A DNA stretch of 37,606 nt from a virus, in the IMG/VR virus record IMGVR_UViG_3300032242_000050, positions 1 through 37,606 of that record; one strand, 5' to 3'. Positions 1 through 37,606 of this stretch are shown piece by piece (within the stretch, counting starts at the first letter, position 1; the number at the start of each line of letters is the position of its first letter). Made by a program: the position numbers and the translations under genes. The notes under the pieces were generated by a model. The model ran no database searches, was not told where the DNA came from, and saw only the letters and a program-made list of their open reading frames with translations.

Positions 1-675
1 ACCTGTGATCATGCTATCGATACGCATACTAGTCAGTGCTTCACTAAGTTCGAATGTTAAGTACAGTACATTGAGTCCAACGCTTGCAAAGTTAACTGCT
101 AGATTCTGTAGGAATAGACTCTTGCCTGCACCAGATCCTCCGCAGAAGATGTTGAGTTCGCCTCTGTTAAAGCCACCATATAGTTTTTGATCAATTGCTT
201 TCCAACCTGTGCTTATCTGTCCATTGTTATCTTTTAGCATTAATAGTCGTTCTCTTGGATTAGCGAAGTAGTCTGTGCCCATGTCTTTAGCTAGACTTAT
301 CTGTACAGCGTCCTTGATCATCTTCTCTACTGGACCATAATCACCCTTTTCAAGTAAATCAGCACTAGCCAGGATAGCTCGTTCTAATGCTTTATGTCTA
401 CTGAATCGTTCAAACTCATCTAGCAGCCAATCATAGTTATCCTTAGGAATATCTGTAGCATCTTGTAAGTCAACACCTGTCTCTGCTCGTACGATTCGCA
501 GTTCTGGCATTACTTTATATTTGTCTACATAATCTTTGAGATATTTTGCTACTGACTGTAGTTTACGATCAAAACTCTCGTATTCAAATATGTTCTGTAC
601 TCTAACAAAACTTTCAGCATCGGCTAGGAACATTTCTAGATATAACTTTTGTATGTCGTAATTGTAATCAGCCAT
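1..675 (-). CDS. 41: Replicative DNA helicase gp41 (DnaB-like), N-terminal part
   Basis: This is the hexameric 5'-3' helicase that unwinds the phage replication fork and works with primase gp61. The ATG is at 673-675 and the frame stays open to the left edge, so only about the first 225 codons are present. The first ~150 residues are helical, as in DnaB-family N-terminal domains. A segment with TGWKAID (about 155-161) follows, then a Walker A motif GGSGAGKS at residues 178-185, then LYLTFELSE, the usual RecA-type core order in gp41. It is the last gene of the minus-strand replication cluster, 36 nt after the carbamoyltransferase. The family assignment is firm; the C-terminal half lies outside the window. 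Confidence 0.9.
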   Translation of the reverse strand, partial: MADYNYDIQKLYLEMFLADAESFVRVQNIFEYESFDRKLQSVAKYLKDYVDKYKVMPELRIVRAETGVDLQDATDIPKDNYDWLLDEFERFSRHKALERAILASADLLEKGDYGPVEKMIKDAVQISLAKDMGTDYFANPRERLLMLKDNNGQISTGWKAIDQKLYGGFNRGELNIFCGGSGAGKSLFLQNLAVNFASVGLNVLYLTFELSEALTSMRIDSMITG

Positions 676-711
676 ACTATACTATAATACCTCTTGTTGT
701 TAGGCGCAATC

Positions 712-2172
712 TTATATTTGGGCAGTGTGTACCGGAACGTTATAGTACTTGCTGAATAGATCAGCATCTCTACGATCGTTTGCTATAGGCTGTCCTTTAA
801 TGTTTAGGCTAGTATTAAGTAGTACAGGGCATCCTGTTTCATTATACCACGCTTCTAGCAACTGTCTAAATCCACTTCCGTCATTAGGAACAGTCTGTAC
901 TCTGCTAGTATTGTCATAATGTATGATCGCAGGTAGTTCATCTGGCTTTAGACATTTAACAGCGTATTGCATAAATCTTGAAGGATATTTGAGATCAAAG
1001 TATTCACTCGCATGTTCTTCTAGTATCGCAGGAGCAAACGGACGGAACTGTTGACGCTTCTTAATATCGTTTACTTTTACCTTGATATCATTTGATCTAG
1101 GATCAGCTAATAGGCTTCGATTACCAAGTGCTCTAGGTCCAAACTCAGCTCTACCATTGGCTACACCGGCTGGTATGCCCTTTAGAAGATCCTTTAATAC
1201 AGCATCTACGGGATACTTGCCTACTATATCGTATCCTAGATAACAGTTCTCCCACGTTAGATTATAGCAAGTATGTGCAAGTACAGCACCTACGCTTGAT
1301 CCACTATCACCTGGATTAGGGAATATCCAAACATCGTCAAAGTATTCCCAGGCTATCGTATTAGCAAGACAGTTTAGGGCACAGCCTCCTGCTAATGCTA
1401 TACGTGTAGCACCAGTTAATTCCTTAGTCTTTTGTAGTAGTAGTCTGAACTGATCTTCATAGATACTCTGTGTAGCAGCAGCAATATCAAATAGATCTTG
1501 TACACTGTTTAGTTCTTCTGCCCAATAAGCACATCCTCTATGTAGATTAACAGTTAGTTTACTATTGTTCCACATATCTTCTAGTATGCGATCCTTTAGT
1601 CTAGTTGGATCGCCGTATGCTGCCATACCCATAAGGATGTATTCATCTTCCTGTGGTTTGAGTCCTATACGTTGTGTCATAGCACTATAGAACAGTCCTA
1701 GGCTATCAGGGAAGTTCTTAGTCCACTTCTTCTTTAGATATCCACTACGCCCTTTCCATATGCTTGTTGTATTCCATTCACCTATGCTATCTATACACAG
1801 CACAGCACATTCAAACCATGGAGCAGTATAGAATGCAGCAGCAGCATGTGAATGATGATGATCAATGTAGGTTATAGGAACATCTTCAATCCCGTATGTC
1901 TTTAGGTATTCTTCTATATTGTTCTGTTTGAATCGGAGACCTTGCCCTGCCCACAGTTGTCTTAACGACTTCATAAAGGGACGTTCATACCAACAGACAC
2001 GAGATGGATGTCCGTAACGATTTATTAACTGCCGAACCATTCCTGCTGACAGATCTCTATCGTTCTTTTTTCCAGTGTATCTTTCTGTTTGGCTAGCGAA
2101 GAGTAACTTCTCATCATCGAATACGGCGATAGAAGCATCGTGGCTATTGCCCGAGATCCCCCAAATAATCAT
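712..2172 (-). CDS. Carbamoyltransferase (NodU/CmcH/TobZ family)
   Basis: The 486-aa protein has the Kae1-like ATP-binding fold of O-carbamoyltransferases, which make carbamoyl-adenylate from carbamoyl phosphate and pass it to a hydroxyl group. Visible landmarks are the N-terminal WGISGNSHDAS, a histidine cluster HHHSHAAAAF at 105-114 (metal and active site in this family), GGCALNC at 262-268, GRAEFGPRALGNRS at 340-353 and RQQFRPFAPAI at 373-383. It is somewhat shorter than the usual 520-600 residues. Its ATG overlaps the stop of the 37-aa gene upstream (ATGA) and gp41 follows, so it is embedded in the replication operon. The family is clear. The substrate is not; modified DNA bases are an inference discussed in the findings. 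Confidence 0.9.
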   Translation of the reverse strand: MIIWGISGNSHDASIAVFDDEKLLFASQTERYTGKKNDRDLSAGMVRQLINRYGHPSRVCWYERPFMKSLRQLWAGQGLRFKQNNIEEYLKTYGIEDVPITYIDHHHSHAAAAFYTAPWFECAVLCIDSIGEWNTTSIWKGRSGYLKKKWTKNFPDSLGLFYSAMTQRIGLKPQEDEYILMGMAAYGDPTRLKDRILEDMWNNSKLTVNLHRGCAYWAEELNSVQDLFDIAAATQSIYEDQFRLLLQKTKELTGATRIALAGGCALNCLANTIAWEYFDDVWIFPNPGDSGSSVGAVLAHTCYNLTWENCYLGYDIVGKYPVDAVLKDLLKGIPAGVANGRAEFGPRALGNRSLLADPRSNDIKVKVNDIKKRQQFRPFAPAILEEHASEYFDLKYPSRFMQYAVKCLKPDELPAIIHYDNTSRVQTVPNDGSGFRQLLEAWYNETGCPVLLNTSLNIKGQPIANDRRDADLFSKYYNVPVHTAQI

Positions 2173-2282
2173 CTGTAGATAAACGGATCTCTCTTGCGCA
2201 ACTCTTCTATGCGCTTGCGAAATCTACGGCGTTCGTTGTATGTTCGTATTGGCCAAGATATCCATTCCCATAACTTCTTCAT
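2169..2282 (-). CDS. 37-aa basic peptide between primase and carbamoyltransferase
   Basis: This short gene was read directly from the sequence. ATG at 2280-2282 overlaps the primase TGA (ATGA), and its own TGA at 2169-2171 overlaps the carbamoyltransferase ATG in the same way. The peptide starts MKKLWEWISWPIRTYNE, continues with a strongly basic helix (RRRFRKRIEELRKRD) and ends PFIYR. An aromatic, tryptophan-rich N-terminus followed by a charged helix suggests a membrane-peripheral or nucleic-acid/protein-binding peptide. The double coupling and lack of spare bases argue that it is real. I recall short proteins of this style near gp61 in marine T4-like phages but know no function. Confidence 0.72.
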   Translation of the reverse strand: MKKLWEWISWPIRTYNERRRFRKRIEELRKRDPFIYR

Positions 2283-3244
2283 AATTTCATCCTCAGTTTA
2301 GATTTAAGTTCAGTAGTTTCAACGTTCTTCATGATACTTATCATAGTAGATAGACGCCCGTAACGTTTAATAGCATCTCCTGCATCCTTGATGTCTTTAT
2401 CCCAATTAGGGAATGCGATACTCCATCCTAGATCAATCGCTTGTCTAGCCATAGTCTCTCCTGCTTTATCTTGATCTGGAACAACGATTACCTGTTTACC
2501 TAGCCTATTGATCTGTAGTGCTTGTTCACTACTAATCTCGTTAGTTAGAACAGCTACTCCACCTAGCATTATAGCGTCAATGCTGCCTTCAAATACTAGC
2601 ACAAATTTACGGTCATAAGGTTGGTTGTCTAGATTGAATACTATATGTGGAGGGTGTTCGGTTAAGTATTTTGGCTTACCCTCTCTGCACTTGCGAGCAA
2701 TATAGCCCATGATCTTACGATCCACTGTTAATGGTATTAAGAACCTATCAGCGAATCCAGGATGATCGCTCCAATAGAAGTCACAGTCTTCCAAAGTTAG
2801 ACCTCTACTATAGATATACTCTACTACAGGTATTACTCTATCATCTTCTAGTATAAGATCCTCAGTGATCAATCGTGAGTTCTTAGGCATGTCTCTAGGC
2901 GTAAACTCTGGTATAGCAATAATGTCCTTAGATTTCTTACCTGCTTCAATCTTCATACATTCGAATGCAATACGATTTATTTGCTCGTCACTAGCACCTA
3001 GCCAACGTAGCAAGTCCTGCATTCGTTTACCTAGATTGCGTCCCGGCCTCCAGCTAGCCTTCCAACCACAGTTAAAGCAGTGATAGCTTGCTCCACCGTC
3101 CTCAGTCTTTATAAGTCCGCCGCGTTTCTTTATATCACGGCTTTCACCATTGTTATGACAGCATGGGGCATTAAAGCTAACCCACCCACTAGAGGTTTGC
3201 TTTCTTTGCGGAAGCAGAGCAAGTAGTTCATCATATACTGACAT
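2279..3244 (-). CDS. 61: DNA primase gp61
   Basis: The 321-aa primase lays down RNA primers on the lagging strand in complex with gp41. The N-terminus has a zinc-binding domain with Cys28, Cys29, His30 and the pair Cys56/Cys59 in YHCFNCGW. A TOPRIM catalytic domain follows: the glutamate in LVFEGSIDA (about 219) and the DxD pair in VVPDQDKAGE (257 and 259). The length is close to T4 gp61 (342). The gene starts at ATG 3242-3244 and its stop overlaps the 37-aa gene. It lies two genes before gp41, consistent with co-production of the primosome. Confidence 0.9.
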   Translation of the reverse strand: MSVYDELLALLPQRKQTSSGWVSFNAPCCHNNGESRDIKKRGGLIKTEDGGASYHCFNCGWKASWRPGRNLGKRMQDLLRWLGASDEQINRIAFECMKIEAGKKSKDIIAIPEFTPRDMPKNSRLITEDLILEDDRVIPVVEYIYSRGLTLEDCDFYWSDHPGFADRFLIPLTVDRKIMGYIARKCREGKPKYLTEHPPHIVFNLDNQPYDRKFVLVFEGSIDAIMLGGVAVLTNEISSEQALQINRLGKQVIVVPDQDKAGETMARQAIDLGWSIAFPNWDKDIKDAGDAIKRYGRLSTMISIMKNVETTELKSKLRMKL

Positions 3245-3253
3245 ATAAGCATT

Positions 3254-4051
3254 TTAGCTTCTATATAGGATCTTGTCAACCTTACCTGTATTCGATACAT
3301 CTGGAACTACACGGAATCGAACGAATGTAAAGACTCCATTAAAGTTTAGATATGTTACTGTATCAGAATCACTAATAGTCCTGCTAGTAAATGTTACCCA
3401 TTGTACTACATCAGTTATTCCGTTTTCTAAAGTAGTCTCTACGTTAACTGTTCCGTTAAACTTGGTGCTATAAAATGCTGCTGTGTGTAAAGCATTATTC
3501 TTACCGTTAAGTTCTGGACGAGCATTAATAGCAGATGTATATAGACTATTATCATGTACCTGATAGTTTAACTGTTCTGAGGTCATAAACTCATCTAGAA
3601 CAGTAGACGGGTATACTTGTGGGAAACTGTTACTTACAACTTCAACAGGAACGCTTGCTCCGTATTGACTATCTCCGTAAAGTATAGTTCTCTTATTAGA
3701 TGTATCTGTGAGATAAGCACTATACATGTATAGTCCGCCGTTGATTGGTTCTAGATCTCCTTCGTTAATAGTAAAAGATACTAGACTGTTATCACTTCCT
3801 TCGACAGTCTTTGTGAGCATACACTTTAGTTCAGCAGTGGTCCTATCTAGTAGTACCCAGGAAATAGTCTGTCCTACGGCATTGAGTAATTTCTGATCTC
3901 CATTCATTAGTTTAATCTGGAAAGTATTATCAATACCTTTATACAATTTCATGTTTCTTGCGTACATTTTTCTATATCCCATGTCCAAAGGCGCCAGATC
4001 TGTATAAAGAGTTTGGACGTTCTTGTATAAATACGCAGCTTGTTTTAACAT
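3254..4051 (-). CDS. Virion structural protein with BppU-like N-terminus
   Basis: The 265-aa protein is probably a late virion component. After an N-terminal extension it reads MKLYKGIDNTFQIKLMNGD, then SWVLLDRTTAELKCMLTKTV. This pattern resembles the N-terminal beta domain of baseplate upper proteins (BppU-like), in which a short strand motif is followed by a polarity-alternating sheet. The rest is beta-rich with no catalytic motif. A CATAAATA late motif lies at 4069-4076, about 18 nt before ATG 4049-4051, and AAGGG sits 8-9 nt before the start, so it is likely expressed late although it sits among replication genes. An internal start at Met34 is possible. Function is inferred from composition and promoter only. 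Confidence 0.6.
   Translation of the reverse strand: MLKQAAYLYKNVQTLYTDLAPLDMGYRKMYARNMKLYKGIDNTFQIKLMNGDQKLLNAVGQTISWVLLDRTTAELKCMLTKTVEGSDNSLVSFTINEGDLEPINGGLYMYSAYLTDTSNKRTILYGDSQYGASVPVEVVSNSFPQVYPSTVLDEFMTSEQLNYQVHDNSLYTSAINARPELNGKNNALHTAAFYSTKFNGTVNVETTLENGITDVVQWVTFTSRTISDSDTVTYLNFNGVFTFVRFRVVPDVSNTGKVDKILYRS
4026..4033 (+). promoter_or_regulatory. T4-type late promoter for the 123-aa gene
   Basis: An exact TATAAATA lies 40 nt before the ATG at 4074. It is inside the 5' end of the minus-strand structural gene. By T4 spacing, transcription would begin about 6 nt after the motif, leaving a leader of roughly 35 nt that includes GGAG at 4055-4058. Confidence 0.7.
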
Positions 4052-4068
4052 ATTTGGAGCCCTTTTTA

Positions 4069-4076
4069 TATTTATG
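4069..4076 (-). promoter_or_regulatory. Late promoter variant CATAAATA for the structural gene at 3254-4051
   Basis: CATAAATA on the minus strand differs from the T4 consensus only in the first base. It overlaps the ATG of the divergent 123-aa gene. The implied start would be near 4063, giving a leader of about 12 nt before ATG 4051. Confidence 0.5.
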
Positions 4077-4445
4077 ACTAATTTAAAAGATAAGATCCAG
4101 GATCAGTTTCCATTCATCACTGTCATAACATATGGTAATTTAGAATATGTAGGCATAGTAATCAATCAAGATAACAACATAACTAGCATTTATGATTATA
4201 ATATCTTGAAAGCTGAAGAGCATAAGAAATACTTTTTAGAAATGGGTGATGTATGGTGGTGGGAATCAAACCGTATGTTGCCCATAAACATTTTCCTACG
4301 CAAGGAAATGGATGTGTTCCGTTATGCCATAAAGAATTTTGCTACTAAAGATGTAGTAGTAATAATGGGACCAGTTGTTAATCTACATAATATTATAATG
4401 AAACGGGTTAAACGTCGTTCAGTTCAATTAGTCCGTAGGCGTTAA
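4074..4445 (+). CDS. Conserved T4-like marine phage protein, 123 aa, function unknown
   Basis: The 123-aa protein starts MTNLKDKIQDQFPFITVITYG and contains YVGIVINQDNNITSIYDYN, the motif WWWESNRMLPINIFL and a basic end (KRVKRRSVQLVRRR). I recognise the pattern as a conserved hypothetical of marine T4-like phages, with no known function. An in-frame TTG at 4023 lies upstream of the late promoter motif, so ATG 4074 is preferred. It is the only plus-strand gene in the left third and converges on the DnaE-like gene with an 18-nt overlap of 3' ends. The strongly basic tail suggests nucleic-acid or RNA polymerase contact, but that is a guess. Confidence 0.75.
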   Translation: MTNLKDKIQDQFPFITVITYGNLEYVGIVINQDNNITSIYDYNILKAEEHKKYFLEMGDVWWWESNRMLPINIFLRKEMDVFRYAIKNFATKDVVVIMGPVVNLHNIIMKRVKRRSVQLVRRR

Positions 4446-5003
4446 ACGTTCGCATATTAAATTAAGTTGTACTACTATTGCAGCAGCATATGCAATCGCA
4501 TGAGATCTTTTAAAGAAATATAGATCTTCAGATGGTCTTTCCCATACTTCTTTTATTATAACATCCCATCCTTTATCAAGTAGATATCTCTTAGCTGGTC
4601 GTATGATAGCCAATACTGCTGCTAGTTCTTCTATGCTAGTAGGTTTGAGTTTCTTTAATATTGTATGATGTTCACTAATATGGAACAGTTGTGTAACTAC
4701 TTCTTCATGTTCTAGTAAATGCCAAAGAGGCTCTTGATCTAGTAGATTTTTTAGATGTGTCTCATCTCTTATACCTTCATACATACTAACATTGAGAAAA
4801 TCTACTTTAAAGTATCCCCTATCTTCTGCAGCCTTATAATCTATAGTTGTTATGTTAGTAAATGGGTTATATGGGATCTGTTGGAAATATACACCTGTAT
4901 TATGTTTAACAGGTTGTCCTTTCTGATCACGCATAGCGATATGATGCTCTAGTATTTCTAGAGCCTTAGTGCGGTCAAAGAAATCTATATCAATATCAGG
5001 CAT
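4428..5003 (-). CDS. Miniature DNA polymerase III alpha (DnaE)-like protein
   Basis: This 191-aa protein reads like a condensed C-family polymerase palm. MPDIDIDF at 1-8 matches the catalytic PDxDxDF of DnaE. KHNTGVYF at 33-40 matches the KHAGGVVI region. GYFKVDFLNV at 63-72 matches KFDFLGL, which carries the third catalytic aspartate. LKPTSIEELAAVLAIIRPA at 119-137 matches the LQP...ALVALFRPGP segment. FKRSHAIAYA at 164-173 matches NKSHSAAYA. All three metal-binding aspartates (D3, D5, D68) are kept, while the PHP, thumb, tail and most finger sequence is absent (DnaE is about 1100 aa). Its ATG overlaps the stop of the 56-aa gene (TAATG). The relationship is seen by eye. Whether it polymerises DNA is unknown. 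Confidence 0.7.
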   Translation of the reverse strand: MPDIDIDFFDRTKALEILEHHIAMRDQKGQPVKHNTGVYFQQIPYNPFTNITTIDYKAAEDRGYFKVDFLNVSMYEGIRDETHLKNLLDQEPLWHLLEHEEVVTQLFHISEHHTILKKLKPTSIEELAAVLAIIRPAKRYLLDKGWDVIIKEVWERPSEDLYFFKRSHAIAYAAAIVVQLNLICERLTPTD

Positions 5004-5173
5004 TAGTGCTTAACATTACTATCAAAGAACAACAAGGGCAAGTTTTCTTCTAAGAAATCACTAAACTGCTCTATCTGTTCTGCATCTTCGAATCCATTAA
5101 ACTTAACCGTAACTTCCAATGTGTCTTTATCTAGTGTGAGGATGTATCGTAGATCGACTTCATCTGGATTCAT
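5003..5173 (-). CDS. Small acidic protein, 56 aa
   Basis: Read directly from the sequence: ATG at 5171-5173 overlaps the TGA of the zinc-finger gene (ATGA), and TAA at 5003-5005 shares one base with the ATG of the DnaE-like gene (TAATG). The protein starts MNPDEVDLRYILTLDKDTLE and continues through VTVKFNGFEDAEQIEQFSDFL to LPLLFFDSNVKH. It is acidic, with an alternating strand-helix pattern like a small alpha/beta adaptor. No family is recognised. Tight coupling on both sides suggests it is made together with the DnaE-like protein and may partner it. Confidence 0.72.
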   Translation of the reverse strand: MNPDEVDLRYILTLDKDTLEVTVKFNGFEDAEQIEQFSDFLEENLPLLFFDSNVKH

Positions 5174-5850
5174 AATTTTGCTTCCTTTATAATGTTCTTA
5201 ACAAACTCTGTATCATTCTTATTTGCTTTAAACTTATCTAACCAGAAGACTAAATCTATCATAGGGCCCACAGTCTGTAACTGGTCATCCGACAAGTTTT
5301 TTAATGTTTTCATTCCCGTTTCACTGTTTAACATTATCCAAGGACTAATCTTTCCGTCTCGGATGTCATATGTTATTCTATTTAAGTTCGCGTAAAGGAA
5401 ATAGTGATTCCACTGTGCTTCGTTTTTGCTAGCCCAGTCACACATAGTATTAATTGATCTTTCACTAGCCGATTCAACATTCTCAGATTTAATTAGATCA
5501 ACTACATACTTGTCATACAGTTCTTCTTTACACCATTTATCGAGCGGTACTTGGCTTTTGATAACCCAATCGATGTACTTGTCTGGGTATAGTGGATTAA
5601 CGTTGCTCATAAAGCTACCAAACTTTACGAAAGCATTGTAATAGGGACTCTTACAGAACTCTTCGTATGTTTTTTCAGTTTTACCGTTCTGTGTTAGTTT
5701 ATAAAACCGATTATAGACATAGAATCCAGATTGTACTCTGCGCTCATCCTTCTGCATATAACGACGCTTAGGTTCGCACATATGAACTGCCAGTGTCTTT
5801 TCTTTGACAAAGTCTTTCTCACAGAATCGACACTGGAACTCTTTAGAGAT
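5170..5850 (-). CDS. C2H2-type zinc-finger protein, probable AUC start
   Basis: The open frame reaches an ATG at 5907, but that would overlap the upstream gene by 65 nt and has no Shine-Dalgarno site. An AAGGAG at 5858-5863 lies exactly 7 nt before an in-frame ATC at 5848-5850, just past the upstream stop, so I place the start there (226 aa). The N-terminus holds a zinc finger: FQCRFCEKDF, then VHMCEPKRRY. The rest is helical and aromatic, with VKFGSFMSNVNPLYPDKYIDW and DKWCKEELYDKYV. I recall a conserved marine T4-like phage protein of this kind with unknown function. A distant likeness to helicase loader gp59 is possible but not shown. Confidence 0.65.
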   Translation of the reverse strand: MSKEFQCRFCEKDFVKEKTLAVHMCEPKRRYMQKDERRVQSGFYVYNRFYKLTQNGKTEKTYEEFCKSPYYNAFVKFGSFMSNVNPLYPDKYIDWVIKSQVPLDKWCKEELYDKYVVDLIKSENVESASERSINTMCDWASKNEAQWNHYFLYANLNRITYDIRDGKISPWIMLNSETGMKTLKNLSDDQLQTVGPMIDLVFWLDKFKANKNDTEFVKNIIKEAKL

Positions 5851-6313
5851 CTTTGATCTCCTTATCTGTCCAACCGAGATCTCTAGCAAGTTCTTTAAGT
5901 TCATCATTGGTGCTAATTTCCGCTAATAGTTCTAGTTCATCTTGTTTCATGTTAGGATATACATCCTCTAGTAACTTAATTCTCTTGCTGTTCTTTGTCT
6001 TCTTACCTAATCCTAGCCATTCATGATAGAACGTCTTATTTCCATCCCAGTTACATAAGCATAGTAACTGCCACATTAGTTTAGGATGTTTCTGTAGAGT
6101 AAACCAATGTTTATTAAAGTATTCGTTTACAGTTAGTACAAAATACTCAGCATGTTCTCTATTGTTTGTCTTGACATTACTTATATAACGATTAAGTATC
6201 CAAAGTTCGCTTTTAAGCGCCTTACGTTGATCGTCGTCAATGTCGTCCCAGAGATTCTTTGCTCCTAGATCAACTGCTAGTATCTTTTCTTTAAGTGCTA
6301 TTTTTTCTGTCAT
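5843..6313 (-). CDS. Conserved phage protein, 156 aa, function unknown
   Basis: The protein is helical and rich in Trp and Lys: LWILNRYISNVK near 52-63, VNEYFNKHW, KLMWQLLCLCNWDGN, FYHEWLGLGKK, and a leucine-rich C-terminus (DELELLAEISTNDELKELA). The layout loosely recalls small clamp-loader subunit gp62 (a hydrophobic helix, then a KW-type basic motif, then a C-terminal helical pair), but no diagnostic motif is visible. ATG 6311-6313 overlaps the preceding gene by 23 nt with only a weak upstream AAAAG. It lies mid-operon between UvsW and the DnaE-like gene, so a replication or recombination role is likely. Confidence 0.75.
   Translation of the reverse strand: MTEKIALKEKILAVDLGAKNLWDDIDDDQRKALKSELWILNRYISNVKTNNREHAEYFVLTVNEYFNKHWFTLQKHPKLMWQLLCLCNWDGNKTFYHEWLGLGKKTKNSKRIKLLEDVYPNMKQDELELLAEISTNDELKELARDLGWTDKEIKDL
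5858..5863 (-). promoter_or_regulatory. Shine-Dalgarno AAGGAG placing an AUC start at 5850
   Basis: AAGGAG on the minus strand is followed by 7 nt and then ATC in the frame of the zinc-finger gene. It lies inside the 3' end of the 156-aa gene, whose TAA is at 5843-5845. The spacing is identical to that at the gp15 start (28891-28904). Confidence 0.55.
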
Positions 6314-6551
6314 CTTTTACAGTATAGTATATAAGCAGTAGATTATCAAGTGCTTTCTTAACGGATTTGTTCGATTCAGATAGTTCGCGTATCTCTCGGA
6401 ATGCTGTATATGTGAATAGATTAGTTTCGGGTTTATGTATTAGTTCTCGTTCTGAAGTACCAAATTCTCGACGATAAACGGTATCTCCTAAATCTGGTGA
6501 TTCGTATATATACTGTTTCTCGTTGTTATCGGTTACTTTAATTTCTATCAC
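6291..6551 (-). CDS. Small conserved protein, 86 aa, GTG start
   Basis: The 86-aa protein (IEIKVTDNNEKQYIYESPDLGD, then YRREFGTSERELI) has a beta-rich first half and a helical second half (ALDNLLLIYYTVKDDRKN). The start is GTG at 6549-6551, overlapping the TGA of the 168-aa gene (GTGA). The nearby ATG at 6551-6553 is in another frame and stops at once. No family is recognised. Its position in a tightly coupled run suggests an accessory role in replication or recombination. Confidence 0.68.
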   Translation of the reverse strand: MIEIKVTDNNEKQYIYESPDLGDTVYRREFGTSERELIHKPETNLFTYTAFREIRELSESNKSVKKALDNLLLIYYTVKDDRKNST

Positions 6552-7054
6552 ATAAGCTTCCCGTATTGTATGATCTCGCTCTGTCTACTTATCTCTTTTA
6601 CAAAGTAAGCGCACGGTGGCTTATCTACATCAGTTAAAGGCGTAGCCAATATATGTCCGTTTCGCATCTTTGGAAAGTACCATTTAACATCCATGTATAT
6701 ATTGAGTATCTCAATCTCTCCAAAACTAAACTTAAAGTCACTTAATGGATTGAATATAAACGCATCAAAACCTCTATCAGTAAGAGATGTTAGAGGAACA
6801 ACTTCTAGATCATTTCCACTCTCTCTACAACCAACTACTATACACCAATCTAATGGCATCTGTATCTCATACTTTCCAATCCTTAGAACAACTGCTGGGC
6901 TATTAAAGCTCTCTAAGAAGATCAGTGGCTGGAAGAAGAAATCAGGTTCATTTGGATTAGAATTATCTAATACCGAGAACCGCATGTTATCATCTACTTC
7001 TTCTGGTAAATTGTTTAAATGGAATGTCTTATTATCTAGTGTTAAAATCTGCAT
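6548..7054 (-). CDS. Conserved T4-like marine phage protein, 168 aa
   Basis: The protein starts MQILTLDNKTFHLNNLPEEVDD and contains MRFSVLDNSNPNEPDFFFQPL, MPLDWCIVVG, VVPLTSLTDRGFDAFIFNPLSDF, VKWYFPKM and a C-terminal FVKEISRQSEIIQYG. It appears to be an all-beta globular protein with no catalytic signature. I recognise it as a protein common to marine T4-like phages, located near UvsW, with no assigned function. The start is ATG 7052-7054, 10 nt after the UvsW stop. Confidence 0.78.
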   Translation of the reverse strand: MQILTLDNKTFHLNNLPEEVDDNMRFSVLDNSNPNEPDFFFQPLIFLESFNSPAVVLRIGKYEIQMPLDWCIVVGCRESGNDLEVVPLTSLTDRGFDAFIFNPLSDFKFSFGEIEILNIYMDVKWYFPKMRNGHILATPLTDVDKPPCAYFVKEISRQSEIIQYGKLM

Positions 7055-7064
7055 TATACTCTTT

Positions 7065-8513
7065 CTAAATATCTACTTTTGTAATCGTGAACGGATATTT
7101 TGCGTCCTTATAAAATTTCTTACGTTCTGTTAAATGCCTCTTAGCATACTTACAACTCGATGTTATGTCCCAGATCTGAACAAAGTCTTTATCTTCTGCT
7201 TTACGTATTCCACGCCCGATAGACTGAATGACGCGAACAAAAGACTTGCCAGGCTCAAGGAGAACAAGATTAAAGATGCGAGGAATATTAATGCCCACAG
7301 CAGCAACACCATATGTTGCCACGATAATCTTGTTATCGCTTGTTTTAATCTCGTCATACTCTTCTTTCCGTTCTTTTGATTTTACAGCACCACTTACAAA
7401 TGCAGCCTCCGGAATTAAATCAATTAACTGCTTTCCGGAATCAATACGATTAACTAGAACAAGTGTATTACCCGTTAGTGCTATCTCGTTTATCTTTTTG
7501 CTTAACCATTTAATGCGATCAGGATCTGTAACTAGATACTTGTATTCGTCGGCATATGACCGGAATTCTTTAACGTCTGTTACTTGTGTAATGTTAACAT
7601 GACACTGTGCTAAGATACCTTTTTCTTGTAGTTGATTAGCAGTAACACGATGTATAACTTCACCAATTGAACAGCGTATTGATTCATATTCAAACTTCTC
7701 TTTAGGAACAGTTCCAGTTAGTCCCCAACGTATAGGAGAGTTAGCAAAGTTAACAGTAAGTAGTTTCTTAAGCACTTCTGCCTTTGCTTGATGTACTTCG
7801 TCAATAATAATAGCAGCAACACCTTCAGTAAACTCTGCTAATGTAAGTAATTCAGTATCGTGGCTCTTCTTATCTAGTATGTTTAGACTCTGCCAAGTAC
7901 AGATCGTATGTGTCTTGTTAAGTTCTTTACGATCTCCGTAATAAACTCCGACGTCTAGTCCTACATTAATGTAGTCTTCTTCTGTCTGCTCTACTAGGCT
8001 TTTGTTTGGAACGATAATCATTGTCCTGCCATACTTCTCGCAGATCTTGCTTAGGGTCGCGGTCATAATCGTCTTTCCCGCCCCAGTAGCAACTTCTTGG
8101 AGTGCTTGTGGAGTTTCTAGGAAATTATTGATGACTTCAACTTGATCATCACGTAGCCGTATCGGCTTGCCGGCGAATCTATGACCACTTGGCCAAACTT
8201 TGTCTCCCCAAAATTCCTCTGTGATCTTTTCAAAAACAATTTTAGGGTGTTGCCTGTGATCATCAACTTCGATATCGTAGCCTAGATCATCAAGTATAGG
8301 TAGGATATCATCAAGTTGATTGATGTATCCAGTACCCCCAACTCCAAAGAATGCTACAGTACCATCCCACCTACCTAAGCGATAAGAAGGTTGATACCTT
8401 GCCCATGGGACTTCATACTTGAACTTATTAGCCAGTTTCTTTCTAGCTTCAAGACTCAAGCCTTCGAATTTAATATTAACTTCATCCTTGATTATAAGTT
8501 TACAACTTGACAA
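7065..8513 (-). CDS. uvsW: UvsW, SF2 RNA-DNA and DNA helicase
   Basis: The 482-aa helicase remodels branched DNA and R-loops and helps switch T4-like phages to recombination-dependent replication. An N-terminal substrate domain (FKYEVPWARYQPSYRLGRWDG) precedes the motor, which has Walker A ATGAGKT at 142-148, DEVH at 238-241, GLTGT at 264-268 and motif VI QSIGRGIRK at 430-438. Length is close to T4 UvsW (503). No ATG lies near the start. The protein begins at TTG (8511-8513) with an AGGA 8 nt upstream, overlapping the preceding gene by 14 nt. The weak start may keep its level low. Confidence 0.93.
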   Translation of the reverse strand: MSSCKLIIKDEVNIKFEGLSLEARKKLANKFKYEVPWARYQPSYRLGRWDGTVAFFGVGGTGYINQLDDILPILDDLGYDIEVDDHRQHPKIVFEKITEEFWGDKVWPSGHRFAGKPIRLRDDQVEVINNFLETPQALQEVATGAGKTIMTATLSKICEKYGRTMIIVPNKSLVEQTEEDYINVGLDVGVYYGDRKELNKTHTICTWQSLNILDKKSHDTELLTLAEFTEGVAAIIIDEVHQAKAEVLKKLLTVNFANSPIRWGLTGTVPKEKFEYESIRCSIGEVIHRVTANQLQEKGILAQCHVNITQVTDVKEFRSYADEYKYLVTDPDRIKWLSKKINEIALTGNTLVLVNRIDSGKQLIDLIPEAAFVSGAVKSKERKEEYDEIKTSDNKIIVATYGVAAVGINIPRIFNLVLLEPGKSFVRVIQSIGRGIRKAEDKDFVQIWDITSSCKYAKRHLTERKKFYKDAKYPFTITKVDI

Positions 8514-9699
8514 TGTTACGTCCTAAAATTGTTTTTAGATTAGTGTCTGTATAGTATAACACATATGGATGATGTTCAATCAATTTCTGTATAGAAGTGT
8601 GTGAAAAATACATTCCACTAGTGATAACAAACTTAGGCTTAAATCCTGTCTTATACAATATCTTTGGTAACTTGCTTTTAACAAATACTACCTTAGTATT
8701 CTCATCTAACATATTATTTAAGCTGTTCTGTTTAATAAGTTCGTTAAACTTTTTGTTCATCTGACTGCGGAATAAGACAGTCATTTCTTTCTTGTTTACA
8801 CCAATAGACTTAAACATAGTGTACCAACCGTCTAGGGCAGAATGTAAGTTCCTCTCATCAGTTAACACTACAAGTATTGGCCATTGTTGTATAGCATTAA
8901 TAGCAGTACTTAGGTTTATATCTTCCTTAAGAGAACAAGTAGATCCATCTAACTTTAACATGTTCTGTACAAGTTCATCGTTAGATATAGAAGGTATCTG
9001 ATCAGTTAATTTCTTACTAGGACTAAGTCCTAAACTCCTGGCTAAGAAGATATCAGGAATAATATTGTTAGAACGATGTTCGTTAAAGTAATTAACAACA
9101 CTCTTATGTGAGTTACGTAATACGAGAGTGTTATCTACATAGTCAACGATTGGTTTATGTTCTTCAAAGTTGTCTTTGATTGTTTTAATTTCATCGTACC
9201 ATATCTGGAGTTTAGGATCAATTTCAAACTCAAATTCTTTTAGACATTCGATAATTCCATAGATGTTTTTATCTGTTAGATAAAAGAACTTCTCACGATC
9301 AAAGAAAGTATAATCACCACGATACACGCTAAAGATCTTGTTGATCTTCTTATCAAATGGTAACTTCACTCGGATGTATTGTTTACCTTCGTGATCAACT
9401 AGATAGATCTTTTTCTCTAATTCTAGAGCACGGAAAGGATACTTATAGATTGGATTGTTAACAAGGAATACATAGTTTGGAATATCCTTATACAATTCCA
9501 TATTATTTTGAAATATAGTTAGTAACAGAGTTGCTTGTTTCTCCGTTAGAGCTAATGGTGTACTCTTTAGTAATTGTGCGCTCATGCTAAAGATAACACT
9601 CTTATCTCTAGGAGAGAGCTTAGAGTTATCAACACAGTTGCTAGGATCACGTATGTAGTGAGTAAGATCTTCTATGTACATCATTTTATTATTATACAT
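8500..9699 (-). CDS. Unknown 399-aa protein between UvsY and UvsW
   Basis: The N-terminal quarter is helical (SKLSPRDKSVIFSMSAQLL, then ALTEKQATLLLTIFQNN). The C-terminal part alternates strands and helices as in RecA-like folds: WPILVVLTDERNLHSALDGW, TVLFRSQMNKKFNEL, TKVVFVKSKLP, KFVITSGMYFS, YVLYYTDTN. No Walker A, DExx or arginine-finger motif is present, so if it derives from a helicase it has lost catalysis. Starts at ATG 9697, 9682 or 9679 are all possible, and none has a clear ribosome site. Its position suggests a partner of UvsW or UvsY, which is inference. Confidence 0.7.
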   Translation of the reverse strand: MYNNKMMYIEDLTHYIRDPSNCVDNSKLSPRDKSVIFSMSAQLLKSTPLALTEKQATLLLTIFQNNMELYKDIPNYVFLVNNPIYKYPFRALELEKKIYLVDHEGKQYIRVKLPFDKKINKIFSVYRGDYTFFDREKFFYLTDKNIYGIIECLKEFEFEIDPKLQIWYDEIKTIKDNFEEHKPIVDYVDNTLVLRNSHKSVVNYFNEHRSNNIIPDIFLARSLGLSPSKKLTDQIPSISNDELVQNMLKLDGSTCSLKEDINLSTAINAIQQWPILVVLTDERNLHSALDGWYTMFKSIGVNKKEMTVLFRSQMNKKFNELIKQNSLNNMLDENTKVVFVKSKLPKILYKTGFKPKFVITSGMYFSHTSIQKLIEHHPYVLYYTDTNLKTILGRNIVKL

Positions 9700-9719
9700 A
9701 GAAGTTAGATATATGTCAA

Positions 9720-10175
9720 TTACAAACTTGCATCTTCCATGCCAGCAACTCTCAATTTGATAACATTACTAAGTTGCCATTGTTTAATATCTAGACCCTT
9801 AATGATTCCTAACCACTTGTTACGTAGTAAGGCAAACTCATTAATAATCTTTTCAAAATCCACTACATCGGCTTCACCATCTACATATTTTTCTACGTCT
9901 CGACTAGAAAGAGATCGTTGATAATTCTCTAAGTACTTCTTAAAAAATTGGCTACGTAGACGGCGTTGCTCGATATTTAGGTATTCTAAAATAGCTTCAA
10001 TCTCTTGTAGCTGATTGTAACGATGCTCAACTATACCGGGCATCGACGCTGCGGCTTTCTCAATATTTCCAACTATCTTTACTTCTCTACGAGCTTCAGT
10101 AAGTTCGTATTCATAGTATGTAATAGCTTCAGGAATATTAGAAATATCTTGGCTAACTTTAGAATACCATGTCAT
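9720..10175 (-). CDS. uvsY: UvsY recombination mediator
   Basis: The 151-aa protein loads UvsX onto gp32-coated single-stranded DNA. It matches UvsY in length (T4: 137) and in character: a helical, basic protein with the family-like segment MPGIVEHRYNQLQEIEAILEYL at about 44-65, then RRLRSQFFKKYLENYQRSLSSRDVEKYVDG. It follows UvsX and the 72-aa gene, a common order in marine T4-like phages. The ATG at 10173-10175 is 7 nt past the preceding stop. Confidence 0.88.
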   Translation of the reverse strand: MTWYSKVSQDISNIPEAITYYEYELTEARREVKIVGNIEKAAASMPGIVEHRYNQLQEIEAILEYLNIEQRRLRSQFFKKYLENYQRSLSSRDVEKYVDGEADVVDFEKIINEFALLRNKWLGIIKGLDIKQWQLSNVIKLRVAGMEDASL

Positions 10176-10182
10176 GTATCAC

Positions 10183-10401
10183 TCAATCGTCATCATAGTC
10201 TTCGGGCTCTTCAATATCTAGTGCGATGCGTATAGCTTCGTCTAGATCATCATCGTTTCCTAGAGAGTTTTCAATATGCTGTTCACTTACACCATTTTCA
10301 CTAAGGATGTCAACAAACTTCTCAGCGACAACAGCTAACTGCTTCTTATCTGAATACTCTCTAATTAAGTGCCAAATTTCTACAATAAGTTCTTCGTTCA
10401 T
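10183..10401 (-). CDS. Small acidic protein, 72 aa, between UvsX and UvsY
   Basis: The first 55 residues are two or three helices (ELIVEIWHLIREYSDKKQLA, AEKFVDILSENGVSEQHI). The C-terminus is very acidic (DLDEAIRIALDIEEPEDYDDD), which may mimic nucleic acid or contact the basic UvsX/UvsY proteins. ATG 10399-10401 overlaps the UvsX stop (ATGA). No known family. Synteny suggests a recombination accessory factor. Confidence 0.75.
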   Translation of the reverse strand: MNEELIVEIWHLIREYSDKKQLAVVAEKFVDILSENGVSEQHIENSLGNDDDLDEAIRIALDIEEPEDYDDD

Positions 10402-11459
10402 TCTACTGGTTCTCCGGTAATTTCTTCTACAGCCACTGATTCAACTGGCTTGATTAGTATATAGTCTAACATAACCATATTCAACAATTCTCCAGTCCAC
10501 TTCTTGCGATATTCTAAGAATTCATTACCTTTAGAATCTGTATACTTGAGACGATTGCCCTGCTCCTTGATAATACCCTTCTTCTCAAAGAGTTCAAGCA
10601 ATCCACTATAAGGATTCATACCAGTCTCATAGGGTATCTTGATCTGCAAACTTTCAAAAGGTTTAGCATAACGAGTCTTCATGATCTTACAAGCAGCACG
10701 GATACCATTTACTTCCGATACCTTATTACCGTCCTCATCTTCCTTAAGCTTTAGCTTCTTCATAGCAACTACGATACTAGAAGCATATACGAACCCCTGT
10801 CCACCTGAGATCTTATCGTCTGGATCAAACATATCTTGGCTTGCATATGTGTGATTAGTACACACCATACCTACATTATATGATCCAAACATATTAACAC
10901 AGTTACGGACAAGTGCTGTTAGCGCCTTAGGCTTACGGCCCATATCACCCTTTAGATCACCTGCTTCGAACTGATTGATATCAGTCGGTGTTAGTAGCAT
11001 ACCGAGACTGTCAACAACAAACAAGACCTTAGGTCTTTCACCATCAGGCATTGCCTTATATTCTTTCATAAACTCGTGGATAGTTCTAGCAACATCATCG
11101 ATCATTGCCATATTGAGTTTAAGCATCTTCTCAGGACTAGTATCAACTCCTAATGCGTGTAACCACTTTTCATCTAGTGCGTTTTCACTATCAATAAGCA
11201 CTACGAAGATATCTTGTTCCTGAGCATACTTAACGATGTTACCAGAACAGATATAACTCTTACCTGCGCCCGATTCTCCAGCAAACACAGTAACCTTACC
11301 TAGTGGAATACCTCTATGGAAGTCTCCACTGATGAGATAGTTTAGTGCGTAATTGCCTGTTGAAACCCAATCAGTTGGATCATTAAACCCTACACCAAGT
11401 CCATCAATGCTCTTAGTTAGAGTCTTTCTAAATTTTGTAATATCAAATGTTTTTGCCAT
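10398..11459 (-). CDS. uvsX: UvsX, RecA-like recombinase
   Basis: The 353-aa protein forms filaments on single-stranded DNA and drives strand exchange, which initiates recombination-dependent replication. It has Walker A GESGAGKS at 61-68, Walker B KVLFVVDSLGM at 144-154, and the ISGGQGFVYASSIVV segment that corresponds to the L2 region. Length fits the family (T4: 391). An AGGTATG immediately before the ATG (11457-11459) gives only a short ribosome site. Downstream genes overlap it, so UvsX, the 72-aa protein and UvsY are likely one translation unit. Confidence 0.95.
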   Translation of the reverse strand: MAKTFDITKFRKTLTKSIDGLGVGFNDPTDWVSTGNYALNYLISGDFHRGIPLGKVTVFAGESGAGKSYICSGNIVKYAQEQDIFVVLIDSENALDEKWLHALGVDTSPEKMLKLNMAMIDDVARTIHEFMKEYKAMPDGERPKVLFVVDSLGMLLTPTDINQFEAGDLKGDMGRKPKALTALVRNCVNMFGSYNVGMVCTNHTYASQDMFDPDDKISGGQGFVYASSIVVAMKKLKLKEDEDGNKVSEVNGIRAACKIMKTRYAKPFESLQIKIPYETGMNPYSGLLELFEKKGIIKEQGNRLKYTDSKGNEFLEYRKKWTGELLNMVMLDYILIKPVESVAVEEITGEPVE

Positions 11460-11512
11460 TCATACCTCCAGATTGTAAAGAGTAGTGGGGAATTGCTTCC
11501 CCACTCTTTATC

Positions 11513-12487
11513 TTACTTAGACTGCCTTGCGCGGATCATGCTTAGGATGTCGTTAGCCTTGCTATCACCTGAACTCTTTGTCTCAGCAACAGGTGGTGCA
11601 ACCTTTGCTGGAGTTGGCTCAAAAGGGATATCATCATCCTCCACTACAGCTGCCTTAGGCGATGCTGCTTGTGTACGAGTGTTTGGATCACCAGTTGCCT
11701 GGCTCATGCCAGCAGCGCGATAATACTGCCCCCACTTCTCTGCGTCGTAGGCCTCGCCATCAACAGATGCTTCAAACATCTCCTTGATAACCTTAAGTTC
11801 TACGTCAGTTGGCTTCTTAGGTAGATAGTCCTTTAGATTGAACAGTCCATGTGCATTAATTGCCTTAATGTCATTATCATTAAGAGCACGCTCACGACGC
11901 CCCCACTTTGAAGTAGAATAGTCAGCAAATCCACCCTTGCTTGTCTTAGCAATTCGGAAATCTAGACCATGCTGATAGTCAGTTGGGAGATCCTCAATCT
12001 CTGGATCAAGTAGTGCTGCACGGACGATTTGGAAGATCTGAGGACCGAGGATAAACCTACGGATAGGATTCTCTGGAGTATTCTCTTCCTTAAGAGGATC
12101 GTCAACGACAACGCCCTGGAACAGATATGAACGCTTCTTCCAATACTTACGGCCCATATCCTCAAGGCTCTTGTCCTTGAACCAGCCGCGTACTTCACTC
12201 AATACTGGGCAAGTCTCCCCCCACATCTCTACGCAAGGTACCTGTACCTGTGTAGGACGTGAATCAGTTTCACCCTTAACACCGTTGAACGGAAGCTTAA
12301 TCATTGCTCGCTCAACCCAGAAAAATGTATTATTTGCATCACCATCTGGTAAGAATCGAAGCAGTGCTTCCTGTCCTTCTTTTAAATTCCAGAACGGATA
12401 AACTGCGTTATCACCACCACCCTGGTTACCTGATGACTTTGTCTCTTGCTCGCGAAGTTTTGCGCGAATTTCTGCTAATGATGCCAT
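11513..12487 (-). CDS. 32: Single-stranded DNA-binding protein gp32
   Basis: The 324-aa protein coats single-stranded DNA and organises replication and repair proteins. The N-terminus carries the LAST-like cooperativity motif (IRAKLRE, 7-13). The OB-type core includes YPFWNLKEGQEALLRFLPDGD and an aromatic-rich region. Only two cysteines (C85, C93 in PCVEMWGETCPV) are near the expected zinc site. The linker after 265 is low complexity and contains DDDIPF at 284-289, like the tip of bacterial SSB, but followed by 35 more residues. AGGAG sits 9 nt before ATG 12485-12487. It leads the recombination operon. Confidence 0.92.
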   Translation of the reverse strand: MASLAEIRAKLREQETKSSGNQGGGDNAVYPFWNLKEGQEALLRFLPDGDANNTFFWVERAMIKLPFNGVKGETDSRPTQVQVPCVEMWGETCPVLSEVRGWFKDKSLEDMGRKYWKKRSYLFQGVVVDDPLKEENTPENPIRRFILGPQIFQIVRAALLDPEIEDLPTDYQHGLDFRIAKTSKGGFADYSTSKWGRRERALNDNDIKAINAHGLFNLKDYLPKKPTDVELKVIKEMFEASVDGEAYDAEKWGQYYRAAGMSQATGDPNTRTQAASPKAAVVEDDDIPFEPTPAKVAPPVAETKSSGDSKANDILSMIRARQSK

Positions 12488-12533
12488 GTTGCCTATCTCC
12501 TATGTTGCCTTGGCTTGTGTTTAAATGTGCCTA

Positions 12534-12573
12534 AAATAAAACTGCACTATAATACTATAGCGCAGTTTTATTT
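12534..12573 (-). terminator. Strong hairpin upstream of gp32
   Basis: Arms 12534-12550 and 12557-12573 pair over 17 positions with a single A/C mismatch and a 6-base loop. The A/T-rich outer stem means U-rich RNA follows on either strand, so it could terminate in both directions. It separates the 826-aa late gene from the gp32 operon. Confidence 0.6.
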
Positions 12574-12576
12574 ATC
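12569..12576 (-). promoter_or_regulatory. Late-type motif GATAAATA entering the gp32 hairpin
   Basis: GATAAATA on the minus strand is 82 nt before the gp32 ATG. Its last bases form the outer stem of the hairpin at 12534-12573, so a transcript started from it would begin within the stem. It may be functional or incidental to the terminator's A/T stem. Confidence 0.35.
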
Positions 12577-12600
12577 TGTCAATGTATATTTTTGATTTTT

Positions 12601-15081
12601 TTAGCTTACGCCTGCAAGTTTTCTCATTCTCATTAGATTCTCATCAAATGATCCCTTTAACTGTTCAATCATCTTCTTAGCATGACCAACTGCGTTTGGA
12701 CCAAACTTCTTATCTACACTTACTAATACACCAGTCTCACCACGTGGAAACTTTCCAGTATTCCTATCGTATAGTGACTTAACATATTCAGCAATTTCGT
12801 TTGATCCATCCTGCATTCCTGGTTCCATCTCTTCTGCCTGTTCTGGCGGAGGTGGAGCATTTGGATCTGCTGGTGCTGCTGGTGCAGGTGCTGCTGCATT
12901 TGGGTCTGCTGCTGGCTCTGCGGGTGCTGCTGGGGCAGGTTCTGCTGCTGGTGCTGCTGGCTCGTTTCCGCCTACCATATCGCCTGTATCTATTTGATCT
13001 ACTACCTGTGGTACGTTTTCTTTAATCCATTCCATAACTGCTGGACGCACACACTCGTTCGAATCTAATTTACCTATTTCTTTAAGCTTATGCGATAGCT
13101 CAGGATCATCTATGATGCCCTTGAGACTTTCTATAGCGTTTACGCCATTTGTTCCTGCGGGGAAGTGGCTTGACATCAGATTGTTTAAACTTTTTATTGC
13201 ATTTCCTTGTATTTCTGGATCACCGCTCATTAAACTGCTTTTGTCGCCTGTTATGTTATCAAGTAGTCTTGAATACTCTGATACATAGTCTATCTTCTCA
13301 TCATCATCTTCTTCAGTGTCTTCTCTCTTAAGTAATAGATTTTCAATTTCTTCAAATGTTGTACTCTCATTAGAGAACATAGGAACATACTTAACTTTGG
13401 ACATCATTAACTTGATTAGTCCATTAACTTCACGTTGTTCATCTTTTTCCATCTTTGGATAATCGTCGCTGATACGTGATAGTAATAGTGAGATACGATC
13501 ATCCTTAACATGCGTTGCTAAATGCTCAATTGTTAGTGCATTACGTGTAACATTATTTGTTGCCTTTGGTTCTGCTGTAGCAGCTCTAGCCTGTAATAAT
13601 CCTAAACGTGCTGATGCCTTTTCTAATCCATATTGTGTCTGTTTGTCTCTTGGATTTTCTTTGGCGGCTTTTTCAAGTTCTCTAATCTGATTATGTGTTC
13701 CGTCGATTGCTTTTTGTATTGATGCCTTATCAAATGGTTCCATCTTAATAATAGGAGTTGCCTGTAGTGCCATCATTAGATCGTACGATTCATCACGTGG
13801 CTTGTCTTTAAACTTACCAAATGTGCTACCGATTGGCTCTGAAGCAGCATCACTATCATCATAATCACCCGATGGCTTACCCTGTCCTTTGCCTGGAGCA
13901 CCCTTAACAAATGGTGCTGCTTCCTTAGTCAGTCTATCAACTGCTCTACCAATTCCAACACCTCGATTCTTTTCTTTACGAGTTACATCGGCTTCAGAAT
14001 CTTTTGAAATATGTGAGGAAGGATCTTGTGCGCGGCCTTTGTAATAACTATTAGATGATCTAGACTGTGAAGCACCTTTTACATAATTTCCAAGTGTTTT
14101 TGGACCCAATTCAGTAACTTGATCTTCGCCAAGCAAGTCTGTAATGTACGGAAATAGATCAACTAGTTCTTCATTAAACTGTTGTATTGTAAATCTGCTC
14201 TTTAGATTCTCTAATACTTCCGGACTTAATGCTGTCCTGTCGAATGCAACAAAGTTTTCCTTTACAGTTTCGTATCCACGTTGCTTCTGGATGCTCTCTA
14301 GTGTCTTCTTAACAGACTTTACCTTAATACGAGCAGCATCGGCAATTGGAAGTATCTCTGTATTCTCTAGGAAAGCATGGCGACTAACAAGTTGATTGAA
14401 CCGGCGTAGGTTATAGATATTTTCACTTAGACTTACTATATATTGTCCAAATCCATCATATGGATTTCCACCATTAGCAACATGTCTCTGCATTGCTCGT
14501 GCGCCCGAAAGATGTATAAAAGGATAACGGAATCTTTCTCCATTAGCACTTTCGACGTATACTGATTCAATGTTTCTAGTGCGGCTATTAATCCCTGCTT
14601 CATCGATCTTCTTTGAGTGGCGGATGATCAACTTTGTGTTTTCAAGTTTCTGATAACTTGATCTTGTTGATCCATATAATGATGATTCGCTCATTTCCTG
14701 ATCCTTATTTTTCTTTGATAAAAAGTTAAAATCTCTCTTATCTAAATTCTTCTTGACAATATTTTTTGGTTCAAATGATAACAATCTCTTCTTAGCAAAC
14801 ATTCTCATATTTTTAAGAAAATTAAACCATTCTTCTTTTACAATATCATCATTATCTTTTATAGTATCGTTACTATAGAATATTTTCATAGTGCCTTCAT
14901 CAGATAAACTAATGCTTATCGATGAGATAACTTTACCTGCAACAGTAAAGTCAAAGTCAAAAAATACTGCTTTACGAGGATCAACGGTGCTCATGCCTCC
15001 TTGATCTCCTAATCGTATCTTAGGAAAGTGGCTTTTTAATTTTAAAAATAATTCGTTACTGACTGAACTGTTGCTAGACAT
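12601..15081 (-). CDS. Large conserved T4-like marine phage protein, 826 aa
   Basis: The first ~240 residues form a conserved domain (SNELFLKLKSHFPKIRLGD, FFDFDFTVAGKVISSISISL, WFNFLKNMRMFAKKRLLSF, YPFIHLSGARAMQRHVANGGNP). I associate this with a protein next to gp17 or gp32 in marine T4-like phages, with no assigned function. The middle carries ELGPKTLGNYVKGAS (324-338) and GIGRAVDRLTK (377-387), a pair also present in the 367-aa protein on the other side of gp17. Residues ~705-755 are an Ala/Pro-rich linker. The C-terminal 60 residues are helical. A GATAAATA late motif lies 7 nt before the ATG. Probably a structural or packaging-associated protein. Confidence 0.72.
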   Translation of the reverse strand: MSSNSSVSNELFLKLKSHFPKIRLGDQGGMSTVDPRKAVFFDFDFTVAGKVISSISISLSDEGTMKIFYSNDTIKDNDDIVKEEWFNFLKNMRMFAKKRLLSFEPKNIVKKNLDKRDFNFLSKKNKDQEMSESSLYGSTRSSYQKLENTKLIIRHSKKIDEAGINSRTRNIESVYVESANGERFRYPFIHLSGARAMQRHVANGGNPYDGFGQYIVSLSENIYNLRRFNQLVSRHAFLENTEILPIADAARIKVKSVKKTLESIQKQRGYETVKENFVAFDRTALSPEVLENLKSRFTIQQFNEELVDLFPYITDLLGEDQVTELGPKTLGNYVKGASQSRSSNSYYKGRAQDPSSHISKDSEADVTRKEKNRGVGIGRAVDRLTKEAAPFVKGAPGKGQGKPSGDYDDSDAASEPIGSTFGKFKDKPRDESYDLMMALQATPIIKMEPFDKASIQKAIDGTHNQIRELEKAAKENPRDKQTQYGLEKASARLGLLQARAATAEPKATNNVTRNALTIEHLATHVKDDRISLLLSRISDDYPKMEKDEQREVNGLIKLMMSKVKYVPMFSNESTTFEEIENLLLKREDTEEDDDEKIDYVSEYSRLLDNITGDKSSLMSGDPEIQGNAIKSLNNLMSSHFPAGTNGVNAIESLKGIIDDPELSHKLKEIGKLDSNECVRPAVMEWIKENVPQVVDQIDTGDMVGGNEPAAPAAEPAPAAPAEPAADPNAAAPAPAAPADPNAPPPPEQAEEMEPGMQDGSNEIAEYVKSLYDRNTGKFPRGETGVLVSVDKKFGPNAVGHAKKMIEQLKGSFDENLMRMRKLAGVS

Positions 15082-15088
15082 TATAAGT

Positions 15089-15096
15089 TATTTATC
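15089..15096 (-). promoter_or_regulatory. Late promoter GATAAATA for the 826-aa gene
   Basis: The motif overlaps the gp17 stop codon (15092-15094) and is only 7 nt from ATG 15079-15081. With T4 spacing the message would have almost no leader. Confidence 0.55.
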
Positions 15097-16663
15097 CTAG
15101 AAAGCTGGTTATGTATATTGGCATTGGTAGATCCACTTCGTCTGTAAATTCTGACAAGCTATCATATACAGTCGAATCCCATTCACCTAACACCTGCGCC
15201 ATCCTACATATAAGCAACGCTGCTGATACTAGATCGTCATGTTCACCTGTTTTGGCTTTAAACCCCAATCCACTTGCTACATATGTCTTTAGTTCTGATA
15301 CAAATGGTTTGCTATAAACCTTCATCTTCTTTGTTTCGATAAGTGATTTTAGTTTTACACAAGCACTTACCTTAACACGATGCGTAGTGTTAAATCCTTT
15401 ACGGAAAGTCCTTACATGTCCTTTCCTTATTGGTTCACTTAAAAAGTATCCAGGTATATTTTCTTCACCAATATCTTTAATAGTTATTAGTGCTGCTTCA
15501 CCTAGTGTATTGTTTTCAACTGTCCAGTATATCTGGGGATTACCTTGAGCGTATATATGCTGTGTGATATCTTTTAATATCTTTACTTGTGAAGTAACTG
15601 GAGTTGTATTGTGATGCCACTCCCCTATTTGTTTAAAGGTCGGTAATTCAAATATCTGTATAGCAGCATAGTCTCCACCTGTTCCTAGACTAGGATCAAG
15701 GGCTATGAGATATGTAAGCTTTGGATCAATCTTGCTATACCATCGCACCTGTCCAAGTTTTTCTTTTGGTTCTACTCCTTGTAATTCTGAAAGACAGATA
15801 CTACTAATAAGAGTTTCATCAAATACTAGGAACTCGCAGTTATATTCGCGGCGGAAGCGTTCTTCACCTATTCTTCCTAGTTCTTCTTTCTTCCATTCGT
15901 CGTCTCTATCCGGATGTTCATACCAGAATGCTTGGAATGCTGAGAACCCATTGATACCCAATATTGTCTCATTTCCATGTTCGTCAAACTTTTTATTAGC
16001 CTCACTCCATATGAGAGCGAACTGATCTTCGTCACTATTTGGTGTAGAGGTAATGATTGCCTTACCACCAGTTGCTAGTGTAGGTGATATTGAAGTCCAA
16101 AACTCAGTAGCAACATTAGGCGGAACGAAGGCAAACTCGTCACAGTATAGTAGTGAGATAGCCATACCGCGTCCGGTATTTTCAGTAGTAGTAGTTGATA
16201 CTATTCGTGATCCGTTATCGAATTCAATACTACCTTTATTGTAACTAGTAGTACCACAGCGTATATGATCTGGGCAAAGTTCGTAAGCATAGCGAACTCT
16301 CTGCATGATTTCCTGTGATCCACTGTACTTGTGTGCTGCGATCAATATAGTAGAGTTTGGTACGAACATAGCATACCACAACAAGTATCCAGCAGCGCAG
16401 GTAGTTTTTCCACTCTGTCTAGGCAATAGATTAACATTAAATCGACTAGTATGATAACTGTTTACTAGCCTAAGCTGATAATCAAATGGATCAAATAATA
16501 GTTGACCTTTAACTGGATGTTGTATATAAAAGAAGTTACGTAAGAAAAAGTAAGGTCCAGTTTCGTGATCGAGGCATCGTCGCAACTCATCAATCTGATT
16601 CTCAGTATATCGTTCTTTTCGATTTGCTCGTTTGACGATTACGCCATCTAGGCTTTTACCCAT
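15092..16663 (-). CDS. 17: Large terminase gp17
   Basis: The 523-aa DNA packaging motor comprises an ATPase and a headful nuclease. The ATPase has Walker A PRQSGKTT at 81-88, Walker B with catalytic glutamate LLYCDEFA at 171-178 and the coupling motif STPNS at 206-210. The RNase H-like nuclease has the first aspartate in ALDPS (D323), an acidic residue in WTVENNT and the late motif EHDDLVSAA. It is shorter than T4 gp17 (610), which is usual in marine relatives. ATG 16661-16663 follows a CATAAATA motif by 5 nt with no ribosome site. It acts with gp16 encoded upstream. Confidence 0.95.
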   Translation of the reverse strand: MGKSLDGVIVKRANRKERYTENQIDELRRCLDHETGPYFFLRNFFYIQHPVKGQLLFDPFDYQLRLVNSYHTSRFNVNLLPRQSGKTTCAAGYLLWYAMFVPNSTILIAAHKYSGSQEIMQRVRYAYELCPDHIRCGTTSYNKGSIEFDNGSRIVSTTTTENTGRGMAISLLYCDEFAFVPPNVATEFWTSISPTLATGGKAIITSTPNSDEDQFALIWSEANKKFDEHGNETILGINGFSAFQAFWYEHPDRDDEWKKEELGRIGEERFRREYNCEFLVFDETLISSICLSELQGVEPKEKLGQVRWYSKIDPKLTYLIALDPSLGTGGDYAAIQIFELPTFKQIGEWHHNTTPVTSQVKILKDITQHIYAQGNPQIYWTVENNTLGEAALITIKDIGEENIPGYFLSEPIRKGHVRTFRKGFNTTHRVKVSACVKLKSLIETKKMKVYSKPFVSELKTYVASGLGFKAKTGEHDDLVSAALLICRMAQVLGEWDSTVYDSLSEFTDEVDLPMPIYITSFLG

Positions 16664-16668
16664 AACTT

Positions 16669-16676
16669 TATTTATG
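16669..16676 (-). promoter_or_regulatory. Late promoter CATAAATA for gp17
   Basis: The motif ends 5 nt before the gp17 ATG. No Shine-Dalgarno sequence lies between, so the message may be leaderless if the motif is used. Confidence 0.5.
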
Positions 16677-16700
16677 GGGGACTAGTTGCCCCCATATATT

Positions 16701-17804
16701 TTAGTCTTCGCCGTGCTTATCTCTATCGGCACGGTATGTCTTCATCTTTTCAGACTTCTTCTTCTTAGCATCATCAGTTGGCTTCTTATCGGTTGCCTCT
16801 GGGAGATGTCCTTTTGGACCATGCGAACCTAATGCACCCTTTATTGAATGCTTTAGTCCGGCCTGCTTTCCAGTTCTAGTCTTTTTGCTGTCTTTAGGAT
16901 CAGATGAAGATCTTGTTGCTAATCTATCCCAAGCATACCCAGTGTTATTTGATCTATATGTTTCTGGTCTTGAATCACGAGGATCAGTTGCTTCTCCGGT
17001 TAATCTATCAGTTGCTCTTTTAATTCCTTTTGTTCTTTTGTTTATAGTATGAATATGCGGATCCAACTTATCCGCTGTGCCATCAGTACTGCCGGCTTTA
17101 TAACCAGCTTTTCCGAGACTTGCTGCTGATTTGTTTATATAAGAGCCGAGTGTTTTTGGACTTAGTTCATCTATACGATCTTGATTATCTGTCCCATGCC
17201 ATTTACGATCTTTACCTTGTGTAACCTCGCGGCCACGGATCTTATCAGCAACTTTTGGATTCATTCTAGTTAGATAATGCTTTTCTCTGTTCTTAGAACC
17301 GATAGCCGAAACAGCAGCATCTTTCTTTTGCTTATTGATAGGGTTGCCTTCTAATAGACTCTTATACTCTGCCATTAACTGAGCAGCACGGGCTTCTTCC
17401 ATAGTCATTGGATTATCGCCTGGGTATTCCTTCTTAAACTGCTTCTTTGGCTTGTTAAGTCCACCAGCTAGATCCTTAGTCATATACTCAACATCAGATA
17501 TTTCTGGATCTGGTTCATTAGCATATTCTTCACCCATCTCATCAGCATACTCATGTGCTGCTCCGTCGGCATATCCGTCAACATCTGCGATAGTCTTCAT
17601 CATCATATCCTTATGACCACCATGTGGTGTCATATCTTGTGTTGACGATGATGGATTGGATAGATTAACTAACTTACCTAATATTGCTGTGATATCGTCC
17701 GGGCAGTCACCGTTAGCACTGATGTTAAGTGATACAGCTTCGTTAATCATAACAGGCTTCTCAACCTTGTCGACGATCTTTAATAGTTTGAGCATGTCTG
17801 TCAT
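16701..17804 (-). CDS. Conserved phage protein, 367 aa, charged and low complexity
   Basis: The start is placed at ATG 17802-17804 (MTDMLKLLKIVDKVE), which has AAGGA about 8 nt upstream. An earlier ATG at 17849 would overlap the preceding gene by 41 nt. The N-terminal part has AVSLNISANGDCPDDITAIL, a pattern I recall from several marine phage proteins. A very acidic stretch, a helical middle (EEARAAQLMAEYKSLL) and a Lys-rich disordered end follow. It carries DELSPKTLGSYINKSA (213-228) and GIKRATDRLTG (260-270), shared with the 826-aa protein. Function unknown. Composition resembles a scaffold or internal head protein. Confidence 0.68.
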   Translation of the reverse strand: MTDMLKLLKIVDKVEKPVMINEAVSLNISANGDCPDDITAILGKLVNLSNPSSSTQDMTPHGGHKDMMMKTIADVDGYADGAAHEYADEMGEEYANEPDPEISDVEYMTKDLAGGLNKPKKQFKKEYPGDNPMTMEEARAAQLMAEYKSLLEGNPINKQKKDAAVSAIGSKNREKHYLTRMNPKVADKIRGREVTQGKDRKWHGTDNQDRIDELSPKTLGSYINKSAASLGKAGYKAGSTDGTADKLDPHIHTINKRTKGIKRATDRLTGEATDPRDSRPETYRSNNTGYAWDRLATRSSSDPKDSKKTRTGKQAGLKHSIKGALGSHGPKGHLPEATDKKPTDDAKKKKSEKMKTYRADRDKHGED

Positions 17805-17808
17805 TTTC

Positions 17809-18294
17809 TTAGTCCTTTTCTTTCTTGGATAATTCTTTAAGGAGATCAAACGCTCTCTTCTCGCCGACCATCTCTTGTGCTATTTTATCCATCTTTGAAT
17901 CTGTTTCGTAATCTGATGTTAGCTTAGTAACATACTTCTCTGGTTTCTTAGTAGAATCACCGTATTCCTGATACTCTTCTTCGTTATCTAGTTTATTTCT
18001 AACAACAATCTTAGATTCAGATACACCTGTCTTTTCCATAACATATGATCTAAGCACAGGTGGAATTACTGGATAGTTTAGACATACTTCGTAGATATGT
18101 ACTTCAGCATTATCTAATCCTGGAAAATCTAGAGGTAGTTTCTGTATTGGTGTCTTGCTTGTACTCATGCTAGCGACGCCATACTTCTCTAATGATGTCT
18201 TCAATACTGATTCAAACTTCTCTGGTAATTCTCCAGCAACTTTGATCTTAAAGTCGTAAGTTTTCTTTGTGATATAATCTTTAAAGCTCTTCAT
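17809..18294 (-). CDS. Conserved T4-like phage protein, 161 aa
   Basis: The pattern MKSFKDYITKKTYDFKIKVAGELP, then KTPIQKLPLDFPGLDNAEVHIYEVCLNYPVIPPVLRSYV, alternates strands and helices like a ferredoxin-type alpha/beta sandwich. A charged, probably disordered tail ends in LLKELSKKEKD. I recognise it as recurring near the packaging genes of T4-like phages, with no function assigned. A late motif lies 18 nt upstream, and AGGA provides a ribosome site. Confidence 0.72.
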   Translation of the reverse strand: MKSFKDYITKKTYDFKIKVAGELPEKFESVLKTSLEKYGVASMSTSKTPIQKLPLDFPGLDNAEVHIYEVCLNYPVIPPVLRSYVMEKTGVSESKIVVRNKLDNEEEYQEYGDSTKKPEKYVTKLTSDYETDSKMDKIAQEMVGEKRAFDLLKELSKKEKD

Positions 18295-18311
18295 GGTTCG
18301 ATTCCTATGAA

Positions 18312-18815
18312 TTATTTATCTATCTTTTTTAGTTTCTCAATGAGACTGTTGCGATCAGTTACAACATAGTCTGTAACATTTAATGTGTTACTATCATCAT
18401 TACCTTTTCCACTCTTATCAAATTCAAGTTTCTGTTTCTTTAACTGTAGATCGACTATACGTAACTTCTTATCTATCTTAGCTGCTTTAGCTTCAATAGC
18501 ATTCTTAAGCATTCCAGCAGCTACTTCAAATACTTTACTGCTATAACGTACTTCTACATTCATACCTAGATCCATCAAATCTTCGTATGCTTTAGTTGCT
18601 TTCTCTGCTAGTTCATCAAACTCTTTATCACTAGCAAACCCGAGTCCGTCGACTGTAGGTAGTGCTAAGTTAACTTTATCAAAATCTCTTAGAGTCTGTT
18701 CAATTTCTTCTTGTTTAACTAATTCTTTTGAAGCTGCTTTAATTTCTTTTTCAACTTCTTTCATAGTTTCTTTATGTTCAGGAAGATTTAATAGTTCTTC
18801 TAATTTATTGCTCAT
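18312..18815 (-). CDS. 16: Small terminase gp16
   Basis: The 167-aa protein is proposed to recognise phage DNA and regulate gp17. It is highly helical: an N-terminal coiled region (EHKETMKEVEKEIKAASKELV), a central coiled coil (FEVAAGMLKNAIEAKAAKID, KLRIVDLQLKKQKLEF) and the C-terminal segment LNVTDYVVTDRNSLIEKLKK. The last segment resembles the NIQNATVFMGSPTELMDEI end of T4 gp16 (164 aa), and length agrees. It lies three genes before gp17, with two conserved unknowns between them instead of direct adjacency as in T4. Confidence 0.78.
   Translation of the reverse strand: MSNKLEELLNLPEHKETMKEVEKEIKAASKELVKQEEIEQTLRDFDKVNLALPTVDGLGFASDKEFDELAEKATKAYEDLMDLGMNVEVRYSSKVFEVAAGMLKNAIEAKAAKIDKKLRIVDLQLKKQKLEFDKSGKGNDDSNTLNVTDYVVTDRNSLIEKLKKIDK
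18313..18320 (-). promoter_or_regulatory. Late promoter GATAAATA for the 161-aa gene
   Basis: The motif overlaps the stop of gp16 (18312-18314) and is followed after 18 nt by ATG 18292-18294. The implied leader of about 12 nt includes AGGA. Confidence 0.55.
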
Positions 18816-18825
18816 GAATTACTTA

Positions 18826-19263
18826 TTATCTTTTCTTACCTTGATGGAACAAATCATTCTCATTTATGATACGGAATGTTATATTCATCTGTTTAGCATA
18901 TGCTCTAGCAGCTTCCCACTTGGCCATATTCTTAACATATTGCATCTGTCTACCAAAGTTTTTTCCAACTTGTTCAAGCATAGTCTGATTAGAAGGTTTA
19001 ATCTCTACTATCTCTGCATGTTTCTTTCCATCTTTATCAACATAAACTATTAGAAAATCTGGAACATATACTGTCTGCTTACCTGTAGTTGGATCTCTAT
19101 AAGGTATCTTTATTGATTCACTTGCCCATTGTTGTATGCTAGAGTTTTCATCACACGTTCTCATAAAAGTCCATTCCCAACTAGAACGATATATAGGAGT
19201 TTTAGTTCCTACATATTTCTCTGGATTTTTAGGAATAAATCTTCCTTGTGCAAACTTTCCCAT
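18826..19263 (-). CDS. 4: Head completion nuclease-like protein gp4
   Basis: The 145-aa protein matches T4 gp4 (150 aa), which is needed to finish filled heads. The N-terminus has GRFIPKNPEKYVG and IYRSSWEWTFMRTCDEN, then WASESIKIPYRDP. The nuclease-like core has the aspartate in YVPDFLIVYVD and the EIKP motif (EIVEIKPSNQT), a PD-(D/E)xK arrangement. The C-terminus WEAARAYAKQMNITFRIINENDL matches KWKAAQSLAEKRGIKFRILTED in T4. Its ATG shares a base with the upstream stop. Confidence 0.88.
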   Translation of the reverse strand: MGKFAQGRFIPKNPEKYVGTKTPIYRSSWEWTFMRTCDENSSIQQWASESIKIPYRDPTTGKQTVYVPDFLIVYVDKDGKKHAEIVEIKPSNQTMLEQVGKNFGRQMQYVKNMAKWEAARAYAKQMNITFRIINENDLFHQGKKR

Positions 19264-19634
19264 TAGGCTATTACGTTTCTACTTTCAAATTGTGTGGTTG
19301 CTGAATTATCTGTTCTATATCCTAATATGCTTATGTTTAATCTATTATAGTTTAATATTTCCGATACTACACGGTTAAGTTGTAAATCATTAAGTGTTTT
19401 TAATGTATCTATTATCTGGAATACATTTACATTTTCTATCTTTGATTGAGATAGCAAAGTAGCTGCTATAGAATTAGCAGCGGTAACAGCGAATCCTCTC
19501 GATTCAAAAAATCCAACAGCAGCATCAATATCGCTTGCTGATAAACTTATCCCAGACGTATAATAAGAATTAAAAAAATCTTTAGTGTTAGTAGCACTAT
19601 CTGTATTTGTATTTGGTGGTAAATTTGTTGCCAT
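19263..19634 (-). CDS. Conserved virion-associated protein, 123 aa
   Basis: After a Thr/Asn-rich N-terminus comes DFFNSYYTSGISLSASDIDAAVGFFESRGF, followed by helical blocks (NSIAATLLSQSKIENVNVFQIIDTLKTL) and ILNYNRLNISILGYRT. I recognise this as a small protein found between gp4 and the tail tube in marine T4-like phages, usually listed as structural. No enzymatic motif. It lies 9 nt after the tube-like gene and overlaps gp4 by one base. Confidence 0.72.
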   Translation of the reverse strand: MATNLPPNTNTDSATNTKDFFNSYYTSGISLSASDIDAAVGFFESRGFAVTAANSIAATLLSQSKIENVNVFQIIDTLKTLNDLQLNRVVSEILNYNRLNISILGYRTDNSATTQFESRNVIA

Positions 19635-19643
19635 TACTATTCC

Positions 19644-21164
19644 TTATGGATATCCGCTTACATCATAACCTAATATGTTTGGATCGTATGATGACTGACC
19701 TTGTAGAGGTTCTGGATTAACTGGAGGAGCAGGTTGTTCTCCACTTGACGGTAATACACTACTGCCTCTTGTATCTTCTCCGACAGGACCATCATTTCCG
19801 GTATTTGATGCATACGATTGTGCTGGTAATGCATTACTTCCCCGAGCATCATTAAGATCAACACCATTGGCTGTTACATTAGTACCTTCTATCTGATTAG
19901 GTGGTGTGGGATTATCTGCTTCTTTTCTTGCCGCTTCTTCCGGTTCGTTCATTCCGGCAGCAGCTCCTGTAGCAGTAAATGTGTCTGCTGCTGCTGGAGT
20001 TTGACTGTTAGGTGCTTCTACTGTTCTCGAAGGATCTGCTGGAGTAGTTGAACCGTTTGAATTAGAGAATAATGATCCAACACCGCTGATAACATTTCCT
20101 ACAGCGTTTGCTGCTAAACCTACACCAGCAATTGTTAATGCAGTTAATGGTGCTGCTCCAGCAAATCCATATTGTTGGAAACCGCTTACAGAACCCAAAC
20201 CACCTCCGCCTCCTAAGAAATTAAATTGTCCATACCCATAAGGTCTAGGGTTACCACCTGCTAGTCCTTTAACTAGTCCTCCTACTAATCCTCCAATTAA
20301 TCCTCCAGCAAGACCTGTTGATGTTCTACCAAAAGAATTTAATGAGAATAGATCTCCGAATATACCAGCTATCCCATTTTGTAATATCTCTGCTCCGGCT
20401 ATAGGACTAGGTGTATTATCATAATGCAATACAGCAAATCCTGCAGGATCATCAGGTTGCACTACTCCTGAATTGTAGATTACAGCATCATATGCTAAAG
20501 TTAATTTATTCTCAAGTATACCATTTCCACTTGCTTGATCTACTGTATCATGATCCCATTTTGTTATTTTTGGATTACATAACAAGTAACTAAAAAATCT
20601 CTGTCTCGAAAGTGTAAATATTTGCACACTATTAAAAAATGGTTCGTCTGAGTCGTTATCTAAACCATAGCGGAATGGCACCATATTCTTAGGATAATAT
20701 GTATTTCTCTCAAATGCTATAGGGCTTATATCGGAATTTGGATCTTGGGCATTATCTCTATCTGCAATATAATATCCGTAATATAGTGCCCATAGTAAAT
20801 TTGTAATGCCGTTATTGTCATCATGTAATGTTAAGTTAACAGGTTCATATGTAATTCCAGTATAGACATTTGTCTTACGATTATATTGATTTAGCGTTTC
20901 TACTTTAAGTGTGTATTTAGGTAAGTCGGCTTGTTTAACAAGATAATTTAATTCTAATTTATGTCTATCTTTAAAACTAATATCAGTCATAGCATTTGGA
21001 TTAATATTAAAAACAACATAGTATAGGAATTTATGTTTTGGTGCTAATCTAAAAGTATCGTCTGTATATAATCTAGCTGCATGTTGATAATCAGCCATAT
21101 TACCTTTAGGATCTAAAAATCCTACAGCCATATCTCCTAAAAAACGTTGGAATTTGTTTGCCAT
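19644..21164 (-). CDS. Tail-tube-like virion protein with glycine-rich tail, 506 aa
   Basis: Residues 1-250 resemble the tail tube fold of T4-like marine phages: MADYQHAARLYTDDTFRLAP, FLYYVVFNINPNA, LVKQADLPKYTLKVETLNQYNRK, YEPVNLTLHDDNNGITNLLW. The second half is Gly-rich (GGLIGGLVGGLVKGLAGGN), then disordered Pro/Asn/Thr-rich sequence. It may be a tube-terminating or baseplate-proximal tube protein. The first ATG is 5 nt after an exact TATAAATA. Internal ATGs at residues 12 and 23 have closer ribosome-like sequences and could be the true start. Confidence 0.75.
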   Translation of the reverse strand: MANKFQRFLGDMAVGFLDPKGNMADYQHAARLYTDDTFRLAPKHKFLYYVVFNINPNAMTDISFKDRHKLELNYLVKQADLPKYTLKVETLNQYNRKTNVYTGITYEPVNLTLHDDNNGITNLLWALYYGYYIADRDNAQDPNSDISPIAFERNTYYPKNMVPFRYGLDNDSDEPFFNSVQIFTLSRQRFFSYLLCNPKITKWDHDTVDQASGNGILENKLTLAYDAVIYNSGVVQPDDPAGFAVLHYDNTPSPIAGAEILQNGIAGIFGDLFSLNSFGRTSTGLAGGLIGGLVGGLVKGLAGGNPRPYGYGQFNFLGGGGGLGSVSGFQQYGFAGAAPLTALTIAGVGLAANAVGNVISGVGSLFSNSNGSTTPADPSRTVEAPNSQTPAAADTFTATGAAAGMNEPEEAARKEADNPTPPNQIEGTNVTANGVDLNDARGSNALPAQSYASNTGNDGPVGEDTRGSSVLPSSGEQPAPPVNPEPLQGQSSYDPNILGYDVSGYP

Positions 21165-21169
21165 AGTAT

Positions 21170-21177
21170 TATTTATA
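21170..21177 (-). promoter_or_regulatory. Exact T4 late promoter TATAAATA for the tube-like gene
   Basis: The motif ends 5 nt before ATG 21162-21164. With normal late-promoter spacing transcription would begin at or beside the start codon. Confidence 0.65.
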
Positions 21178-21240
21178 TCCGTAAAAAAAGACCAGTTTTT
21201 ACGCTGATCTCTTTTTAATTAGAGTCTAGAATTAAAAGTA

Positions 21241-21867
21241 TTAAGCGCCTGAACCAACTGCTAATGAACCTAGTGTACGTCCAACTGCTGTACCAATACC
21301 AACACCTTGTGGTGACTGGATTGCATTATCAAAGCGTATTGATAGTGTAATATTTACTGGTGAGTTCTCAGTATAATTTAGGCTATTGTAATTAGCATTC
21401 TGTACGAAACAACCTAGTAGTTCAAATGTTTCTAGTACGTTTGGTGTATTTGCACCATTTCCACCGTCAAGTATTTCGATAACAGTAGTAAACTTGTAAT
21501 CAATACCACTAGCTGCTGAACTCTGTTCAAAGAAGTCAAACTGCTTCTGTAGTTGTTCGCCAACAAGTCTCTGCACATTACCATTAACATCTTCACGTAA
21601 ATTAAGTGTGATTGCTTCAAATGATGGCTTACCTGCTAGATATACTTTAGAGTTATATAGATCTAAAGTGATTTCTTCAAAGCTTACGCTTGGACGAGTT
21701 ACATCCATAACCTGCTTTGTTAGTTCTGTTGTTGGTGTGCTTATACCAAAGTTTTGTAGTGTTACTCTAAAACGATACTGTAGCTTTGGCATTAGTAGTG
21801 ACTGTGACGCACTGCTCTGATTTGAATCAAGTGGTACAGTAAACTTAGTTAATGTTGAAATTGCCAT
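21241..21867 (-). CDS. 19: Tail tube protein gp19
   Basis: The 208-aa subunit forms the inner tail tube through which DNA passes. It has the gp19 pattern: YRFRVTLQNFGISTPTTELTKQVMDVTRPSVSFEEI, YNSKVYLAGKPSFEAITLNLRED, then a strand-rich C-terminal half ending NITLSIRFDNAIQ. Length is near T4 gp19 (163) with modest additions. AGGAG lies 6 nt before ATG 21865-21867, and a late motif lies 23 nt upstream. It directly follows gp18, as in T4. Confidence 0.88.
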   Translation of the reverse strand: MAISTLTKFTVPLDSNQSSASQSLLMPKLQYRFRVTLQNFGISTPTTELTKQVMDVTRPSVSFEEITLDLYNSKVYLAGKPSFEAITLNLREDVNGNVQRLVGEQLQKQFDFFEQSSAASGIDYKFTTVIEILDGGNGANTPNVLETFELLGCFVQNANYNSLNYTENSPVNITLSIRFDNAIQSPQGVGIGTAVGRTLGSLAVGSGA

Positions 21868-21890
21868 TCTAGACTCCTAATTTCTATATG

Positions 21891-21898
21891 TATTTATT
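21891..21898 (-). promoter_or_regulatory. Late promoter AATAAATA for gp19
   Basis: The motif lies 23 nt before the gp19 ATG, giving a leader of about 18 nt that contains AGGAG. It allows gp19 to be made in excess of gp18. Confidence 0.55.
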
Positions 21899-21909
21899 CC
21901 GTATAATTA

Positions 21910-21932
21910 CTGGGCTTACTTACCAAGCCCAG
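21910..21932 (-). terminator. Hairpin at the gp18 stop codon
   Basis: A perfect 8-bp stem (CTGGGCTT with AAGCCCAG) and a 7-base loop span the gp18 TAA at 21916-21918. No U-tract follows, so it may slow or process RNA between sheath and tube rather than act as a classical terminator. Confidence 0.5.
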
Positions 21933-24900
21933 CAATCTCTCCTGTATTCTTTAATCTTAGTGGGATGAAGATAAACTCAACTGCCTTAACTGGCTCAATA
22001 GCAATGTCTAGATATAGTTCATTACGATCAATTCTAGATGGTGTATTGTTTGATTCATCACATACTACTAGGTAGTCATAGATACCTCGCTGTCCAACTA
22101 GTTCAAGCATAATGCTTTCAGCAGCTGACTTTAGTTCGTCTCTAGTAATCTTATCGTTTGGTTCAAAGATATATGGCTTAGCAAGTTTAGCAAGCTGACC
22201 ACGTAGGTAAACTACTAGACGAGCAACATTTACACGATCCAATGAACTTGCATTAGATGCTCTTGTTTTCTGTCCAAATATTACAATTCCTGCACCTGTT
22301 AAGAATGTTATTGGATTAATAGCAACAGCATATAGTGTATCTCTCTGACCTTCGTTAAGTGATATTGACTGCCACTCACCTGTCATTGCATCAACATATC
22401 CAACTGATGTAGCATTAGATACCTTACCGCGGCGTGTACCTGCTGGAGCAAACCATGGGAAGCTTACACCATCACTTAGTGCTATTGAACGTAGTACCAT
22501 ATGGCTTGCTGGAACGACGATGTTATTACCATTGTTATCTGTTGTATAACCACTTGGATAATATACGCCTAGATATTCATCATGAGAGAATAATCCGTCT
22601 TCACCATTATCAATAACAACTCTTGCATTTGAACCCCAATCATTAATTGAAGTTGCATCGCTTGGTAGACGGAATGGAGTATCACCTATAACAAATGCTG
22701 TCTGTTTACGATCAATATTTAATCCAATCATATTTTGTATTAATTCAGTATATCCTGGGCAAGCAATTAGATTAAATGTACGTATCTCTTGCTCACGTAT
22801 TGATTGGTTAGTATCAACTAGTGCCTTAAGATGTTTAACAACAACTTTACGCTGAGCATAGCGACCAAATAGTCCATGTCCATCTGCTGCTAGTCCACTC
22901 TCATTAACCCAACGATCTACATAATAACTTTCTTGGCTTTCGCTGTTGTAACGTAGATTGTCTTTGTTTGGATCGATATAGTCACGTACATAACGCTTTA
23001 CGTTATTACCGCTACGACGTGTATTGAATAGTAGCATACCACGTGGATAAAGATCTGGATCTGGAGCATCTGGATCAATGAAGTTGCTATATAGTAGATC
23101 TGTTATAGTCCCTGGCATATCGCTATCAGTACCATTCATATTGTATCTAGCATCTGCGAATAGAACACCATCTTCAGTAGTTTGATCGGCATTATCTACA
23201 GATATCCACTTTAAATTATAACCATCCCACTTATACATTGCTGGATAGTTTTCAATATCTCCAGTATCGATCCAAATATCACCAGTGCGTAGAGTTGTTC
23301 CATCACTCTGTGTAGTTGGCTTAGTTGCTGTGATGATTGGACCATTTGGGTTTGTCATAAAGTCAGGATCAGCATTTGTTGGATAATATGGTGATGTATC
23401 ATCTAGATAACTTACCCAAATCATACCATTGTGGATCATAATATCAACTTGGTCAAGCACTGGTGTATACCATAATGTACCATCTAGTGGTCTCTGACTT
23501 GGAACAACACTTGATGATTTTGCCTTTAGTATCTTCCAGTTTGTAGCAATGTAATGATTTGTATTACCGTCTGGTGCAGCATATAGATTTGCTGTTCCTG
23601 AACTTGAAGTATAATCATAAGCAACAAATCCTAGATGTATTAATGGAGTATTTGATCCATCATCTAGATAGAAATCTCCACCTAGTTCGTGTCTAATTGA
23701 GATTCTGTTACGAGAATCAACACTAGCAATTATGTTAGTACCTTCTGGCATAGCTGCGTTAATTGCTGCGGCTAAATCATTTGCATCACTAATTGCATGA
23801 CTTGCTGTAAATGAAACAGTTATAAAATCTGATAACATTGCTGATCCGGCAGTTGTTTCTGCGATGTCAAATGTATATGTTGTTCCGTTAGTAAATGTAT
23901 TTTCAGTTACAACTCCACTAACTATCGTGGTTGGATCTGGTAGTTCACGACGGAATATAGTAAATGTTGCTGTTGGTTTTTCCATTTGATCAACATTATA
24001 TTGTACATAGAGTGTACCTCTAGCAATATTCTTACCGCCGCCTGCACGATCTAGTCCATATATGGCAGTTTGATTATCTGAGTAAACTGGAGCAGAAATT
24101 ATAACCCAATCTTTAATAGCTGAACTCCATTCTTTAACTACCCAATGTGCTCCAAGATTTACATTAGTTGTCTTGATCCATAGGCTACCACTTGGGCGTG
24201 GAGTTGGATCACTTGCCTTATAACGTGGAACTTGTGTGTGTGGTTGTATTGATAGAGTAGGTGTATAATAAGTTTTAATAGCAATACCTAGGATACTATC
24301 ACTAGCATTTGGTGCAACCAGAGCAGTTGATCCTCCAGCAGTTGTTCCTGCTGTTATATCAATACTATCAAGTGAAGTATCACTATATATTTCAAGTCTT
24401 GAATTTATTACAGCAGCAGTTACACCTGTAACTAATGGTATTCCGCCCACTCCTCCTGTATTGATTACAGTTGCTATTCCAGCGATAGTAAGTGGTGAAG
24501 TTGGAACCTTTACCTCTATTCCATTGATATGGAAACTATTGTTATGTACTAAACCAGTTGGATTACTCTTAGTAGATTGTACAGTTGGAATACTCATTGC
24601 CCATTCATCTGCTCCAACTTCTACCCAATTACCTGCTCTGTTCTTATAATAGAGAGTATTAGTTGTTGTAACGGATACTACACAATAGTCTCCAATTTTA
24701 CCAATTGATCCTAGTGGGTATAGACCATCTGGATCTACTTGTGTTATATCTGTAATTACAAGAGGAACTATATTAGAAAATTTCTGGCCGCCGGATACTG
24801 TAGGTGCAGAACCATTCCACTCAAATACCCCAAAATGTGTGTCTCTAACATCAAACCAGTATGTTCCATCGTTAGGTAATGAACTCGGAGCTGTTGCACT

Positions 24901-25263
24901 TGGAACTATCTGTCCGAGATCTAAGTCTGCTCTTACAACATATGCCGAGTTACTTACTCCGAGATAGCTATAAGCTGCCTGTAGACCGTACTCATTTAGC
25001 TCACCACCATGTATTGGATTCTGGCTTGAATCTTTATAAAATAATGGAGTACCAAATATATCGCTTAGATCACGTTGGCTAGTTAGCAAGTAAGGCTTGC
25101 CGGCATTAGCCTTTAGTGTTCCAACAGCAATGCCGGTTCCACTTCCATTTGATTTATTCTCTTTTGTAGATACTATTAATAGTGGTCTAGTACCTGGTTC
25201 TGCTGGTACGTAAAAGCTTTCATTAATTACTTGTACTTCTACGCCTGGTGAATTTAATGCCAT
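21916..25263 (-). CDS. 18: Tail sheath protein gp18, expanded
   Basis: The contractile sheath protein has the usual N-terminus (MALNSPGVEVQVINES, about 1-110) and C-terminal sheath core (about 800-1115: VVVKHLKALVDTNQ, LIACPGYTELI, SLDRVNVARLVVYLRGQLAKL, FEPNDKITRDELKSAAESIMLELV). Its 1115 residues compare with 659 in T4. The extra sequence (about 130-760) is beta-rich and includes repeated short modules with a G-x-L/I-W turn and W-x-x-W strands, for example near 131-150, 355-388, 590-618 and 655-687. These are probably surface domains. AGGAG lies 7 nt before the ATG. Confidence 0.92.
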   Translation of the reverse strand: MALNSPGVEVQVINESFYVPAEPGTRPLLIVSTKENKSNGSGTGIAVGTLKANAGKPYLLTSQRDLSDIFGTPLFYKDSSQNPIHGGELNEYGLQAAYSYLGVSNSAYVVRADLDLGQIVPSATAPSSLPNDGTYWFDVRDTHFGVFEWNGSAPTVSGGQKFSNIVPLVITDITQVDPDGLYPLGSIGKIGDYCVVSVTTTNTLYYKNRAGNWVEVGADEWAMSIPTVQSTKSNPTGLVHNNSFHINGIEVKVPTSPLTIAGIATVINTGGVGGIPLVTGVTAAVINSRLEIYSDTSLDSIDITAGTTAGGSTALVAPNASDSILGIAIKTYYTPTLSIQPHTQVPRYKASDPTPRPSGSLWIKTTNVNLGAHWVVKEWSSAIKDWVIISAPVYSDNQTAIYGLDRAGGGKNIARGTLYVQYNVDQMEKPTATFTIFRRELPDPTTIVSGVVTENTFTNGTTYTFDIAETTAGSAMLSDFITVSFTASHAISDANDLAAAINAAMPEGTNIIASVDSRNRISIRHELGGDFYLDDGSNTPLIHLGFVAYDYTSSSGTANLYAAPDGNTNHYIATNWKILKAKSSSVVPSQRPLDGTLWYTPVLDQVDIMIHNGMIWVSYLDDTSPYYPTNADPDFMTNPNGPIITATKPTTQSDGTTLRTGDIWIDTGDIENYPAMYKWDGYNLKWISVDNADQTTEDGVLFADARYNMNGTDSDMPGTITDLLYSNFIDPDAPDPDLYPRGMLLFNTRRSGNNVKRYVRDYIDPNKDNLRYNSESQESYYVDRWVNESGLAADGHGLFGRYAQRKVVVKHLKALVDTNQSIREQEIRTFNLIACPGYTELIQNMIGLNIDRKQTAFVIGDTPFRLPSDATSINDWGSNARVVIDNGEDGLFSHDEYLGVYYPSGYTTDNNGNNIVVPASHMVLRSIALSDGVSFPWFAPAGTRRGKVSNATSVGYVDAMTGEWQSISLNEGQRDTLYAVAINPITFLTGAGIVIFGQKTRASNASSLDRVNVARLVVYLRGQLAKLAKPYIFEPNDKITRDELKSAAESIMLELVGQRGIYDYLVVCDESNNTPSRIDRNELYLDIAIEPVKAVEFIFIPLRLKNTGEIAGLGK

Positions 25264-25276
25264 CTTGGATCTCCTG

Positions 25277-25309
25277 TATAACAGACTTCAATAATATTTA
25301 GTTGTTATA
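25277..25309. repeat. Inverted repeat around the gp18 promoter
   Basis: TATAACA at 25277-25283 and TGTTATA at 25303-25309 are perfect inverted arms with a 19-nt spacer that contains the putative -10 motif. It could be an operator or an RNA hairpin, or chance in A/T-rich DNA. Confidence 0.35.
25295..25302 (-). promoter_or_regulatory. Possible late promoter ACTAAATA for gp18
   Basis: Two bases differ from TATAAATA. The position gives a leader of about 26 nt with AGGAG before ATG 25263. It lies in the loop of the inverted repeat TATAACA/TGTTATA (25277-25309). Confidence 0.4.
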
Positions 25310-25325
25310 AGAGAAAACAGCGTTT

Positions 25326-25360
25326 ATAGATAGCCAAAAAGGCGTCCTAAAGGTATCTAT
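25326..25360 (+). promoter_or_regulatory. Nested inverted repeats upstream of the zinc-ribbon gene
   Basis: ATAGATA (25326-25332) pairs with TATCTAT (25354-25360), enclosing GCC-AAAAA-GGC (25333-25343) and CCTAAAGG (25346-25353, partly self-complementary). The element sits just before the plus-strand late promoter. AAAGGTA recurs at 25349, 25371 and 25381. Confidence 0.3.
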
Positions 25361-25363
25361 CTT

Positions 25364-25371
25364 TATAAATA
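25364..25371 (+). promoter_or_regulatory. T4 late promoter TATAAATA for the zinc-ribbon gene
   Basis: An exact TATAAATA 23 nt before ATG 25395. The leader would contain AAAGG at 25381-25385 as ribosome site. Confidence 0.68.
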
Positions 25372-25394
25372 AAGGTAACTAAAGGTAAAGTGAT

Positions 25395-25718
25395 ATGAGC
25401 GATAGAAAACTATGTAAAGTATGTAATTTTAATTTAAGGGCAATTAACTATAAAACTGCTGATAAGATTTATTATCGGACGATGTGTGATCCCTGTATGC
25501 GTGTACAGAAAAAAGGTCAAACTCCTCGTTGGGTCAGAGAAGGTTATAAGAAACGTGTAAAATGCGAAGCGTGTGGATTTATTCCTAAATATCAAGAACA
25601 ACTTACTGTACTAGATTATAGTAACACATTCAAAACCTTGTGCTTAAATTGTGAAGGTGCTGCTAAAGTCACTAATAGGATAGAAATTAAGAGAGGTGAC
25701 TTAAAACCCGATTTTTAA
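25395..25718 (+). CDS. Double zinc-ribbon protein, degenerate HNH-like
   Basis: The 107-aa protein has two pairs of CxxC motifs: C7/C10 with C31/C34 (KLCKVC, CDPC) and C57/C60 with C83/C86 (CEACGF, LCLNC). The second pair has the spacing of the zinc scaffold of HNH nucleases (CxxC, a short core, then TLCxNC). However, the catalytic His-Asn-His residues are missing: the core reads QLTVLDYSNTFKT. This suggests a nuclease-derived but inactive DNA- or RNA-binding protein. I recall related marine phage proteins with an HVDG-like core. It is an isolated plus-strand late gene and overlaps the 3' end of dNMP kinase by 32 nt. Confidence 0.72.
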   Translation: MSDRKLCKVCNFNLRAINYKTADKIYYRTMCDPCMRVQKKGQTPRWVREGYKKRVKCEACGFIPKYQEQLTVLDYSNTFKTLCLNCEGAAKVTNRIEIKRGDLKPDF

Positions 25719-26271
25719 GATCGTCTAGTGTTCCATTATTTTCTAAGGTCTTATCAAATTTAGATCTTGCCCATTCCCATTCACTGGAGTGTATATGATT
25801 AGGTGGTGAGCCACCTAATTGGTATTGTACAAACCACTTAGGATCAGGACCACGCTTAATACACCAGATCTCGCCGCCAATCTTTTTGATTAGATTAATC
25901 TCGTTAGGAAAGCGTGTATCAGGGATAACATAGTTCTTATCTTGTTCTATCTTACGTTCTAAGCTTGCGATCCAGATATCCTGATGGAACCCTGCTCGAC
26001 AAACTTCAGTCCCCCACAACTGTAGAACTAACCTAGGAGTTAGATCGGGAATACCTAAACGCTTTGCCCACCATGGGTCAACTTGTTCTCGCCATTCTCT
26101 GCTCTCAGCAGTAGATCCTTCAAGCAATTGTCGATCCCAACTAAACACAGCAGCCACAGCATCTTTTAAACTGTCGGCAAAACTAAGAGATTTAAATCCG
26201 CACATTCCTATTAGGACATCTGATACGGTTCCTTTGCCCGAACCGATAAGGCCACATACGCCAATGATCAT
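25687..26271 (-). CDS. Deoxynucleoside monophosphate kinase (gp1-like)
   Basis: The 194-aa kinase phosphorylates dNMPs for phage DNA synthesis. It has Walker A GLIGSGKGT at 7-15, FADSLKDAVAAVF near 36-48 (matching LAGPIKDALAYAW in T4 gp1), LQLWGTEVCRAGFHQDIW (matching LMQALGTDLIVNNFDRMYW) and YVIPDTRFPNEI (matching YIVPDTRQDHEM). It is shorter than T4 gp1 (241). It is placed between neck and sheath genes rather than with replication genes, so it may be expressed late. ATG 26269-26271. Confidence 0.88.
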   Translation of the reverse strand: MIIGVCGLIGSGKGTVSDVLIGMCGFKSLSFADSLKDAVAAVFSWDRQLLEGSTAESREWREQVDPWWAKRLGIPDLTPRLVLQLWGTEVCRAGFHQDIWIASLERKIEQDKNYVIPDTRFPNEINLIKKIGGEIWCIKRGPDPKWFVQYQLGGSPPNHIHSSEWEWARSKFDKTLENNGTLDDLKNRVLSHLS

Positions 26272-26302
26272 TATTTAATAATAATATAGAAGTGTATTCT
26301 TG

Positions 26303-27061
26303 TCAACCTATAATAAAGGTATAGCCCTGACCGCCGGTTACTTGTGTAGCTAACTCAGTTTCTAAACGTTCTATGTCAGATTTGGCTTCACCCTTAATAG
26401 CAGTACCATTAAGTGATCCACCGCCCTGTGGACCTGCGATTTGGCTAAACTTCTCACGTGCCTCACCGATCATCATCTTACAAGTAGCTAGTGTATAATC
26501 TTTGAGCCATTGATTAGCATAGATATCTTCTAGTATAACAAAGTCCGGACGGTAGTTATATGTCCATACTAGTATCTGTTCTGTAGTATTTGGACGCTGT
26601 GTTATAGTAAGTTTACGTGTGCTTTGATTGTAATTGTAGTTAATAAAACTACCAAACATACGTCCTACTAGTTCCTGGTATTGGGCAAACATCTCATAAG
26701 TTAATAATCCGCCCATGTTTGAACTTGATAGCAAGTAGGTATTAGTATAGGCCATATTAAATGGTTCAAAAAGTGTACCGCCATCACCTCCGCCGGATCG
26801 TGATCCAATACTGCGACGGAACAATTGTCTTACGCTTACTACTTCTTTAGGTAGCGTATATGTATTAACATTAACTTCAAGTGTTAGGAACATATAGCTT
26901 TCTTCAACTGAACTATCACCACGTTGTCTATACTTGTTTAGAGCACGATCTAGAGCTGTTTGATAGTGTATAGGATCAAGTTCTAGGTCGATCATTCCTC
27001 CACCTAGCATAGCAGTAACGTAATCATATACTTGTTGCTTTTTATCGTCTAGATTACTCAT
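26303..27061 (-). CDS. 13: Neck protein, gp13-like
   Basis: The 252-aa protein starts with the neck-type segment DYVTAMLGGGMIDLELDPIHYQTALDRALNKY, then NTYTLPKEVVSVRQLFRRSIG, ILVWTYNYRPDFVIL, and the helical YTLATCKMMIGEAREKFSQIAGPQGG. I associate this combination with gp13 of marine T4-like phages, which closes the head after packaging. T4 gp13 is 309 aa. It overlaps the stop of the 87-aa gene (ATGA). gp14 is not visible nearby, so the gp13 number rests on pattern memory and context. Confidence 0.68.
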   Translation of the reverse strand: MSNLDDKKQQVYDYVTAMLGGGMIDLELDPIHYQTALDRALNKYRQRGDSSVEESYMFLTLEVNVNTYTLPKEVVSVRQLFRRSIGSRSGGGDGGTLFEPFNMAYTNTYLLSSSNMGGLLTYEMFAQYQELVGRMFGSFINYNYNQSTRKLTITQRPNTTEQILVWTYNYRPDFVILEDIYANQWLKDYTLATCKMMIGEAREKFSQIAGPQGGGSLNGTAIKGEAKSDIERLETELATQVTGGQGYTFIIG

Positions 27062-27321
27062 AGTGCTGCTATCCTTGCTTTGAAGTCTGCAAAAGTTGTA
27101 CTAGCATCTAGTATATTCTTTAGAGTCGTTTTACTGATGCTATCGCTTTGTGGTACACCCGGCGAATAAGCACTTCCGCTATTTCCACCATCTATTCCTG
27201 TAATTCCGGTTCCATTATATAAATCTGTAAAGTTTTCTTCTGTTTTTCTAAAGGCTTCACGGATAGGATCTCCGTCTTTAGTATTTGGTCCCGAACCTAT
27301 ATTAATTGACTGTTGTGCCAT
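27058..27321 (-). CDS. Small virion-type protein, 87 aa
   Basis: INIGSGPNTKDGDPIREAFRKTEENFTDLYNG is a motif widespread in phage tail and baseplate proteins (INxGxxxNDGTGDxLRxAFxKxNxNFxELY). Here it stands almost alone, followed by a Gly/Ser linker and a helix (SKTTLKNILDASTTFADFKARIAAL). It probably plugs into another virion protein. AGGTGA precedes ATG 27319-27321 and a late motif lies 27 nt upstream. Confidence 0.78.
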   Translation of the reverse strand: MAQQSINIGSGPNTKDGDPIREAFRKTEENFTDLYNGTGITGIDGGNSGSAYSPGVPQSDSISKTTLKNILDASTTFADFKARIAAL

Positions 27322-27348
27322 GTTTCACCTAAAACGCTTTGCTTATCG

Positions 27349-27356
27349 TATTTATC
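27349..27356 (-). promoter_or_regulatory. Late promoter GATAAATA for the 87-aa/gp13 operon
   Basis: The motif is 27 nt before ATG 27321 and back to back with the plus-strand motif at 27363-27370. It gives a leader of about 22 nt with AGGTGA. Confidence 0.6.
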
Positions 27357-27362
27357 GTAAGC

Positions 27363-27370
27363 TATAAATA
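27363..27370 (+). promoter_or_regulatory. Late promoter TATAAATA for the 504-aa/gp15/Nudix operon
   Basis: An exact consensus ends 7 nt before ATG 27378. No ribosome site lies between, so the message would be leaderless or nearly so. Confidence 0.68.
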
Positions 27371-27377
27371 CTGTACC

Positions 27378-28892
27378 ATGCCAAGACTCAGTCTCTATCG
27401 CCCAGAAAAAGGAAACGATTATAAATTTATAGATAAAACTGTCTATGAGATGTTCCAAGTGGGTGGAACTGATATCTATGTACATAGATATTTAGGACCT
27501 ATTGATCCTACTAATCCTAATATAGCAACTAGTCCGTTTACGATACAAGATGTTTTATTTTTAGAAAATAGAGATAGGAAGTACGATAGCACAATACATG
27601 TTATGAGAGGTATCTATAGCATACAAGATATAGATTTTAATCTAAGTCAGTTTGGATTGTTCTTACAAAATGATACAGTATTCATGAGTGTACATATGAA
27701 TAATAGTGTAGAAATATTAGGTCGTAAACCTATAGCAGGTGATGTACTTGAATTACCACATCTTATAGATGATTTTGCTTTAAACGATTTTGCTACAAGT
27801 TTAAAGCGATTTTATGTCATTGAAGAAGTTAGCAGAGGATCTGAAGGATTCTCAGTAACTTGGTATCCGCACCTGTTTAGACTCAAATTAAAACCTATCG
27901 TTGATAGCCAAGAGTTTAAAGATATACTTGATATGCCACAAAACACAGATACATATGCTGGAGATTTCGATCCCGGTGTTACTTATTATCCAGGACAAGT
28001 TGTGAAATATAACGGTGTACTCTATAATGTTACAGCACAAGTAACTGGTGTCAATCCACCTAATGATTTATATTTTACTATAGCAGATAGCACGGATACA
28101 TTACGTGCTTTAATGAGCACCTACGATAAAGAGTTAGCTATAGATGCTGCTGTTGTAGCCGAAGCAGAATTAAATGCTCCTCAGAGCGGTTATAGCACTC
28201 GTAACTATTACACATTACAAATCGATGATCGTGGTAATGCTGCGATTAAAACAATAGATACACCAACTCCGATTAATTCTCCGGGCACAGTTGATCAGAC
28301 TACACAGACTCCAACTAAGAGTGGTTATCAAGGATATCTAGTTGGTGGTGATTTTCCTCCCAACGGATCACCGTATGGGTTTGGTATACAGTTTCCAGAC
28401 GGTCCTGCTGAAGGAGATTATTTCTTAAGGACTGATTATCTACCAACTAGGATGTTTAGGTTTGATGGCGCTCGTTGGGTTAAGTTTGAAGATAATGTGA
28501 GAATGACTATGACTAACACAGATTATAGAGAAAAACTCAAAACTAGATTTACAAATAATAAAGCCGTTACAAATATTGATCTATTATATACTGATACATT
28601 CACAGTTGCTGATCCAACAGTATTCCGTGTTACTGACTTTACTGCTTCATTAGATCTTCTAAGCAGTAAGATTATTACGAGAATAACTTATGTTAACACA
28701 TATGGTGTAGAAACATTCGTTAATGATCAGATCATGACGGTAGCCGATGTACGCAATGAAAATGGATTCTTAGCATTTATTACTGCTAATCCATTAAAAG
28801 TCGGCGATAGAATAACTTGGAATATATATCAGAGTTCAGTACCGCAGAGAGTTGCCCTTAGCAAGGCACTAAGACCAAAGGCAGATTTCTAA
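27378..28892 (+). CDS. Conserved tail or baseplate virion protein, 504 aa
   Basis: The start is ATG 27378 (MPRLSLYRPEKGNDYKFIDK); an earlier in-frame codon at 27339 lies before the promoter motif. The first ~190 residues (FQVGGTDIYVHRYLGP, DVLFLENRDRKYDSTIHVMRG, DFNLSQFGLFLQNDTVFMSVH, GRKPIAGDVLELPHLIDD, VTWYPHLFRLKLKPI) are a conserved block I know from marine T4-like phages, labelled virion structural. A variable middle includes YYPGQVVKYNGVLYNV and GDYFLRTDYLPTRMFRFDGARWVKF. Residues near the end are strand-rich. It is followed 11 nt later by gp15, suggesting a role at the tail. Confidence 0.8.
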   Translation: MPRLSLYRPEKGNDYKFIDKTVYEMFQVGGTDIYVHRYLGPIDPTNPNIATSPFTIQDVLFLENRDRKYDSTIHVMRGIYSIQDIDFNLSQFGLFLQNDTVFMSVHMNNSVEILGRKPIAGDVLELPHLIDDFALNDFATSLKRFYVIEEVSRGSEGFSVTWYPHLFRLKLKPIVDSQEFKDILDMPQNTDTYAGDFDPGVTYYPGQVVKYNGVLYNVTAQVTGVNPPNDLYFTIADSTDTLRALMSTYDKELAIDAAVVAEAELNAPQSGYSTRNYYTLQIDDRGNAAIKTIDTPTPINSPGTVDQTTQTPTKSGYQGYLVGGDFPPNGSPYGFGIQFPDGPAEGDYFLRTDYLPTRMFRFDGARWVKFEDNVRMTMTNTDYREKLKTRFTNNKAVTNIDLLYTDTFTVADPTVFRVTDFTASLDLLSSKIITRITYVNTYGVETFVNDQIMTVADVRNENGFLAFITANPLKVGDRITWNIYQSSVPQRVALSKALRPKADF

Positions 28893-28896
28893 GGAG
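28891..28896 (+). promoter_or_regulatory. Shine-Dalgarno AAGGAG placing an AUC start for gp15
   Basis: AAGGAG overlaps the preceding TAA and is followed by 7 nt and then ATC (28904-28906), exactly where homologous N-termini begin. Confidence 0.65.
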
Positions 28897-28903
28897 AGAT
28901 AAA

Positions 28904-30262
28904 ATCGAGTATTTTTATGACGGCCAAGTACGACGATATCTAGCCCAAGCATTGCGAATGCTTAGTGGGTTTAAGACTCGAGCAGGTGATGGTACTGAGA
29001 AGATAGTTCCAGTTCTCTATGGAGATATGACTAGACAAGTTGCCCAGATATTAAAAAATAATTCGGAAAATACTTTACCAAGTGCTCCACGTATTACACT
29101 TTATATCTCAGATATAGAATTAGATACTAGTAGACTAGCCGATGCCTCTTATATTAATAAAATACACATTCGCGAACGTGCAATCGATCCTAATACTAAC
29201 ACTTATACGACAACACAAGGTCAAAATTACACTATTGAAAGATTAATGCCGACTCCTTATAAATTAACTTTTAAGGCTGATATATGGACTACAAATACTG
29301 AACAGAAATTACAGGTGTTGGAACAGATACTAGTATTGTTTAATCCTAGTTTCGAAATACAAACTACTGACAACTATGTTGATTGGACGAGTTTAACTGT
29401 AGTGTATCTACAAGATGTAACATTTAGCAGTAGGACTATTCCTGTCGGAGTTGATAGTGATATCGATATTGCTACTATGGAATTTGAAACTCCCATCTGG
29501 CTAACACCACCAGGTGCATTAAAGAGATTAGGTGTTGTACAGACTGTTATTAGTAATATATTCACAGAAACTGGACAACTAACTCCAGATTTTATCGGCG
29601 GACAACCCGCTAGTCCAGTTTATGTTACTCCCGGAAATTATGGTATTATTGTAACAGATAATAGAGTTAAACTCGTAGCCGATGGTGAAAGTGTTGATAA
29701 TACCACATTTGGATTGCCTATTAAATATGGTCAAGATATTAATTGGTTTAGTCTATTAGATCAATATGGTGAATTCCGTGCAGGAGCAAGCAGCATATAT
29801 CTAAAGCAGCCGAGTGGTGCTGATATCGTCGGCGTTGCATCTATCGATTCTGTAGATCAAACAGTTATGTTAGTTAATTGGGATCCTGACACTTATCCTA
29901 CAAATACTGTTATCGCAGGACGTAGTAGTATTGATGCTATTATCGATCCACAAACTTATAATCCTAAAAATGTTGCTAATGGTATAAGATATCTAATACT
30001 AAATTCTATCGGTGATTTAAAGAATGCTACAGGTCCATCAGGTTGGAAAAATAGTAATGGATCTGATTTTTATGCTAATGAAAATGATATTATCGAATGG
30101 AATGGTTCATCATGGAATATAGTATTTCCTGCTTCAACAGTTAGAGATACAGCTTATACTAGGAATTTAAAAACTGGTACACAGTATAAGTGGGACGGTG
30201 AGGCATGGACTAAGAGTTTCGATGGTGAATATCTAGCAGGACACTGGCGTTTAGCATTATGA
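28904..30262 (+). CDS. 15: Proximal tail sheath stabiliser gp15, AUC start
   Basis: gp15 caps the tail and joins it to the neck. The frame before the first ATG (28955) reads EYFYDGQVRRYLAQALRML, matching the T4 start FGYFYNSSFRRYATLMGDL, so the gene must begin upstream. The only fitting codon is ATC 28904, 7 nt after AAGGAG, giving 452 aa. The core has APRITLYISDIELDT, PTPYKLTFKADIWTTNTEQKLQVLEQILVLFNP and MEFETPIWLTPPG, matching T4 IYELSIFTRYEDDMFQIVEQILPYFQP and LTFEVNGWMYPP. T4 gp15 has 272 aa. The extra C-terminal ~180 residues carry IIEWNGSSWNIVF and YKWDGEAWTKSF modules. Its TGA overlaps the Nudix ATG. Confidence 0.85.
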   Translation: MEYFYDGQVRRYLAQALRMLSGFKTRAGDGTEKIVPVLYGDMTRQVAQILKNNSENTLPSAPRITLYISDIELDTSRLADASYINKIHIRERAIDPNTNTYTTTQGQNYTIERLMPTPYKLTFKADIWTTNTEQKLQVLEQILVLFNPSFEIQTTDNYVDWTSLTVVYLQDVTFSSRTIPVGVDSDIDIATMEFETPIWLTPPGALKRLGVVQTVISNIFTETGQLTPDFIGGQPASPVYVTPGNYGIIVTDNRVKLVADGESVDNTTFGLPIKYGQDINWFSLLDQYGEFRAGASSIYLKQPSGADIVGVASIDSVDQTVMLVNWDPDTYPTNTVIAGRSSIDAIIDPQTYNPKNVANGIRYLILNSIGDLKNATGPSGWKNSNGSDFYANENDIIEWNGSSWNIVFPASTVRDTAYTRNLKTGTQYKWDGEAWTKSFDGEYLAGHWRLAL

Positions 30263-30696
30263 TCAAGAAAGTTAAAGGAAGCGGTGCTTTATTCTTAAGC
30301 CAGAAAACTAAGCGTTTTTTATTACTACAGAAATCTTCAGGTAAGAAAGAAGGCATCTGGGGATTAGTAGGTGGTAAGACCGAACAGGGCGAATCACTAT
30401 GGGAAGGTCTTAAACGAGAAGTCACTGAAGAGATAGGATTCTTTCCTGATGTAATTAAATCAATACCATTAGAATCATTTGTTAGCGATGATGAACATTT
30501 TAATTTCCAGACTTATGTCTGTATCGTTAAAGAAGAATTTGTTCCAACACTAAGCGACGAACATATGGGATGGGCATGGTGTTTAATTGATAAGTGGCCA
30601 AAACCTATACATCAAGGTATACGAAATACTTTAGGTAATCGTGTAACACGGGCTAAGATTGATACAATATTTGAATTGCTAGACTCTATTAATTAG
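30259..30696 (+). CDS. Nudix hydrolase
   Basis: The 145-aa enzyme has a complete Nudix box at 39-61 (G-x5-E-x7-REVTEEIGF), the metal-binding loop-helix that hydrolyses nucleoside diphosphates linked to another group. The substrate cannot be read from sequence; oxidised dNTPs, NAD-like compounds or RNA caps are all possible. The short N-terminus (KGSGALFLSQKTKRFLLLQKSS) is typical of MutT-like proteins. Its ATG overlaps the gp15 stop (ATGA), so it is translated with a tail gene from a late promoter. Confidence 0.9.
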   Translation: MIKKVKGSGALFLSQKTKRFLLLQKSSGKKEGIWGLVGGKTEQGESLWEGLKREVTEEIGFFPDVIKSIPLESFVSDDEHFNFQTYVCIVKEEFVPTLSDEHMGWAWCLIDKWPKPIHQGIRNTLGNRVTRAKIDTIFELLDSIN

Positions 30697-30702
30697 AGTC
30701 TA
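30680..30702. terminator. Perfect inverted repeat across two convergent stop codons
   Basis: TAGACTCTA (30680-30688) and TAGAGTCTA (30694-30702) are exact inverted arms around TTAAT. The stops of the Nudix gene (30694-30696) and the fibre gene (30693-30695) overlap inside it. It would form a hairpin in both transcripts and probably separates the convergent operons, although no U-tract follows. Confidence 0.6.
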
Positions 30703-33700
30703 CCAACTACTATTTCGATAACTCCAGTAATACCATTAAAATCTTCTAATGCCTTACCAATAACAGATCCTAATTTAGGATTTTCTTCTGCTCTAGCATA
30801 ACCGTTGCTAGCCGACACCATCATATCACCTTTACGTATAGCACCCTGTACTTTACATGGAACACGACCGGTTAATGCTAGTGATACTACAAATTCAGAT
30901 TCTAATTCTGCGTTCATTAAATATCCTGGATTAGTAGAAACTACACCTGCTATCCTACGACTCATATCAGTATTTGAAATAGTTACTTCATTAGCTCCGC
31001 CAAACTCTAATACAGTTCCTGGCTCATAATCATCATCAGCAGTATATCTTTCTGCTAAGTCAGCATAGTTTGCTGACGAAGCAACACCATACATAGTCGC
31101 CCATTTTAATGTTGCACTACCTAGGTTATAAGTGTTAGTTGCCGCTGGAAGCATATTTCCGCTAGAATCAATCCTAATTCTTTCTGAAATTGAAACTGCA
31201 CTTACTGTACTAGTTCCGGTACCAAATGTAATTCCTCCATTATTATTAGTACCATTAAACTGTATAAATCCCATCCAAGTAGAATCAATTTTTTCTTGTA
31301 ATCTAGTAGCAGCAGTAGTCCAAGATGTTCCTGTTCCGTCTCTTGTTTCGGTTATCTCTAAAGAATTTACATTAGAATCAGTTGATGCTAATCTTTGTAG
31401 TAATATTTGATTACCGATAGTTCCACCTAGAGATCCACCTGTTAAATCAACTTTAAATGTCGGTGATATATTTCCAATTCCTACGTTTCCGGAAGTATCA
31501 AAACGGGCAACTTCATTGCTGTTGACACGTACCAAGAAAGGCTTATTAGTTCCGGTTCCAACATATGCTGCCAAATTGTTGCAGAAGAAATTGGCCGTTA
31601 CGGAAGCATCGCTATTTTGAACTTGAAGAATACCGCCGCCAGATGTAGTTGGGCCAGTGACCGTAAGCCATTTGTAAGTTCCAGTATTGAGAGTGCCGCC
31701 AATGGCCACGTCCCCAGCAGGGCCAATACGCATAGCTTCTGTGCCAGCGGTTTGGAAAATTGTAGTTCCTTGCGTACCATCAAAATATACTGCACCTAAG
31801 TCTGTTTTGAACGTGCCTTTAGCTACGCCTAAATACTCCAGCGTCATATTTTTTTGCGTTGTAAGGTTGGTATTTACCCTTGTGGCAGTATTCCCCGCCC
31901 CTGCGCCCGACTCAAGGCTAAAAAATGCACATGCGTTGTTATTTGCTTGGCTAACAAAAAGTTTTCCATAAGCACTTGTCGTGCCAATTAGCAAATTGCC
32001 GCTAGAGTCGAGGCGCATGGCTTCGGCAGAGTTAGTGTAAAAAACCAATGGAACGGCAGTAGCGGTAGCTAGGGTTGTTGCGCCACTATTGGTAGTAAGG
32101 CTGCCAATGGTTGTCCCATTGGATTGCAGATAGATACCGCCTCCAGACACAGCATTGTTGAGAGTTAACAATGTGTAGTTGGAAACAACTGCGGGGCTAG
32201 TGGTCCCAATGCCTACGTTGCCGCCATACCCTTGTAGTATTAGATTACCTTTATTATTAGATTGATCAGCAGCTTCAATATGCATTATATTTGTGCTTAC
32301 TTGACCAATTAATAAACGTGAATAATTAGTTCCGCCAGCGTTATTAGTAACTTGGAATCTTGCTATATCATTATATACTGCTGCGTTAGCCGGATTAACT
32401 ACATCTAATATATATGATGGTGAAGTTGTGTTAATACCAACTCTACCGAGAGTATCAATCTTCATAGCAGTTGTAGCACCATTGTTTCCAACTTTAAATA
32501 AAATGCTATCACTAGACCCATTACCAGTAGTTGATTGTATAGTTAATGCTTGGCTAACACTAGTTCCACCATCGATGCTTGTTATTCCACTTAATGTCTG
32601 AGTACCACTTGCTCTATTAACAGCTATACTTGTTGTACCTAGATAGAAAGAACTAGTCGTATAGAAACCATTAGTAACTGTAGCAGCATTACCATTGATG
32701 CTTCCACTAATAGTATTTGTAACTGTTAAGTTAGTTAAAGTACCAACACTTGTTAAACTTGAACCTGTTACACCTGATCCTAATGTAGATGAATTTAAAA
32801 CGCTTGTTCCATTAATATAATAGGCTTTTCCGCTAGCCATATCAATATTTTCACTACTAGTCCAAGAACTTGTGCTATTAACCCAATTCCATGTTTTATC
32901 AGTAGCACCCTTTAATGTAATACCACCACCATCTGCTGTAGTATTAGTTGGTGTAAGCACTTTTCCTAATTCTATATTTTTATCATTTACAGTTATAGTT
33001 GTAGAATTAACAGTAGTAGTTGTTCCATTAACTGTTAAATTACCAGCGATAGTAACTGATCCAGTATTATCAATAGTTACAACTGTTGCTAATGTATTAG
33101 CGGTAGTACCTGTAGTTGAAGTTGGGGCTGTTTGGAAATAGATAGAACCAGAACCACCAGTACCGGTTCCGTTACCAGCAGTTATAGTTAAATTACTGCC
33201 AGTTATATTAGTTCCAACACCTGACGGTGCCCTTATGGTATTTCCTACTGGTGTTGCTCCACCTTCTCCCGTACCAATAACAACATTACCACTAGAATTA
33301 ATTAATACAGCATTAGTGCTAGATCCAGTCTGGAATTGTAATTGACCGTTTGATGTAGTAGTGCTGATATAATTAGTTCCATCATTTGTAAATGATAATC
33401 CGGTACCGGCTGACGTTATGTAAGCAGATCCTCCTGATCCTTTAACAACAAGTTTTCCACCTGTTGGAGTAGTTTCTCCGATTCCAACATTTCCACTAGT
33501 ATTAATTGTAACAGCAGTTGAATTGTTACCAACTTTAAATATTATACTATCACTTGATCCAACACCGGTTGTAGATTGTATAGTTAGTGTTTGGCTAACA
33601 CTTGTTCCGCCATCTATACTAGTAACACCTGATAATGTAGTTGAACTAGAACCTAATGAAATTGATGTAGTACCAACAGTAATAGAACTATTTGTTAATT

Positions 33701-34409
33701 TATTATTAGCGATAGATCCTGCCAACATAGTATTAGTAACAGTGCCAGTATCGTTAGAGCCAACAAGTGTTCCACTAGTTGGTAATGTTACGCTTGTTGT
33801 ATTTGATGCTGTTATAGTTGTAGCAAATGCTCCGCTAGTAGTTAAGTTTCCACCTAAAGTTATCGTTTTACCAGTATTTGCTACACCCGTTCCACCGTAT
33901 GCTCCAGTGATAATCGTACCATTCCAAACACCAGTTCCAATCGTACCAACAGTCGTTAAACTCGAACTTGTTACGCCGGATCCTAGTGTAGAAGAGTTTA
34001 ATACTGTAGTTCCGTTGATCTGATAGACGCCGCTAGTATTTGCAATATTAATTGTAGCAGCAGTATTACCGTTAACAGTTAATGTACTGTTTCCGCTTGT
34101 TTTTCCGACTACTAATGTTGACCCGGAGCCGCCAATGTTTGTTGTAGATGCACCTCCTGTTGCGAGGTTAACAGTACCAGTTGTTATACCAGTCCATTCA
34201 TTAACTGTTCCAGTAGTAACATCAGTAGTTAAATTAACAGTTCCGCTAGTAGTGCTTGCTAATTTTAATACGTTTCCAGTTATAGCACCGCCGATAGTAG
34301 CAGTTGTTAATGTTGCTATGCTAGTACCTAGATTCAATGATGTACCTGCAACAGTCACATTATTGTCAACTGTTAATCCATTTTTAATTTTAAAATCTGC
34401 GATTGCCAT
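30693..34409 (-). CDS. Long tail fibre-like protein, 1238 aa
   Basis: The N-terminus MAIADFKIKNGLTVDNNVTVAG is a common fibre start in marine T4-like phages. A long Thr/Ser/Gly/Val-rich beta-repeat shaft follows, with repeated elements (VLNSSTLGSGVT at about 132 and 540; SIDGGTSVSQ then SDSI(I/L)FKVGNN at about 265 and 620; VGI-x(2)-TSP-type turns). Residues ~728-948 come from a G+C-richer DNA block. The C-terminal ~130 residues form a distinct domain (YADLAERYTADDDYEPGTVLEF, RIAGVVSTNPGYLMNAEL, GRVPCKVQGAIRKGDMM) I recall from other phage fibres, perhaps a trimerisation or tip domain. AGGA lies before the ATG. Confidence 0.82.
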   Translation of the reverse strand: MAIADFKIKNGLTVDNNVTVAGTSLNLGTSIATLTTATIGGAITGNVLKLASTTSGTVNLTTDVTTGTVNEWTGITTGTVNLATGGASTTNIGGSGSTLVVGKTSGNSTLTVNGNTAATINIANTSGVYQINGTTVLNSSTLGSGVTSSSLTTVGTIGTGVWNGTIITGAYGGTGVANTGKTITLGGNLTTSGAFATTITASNTTSVTLPTSGTLVGSNDTGTVTNTMLAGSIANNKLTNSSITVGTTSISLGSSSTTLSGVTSIDGGTSVSQTLTIQSTTGVGSSDSIIFKVGNNSTAVTINTSGNVGIGETTPTGGKLVVKGSGGSAYITSAGTGLSFTNDGTNYISTTTSNGQLQFQTGSSTNAVLINSSGNVVIGTGEGGATPVGNTIRAPSGVGTNITGSNLTITAGNGTGTGGSGSIYFQTAPTSTTGTTANTLATVVTIDNTGSVTIAGNLTVNGTTTTVNSTTITVNDKNIELGKVLTPTNTTADGGGITLKGATDKTWNWVNSTSSWTSSENIDMASGKAYYINGTSVLNSSTLGSGVTGSSLTSVGTLTNLTVTNTISGSINGNAATVTNGFYTTSSFYLGTTSIAVNRASGTQTLSGITSIDGGTSVSQALTIQSTTGNGSSDSILFKVGNNGATTAMKIDTLGRVGINTTSPSYILDVVNPANAAVYNDIARFQVTNNAGGTNYSRLLIGQVSTNIMHIEAADQSNNKGNLILQGYGGNVGIGTTSPAVVSNYTLLTLNNAVSGGGIYLQSNGTTIGSLTTNSGATTLATATAVPLVFYTNSAEAMRLDSSGNLLIGTTSAYGKLFVSQANNNACAFFSLESGAGAGNTATRVNTNLTTQKNMTLEYLGVAKGTFKTDLGAVYFDGTQGTTIFQTAGTEAMRIGPAGDVAIGGTLNTGTYKWLTVTGPTTSGGGILQVQNSDASVTANFFCNNLAAYVGTGTNKPFLVRVNSNEVARFDTSGNVGIGNISPTFKVDLTGGSLGGTIGNQILLQRLASTDSNVNSLEITETRDGTGTSWTTAATRLQEKIDSTWMGFIQFNGTNNNGGITFGTGTSTVSAVSISERIRIDSSGNMLPAATNTYNLGSATLKWATMYGVASSANYADLAERYTADDDYEPGTVLEFGGANEVTISNTDMSRRIAGVVSTNPGYLMNAELESEFVVSLALTGRVPCKVQGAIRKGDMMVSASNGYARAEENPKLGSVIGKALEDFNGITGVIEIVVGRL
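31565..32225 (-). other. G+C-rich inserted segment in the fibre gene
   Basis: Sampled lines here are about 52-58 % G+C (31681: 35 of 60; 31861: 34 of 60; 31981: 31 of 60) against about 32 % in the same gene at 33001 (19 of 60). One line inside (31921) is only 35 %, so the block is mosaic. Codon choice also changes. The encoded shaft has its own repeats (AMRLDSSGNLLIGTTSA, AMRIGPAGDVAIGG). It is probably a transferred fibre module. Edges are approximate. Confidence 0.6.
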
Positions 34410-34431
34410 ACTTAAAATCCTCTATATCTTT

Positions 34432-34692
34432 TTATAGTCCGTTAGATGGTGGTACACTTCTTAGAGACTGTACCCAATTGTTATCAAAAGCAGCAGCTAC
34501 AATTTCTTCTTTCGATCCTGGTATTGTTTGACCTTCTTCTAAATATCTCTGTACCGCGATATTAACGATTTCATCAATAGCAATTCGAGCGCGATTATGT
34601 GCAGCATTTTGTACCCAGTCATTTACATCATATGCTGCATATTGCATAGCTAGTTCTTCTGTGTTTGTAAATTCTATTGTATAGATTGACAT
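34432..34692 (-). CDS. Small fibre-associated phage protein, 86 aa
   Basis: The start at ATG 34690-34692 (MSIYTIEFTNTEELAMQYAAYD) has AAGGA 8-9 nt upstream. A longer frame to 34728 would run into the preceding gene. The pattern TIEFTxxEExA, then DVNDWVQNAAHNRARIAIDEIVNIAVQRY, is common next to tail fibre genes of many phages. A fibre assembly chaperone or small structural role is plausible, but the function is not established. It sits between two fibre genes on the same strand. Confidence 0.8.
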   Translation of the reverse strand: MSIYTIEFTNTEELAMQYAAYDVNDWVQNAAHNRARIAIDEIVNIAVQRYLEEGQTIPGSKEEIVAAAFDNNWVQSLRSVPPSNGL

Positions 34693-34706
34693 CTTTAATT
34701 TCCTTT

Positions 34707-36758
34707 TTATGCTACTAAGTATCCGCAAAAATAGTCAGTACCACTATTACCATATGCATTATAGGTTTGTGGTACTATATCAATATAGTCATTAGCGGCT
34801 AAGTTTAATATAACATCCACATGTGCTTGTGCATATCCACTAGTGCTTCTACTATCTTGTCCGTAATATAGATTTGACCCATTTTTTCTTAAATAAAATT
34901 GTACGCTATTTGTTACGCCACTTCCTGGTGAATTCATTATACAAGCATGAAATCTATATCTTCCAGCAACTGGTGCTGTAAATCTTCCATTTGATGTAGT
35001 ATAAGACCCACTAATATTATGATCTATGTTTCCAGTAGTTCCACCTTGTGGGTTTAGTCCGGTTGTAGTTCCAAACAAATATGGTACTCCAGTACTTCCT
35101 ATATATCCTGCACTTGCCATAAAAGATGGATGTCTTGGTTTAGTAATATATCCTAGGGAACTTATAGTTTGCGATATAGCACCGTTAGTAACTAAATGCA
35201 TCGAGTAAGCCGAAGCAGATCCTATCACTGTTGAATATGCTGTATCTCCAGTAAACACGTCTCCAGGAAGAACTCCTTCAACGCCAAGATAGAGAGTATT
35301 ATTACCGTTAGCAATACCTATTAGATTATATCCAGTACCAGTTCCTGCTGTTACAAATGAGACTGTATCAATATTTCCCGGATTTGCTATGTGTAACGGC
35401 CAACCTGGATATGTATTTCCAATTCCAACATATCCTCGAGGATCAATTACTACTTGATTAACTGGACCGCTAGCCAATGTTGTATTAGTTCCAGAAACTG
35501 TTCCACCACTAGTTCTTGAGTAAGTACCTGTTAGAGCATAACTTACTGAAGTTGGGGTAATTCCTATTACTGTAAATGTACCATTTACGTTGTTTACAGT
35601 TCCGCTAGTTTGTGTTGGCACCAATCCTGATACAGTGATCGAACTGCCATAACCCCAAGAAGTAACAGTAGCAGCAAATGTTAAGGTCATAGTTCCAGTG
35701 CCGTTAGTAGTAGCTCCTGTAAGCGTTATTGACGAAGCAGTAACAATATTATTTCCTAAGAATAAAAATCCTCCCTGTACAGTTCCTGCGTTTACATCAG
35801 ATCTCGAACCAACATAGCCTGCGATTCTACTATAAGGTACTCCGCTATTGTTTCCATTATTAAAATCTATATCGGTAAAATTACCGGGTGTATTAGAACT
35901 ATCTGTTAATATTAAGTGACCACTAGTTGTTGTAGTATTAAATCCTGATATAGCTGATCTAGAAACTTTTAATTGTTGTGTCAATGGTTGATATATTGAA
36001 ACTGATCCTAATGCTCCACTAACACTTGACCCTATGTTAACATTAGTAGTACTTCCAGAAACTCCATTAGCACCTATCGTAATAGTTTTAGTACTACCAG
36101 ACTGTTGGGCAACATTTGATATGTAAACAACACTTCCGTTACTTCCTTGATACCCGATAGTTAAAATTGTAGCACTAGGAAATGCACCAAATGTTGATCC
36201 ACTGTCAATGCTAGTTGTAAATGTCGGAGTTGTAGTTAAGACCACATTTCCTGAACCACTAGTTGAATAACTTGTACCCCATGCTGATCCTGTAGAGTTA
36301 GCAATACCAGAACCAGGATATACCATACTTCCACCAGCAGCCGGAGTTGCCCAAGTGCCATCTCCACGTAAGAAGGTTGTAGAATCAGTTGTTCCAGTTG
36401 CTGATATATTGGCTATTGGAACAGATAATGTTCCACCTAATGTTAAATTTCCTGTACTAGTAACTGTACCACTTAATGTTATTCCAGCAACAGTTCCAGT
36501 TCCACCAACAGATGTCACTGCTGCAACATTATTTAAGACACTCCATGATCCGTTATAACCTTCAAAGTTGCTAGTTTCACTATTATATCTAATATAACCA
36601 TTAGCACCAGTTGGACGTTGTGATATATTTCCTACTGGTAGTTTAATAGCACCGGTATTGCTTATCGTTAATGGAACATTAGAAGTAGAATTTGTTCCTA
36701 TTACTATATCACCATCAAGTGTTAAACCACTTTTAACCCTAAAATCTACGTTTGCCAT
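34707..36758 (-). CDS. Tail fibre protein with C1q-like tip, 683 aa
   Basis: It starts MANVDFRVKSGLTLDGDIVIG, then IRYNSETSNFEGYNGSWSVL, a short aromatic module shared with other tail genes here. The shaft is Ser/Thr/Gly-rich. The last ~95 residues resemble a C1q/TNF-type trimeric head: YTTSNGRFTAPVAGRYRFHAC, VQFYLRKNGSNLYYG, then AHVDVILNLAANDYIDI and a final FCGYLVA. Such heads bind receptors. It probably contributes to host recognition together with the neighbouring fibre genes. The ATG is 36756-36758, with GGTGG and GAAAG upstream as weak ribosome sites. Confidence 0.82.
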   Translation of the reverse strand: MANVDFRVKSGLTLDGDIVIGTNSTSNVPLTISNTGAIKLPVGNISQRPTGANGYIRYNSETSNFEGYNGSWSVLNNVAAVTSVGGTGTVAGITLSGTVTSTGNLTLGGTLSVPIANISATGTTDSTTFLRGDGTWATPAAGGSMVYPGSGIANSTGSAWGTSYSTSGSGNVVLTTTPTFTTSIDSGSTFGAFPSATILTIGYQGSNGSVVYISNVAQQSGSTKTITIGANGVSGSTTNVNIGSSVSGALGSVSIYQPLTQQLKVSRSAISGFNTTTTSGHLILTDSSNTPGNFTDIDFNNGNNSGVPYSRIAGYVGSRSDVNAGTVQGGFLFLGNNIVTASSITLTGATTNGTGTMTLTFAATVTSWGYGSSITVSGLVPTQTSGTVNNVNGTFTVIGITPTSVSYALTGTYSRTSGGTVSGTNTTLASGPVNQVVIDPRGYVGIGNTYPGWPLHIANPGNIDTVSFVTAGTGTGYNLIGIANGNNTLYLGVEGVLPGDVFTGDTAYSTVIGSASAYSMHLVTNGAISQTISSLGYITKPRHPSFMASAGYIGSTGVPYLFGTTTGLNPQGGTTGNIDHNISGSYTTSNGRFTAPVAGRYRFHACIMNSPGSGVTNSVQFYLRKNGSNLYYGQDSRSTSGYAQAHVDVILNLAANDYIDIVPQTYNAYGNSGTDYFCGYLVA

Positions 36759-36787
36759 TTGGTTTCACTTTCCACCAATTTATTTTT

Positions 36788-37606
36788 TTATAATGTTATT
36801 AATGTTCTATATAATTTAACAGTGATAGTATCTCCAGAGTTTGCTGCTACTGCTAATAGTCTTACTAATCCGTTAGATAAATTATTAAAATCTACAGTAA
36901 ATGTTGCTAGATCAGCTGTTGTTTTTATTACACCATATTCAGTCATTGTTGCTACTGCGCCATTATGTATGACTAGTATTTCACTAACTTGATACGTGTT
37001 AGCATTGCTTCCAGTGCTTGCTGTACAAGTGACTTGTACAACATATTTTGCACTCCTATAAGTCGCATATGCCCAACTATCTACTGCTGTTGCTGAACTA
37101 GTAATACTTGCTGTTGTTACAGTTGTTGATACTGTGCTACCAAATGTAACAGTCGATCCTCCAATAGTAATATTATTATTAAGTGCAATGGTTCCGTTGC
37201 TATTAGTATTTCCTATATTAACATTAGTAGTACTATTAGCAACTCCGCCTGTACCTATATTAACTGTACCAGTCGCACCACTACCTATATAACCACTTGA
37301 ATAGTTCTGTGTAAATGTAGCACCTGTTGATGATCCTGTATATCCAATATTTGCAGTAGTTGCTTGACCAAATAAGTTACCAGTTAAAGCAGTTGCGTTA
37401 AAGACACTTGCTGTACCTGTGCTTGTTGTAGTAATACTTGGGTTTGAGCCATTCATAGTCAATGATGTAGCATTTGGGTGACTAATTGTTGTATTATTAA
37501 CTGTAAATGTACCACTACTTGCACCAATAGATATGGTAGTAGCAGCACCGAATAAATTACCAGTTTGAGCATTTGTATTAAAGACACTTGCTGTACCTGT
37601 ACTTGA
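36788..37606 (-). CDS. Tail fibre-like protein, C-terminal part
   Basis: The frame is open to the right edge, so the N-terminus lies outside (at least 272 codons present). Upstream residues repeat a ~60-aa unit (SSTGTASVFN...TGNLFG.ATT). The C-terminal ~95 residues form a domain with YATYRSAKYVVQVTCT, YQVSEILVIHNG, VATMTEYGVIKT and NGLVRLLAVAANSGDTITVKLYRTLI. I associate it with the ends of several marine T4-like phage fibre proteins. The TTG at 37462 is just a codon within the repeat, not a likely start. Confidence 0.78.
   Translation of the reverse strand, partial: SSTGTASVFNTNAQTGNLFGAATTISIGASSGTFTVNNTTISHPNATSLTMNGSNPSITTTSTGTASVFNATALTGNLFGQATTANIGYTGSSTGATFTQNYSSGYIGSGATGTVNIGTGGVANSTTNVNIGNTNSNGTIALNNNITIGGSTVTFGSTVSTTVTTASITSSATAVDSWAYATYRSAKYVVQVTCTASTGSNANTYQVSEILVIHNGAVATMTEYGVIKTTADLATFTVDFNNLSNGLVRLLAVAANSGDTITVKLYRTLITL
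37381..37606 (-). repeat. 180-bp tandem repeat in the fibre gene
   Basis: The block at 37381-37430 recurs 180 bases away at 37561-37606 with few changes (AAAGACACTTGCTGTACCTG is identical). The period equals 60 codons, so the repeat keeps the frame. It may continue beyond the edge. Confidence 0.6.

Follow-up and report, generated by a model that had tools for sequence, protein, structure and literature searches.

The window, a stretch of 37,606 nucleotides from an uncultured phage (IMG/VR record IMGVR_UViG_3300032242_000050), encodes a 191-residue protein, here called the C-unit, which is most likely one half of a minimal accessory polymerase of the C-family (DnaE/Pol III alpha) that is divided between two proteins, namely the half that binds metal and lies on the template side. 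The explanation that we consider probable is that the C-unit is the C-terminal part, which binds the metals, of a minimal C-family DNA polymerase or nucleotidyltransferase that is encoded by two genes and confined to one large clade of T4-like jumbo phages; the two chains would join and carry out short-patch synthesis. Iyer et al. 2021 (PMC7824862) described, in the 'group 2.2' jumbo phages, a phage-specific minimal form of Pol III alpha whose two parts are encoded by distant genes; they proposed that it cooperates with the family B enzyme and that it survives as an ancestral relic. Since that arrangement had been described, the window gene is a further case of an already predicted split polymerase. 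Judging from the description in that paper, which gives no C-unit accession, and from the phages it names and the split itself, our C-unit should correspond to its C-terminal unit.

The C-unit and the genes around it in the window are as follows.

712-2172, minus strand: Nol-like carbamoyltransferase (phrog_1601, E=1.6e-97), directly after the primase gene and part of the replication run
2279..3244, minus strand: DNA primase (phrog_47), downstream of the C-unit on the same strand, with a homologue in 68/80 C-unit loci
4077..4445, plus strand: phrog_11637, opposite-strand neighbour, found in 75/80 C-unit loci
4431..5003 with the stop codon at 4428-4430, minus strand: C-unit, 191 aa, starting MPDIDIDF, with C-family (DnaE/Pol III alpha) homology
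5003..5173, minus strand: 56-aa upstream ORF, whose stop overlaps the C-unit start (TAATG)
5170..5907, minus strand: 245-aa protein (phrog_11058) with a weak C2H2-finger-like match below the cut-off, neighbour in 77/80 C-unit loci
7065..8513, minus strand: UvsW-type helicase, upstream of the C-unit in the same gene run
9720-10175, minus strand: UvsY-like protein of the T4-like recombination/replication cluster
10398-11459, minus strand: UvsX, same cluster
11513-12487, minus strand: gp32-like single-stranded DNA-binding protein (SSB), same cluster

The earlier note on this DNA had proposed, from the letters alone, that the C-unit is related to the C-family polymerases, and profile searches bore this out with significant matches. 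The PHROGs families phrog_11778 (E=1.4e-68) and phrog_405 (E=7.7e-8), both annotated 'DNA polymerase' and the latter a profile of 1190 positions, matched the C-unit, as did the NCBIfam profile TIGR00594 polc (E=2.5e-5). Pfam DNA_pol3_finger gave an E-value of 0.0025, a match too weak to reach the Pfam cut-off. A profile built from 73 C-unit homologues reached M. tuberculosis Pol III alpha in the PDB (E=9.8e-5), and in a bacterial genome scan its relatives at no fewer than 21 confirmed loci were, among the matches listed, dnaE in every case. When the C-unit alignment was compared with the single E. coli DnaE sequence using hhalign, an E-value of 0.0007 was obtained with a probability of only 27%, and the global mode returned nothing. 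The AlphaFold2 model of the C-unit, generated from its natural alignment, was confident (pLDDT 86.9, pTM 0.70), and in a Foldseek search of 350,542 PDB chains ranks 1-9 were all occupied by Pol III alpha, the best E-value (0.011) being marginal. A chance resemblance of the C-unit to DnaE was rejected on its conservation together with this fold ranking.

All the DnaE motifs quoted in the earlier note were found in the 191-aa ORF in the order in which they occur in DnaE, and its assignment of D3, D5 and D68 to E. coli DnaE D401, D403 and D555 was reproduced when the protein was aligned together with true DnaE proteins. The same multiple alignment places D7, K66, P136 and H168 at E. coli D405, K553, P640 and H760. 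Relative to DnaE, the C-unit alignment has a gap from the DxD block to the KHxxG block and nothing beyond the SHA helix, and the PHP domain, thumb, OB and clamp-binding regions are absent from the 191-aa chain. What the C-unit does keep, LKP..EELAAVLAIIRP and the SHA helix, corresponds to blocks that are conserved in the DnaE fingers. By a simple pattern, a finger motif like E. coli LRRAMGKK (LRRxxxKK) was found in 0/81 C-units; MAFFT sets the invariant K138 (K138-R139) at this position, and these two residues are possibly a short remnant of the bacterial finger motif. To call the C-unit a 'palm' is slightly generous, as the protein lacks the part of the palm that comes first and bears the GS motif, this part being carried by a separate gene product, the N-unit.

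Conservation of the C-unit is strict. All 81 non-redundant homologues (81/81) have D3, D5, D7, H34, G37, K66, D68, R135, P136, K138 and H168, among them all three aspartates that the earlier note took to be catalytic. Compared with its two nearest relatives the C-unit had a dN/dS of 0.07-0.10; with three others at ~70% identity, a distance at which dS is large, it was 0.09-0.18. The C-unit is thus, on these sequence comparisons, under purifying selection.

In E. coli DnaE, a strand and a loop with the GRGS motif (residues 361-364) precede the strand that bears D401. The corresponding segment is absent from the window protein, and in related genomes it is found in a second conserved phage gene, the N-unit (phrog_11127), whose product is ~165-210 aa long in a set of 80 ORFs. 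Positions ~13-98 of PF07733 matched above the cut-off in 11/15 related genomes, always far from the C-unit. GRGS is invariant in 49/49 aligned N-units, a set from which one long DnaE-like ORF (L169) was left out, and in 80/80 N-units of a second, overlapping scan. The N-unit ends exactly 33 aa past GRG in 69/80 cases, typically with the C-terminus ...KYNLDIKEFLK. Its AlphaFold2 model from the natural alignment was likewise confident (pLDDT 81.8, pTM 0.63), and Foldseek against the same PDB chains placed Pol III alpha at ranks 1-7, with a marginal best E-value of 0.17.

The two units are complementary pieces of one catalytic core. The match of the N-unit in E. coli DnaE stops at residue 393 and the homology of the C-unit begins at ~400, and the two genes therefore tile the core with a gap of ~6 residues. 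On the phrog_405 profile the N-unit lies at positions 357-429 and the C-unit at 564-678. Using 11 natural N-unit/C-unit pairs, we built joined profiles: in the N-C order the profile matched E. coli DnaE with E=1.4e-9, one domain of 30.7 bits spanning the junction, whereas in the reversed C-N order the junction alignment was lost (32.8 bits in total, E=3.3e-7; best domain 22.2 bits, E=5.7e-4). No ORF among the examined loci matched both units as a natural N-C fusion would, and in the jumbo phages the two genes lie at least 30 kb apart. The window contig is a fragment of 37.6 kb and contains no N-unit, so the pairing proposed for the window phage is inferred from its relatives.

These results bear on the proposal of the earlier note that the phage carries a stripped C-family palm. 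The part that stands is that the C-unit is a genuine DnaE catalytic piece in a T4-like phage, as the profile matches and invariant residues indicate. That it is a self-contained mini-palm, acting alone in gap filling or end addition, appears very improbable: the three catalytic aspartates and the equivalents of K553 and H760 are all present in the C-unit and its monomer model is confident, but the segment with the GS motif is not there, and a co-occurring phage gene carries this missing palm segment and ends almost exactly where the C-unit begins.

In order to see how the two halves are distributed, isolate genomes and environmental contigs were compared. Both halves were present in 8/8 isolate genomes tested, in 3/7 related contigs and in another 3 contigs, each 200 kb long or more. 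Among the IMG/VR contigs of 200 kb or more, tested from either side, 6/9 hold both halves (270, 223, 364, 328, 259 and 200.6 kb); the exceptions, all possibly fragments, are a 280-kb C-unit contig with no detectable N-unit and two N-unit contigs, of 229 kb and 235 kb, with no detectable C-unit. A C-unit search on 21 N-unit contigs, most of them short fragments (48-236 kb), found none. INPHARED yielded 90 records with the C-unit and 98 with the N-unit, with near-identical counts by genus (C-unit/N-unit: Escherichia 34/34, Pseudomonas 11/11, Erwinia 8/8, Klebsiella 11/10), and 4 Listeria phages had N-unit matches only. Stretches from IMG/VR contained at least 548 C-units and at least 583 N-units. 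Such numbers weigh heavily against the gene being a host dnaE that was once captured and is now in decay, an origin to which we give almost no credence and which the conservation data have largely refuted. The C-unit is indeed shorter than bacterial DnaE, and the 172-aa N-unit of phage CBB has been called truncated (PMC5259590), but homologues number in the hundreds, the active sites are invariant, dN/dS is low and the gene order is conserved.

Matches to the family B polymerase (PF00136) were obtained in 8/8 isolates and 4/7 related contigs, and most of the family B frames recovered in relatives show the A, B and C motifs, many also the exonuclease motif. The relatives of the window phage therefore carry the family B enzyme that the earlier note had expected in such phages. 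Because these polymerases look apparently intact in sequence, an extra polymerase is not obviously needed. In Agrobacterium phage Atu_ph07 (L107/L114) the family B polymerase lies in more than one reading frame, as does that of Paride (L110, with a separate 379-aa frame); the family B replicase of these two phages may be split too.

An apparently intact replicase of the phage's own, together with the small size of the C-unit and its lack of thumb, PHP and clamp-binding regions, would fit a protein that docks on the host DnaE or on the phage family B polymerase and modulates it without catalysis of its own. We consider such a decoy or partner unlikely, since neither the metal-binding aspartates nor the substrate-side residues vary at all among the homologues, and purifying selection acts on them. 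The form of this idea put forward in the earlier note, a partner or decoy of the host replicase, also fares badly in that the phage itself, in relatives, encodes the complementary half.

The gene neighbourhoods of both halves are those of replication genes. In the window contig the T4-like core (SSB, UvsX, UvsW) accompanies the C-unit, which lies within a gene run from SSB through UvsX, UvsY and UvsW to the primase; its place in a recombination operon, as had been stated from the sequence alone, is thereby confirmed. Across 80 C-unit loci, UvsW lies upstream in 66; downstream lie the primase, with the count given above, and, in 58, a DnaB helicase. The N-unit precedes a GroES-like gene in 48/50 loci and the clamp loader in 38/50. 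The coupling of the C-unit to the 56-aa ORF, also pointed out previously, is seen as the TAATG overlap, which makes translational coupling of the two probable, but a homologue of this small ORF was detected in just 24/80 related loci. In the C-unit gene run of phages 121Q (L085 3802-4620) and GAP32 (L086 3723-4568), a DnaQ-like exonuclease gene lies between UvsX/UvsY and UvsW, the RNase_T match of the 121Q protein having E=6.7e-15. It is a possible proofreader; no such exonuclease was found at the corresponding place in the window. Directly 3' of the N-unit, 36-37/50 loci have a gene for a protein of ~115 aa (e.g. L171 7382-7726, L172 7523-7864), of which the Paride and Atu_ph07 copies gave no Pfam match. 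This protein is a candidate third component.

We propose the following mechanism for the N-C pair, whose physical assembly, catalysis and exact role we infer from the sequence evidence above. The N-unit would bring in the nucleotide-binding motif GRGS with its strand and loop, and the C-unit would contribute D3/D5/D68, K66, K138 and H168 to a shared active site. The two chains probably join non-covalently, because both genes have a start and a stop of their own and neither shows an intein sequence, and one DnaE-like active site would thus be rebuilt. The resulting enzyme would have no PHP domain, no thumb, only a minor part of the fingers and neither a clamp-binding nor an OB domain; with these parts absent, processive replication is unlikely without partners, and short-patch synthesis is likeliest. 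Such an enzyme may extend phage primers until the family B polymerase of the phage takes over, or it may fill gaps during recombination-dependent replication. Primer extension or gap filling is the likeliest role on the basis of the gene neighbourhood and by analogy. In the literature searched we found no biochemical study of a split phage Pol III alpha.

The loss of the thumb and of most finger elements would also suit a pair that is a nucleotidyltransferase rather than a templated DNA polymerase, in which the C-family active site has been kept for end addition, RNA-end repair or nucleotide signalling, and many enzymes of the nucleotidyltransferase fold are template-independent (PMC11646218). 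This seems to us a minor possibility, given that the kept blocks named above are the ones conserved in DnaE fingers and that both halves sit in replication gene runs.

If two proteins of ~170 and ~190 residues do together restore a functional C-family site, they would offer a minimal model for the function and evolution of the bacterial replicase, and hundreds of jumbo phages would replicate using two unrelated polymerase families together. With the junction placed to the residue and the invariant positions listed, a simple reconstitution experiment becomes feasible. A bolder form of the hypothesis, which we put forward only tentatively and hold to be doubtful, is that this is the smallest C-family polymerase: ~360 residues from two unlinked genes, without thumb or PHP, active in trans beside a family B replicase and dedicated to primer extension or gap filling, with ties by neighbourhood to the primase-helicase and the clamp loader, and with a split site that mobile introns have also invaded in other phage dnaE genes.

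The last of these points rests on Staphylococcus phage SpP (PP468606; L178 1838-3018), in which dnaE has a ~1.2-kb insert with a GIY-YIG/NUMOD3 endonuclease at the palm junction. The insert lies between ..YDLPYWR and ..LNKDRPEMADIDID, ~3 residues before the end point of the jumbo-phage N-unit, and in the relative 6ec the same dnaE is uninterrupted. It is probably a group I intron, the halves being rejoined by RNA splicing; Rfam gave no intron match in the SpP locus or in the window. Although this interruption nearly matches the jumbo-phage split point, the SpP dnaE is full-length and PHP-containing with its halves adjacent, unlike the widely separated jumbo-phage halves. The near-matching insertion point is compatible with, but no proof of, a history in which such an insertion came first and fission of the jumbo-phage gene followed; this would be an alternative to the ancestral relic of Iyer et al. 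A different arrangement is seen in Gordonia phage Djokovic, Microbacterium phage Poultress and Mycobacterium phage Weiss13 (L175, L176, L177), where DnaE comes as two proteins, one with PHP and one with the polymerase, the break being at about E. coli residues 270-320. These actinophage genes were rejected as instances of the same split, their break falling between PHP and palm; it is a second recurrent split point of DnaE.

The C-family polymerases are enzymes of ~1000 residues or more. With bacterial DnaE and PolC the phage pair shares the catalytic triad and the aligned K553, RP and H760 blocks, the GRGS motif being in the N-unit; it differs in having a C-unit of 191 aa against 1160 aa, in being encoded by two genes, and in lacking PHP, thumb, full fingers, clamp-binding and OB regions. 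Viral PolX enzymes with only the NT fold and fingers, which are very small repair polymerases (PMC11646218), provide a precedent for a tiny nucleotidyltransferase-fold repair polymerase, but PolX is a single chain of a different family. The closest system is the split Pol III alpha of the group 2.2 phages (phrog_11778 for the C-unit, phrog_11127 for the N-unit), with which our case shares the clade of T4-like jumbo phages and, as judged from relatives, the family B polymerase and the placing of the NTP-binding and the Mg2+/template-binding parts in two distant genes. Unlike the phages named in that group, the window phage is an uncultured relative, the best identity in INPHARED being 51%. What is new beyond Iyer et al. 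is the residue-level junction, the invariance counts, the neighbours of both halves, and the near-matching endonuclease insertion point in another phage dnaE.
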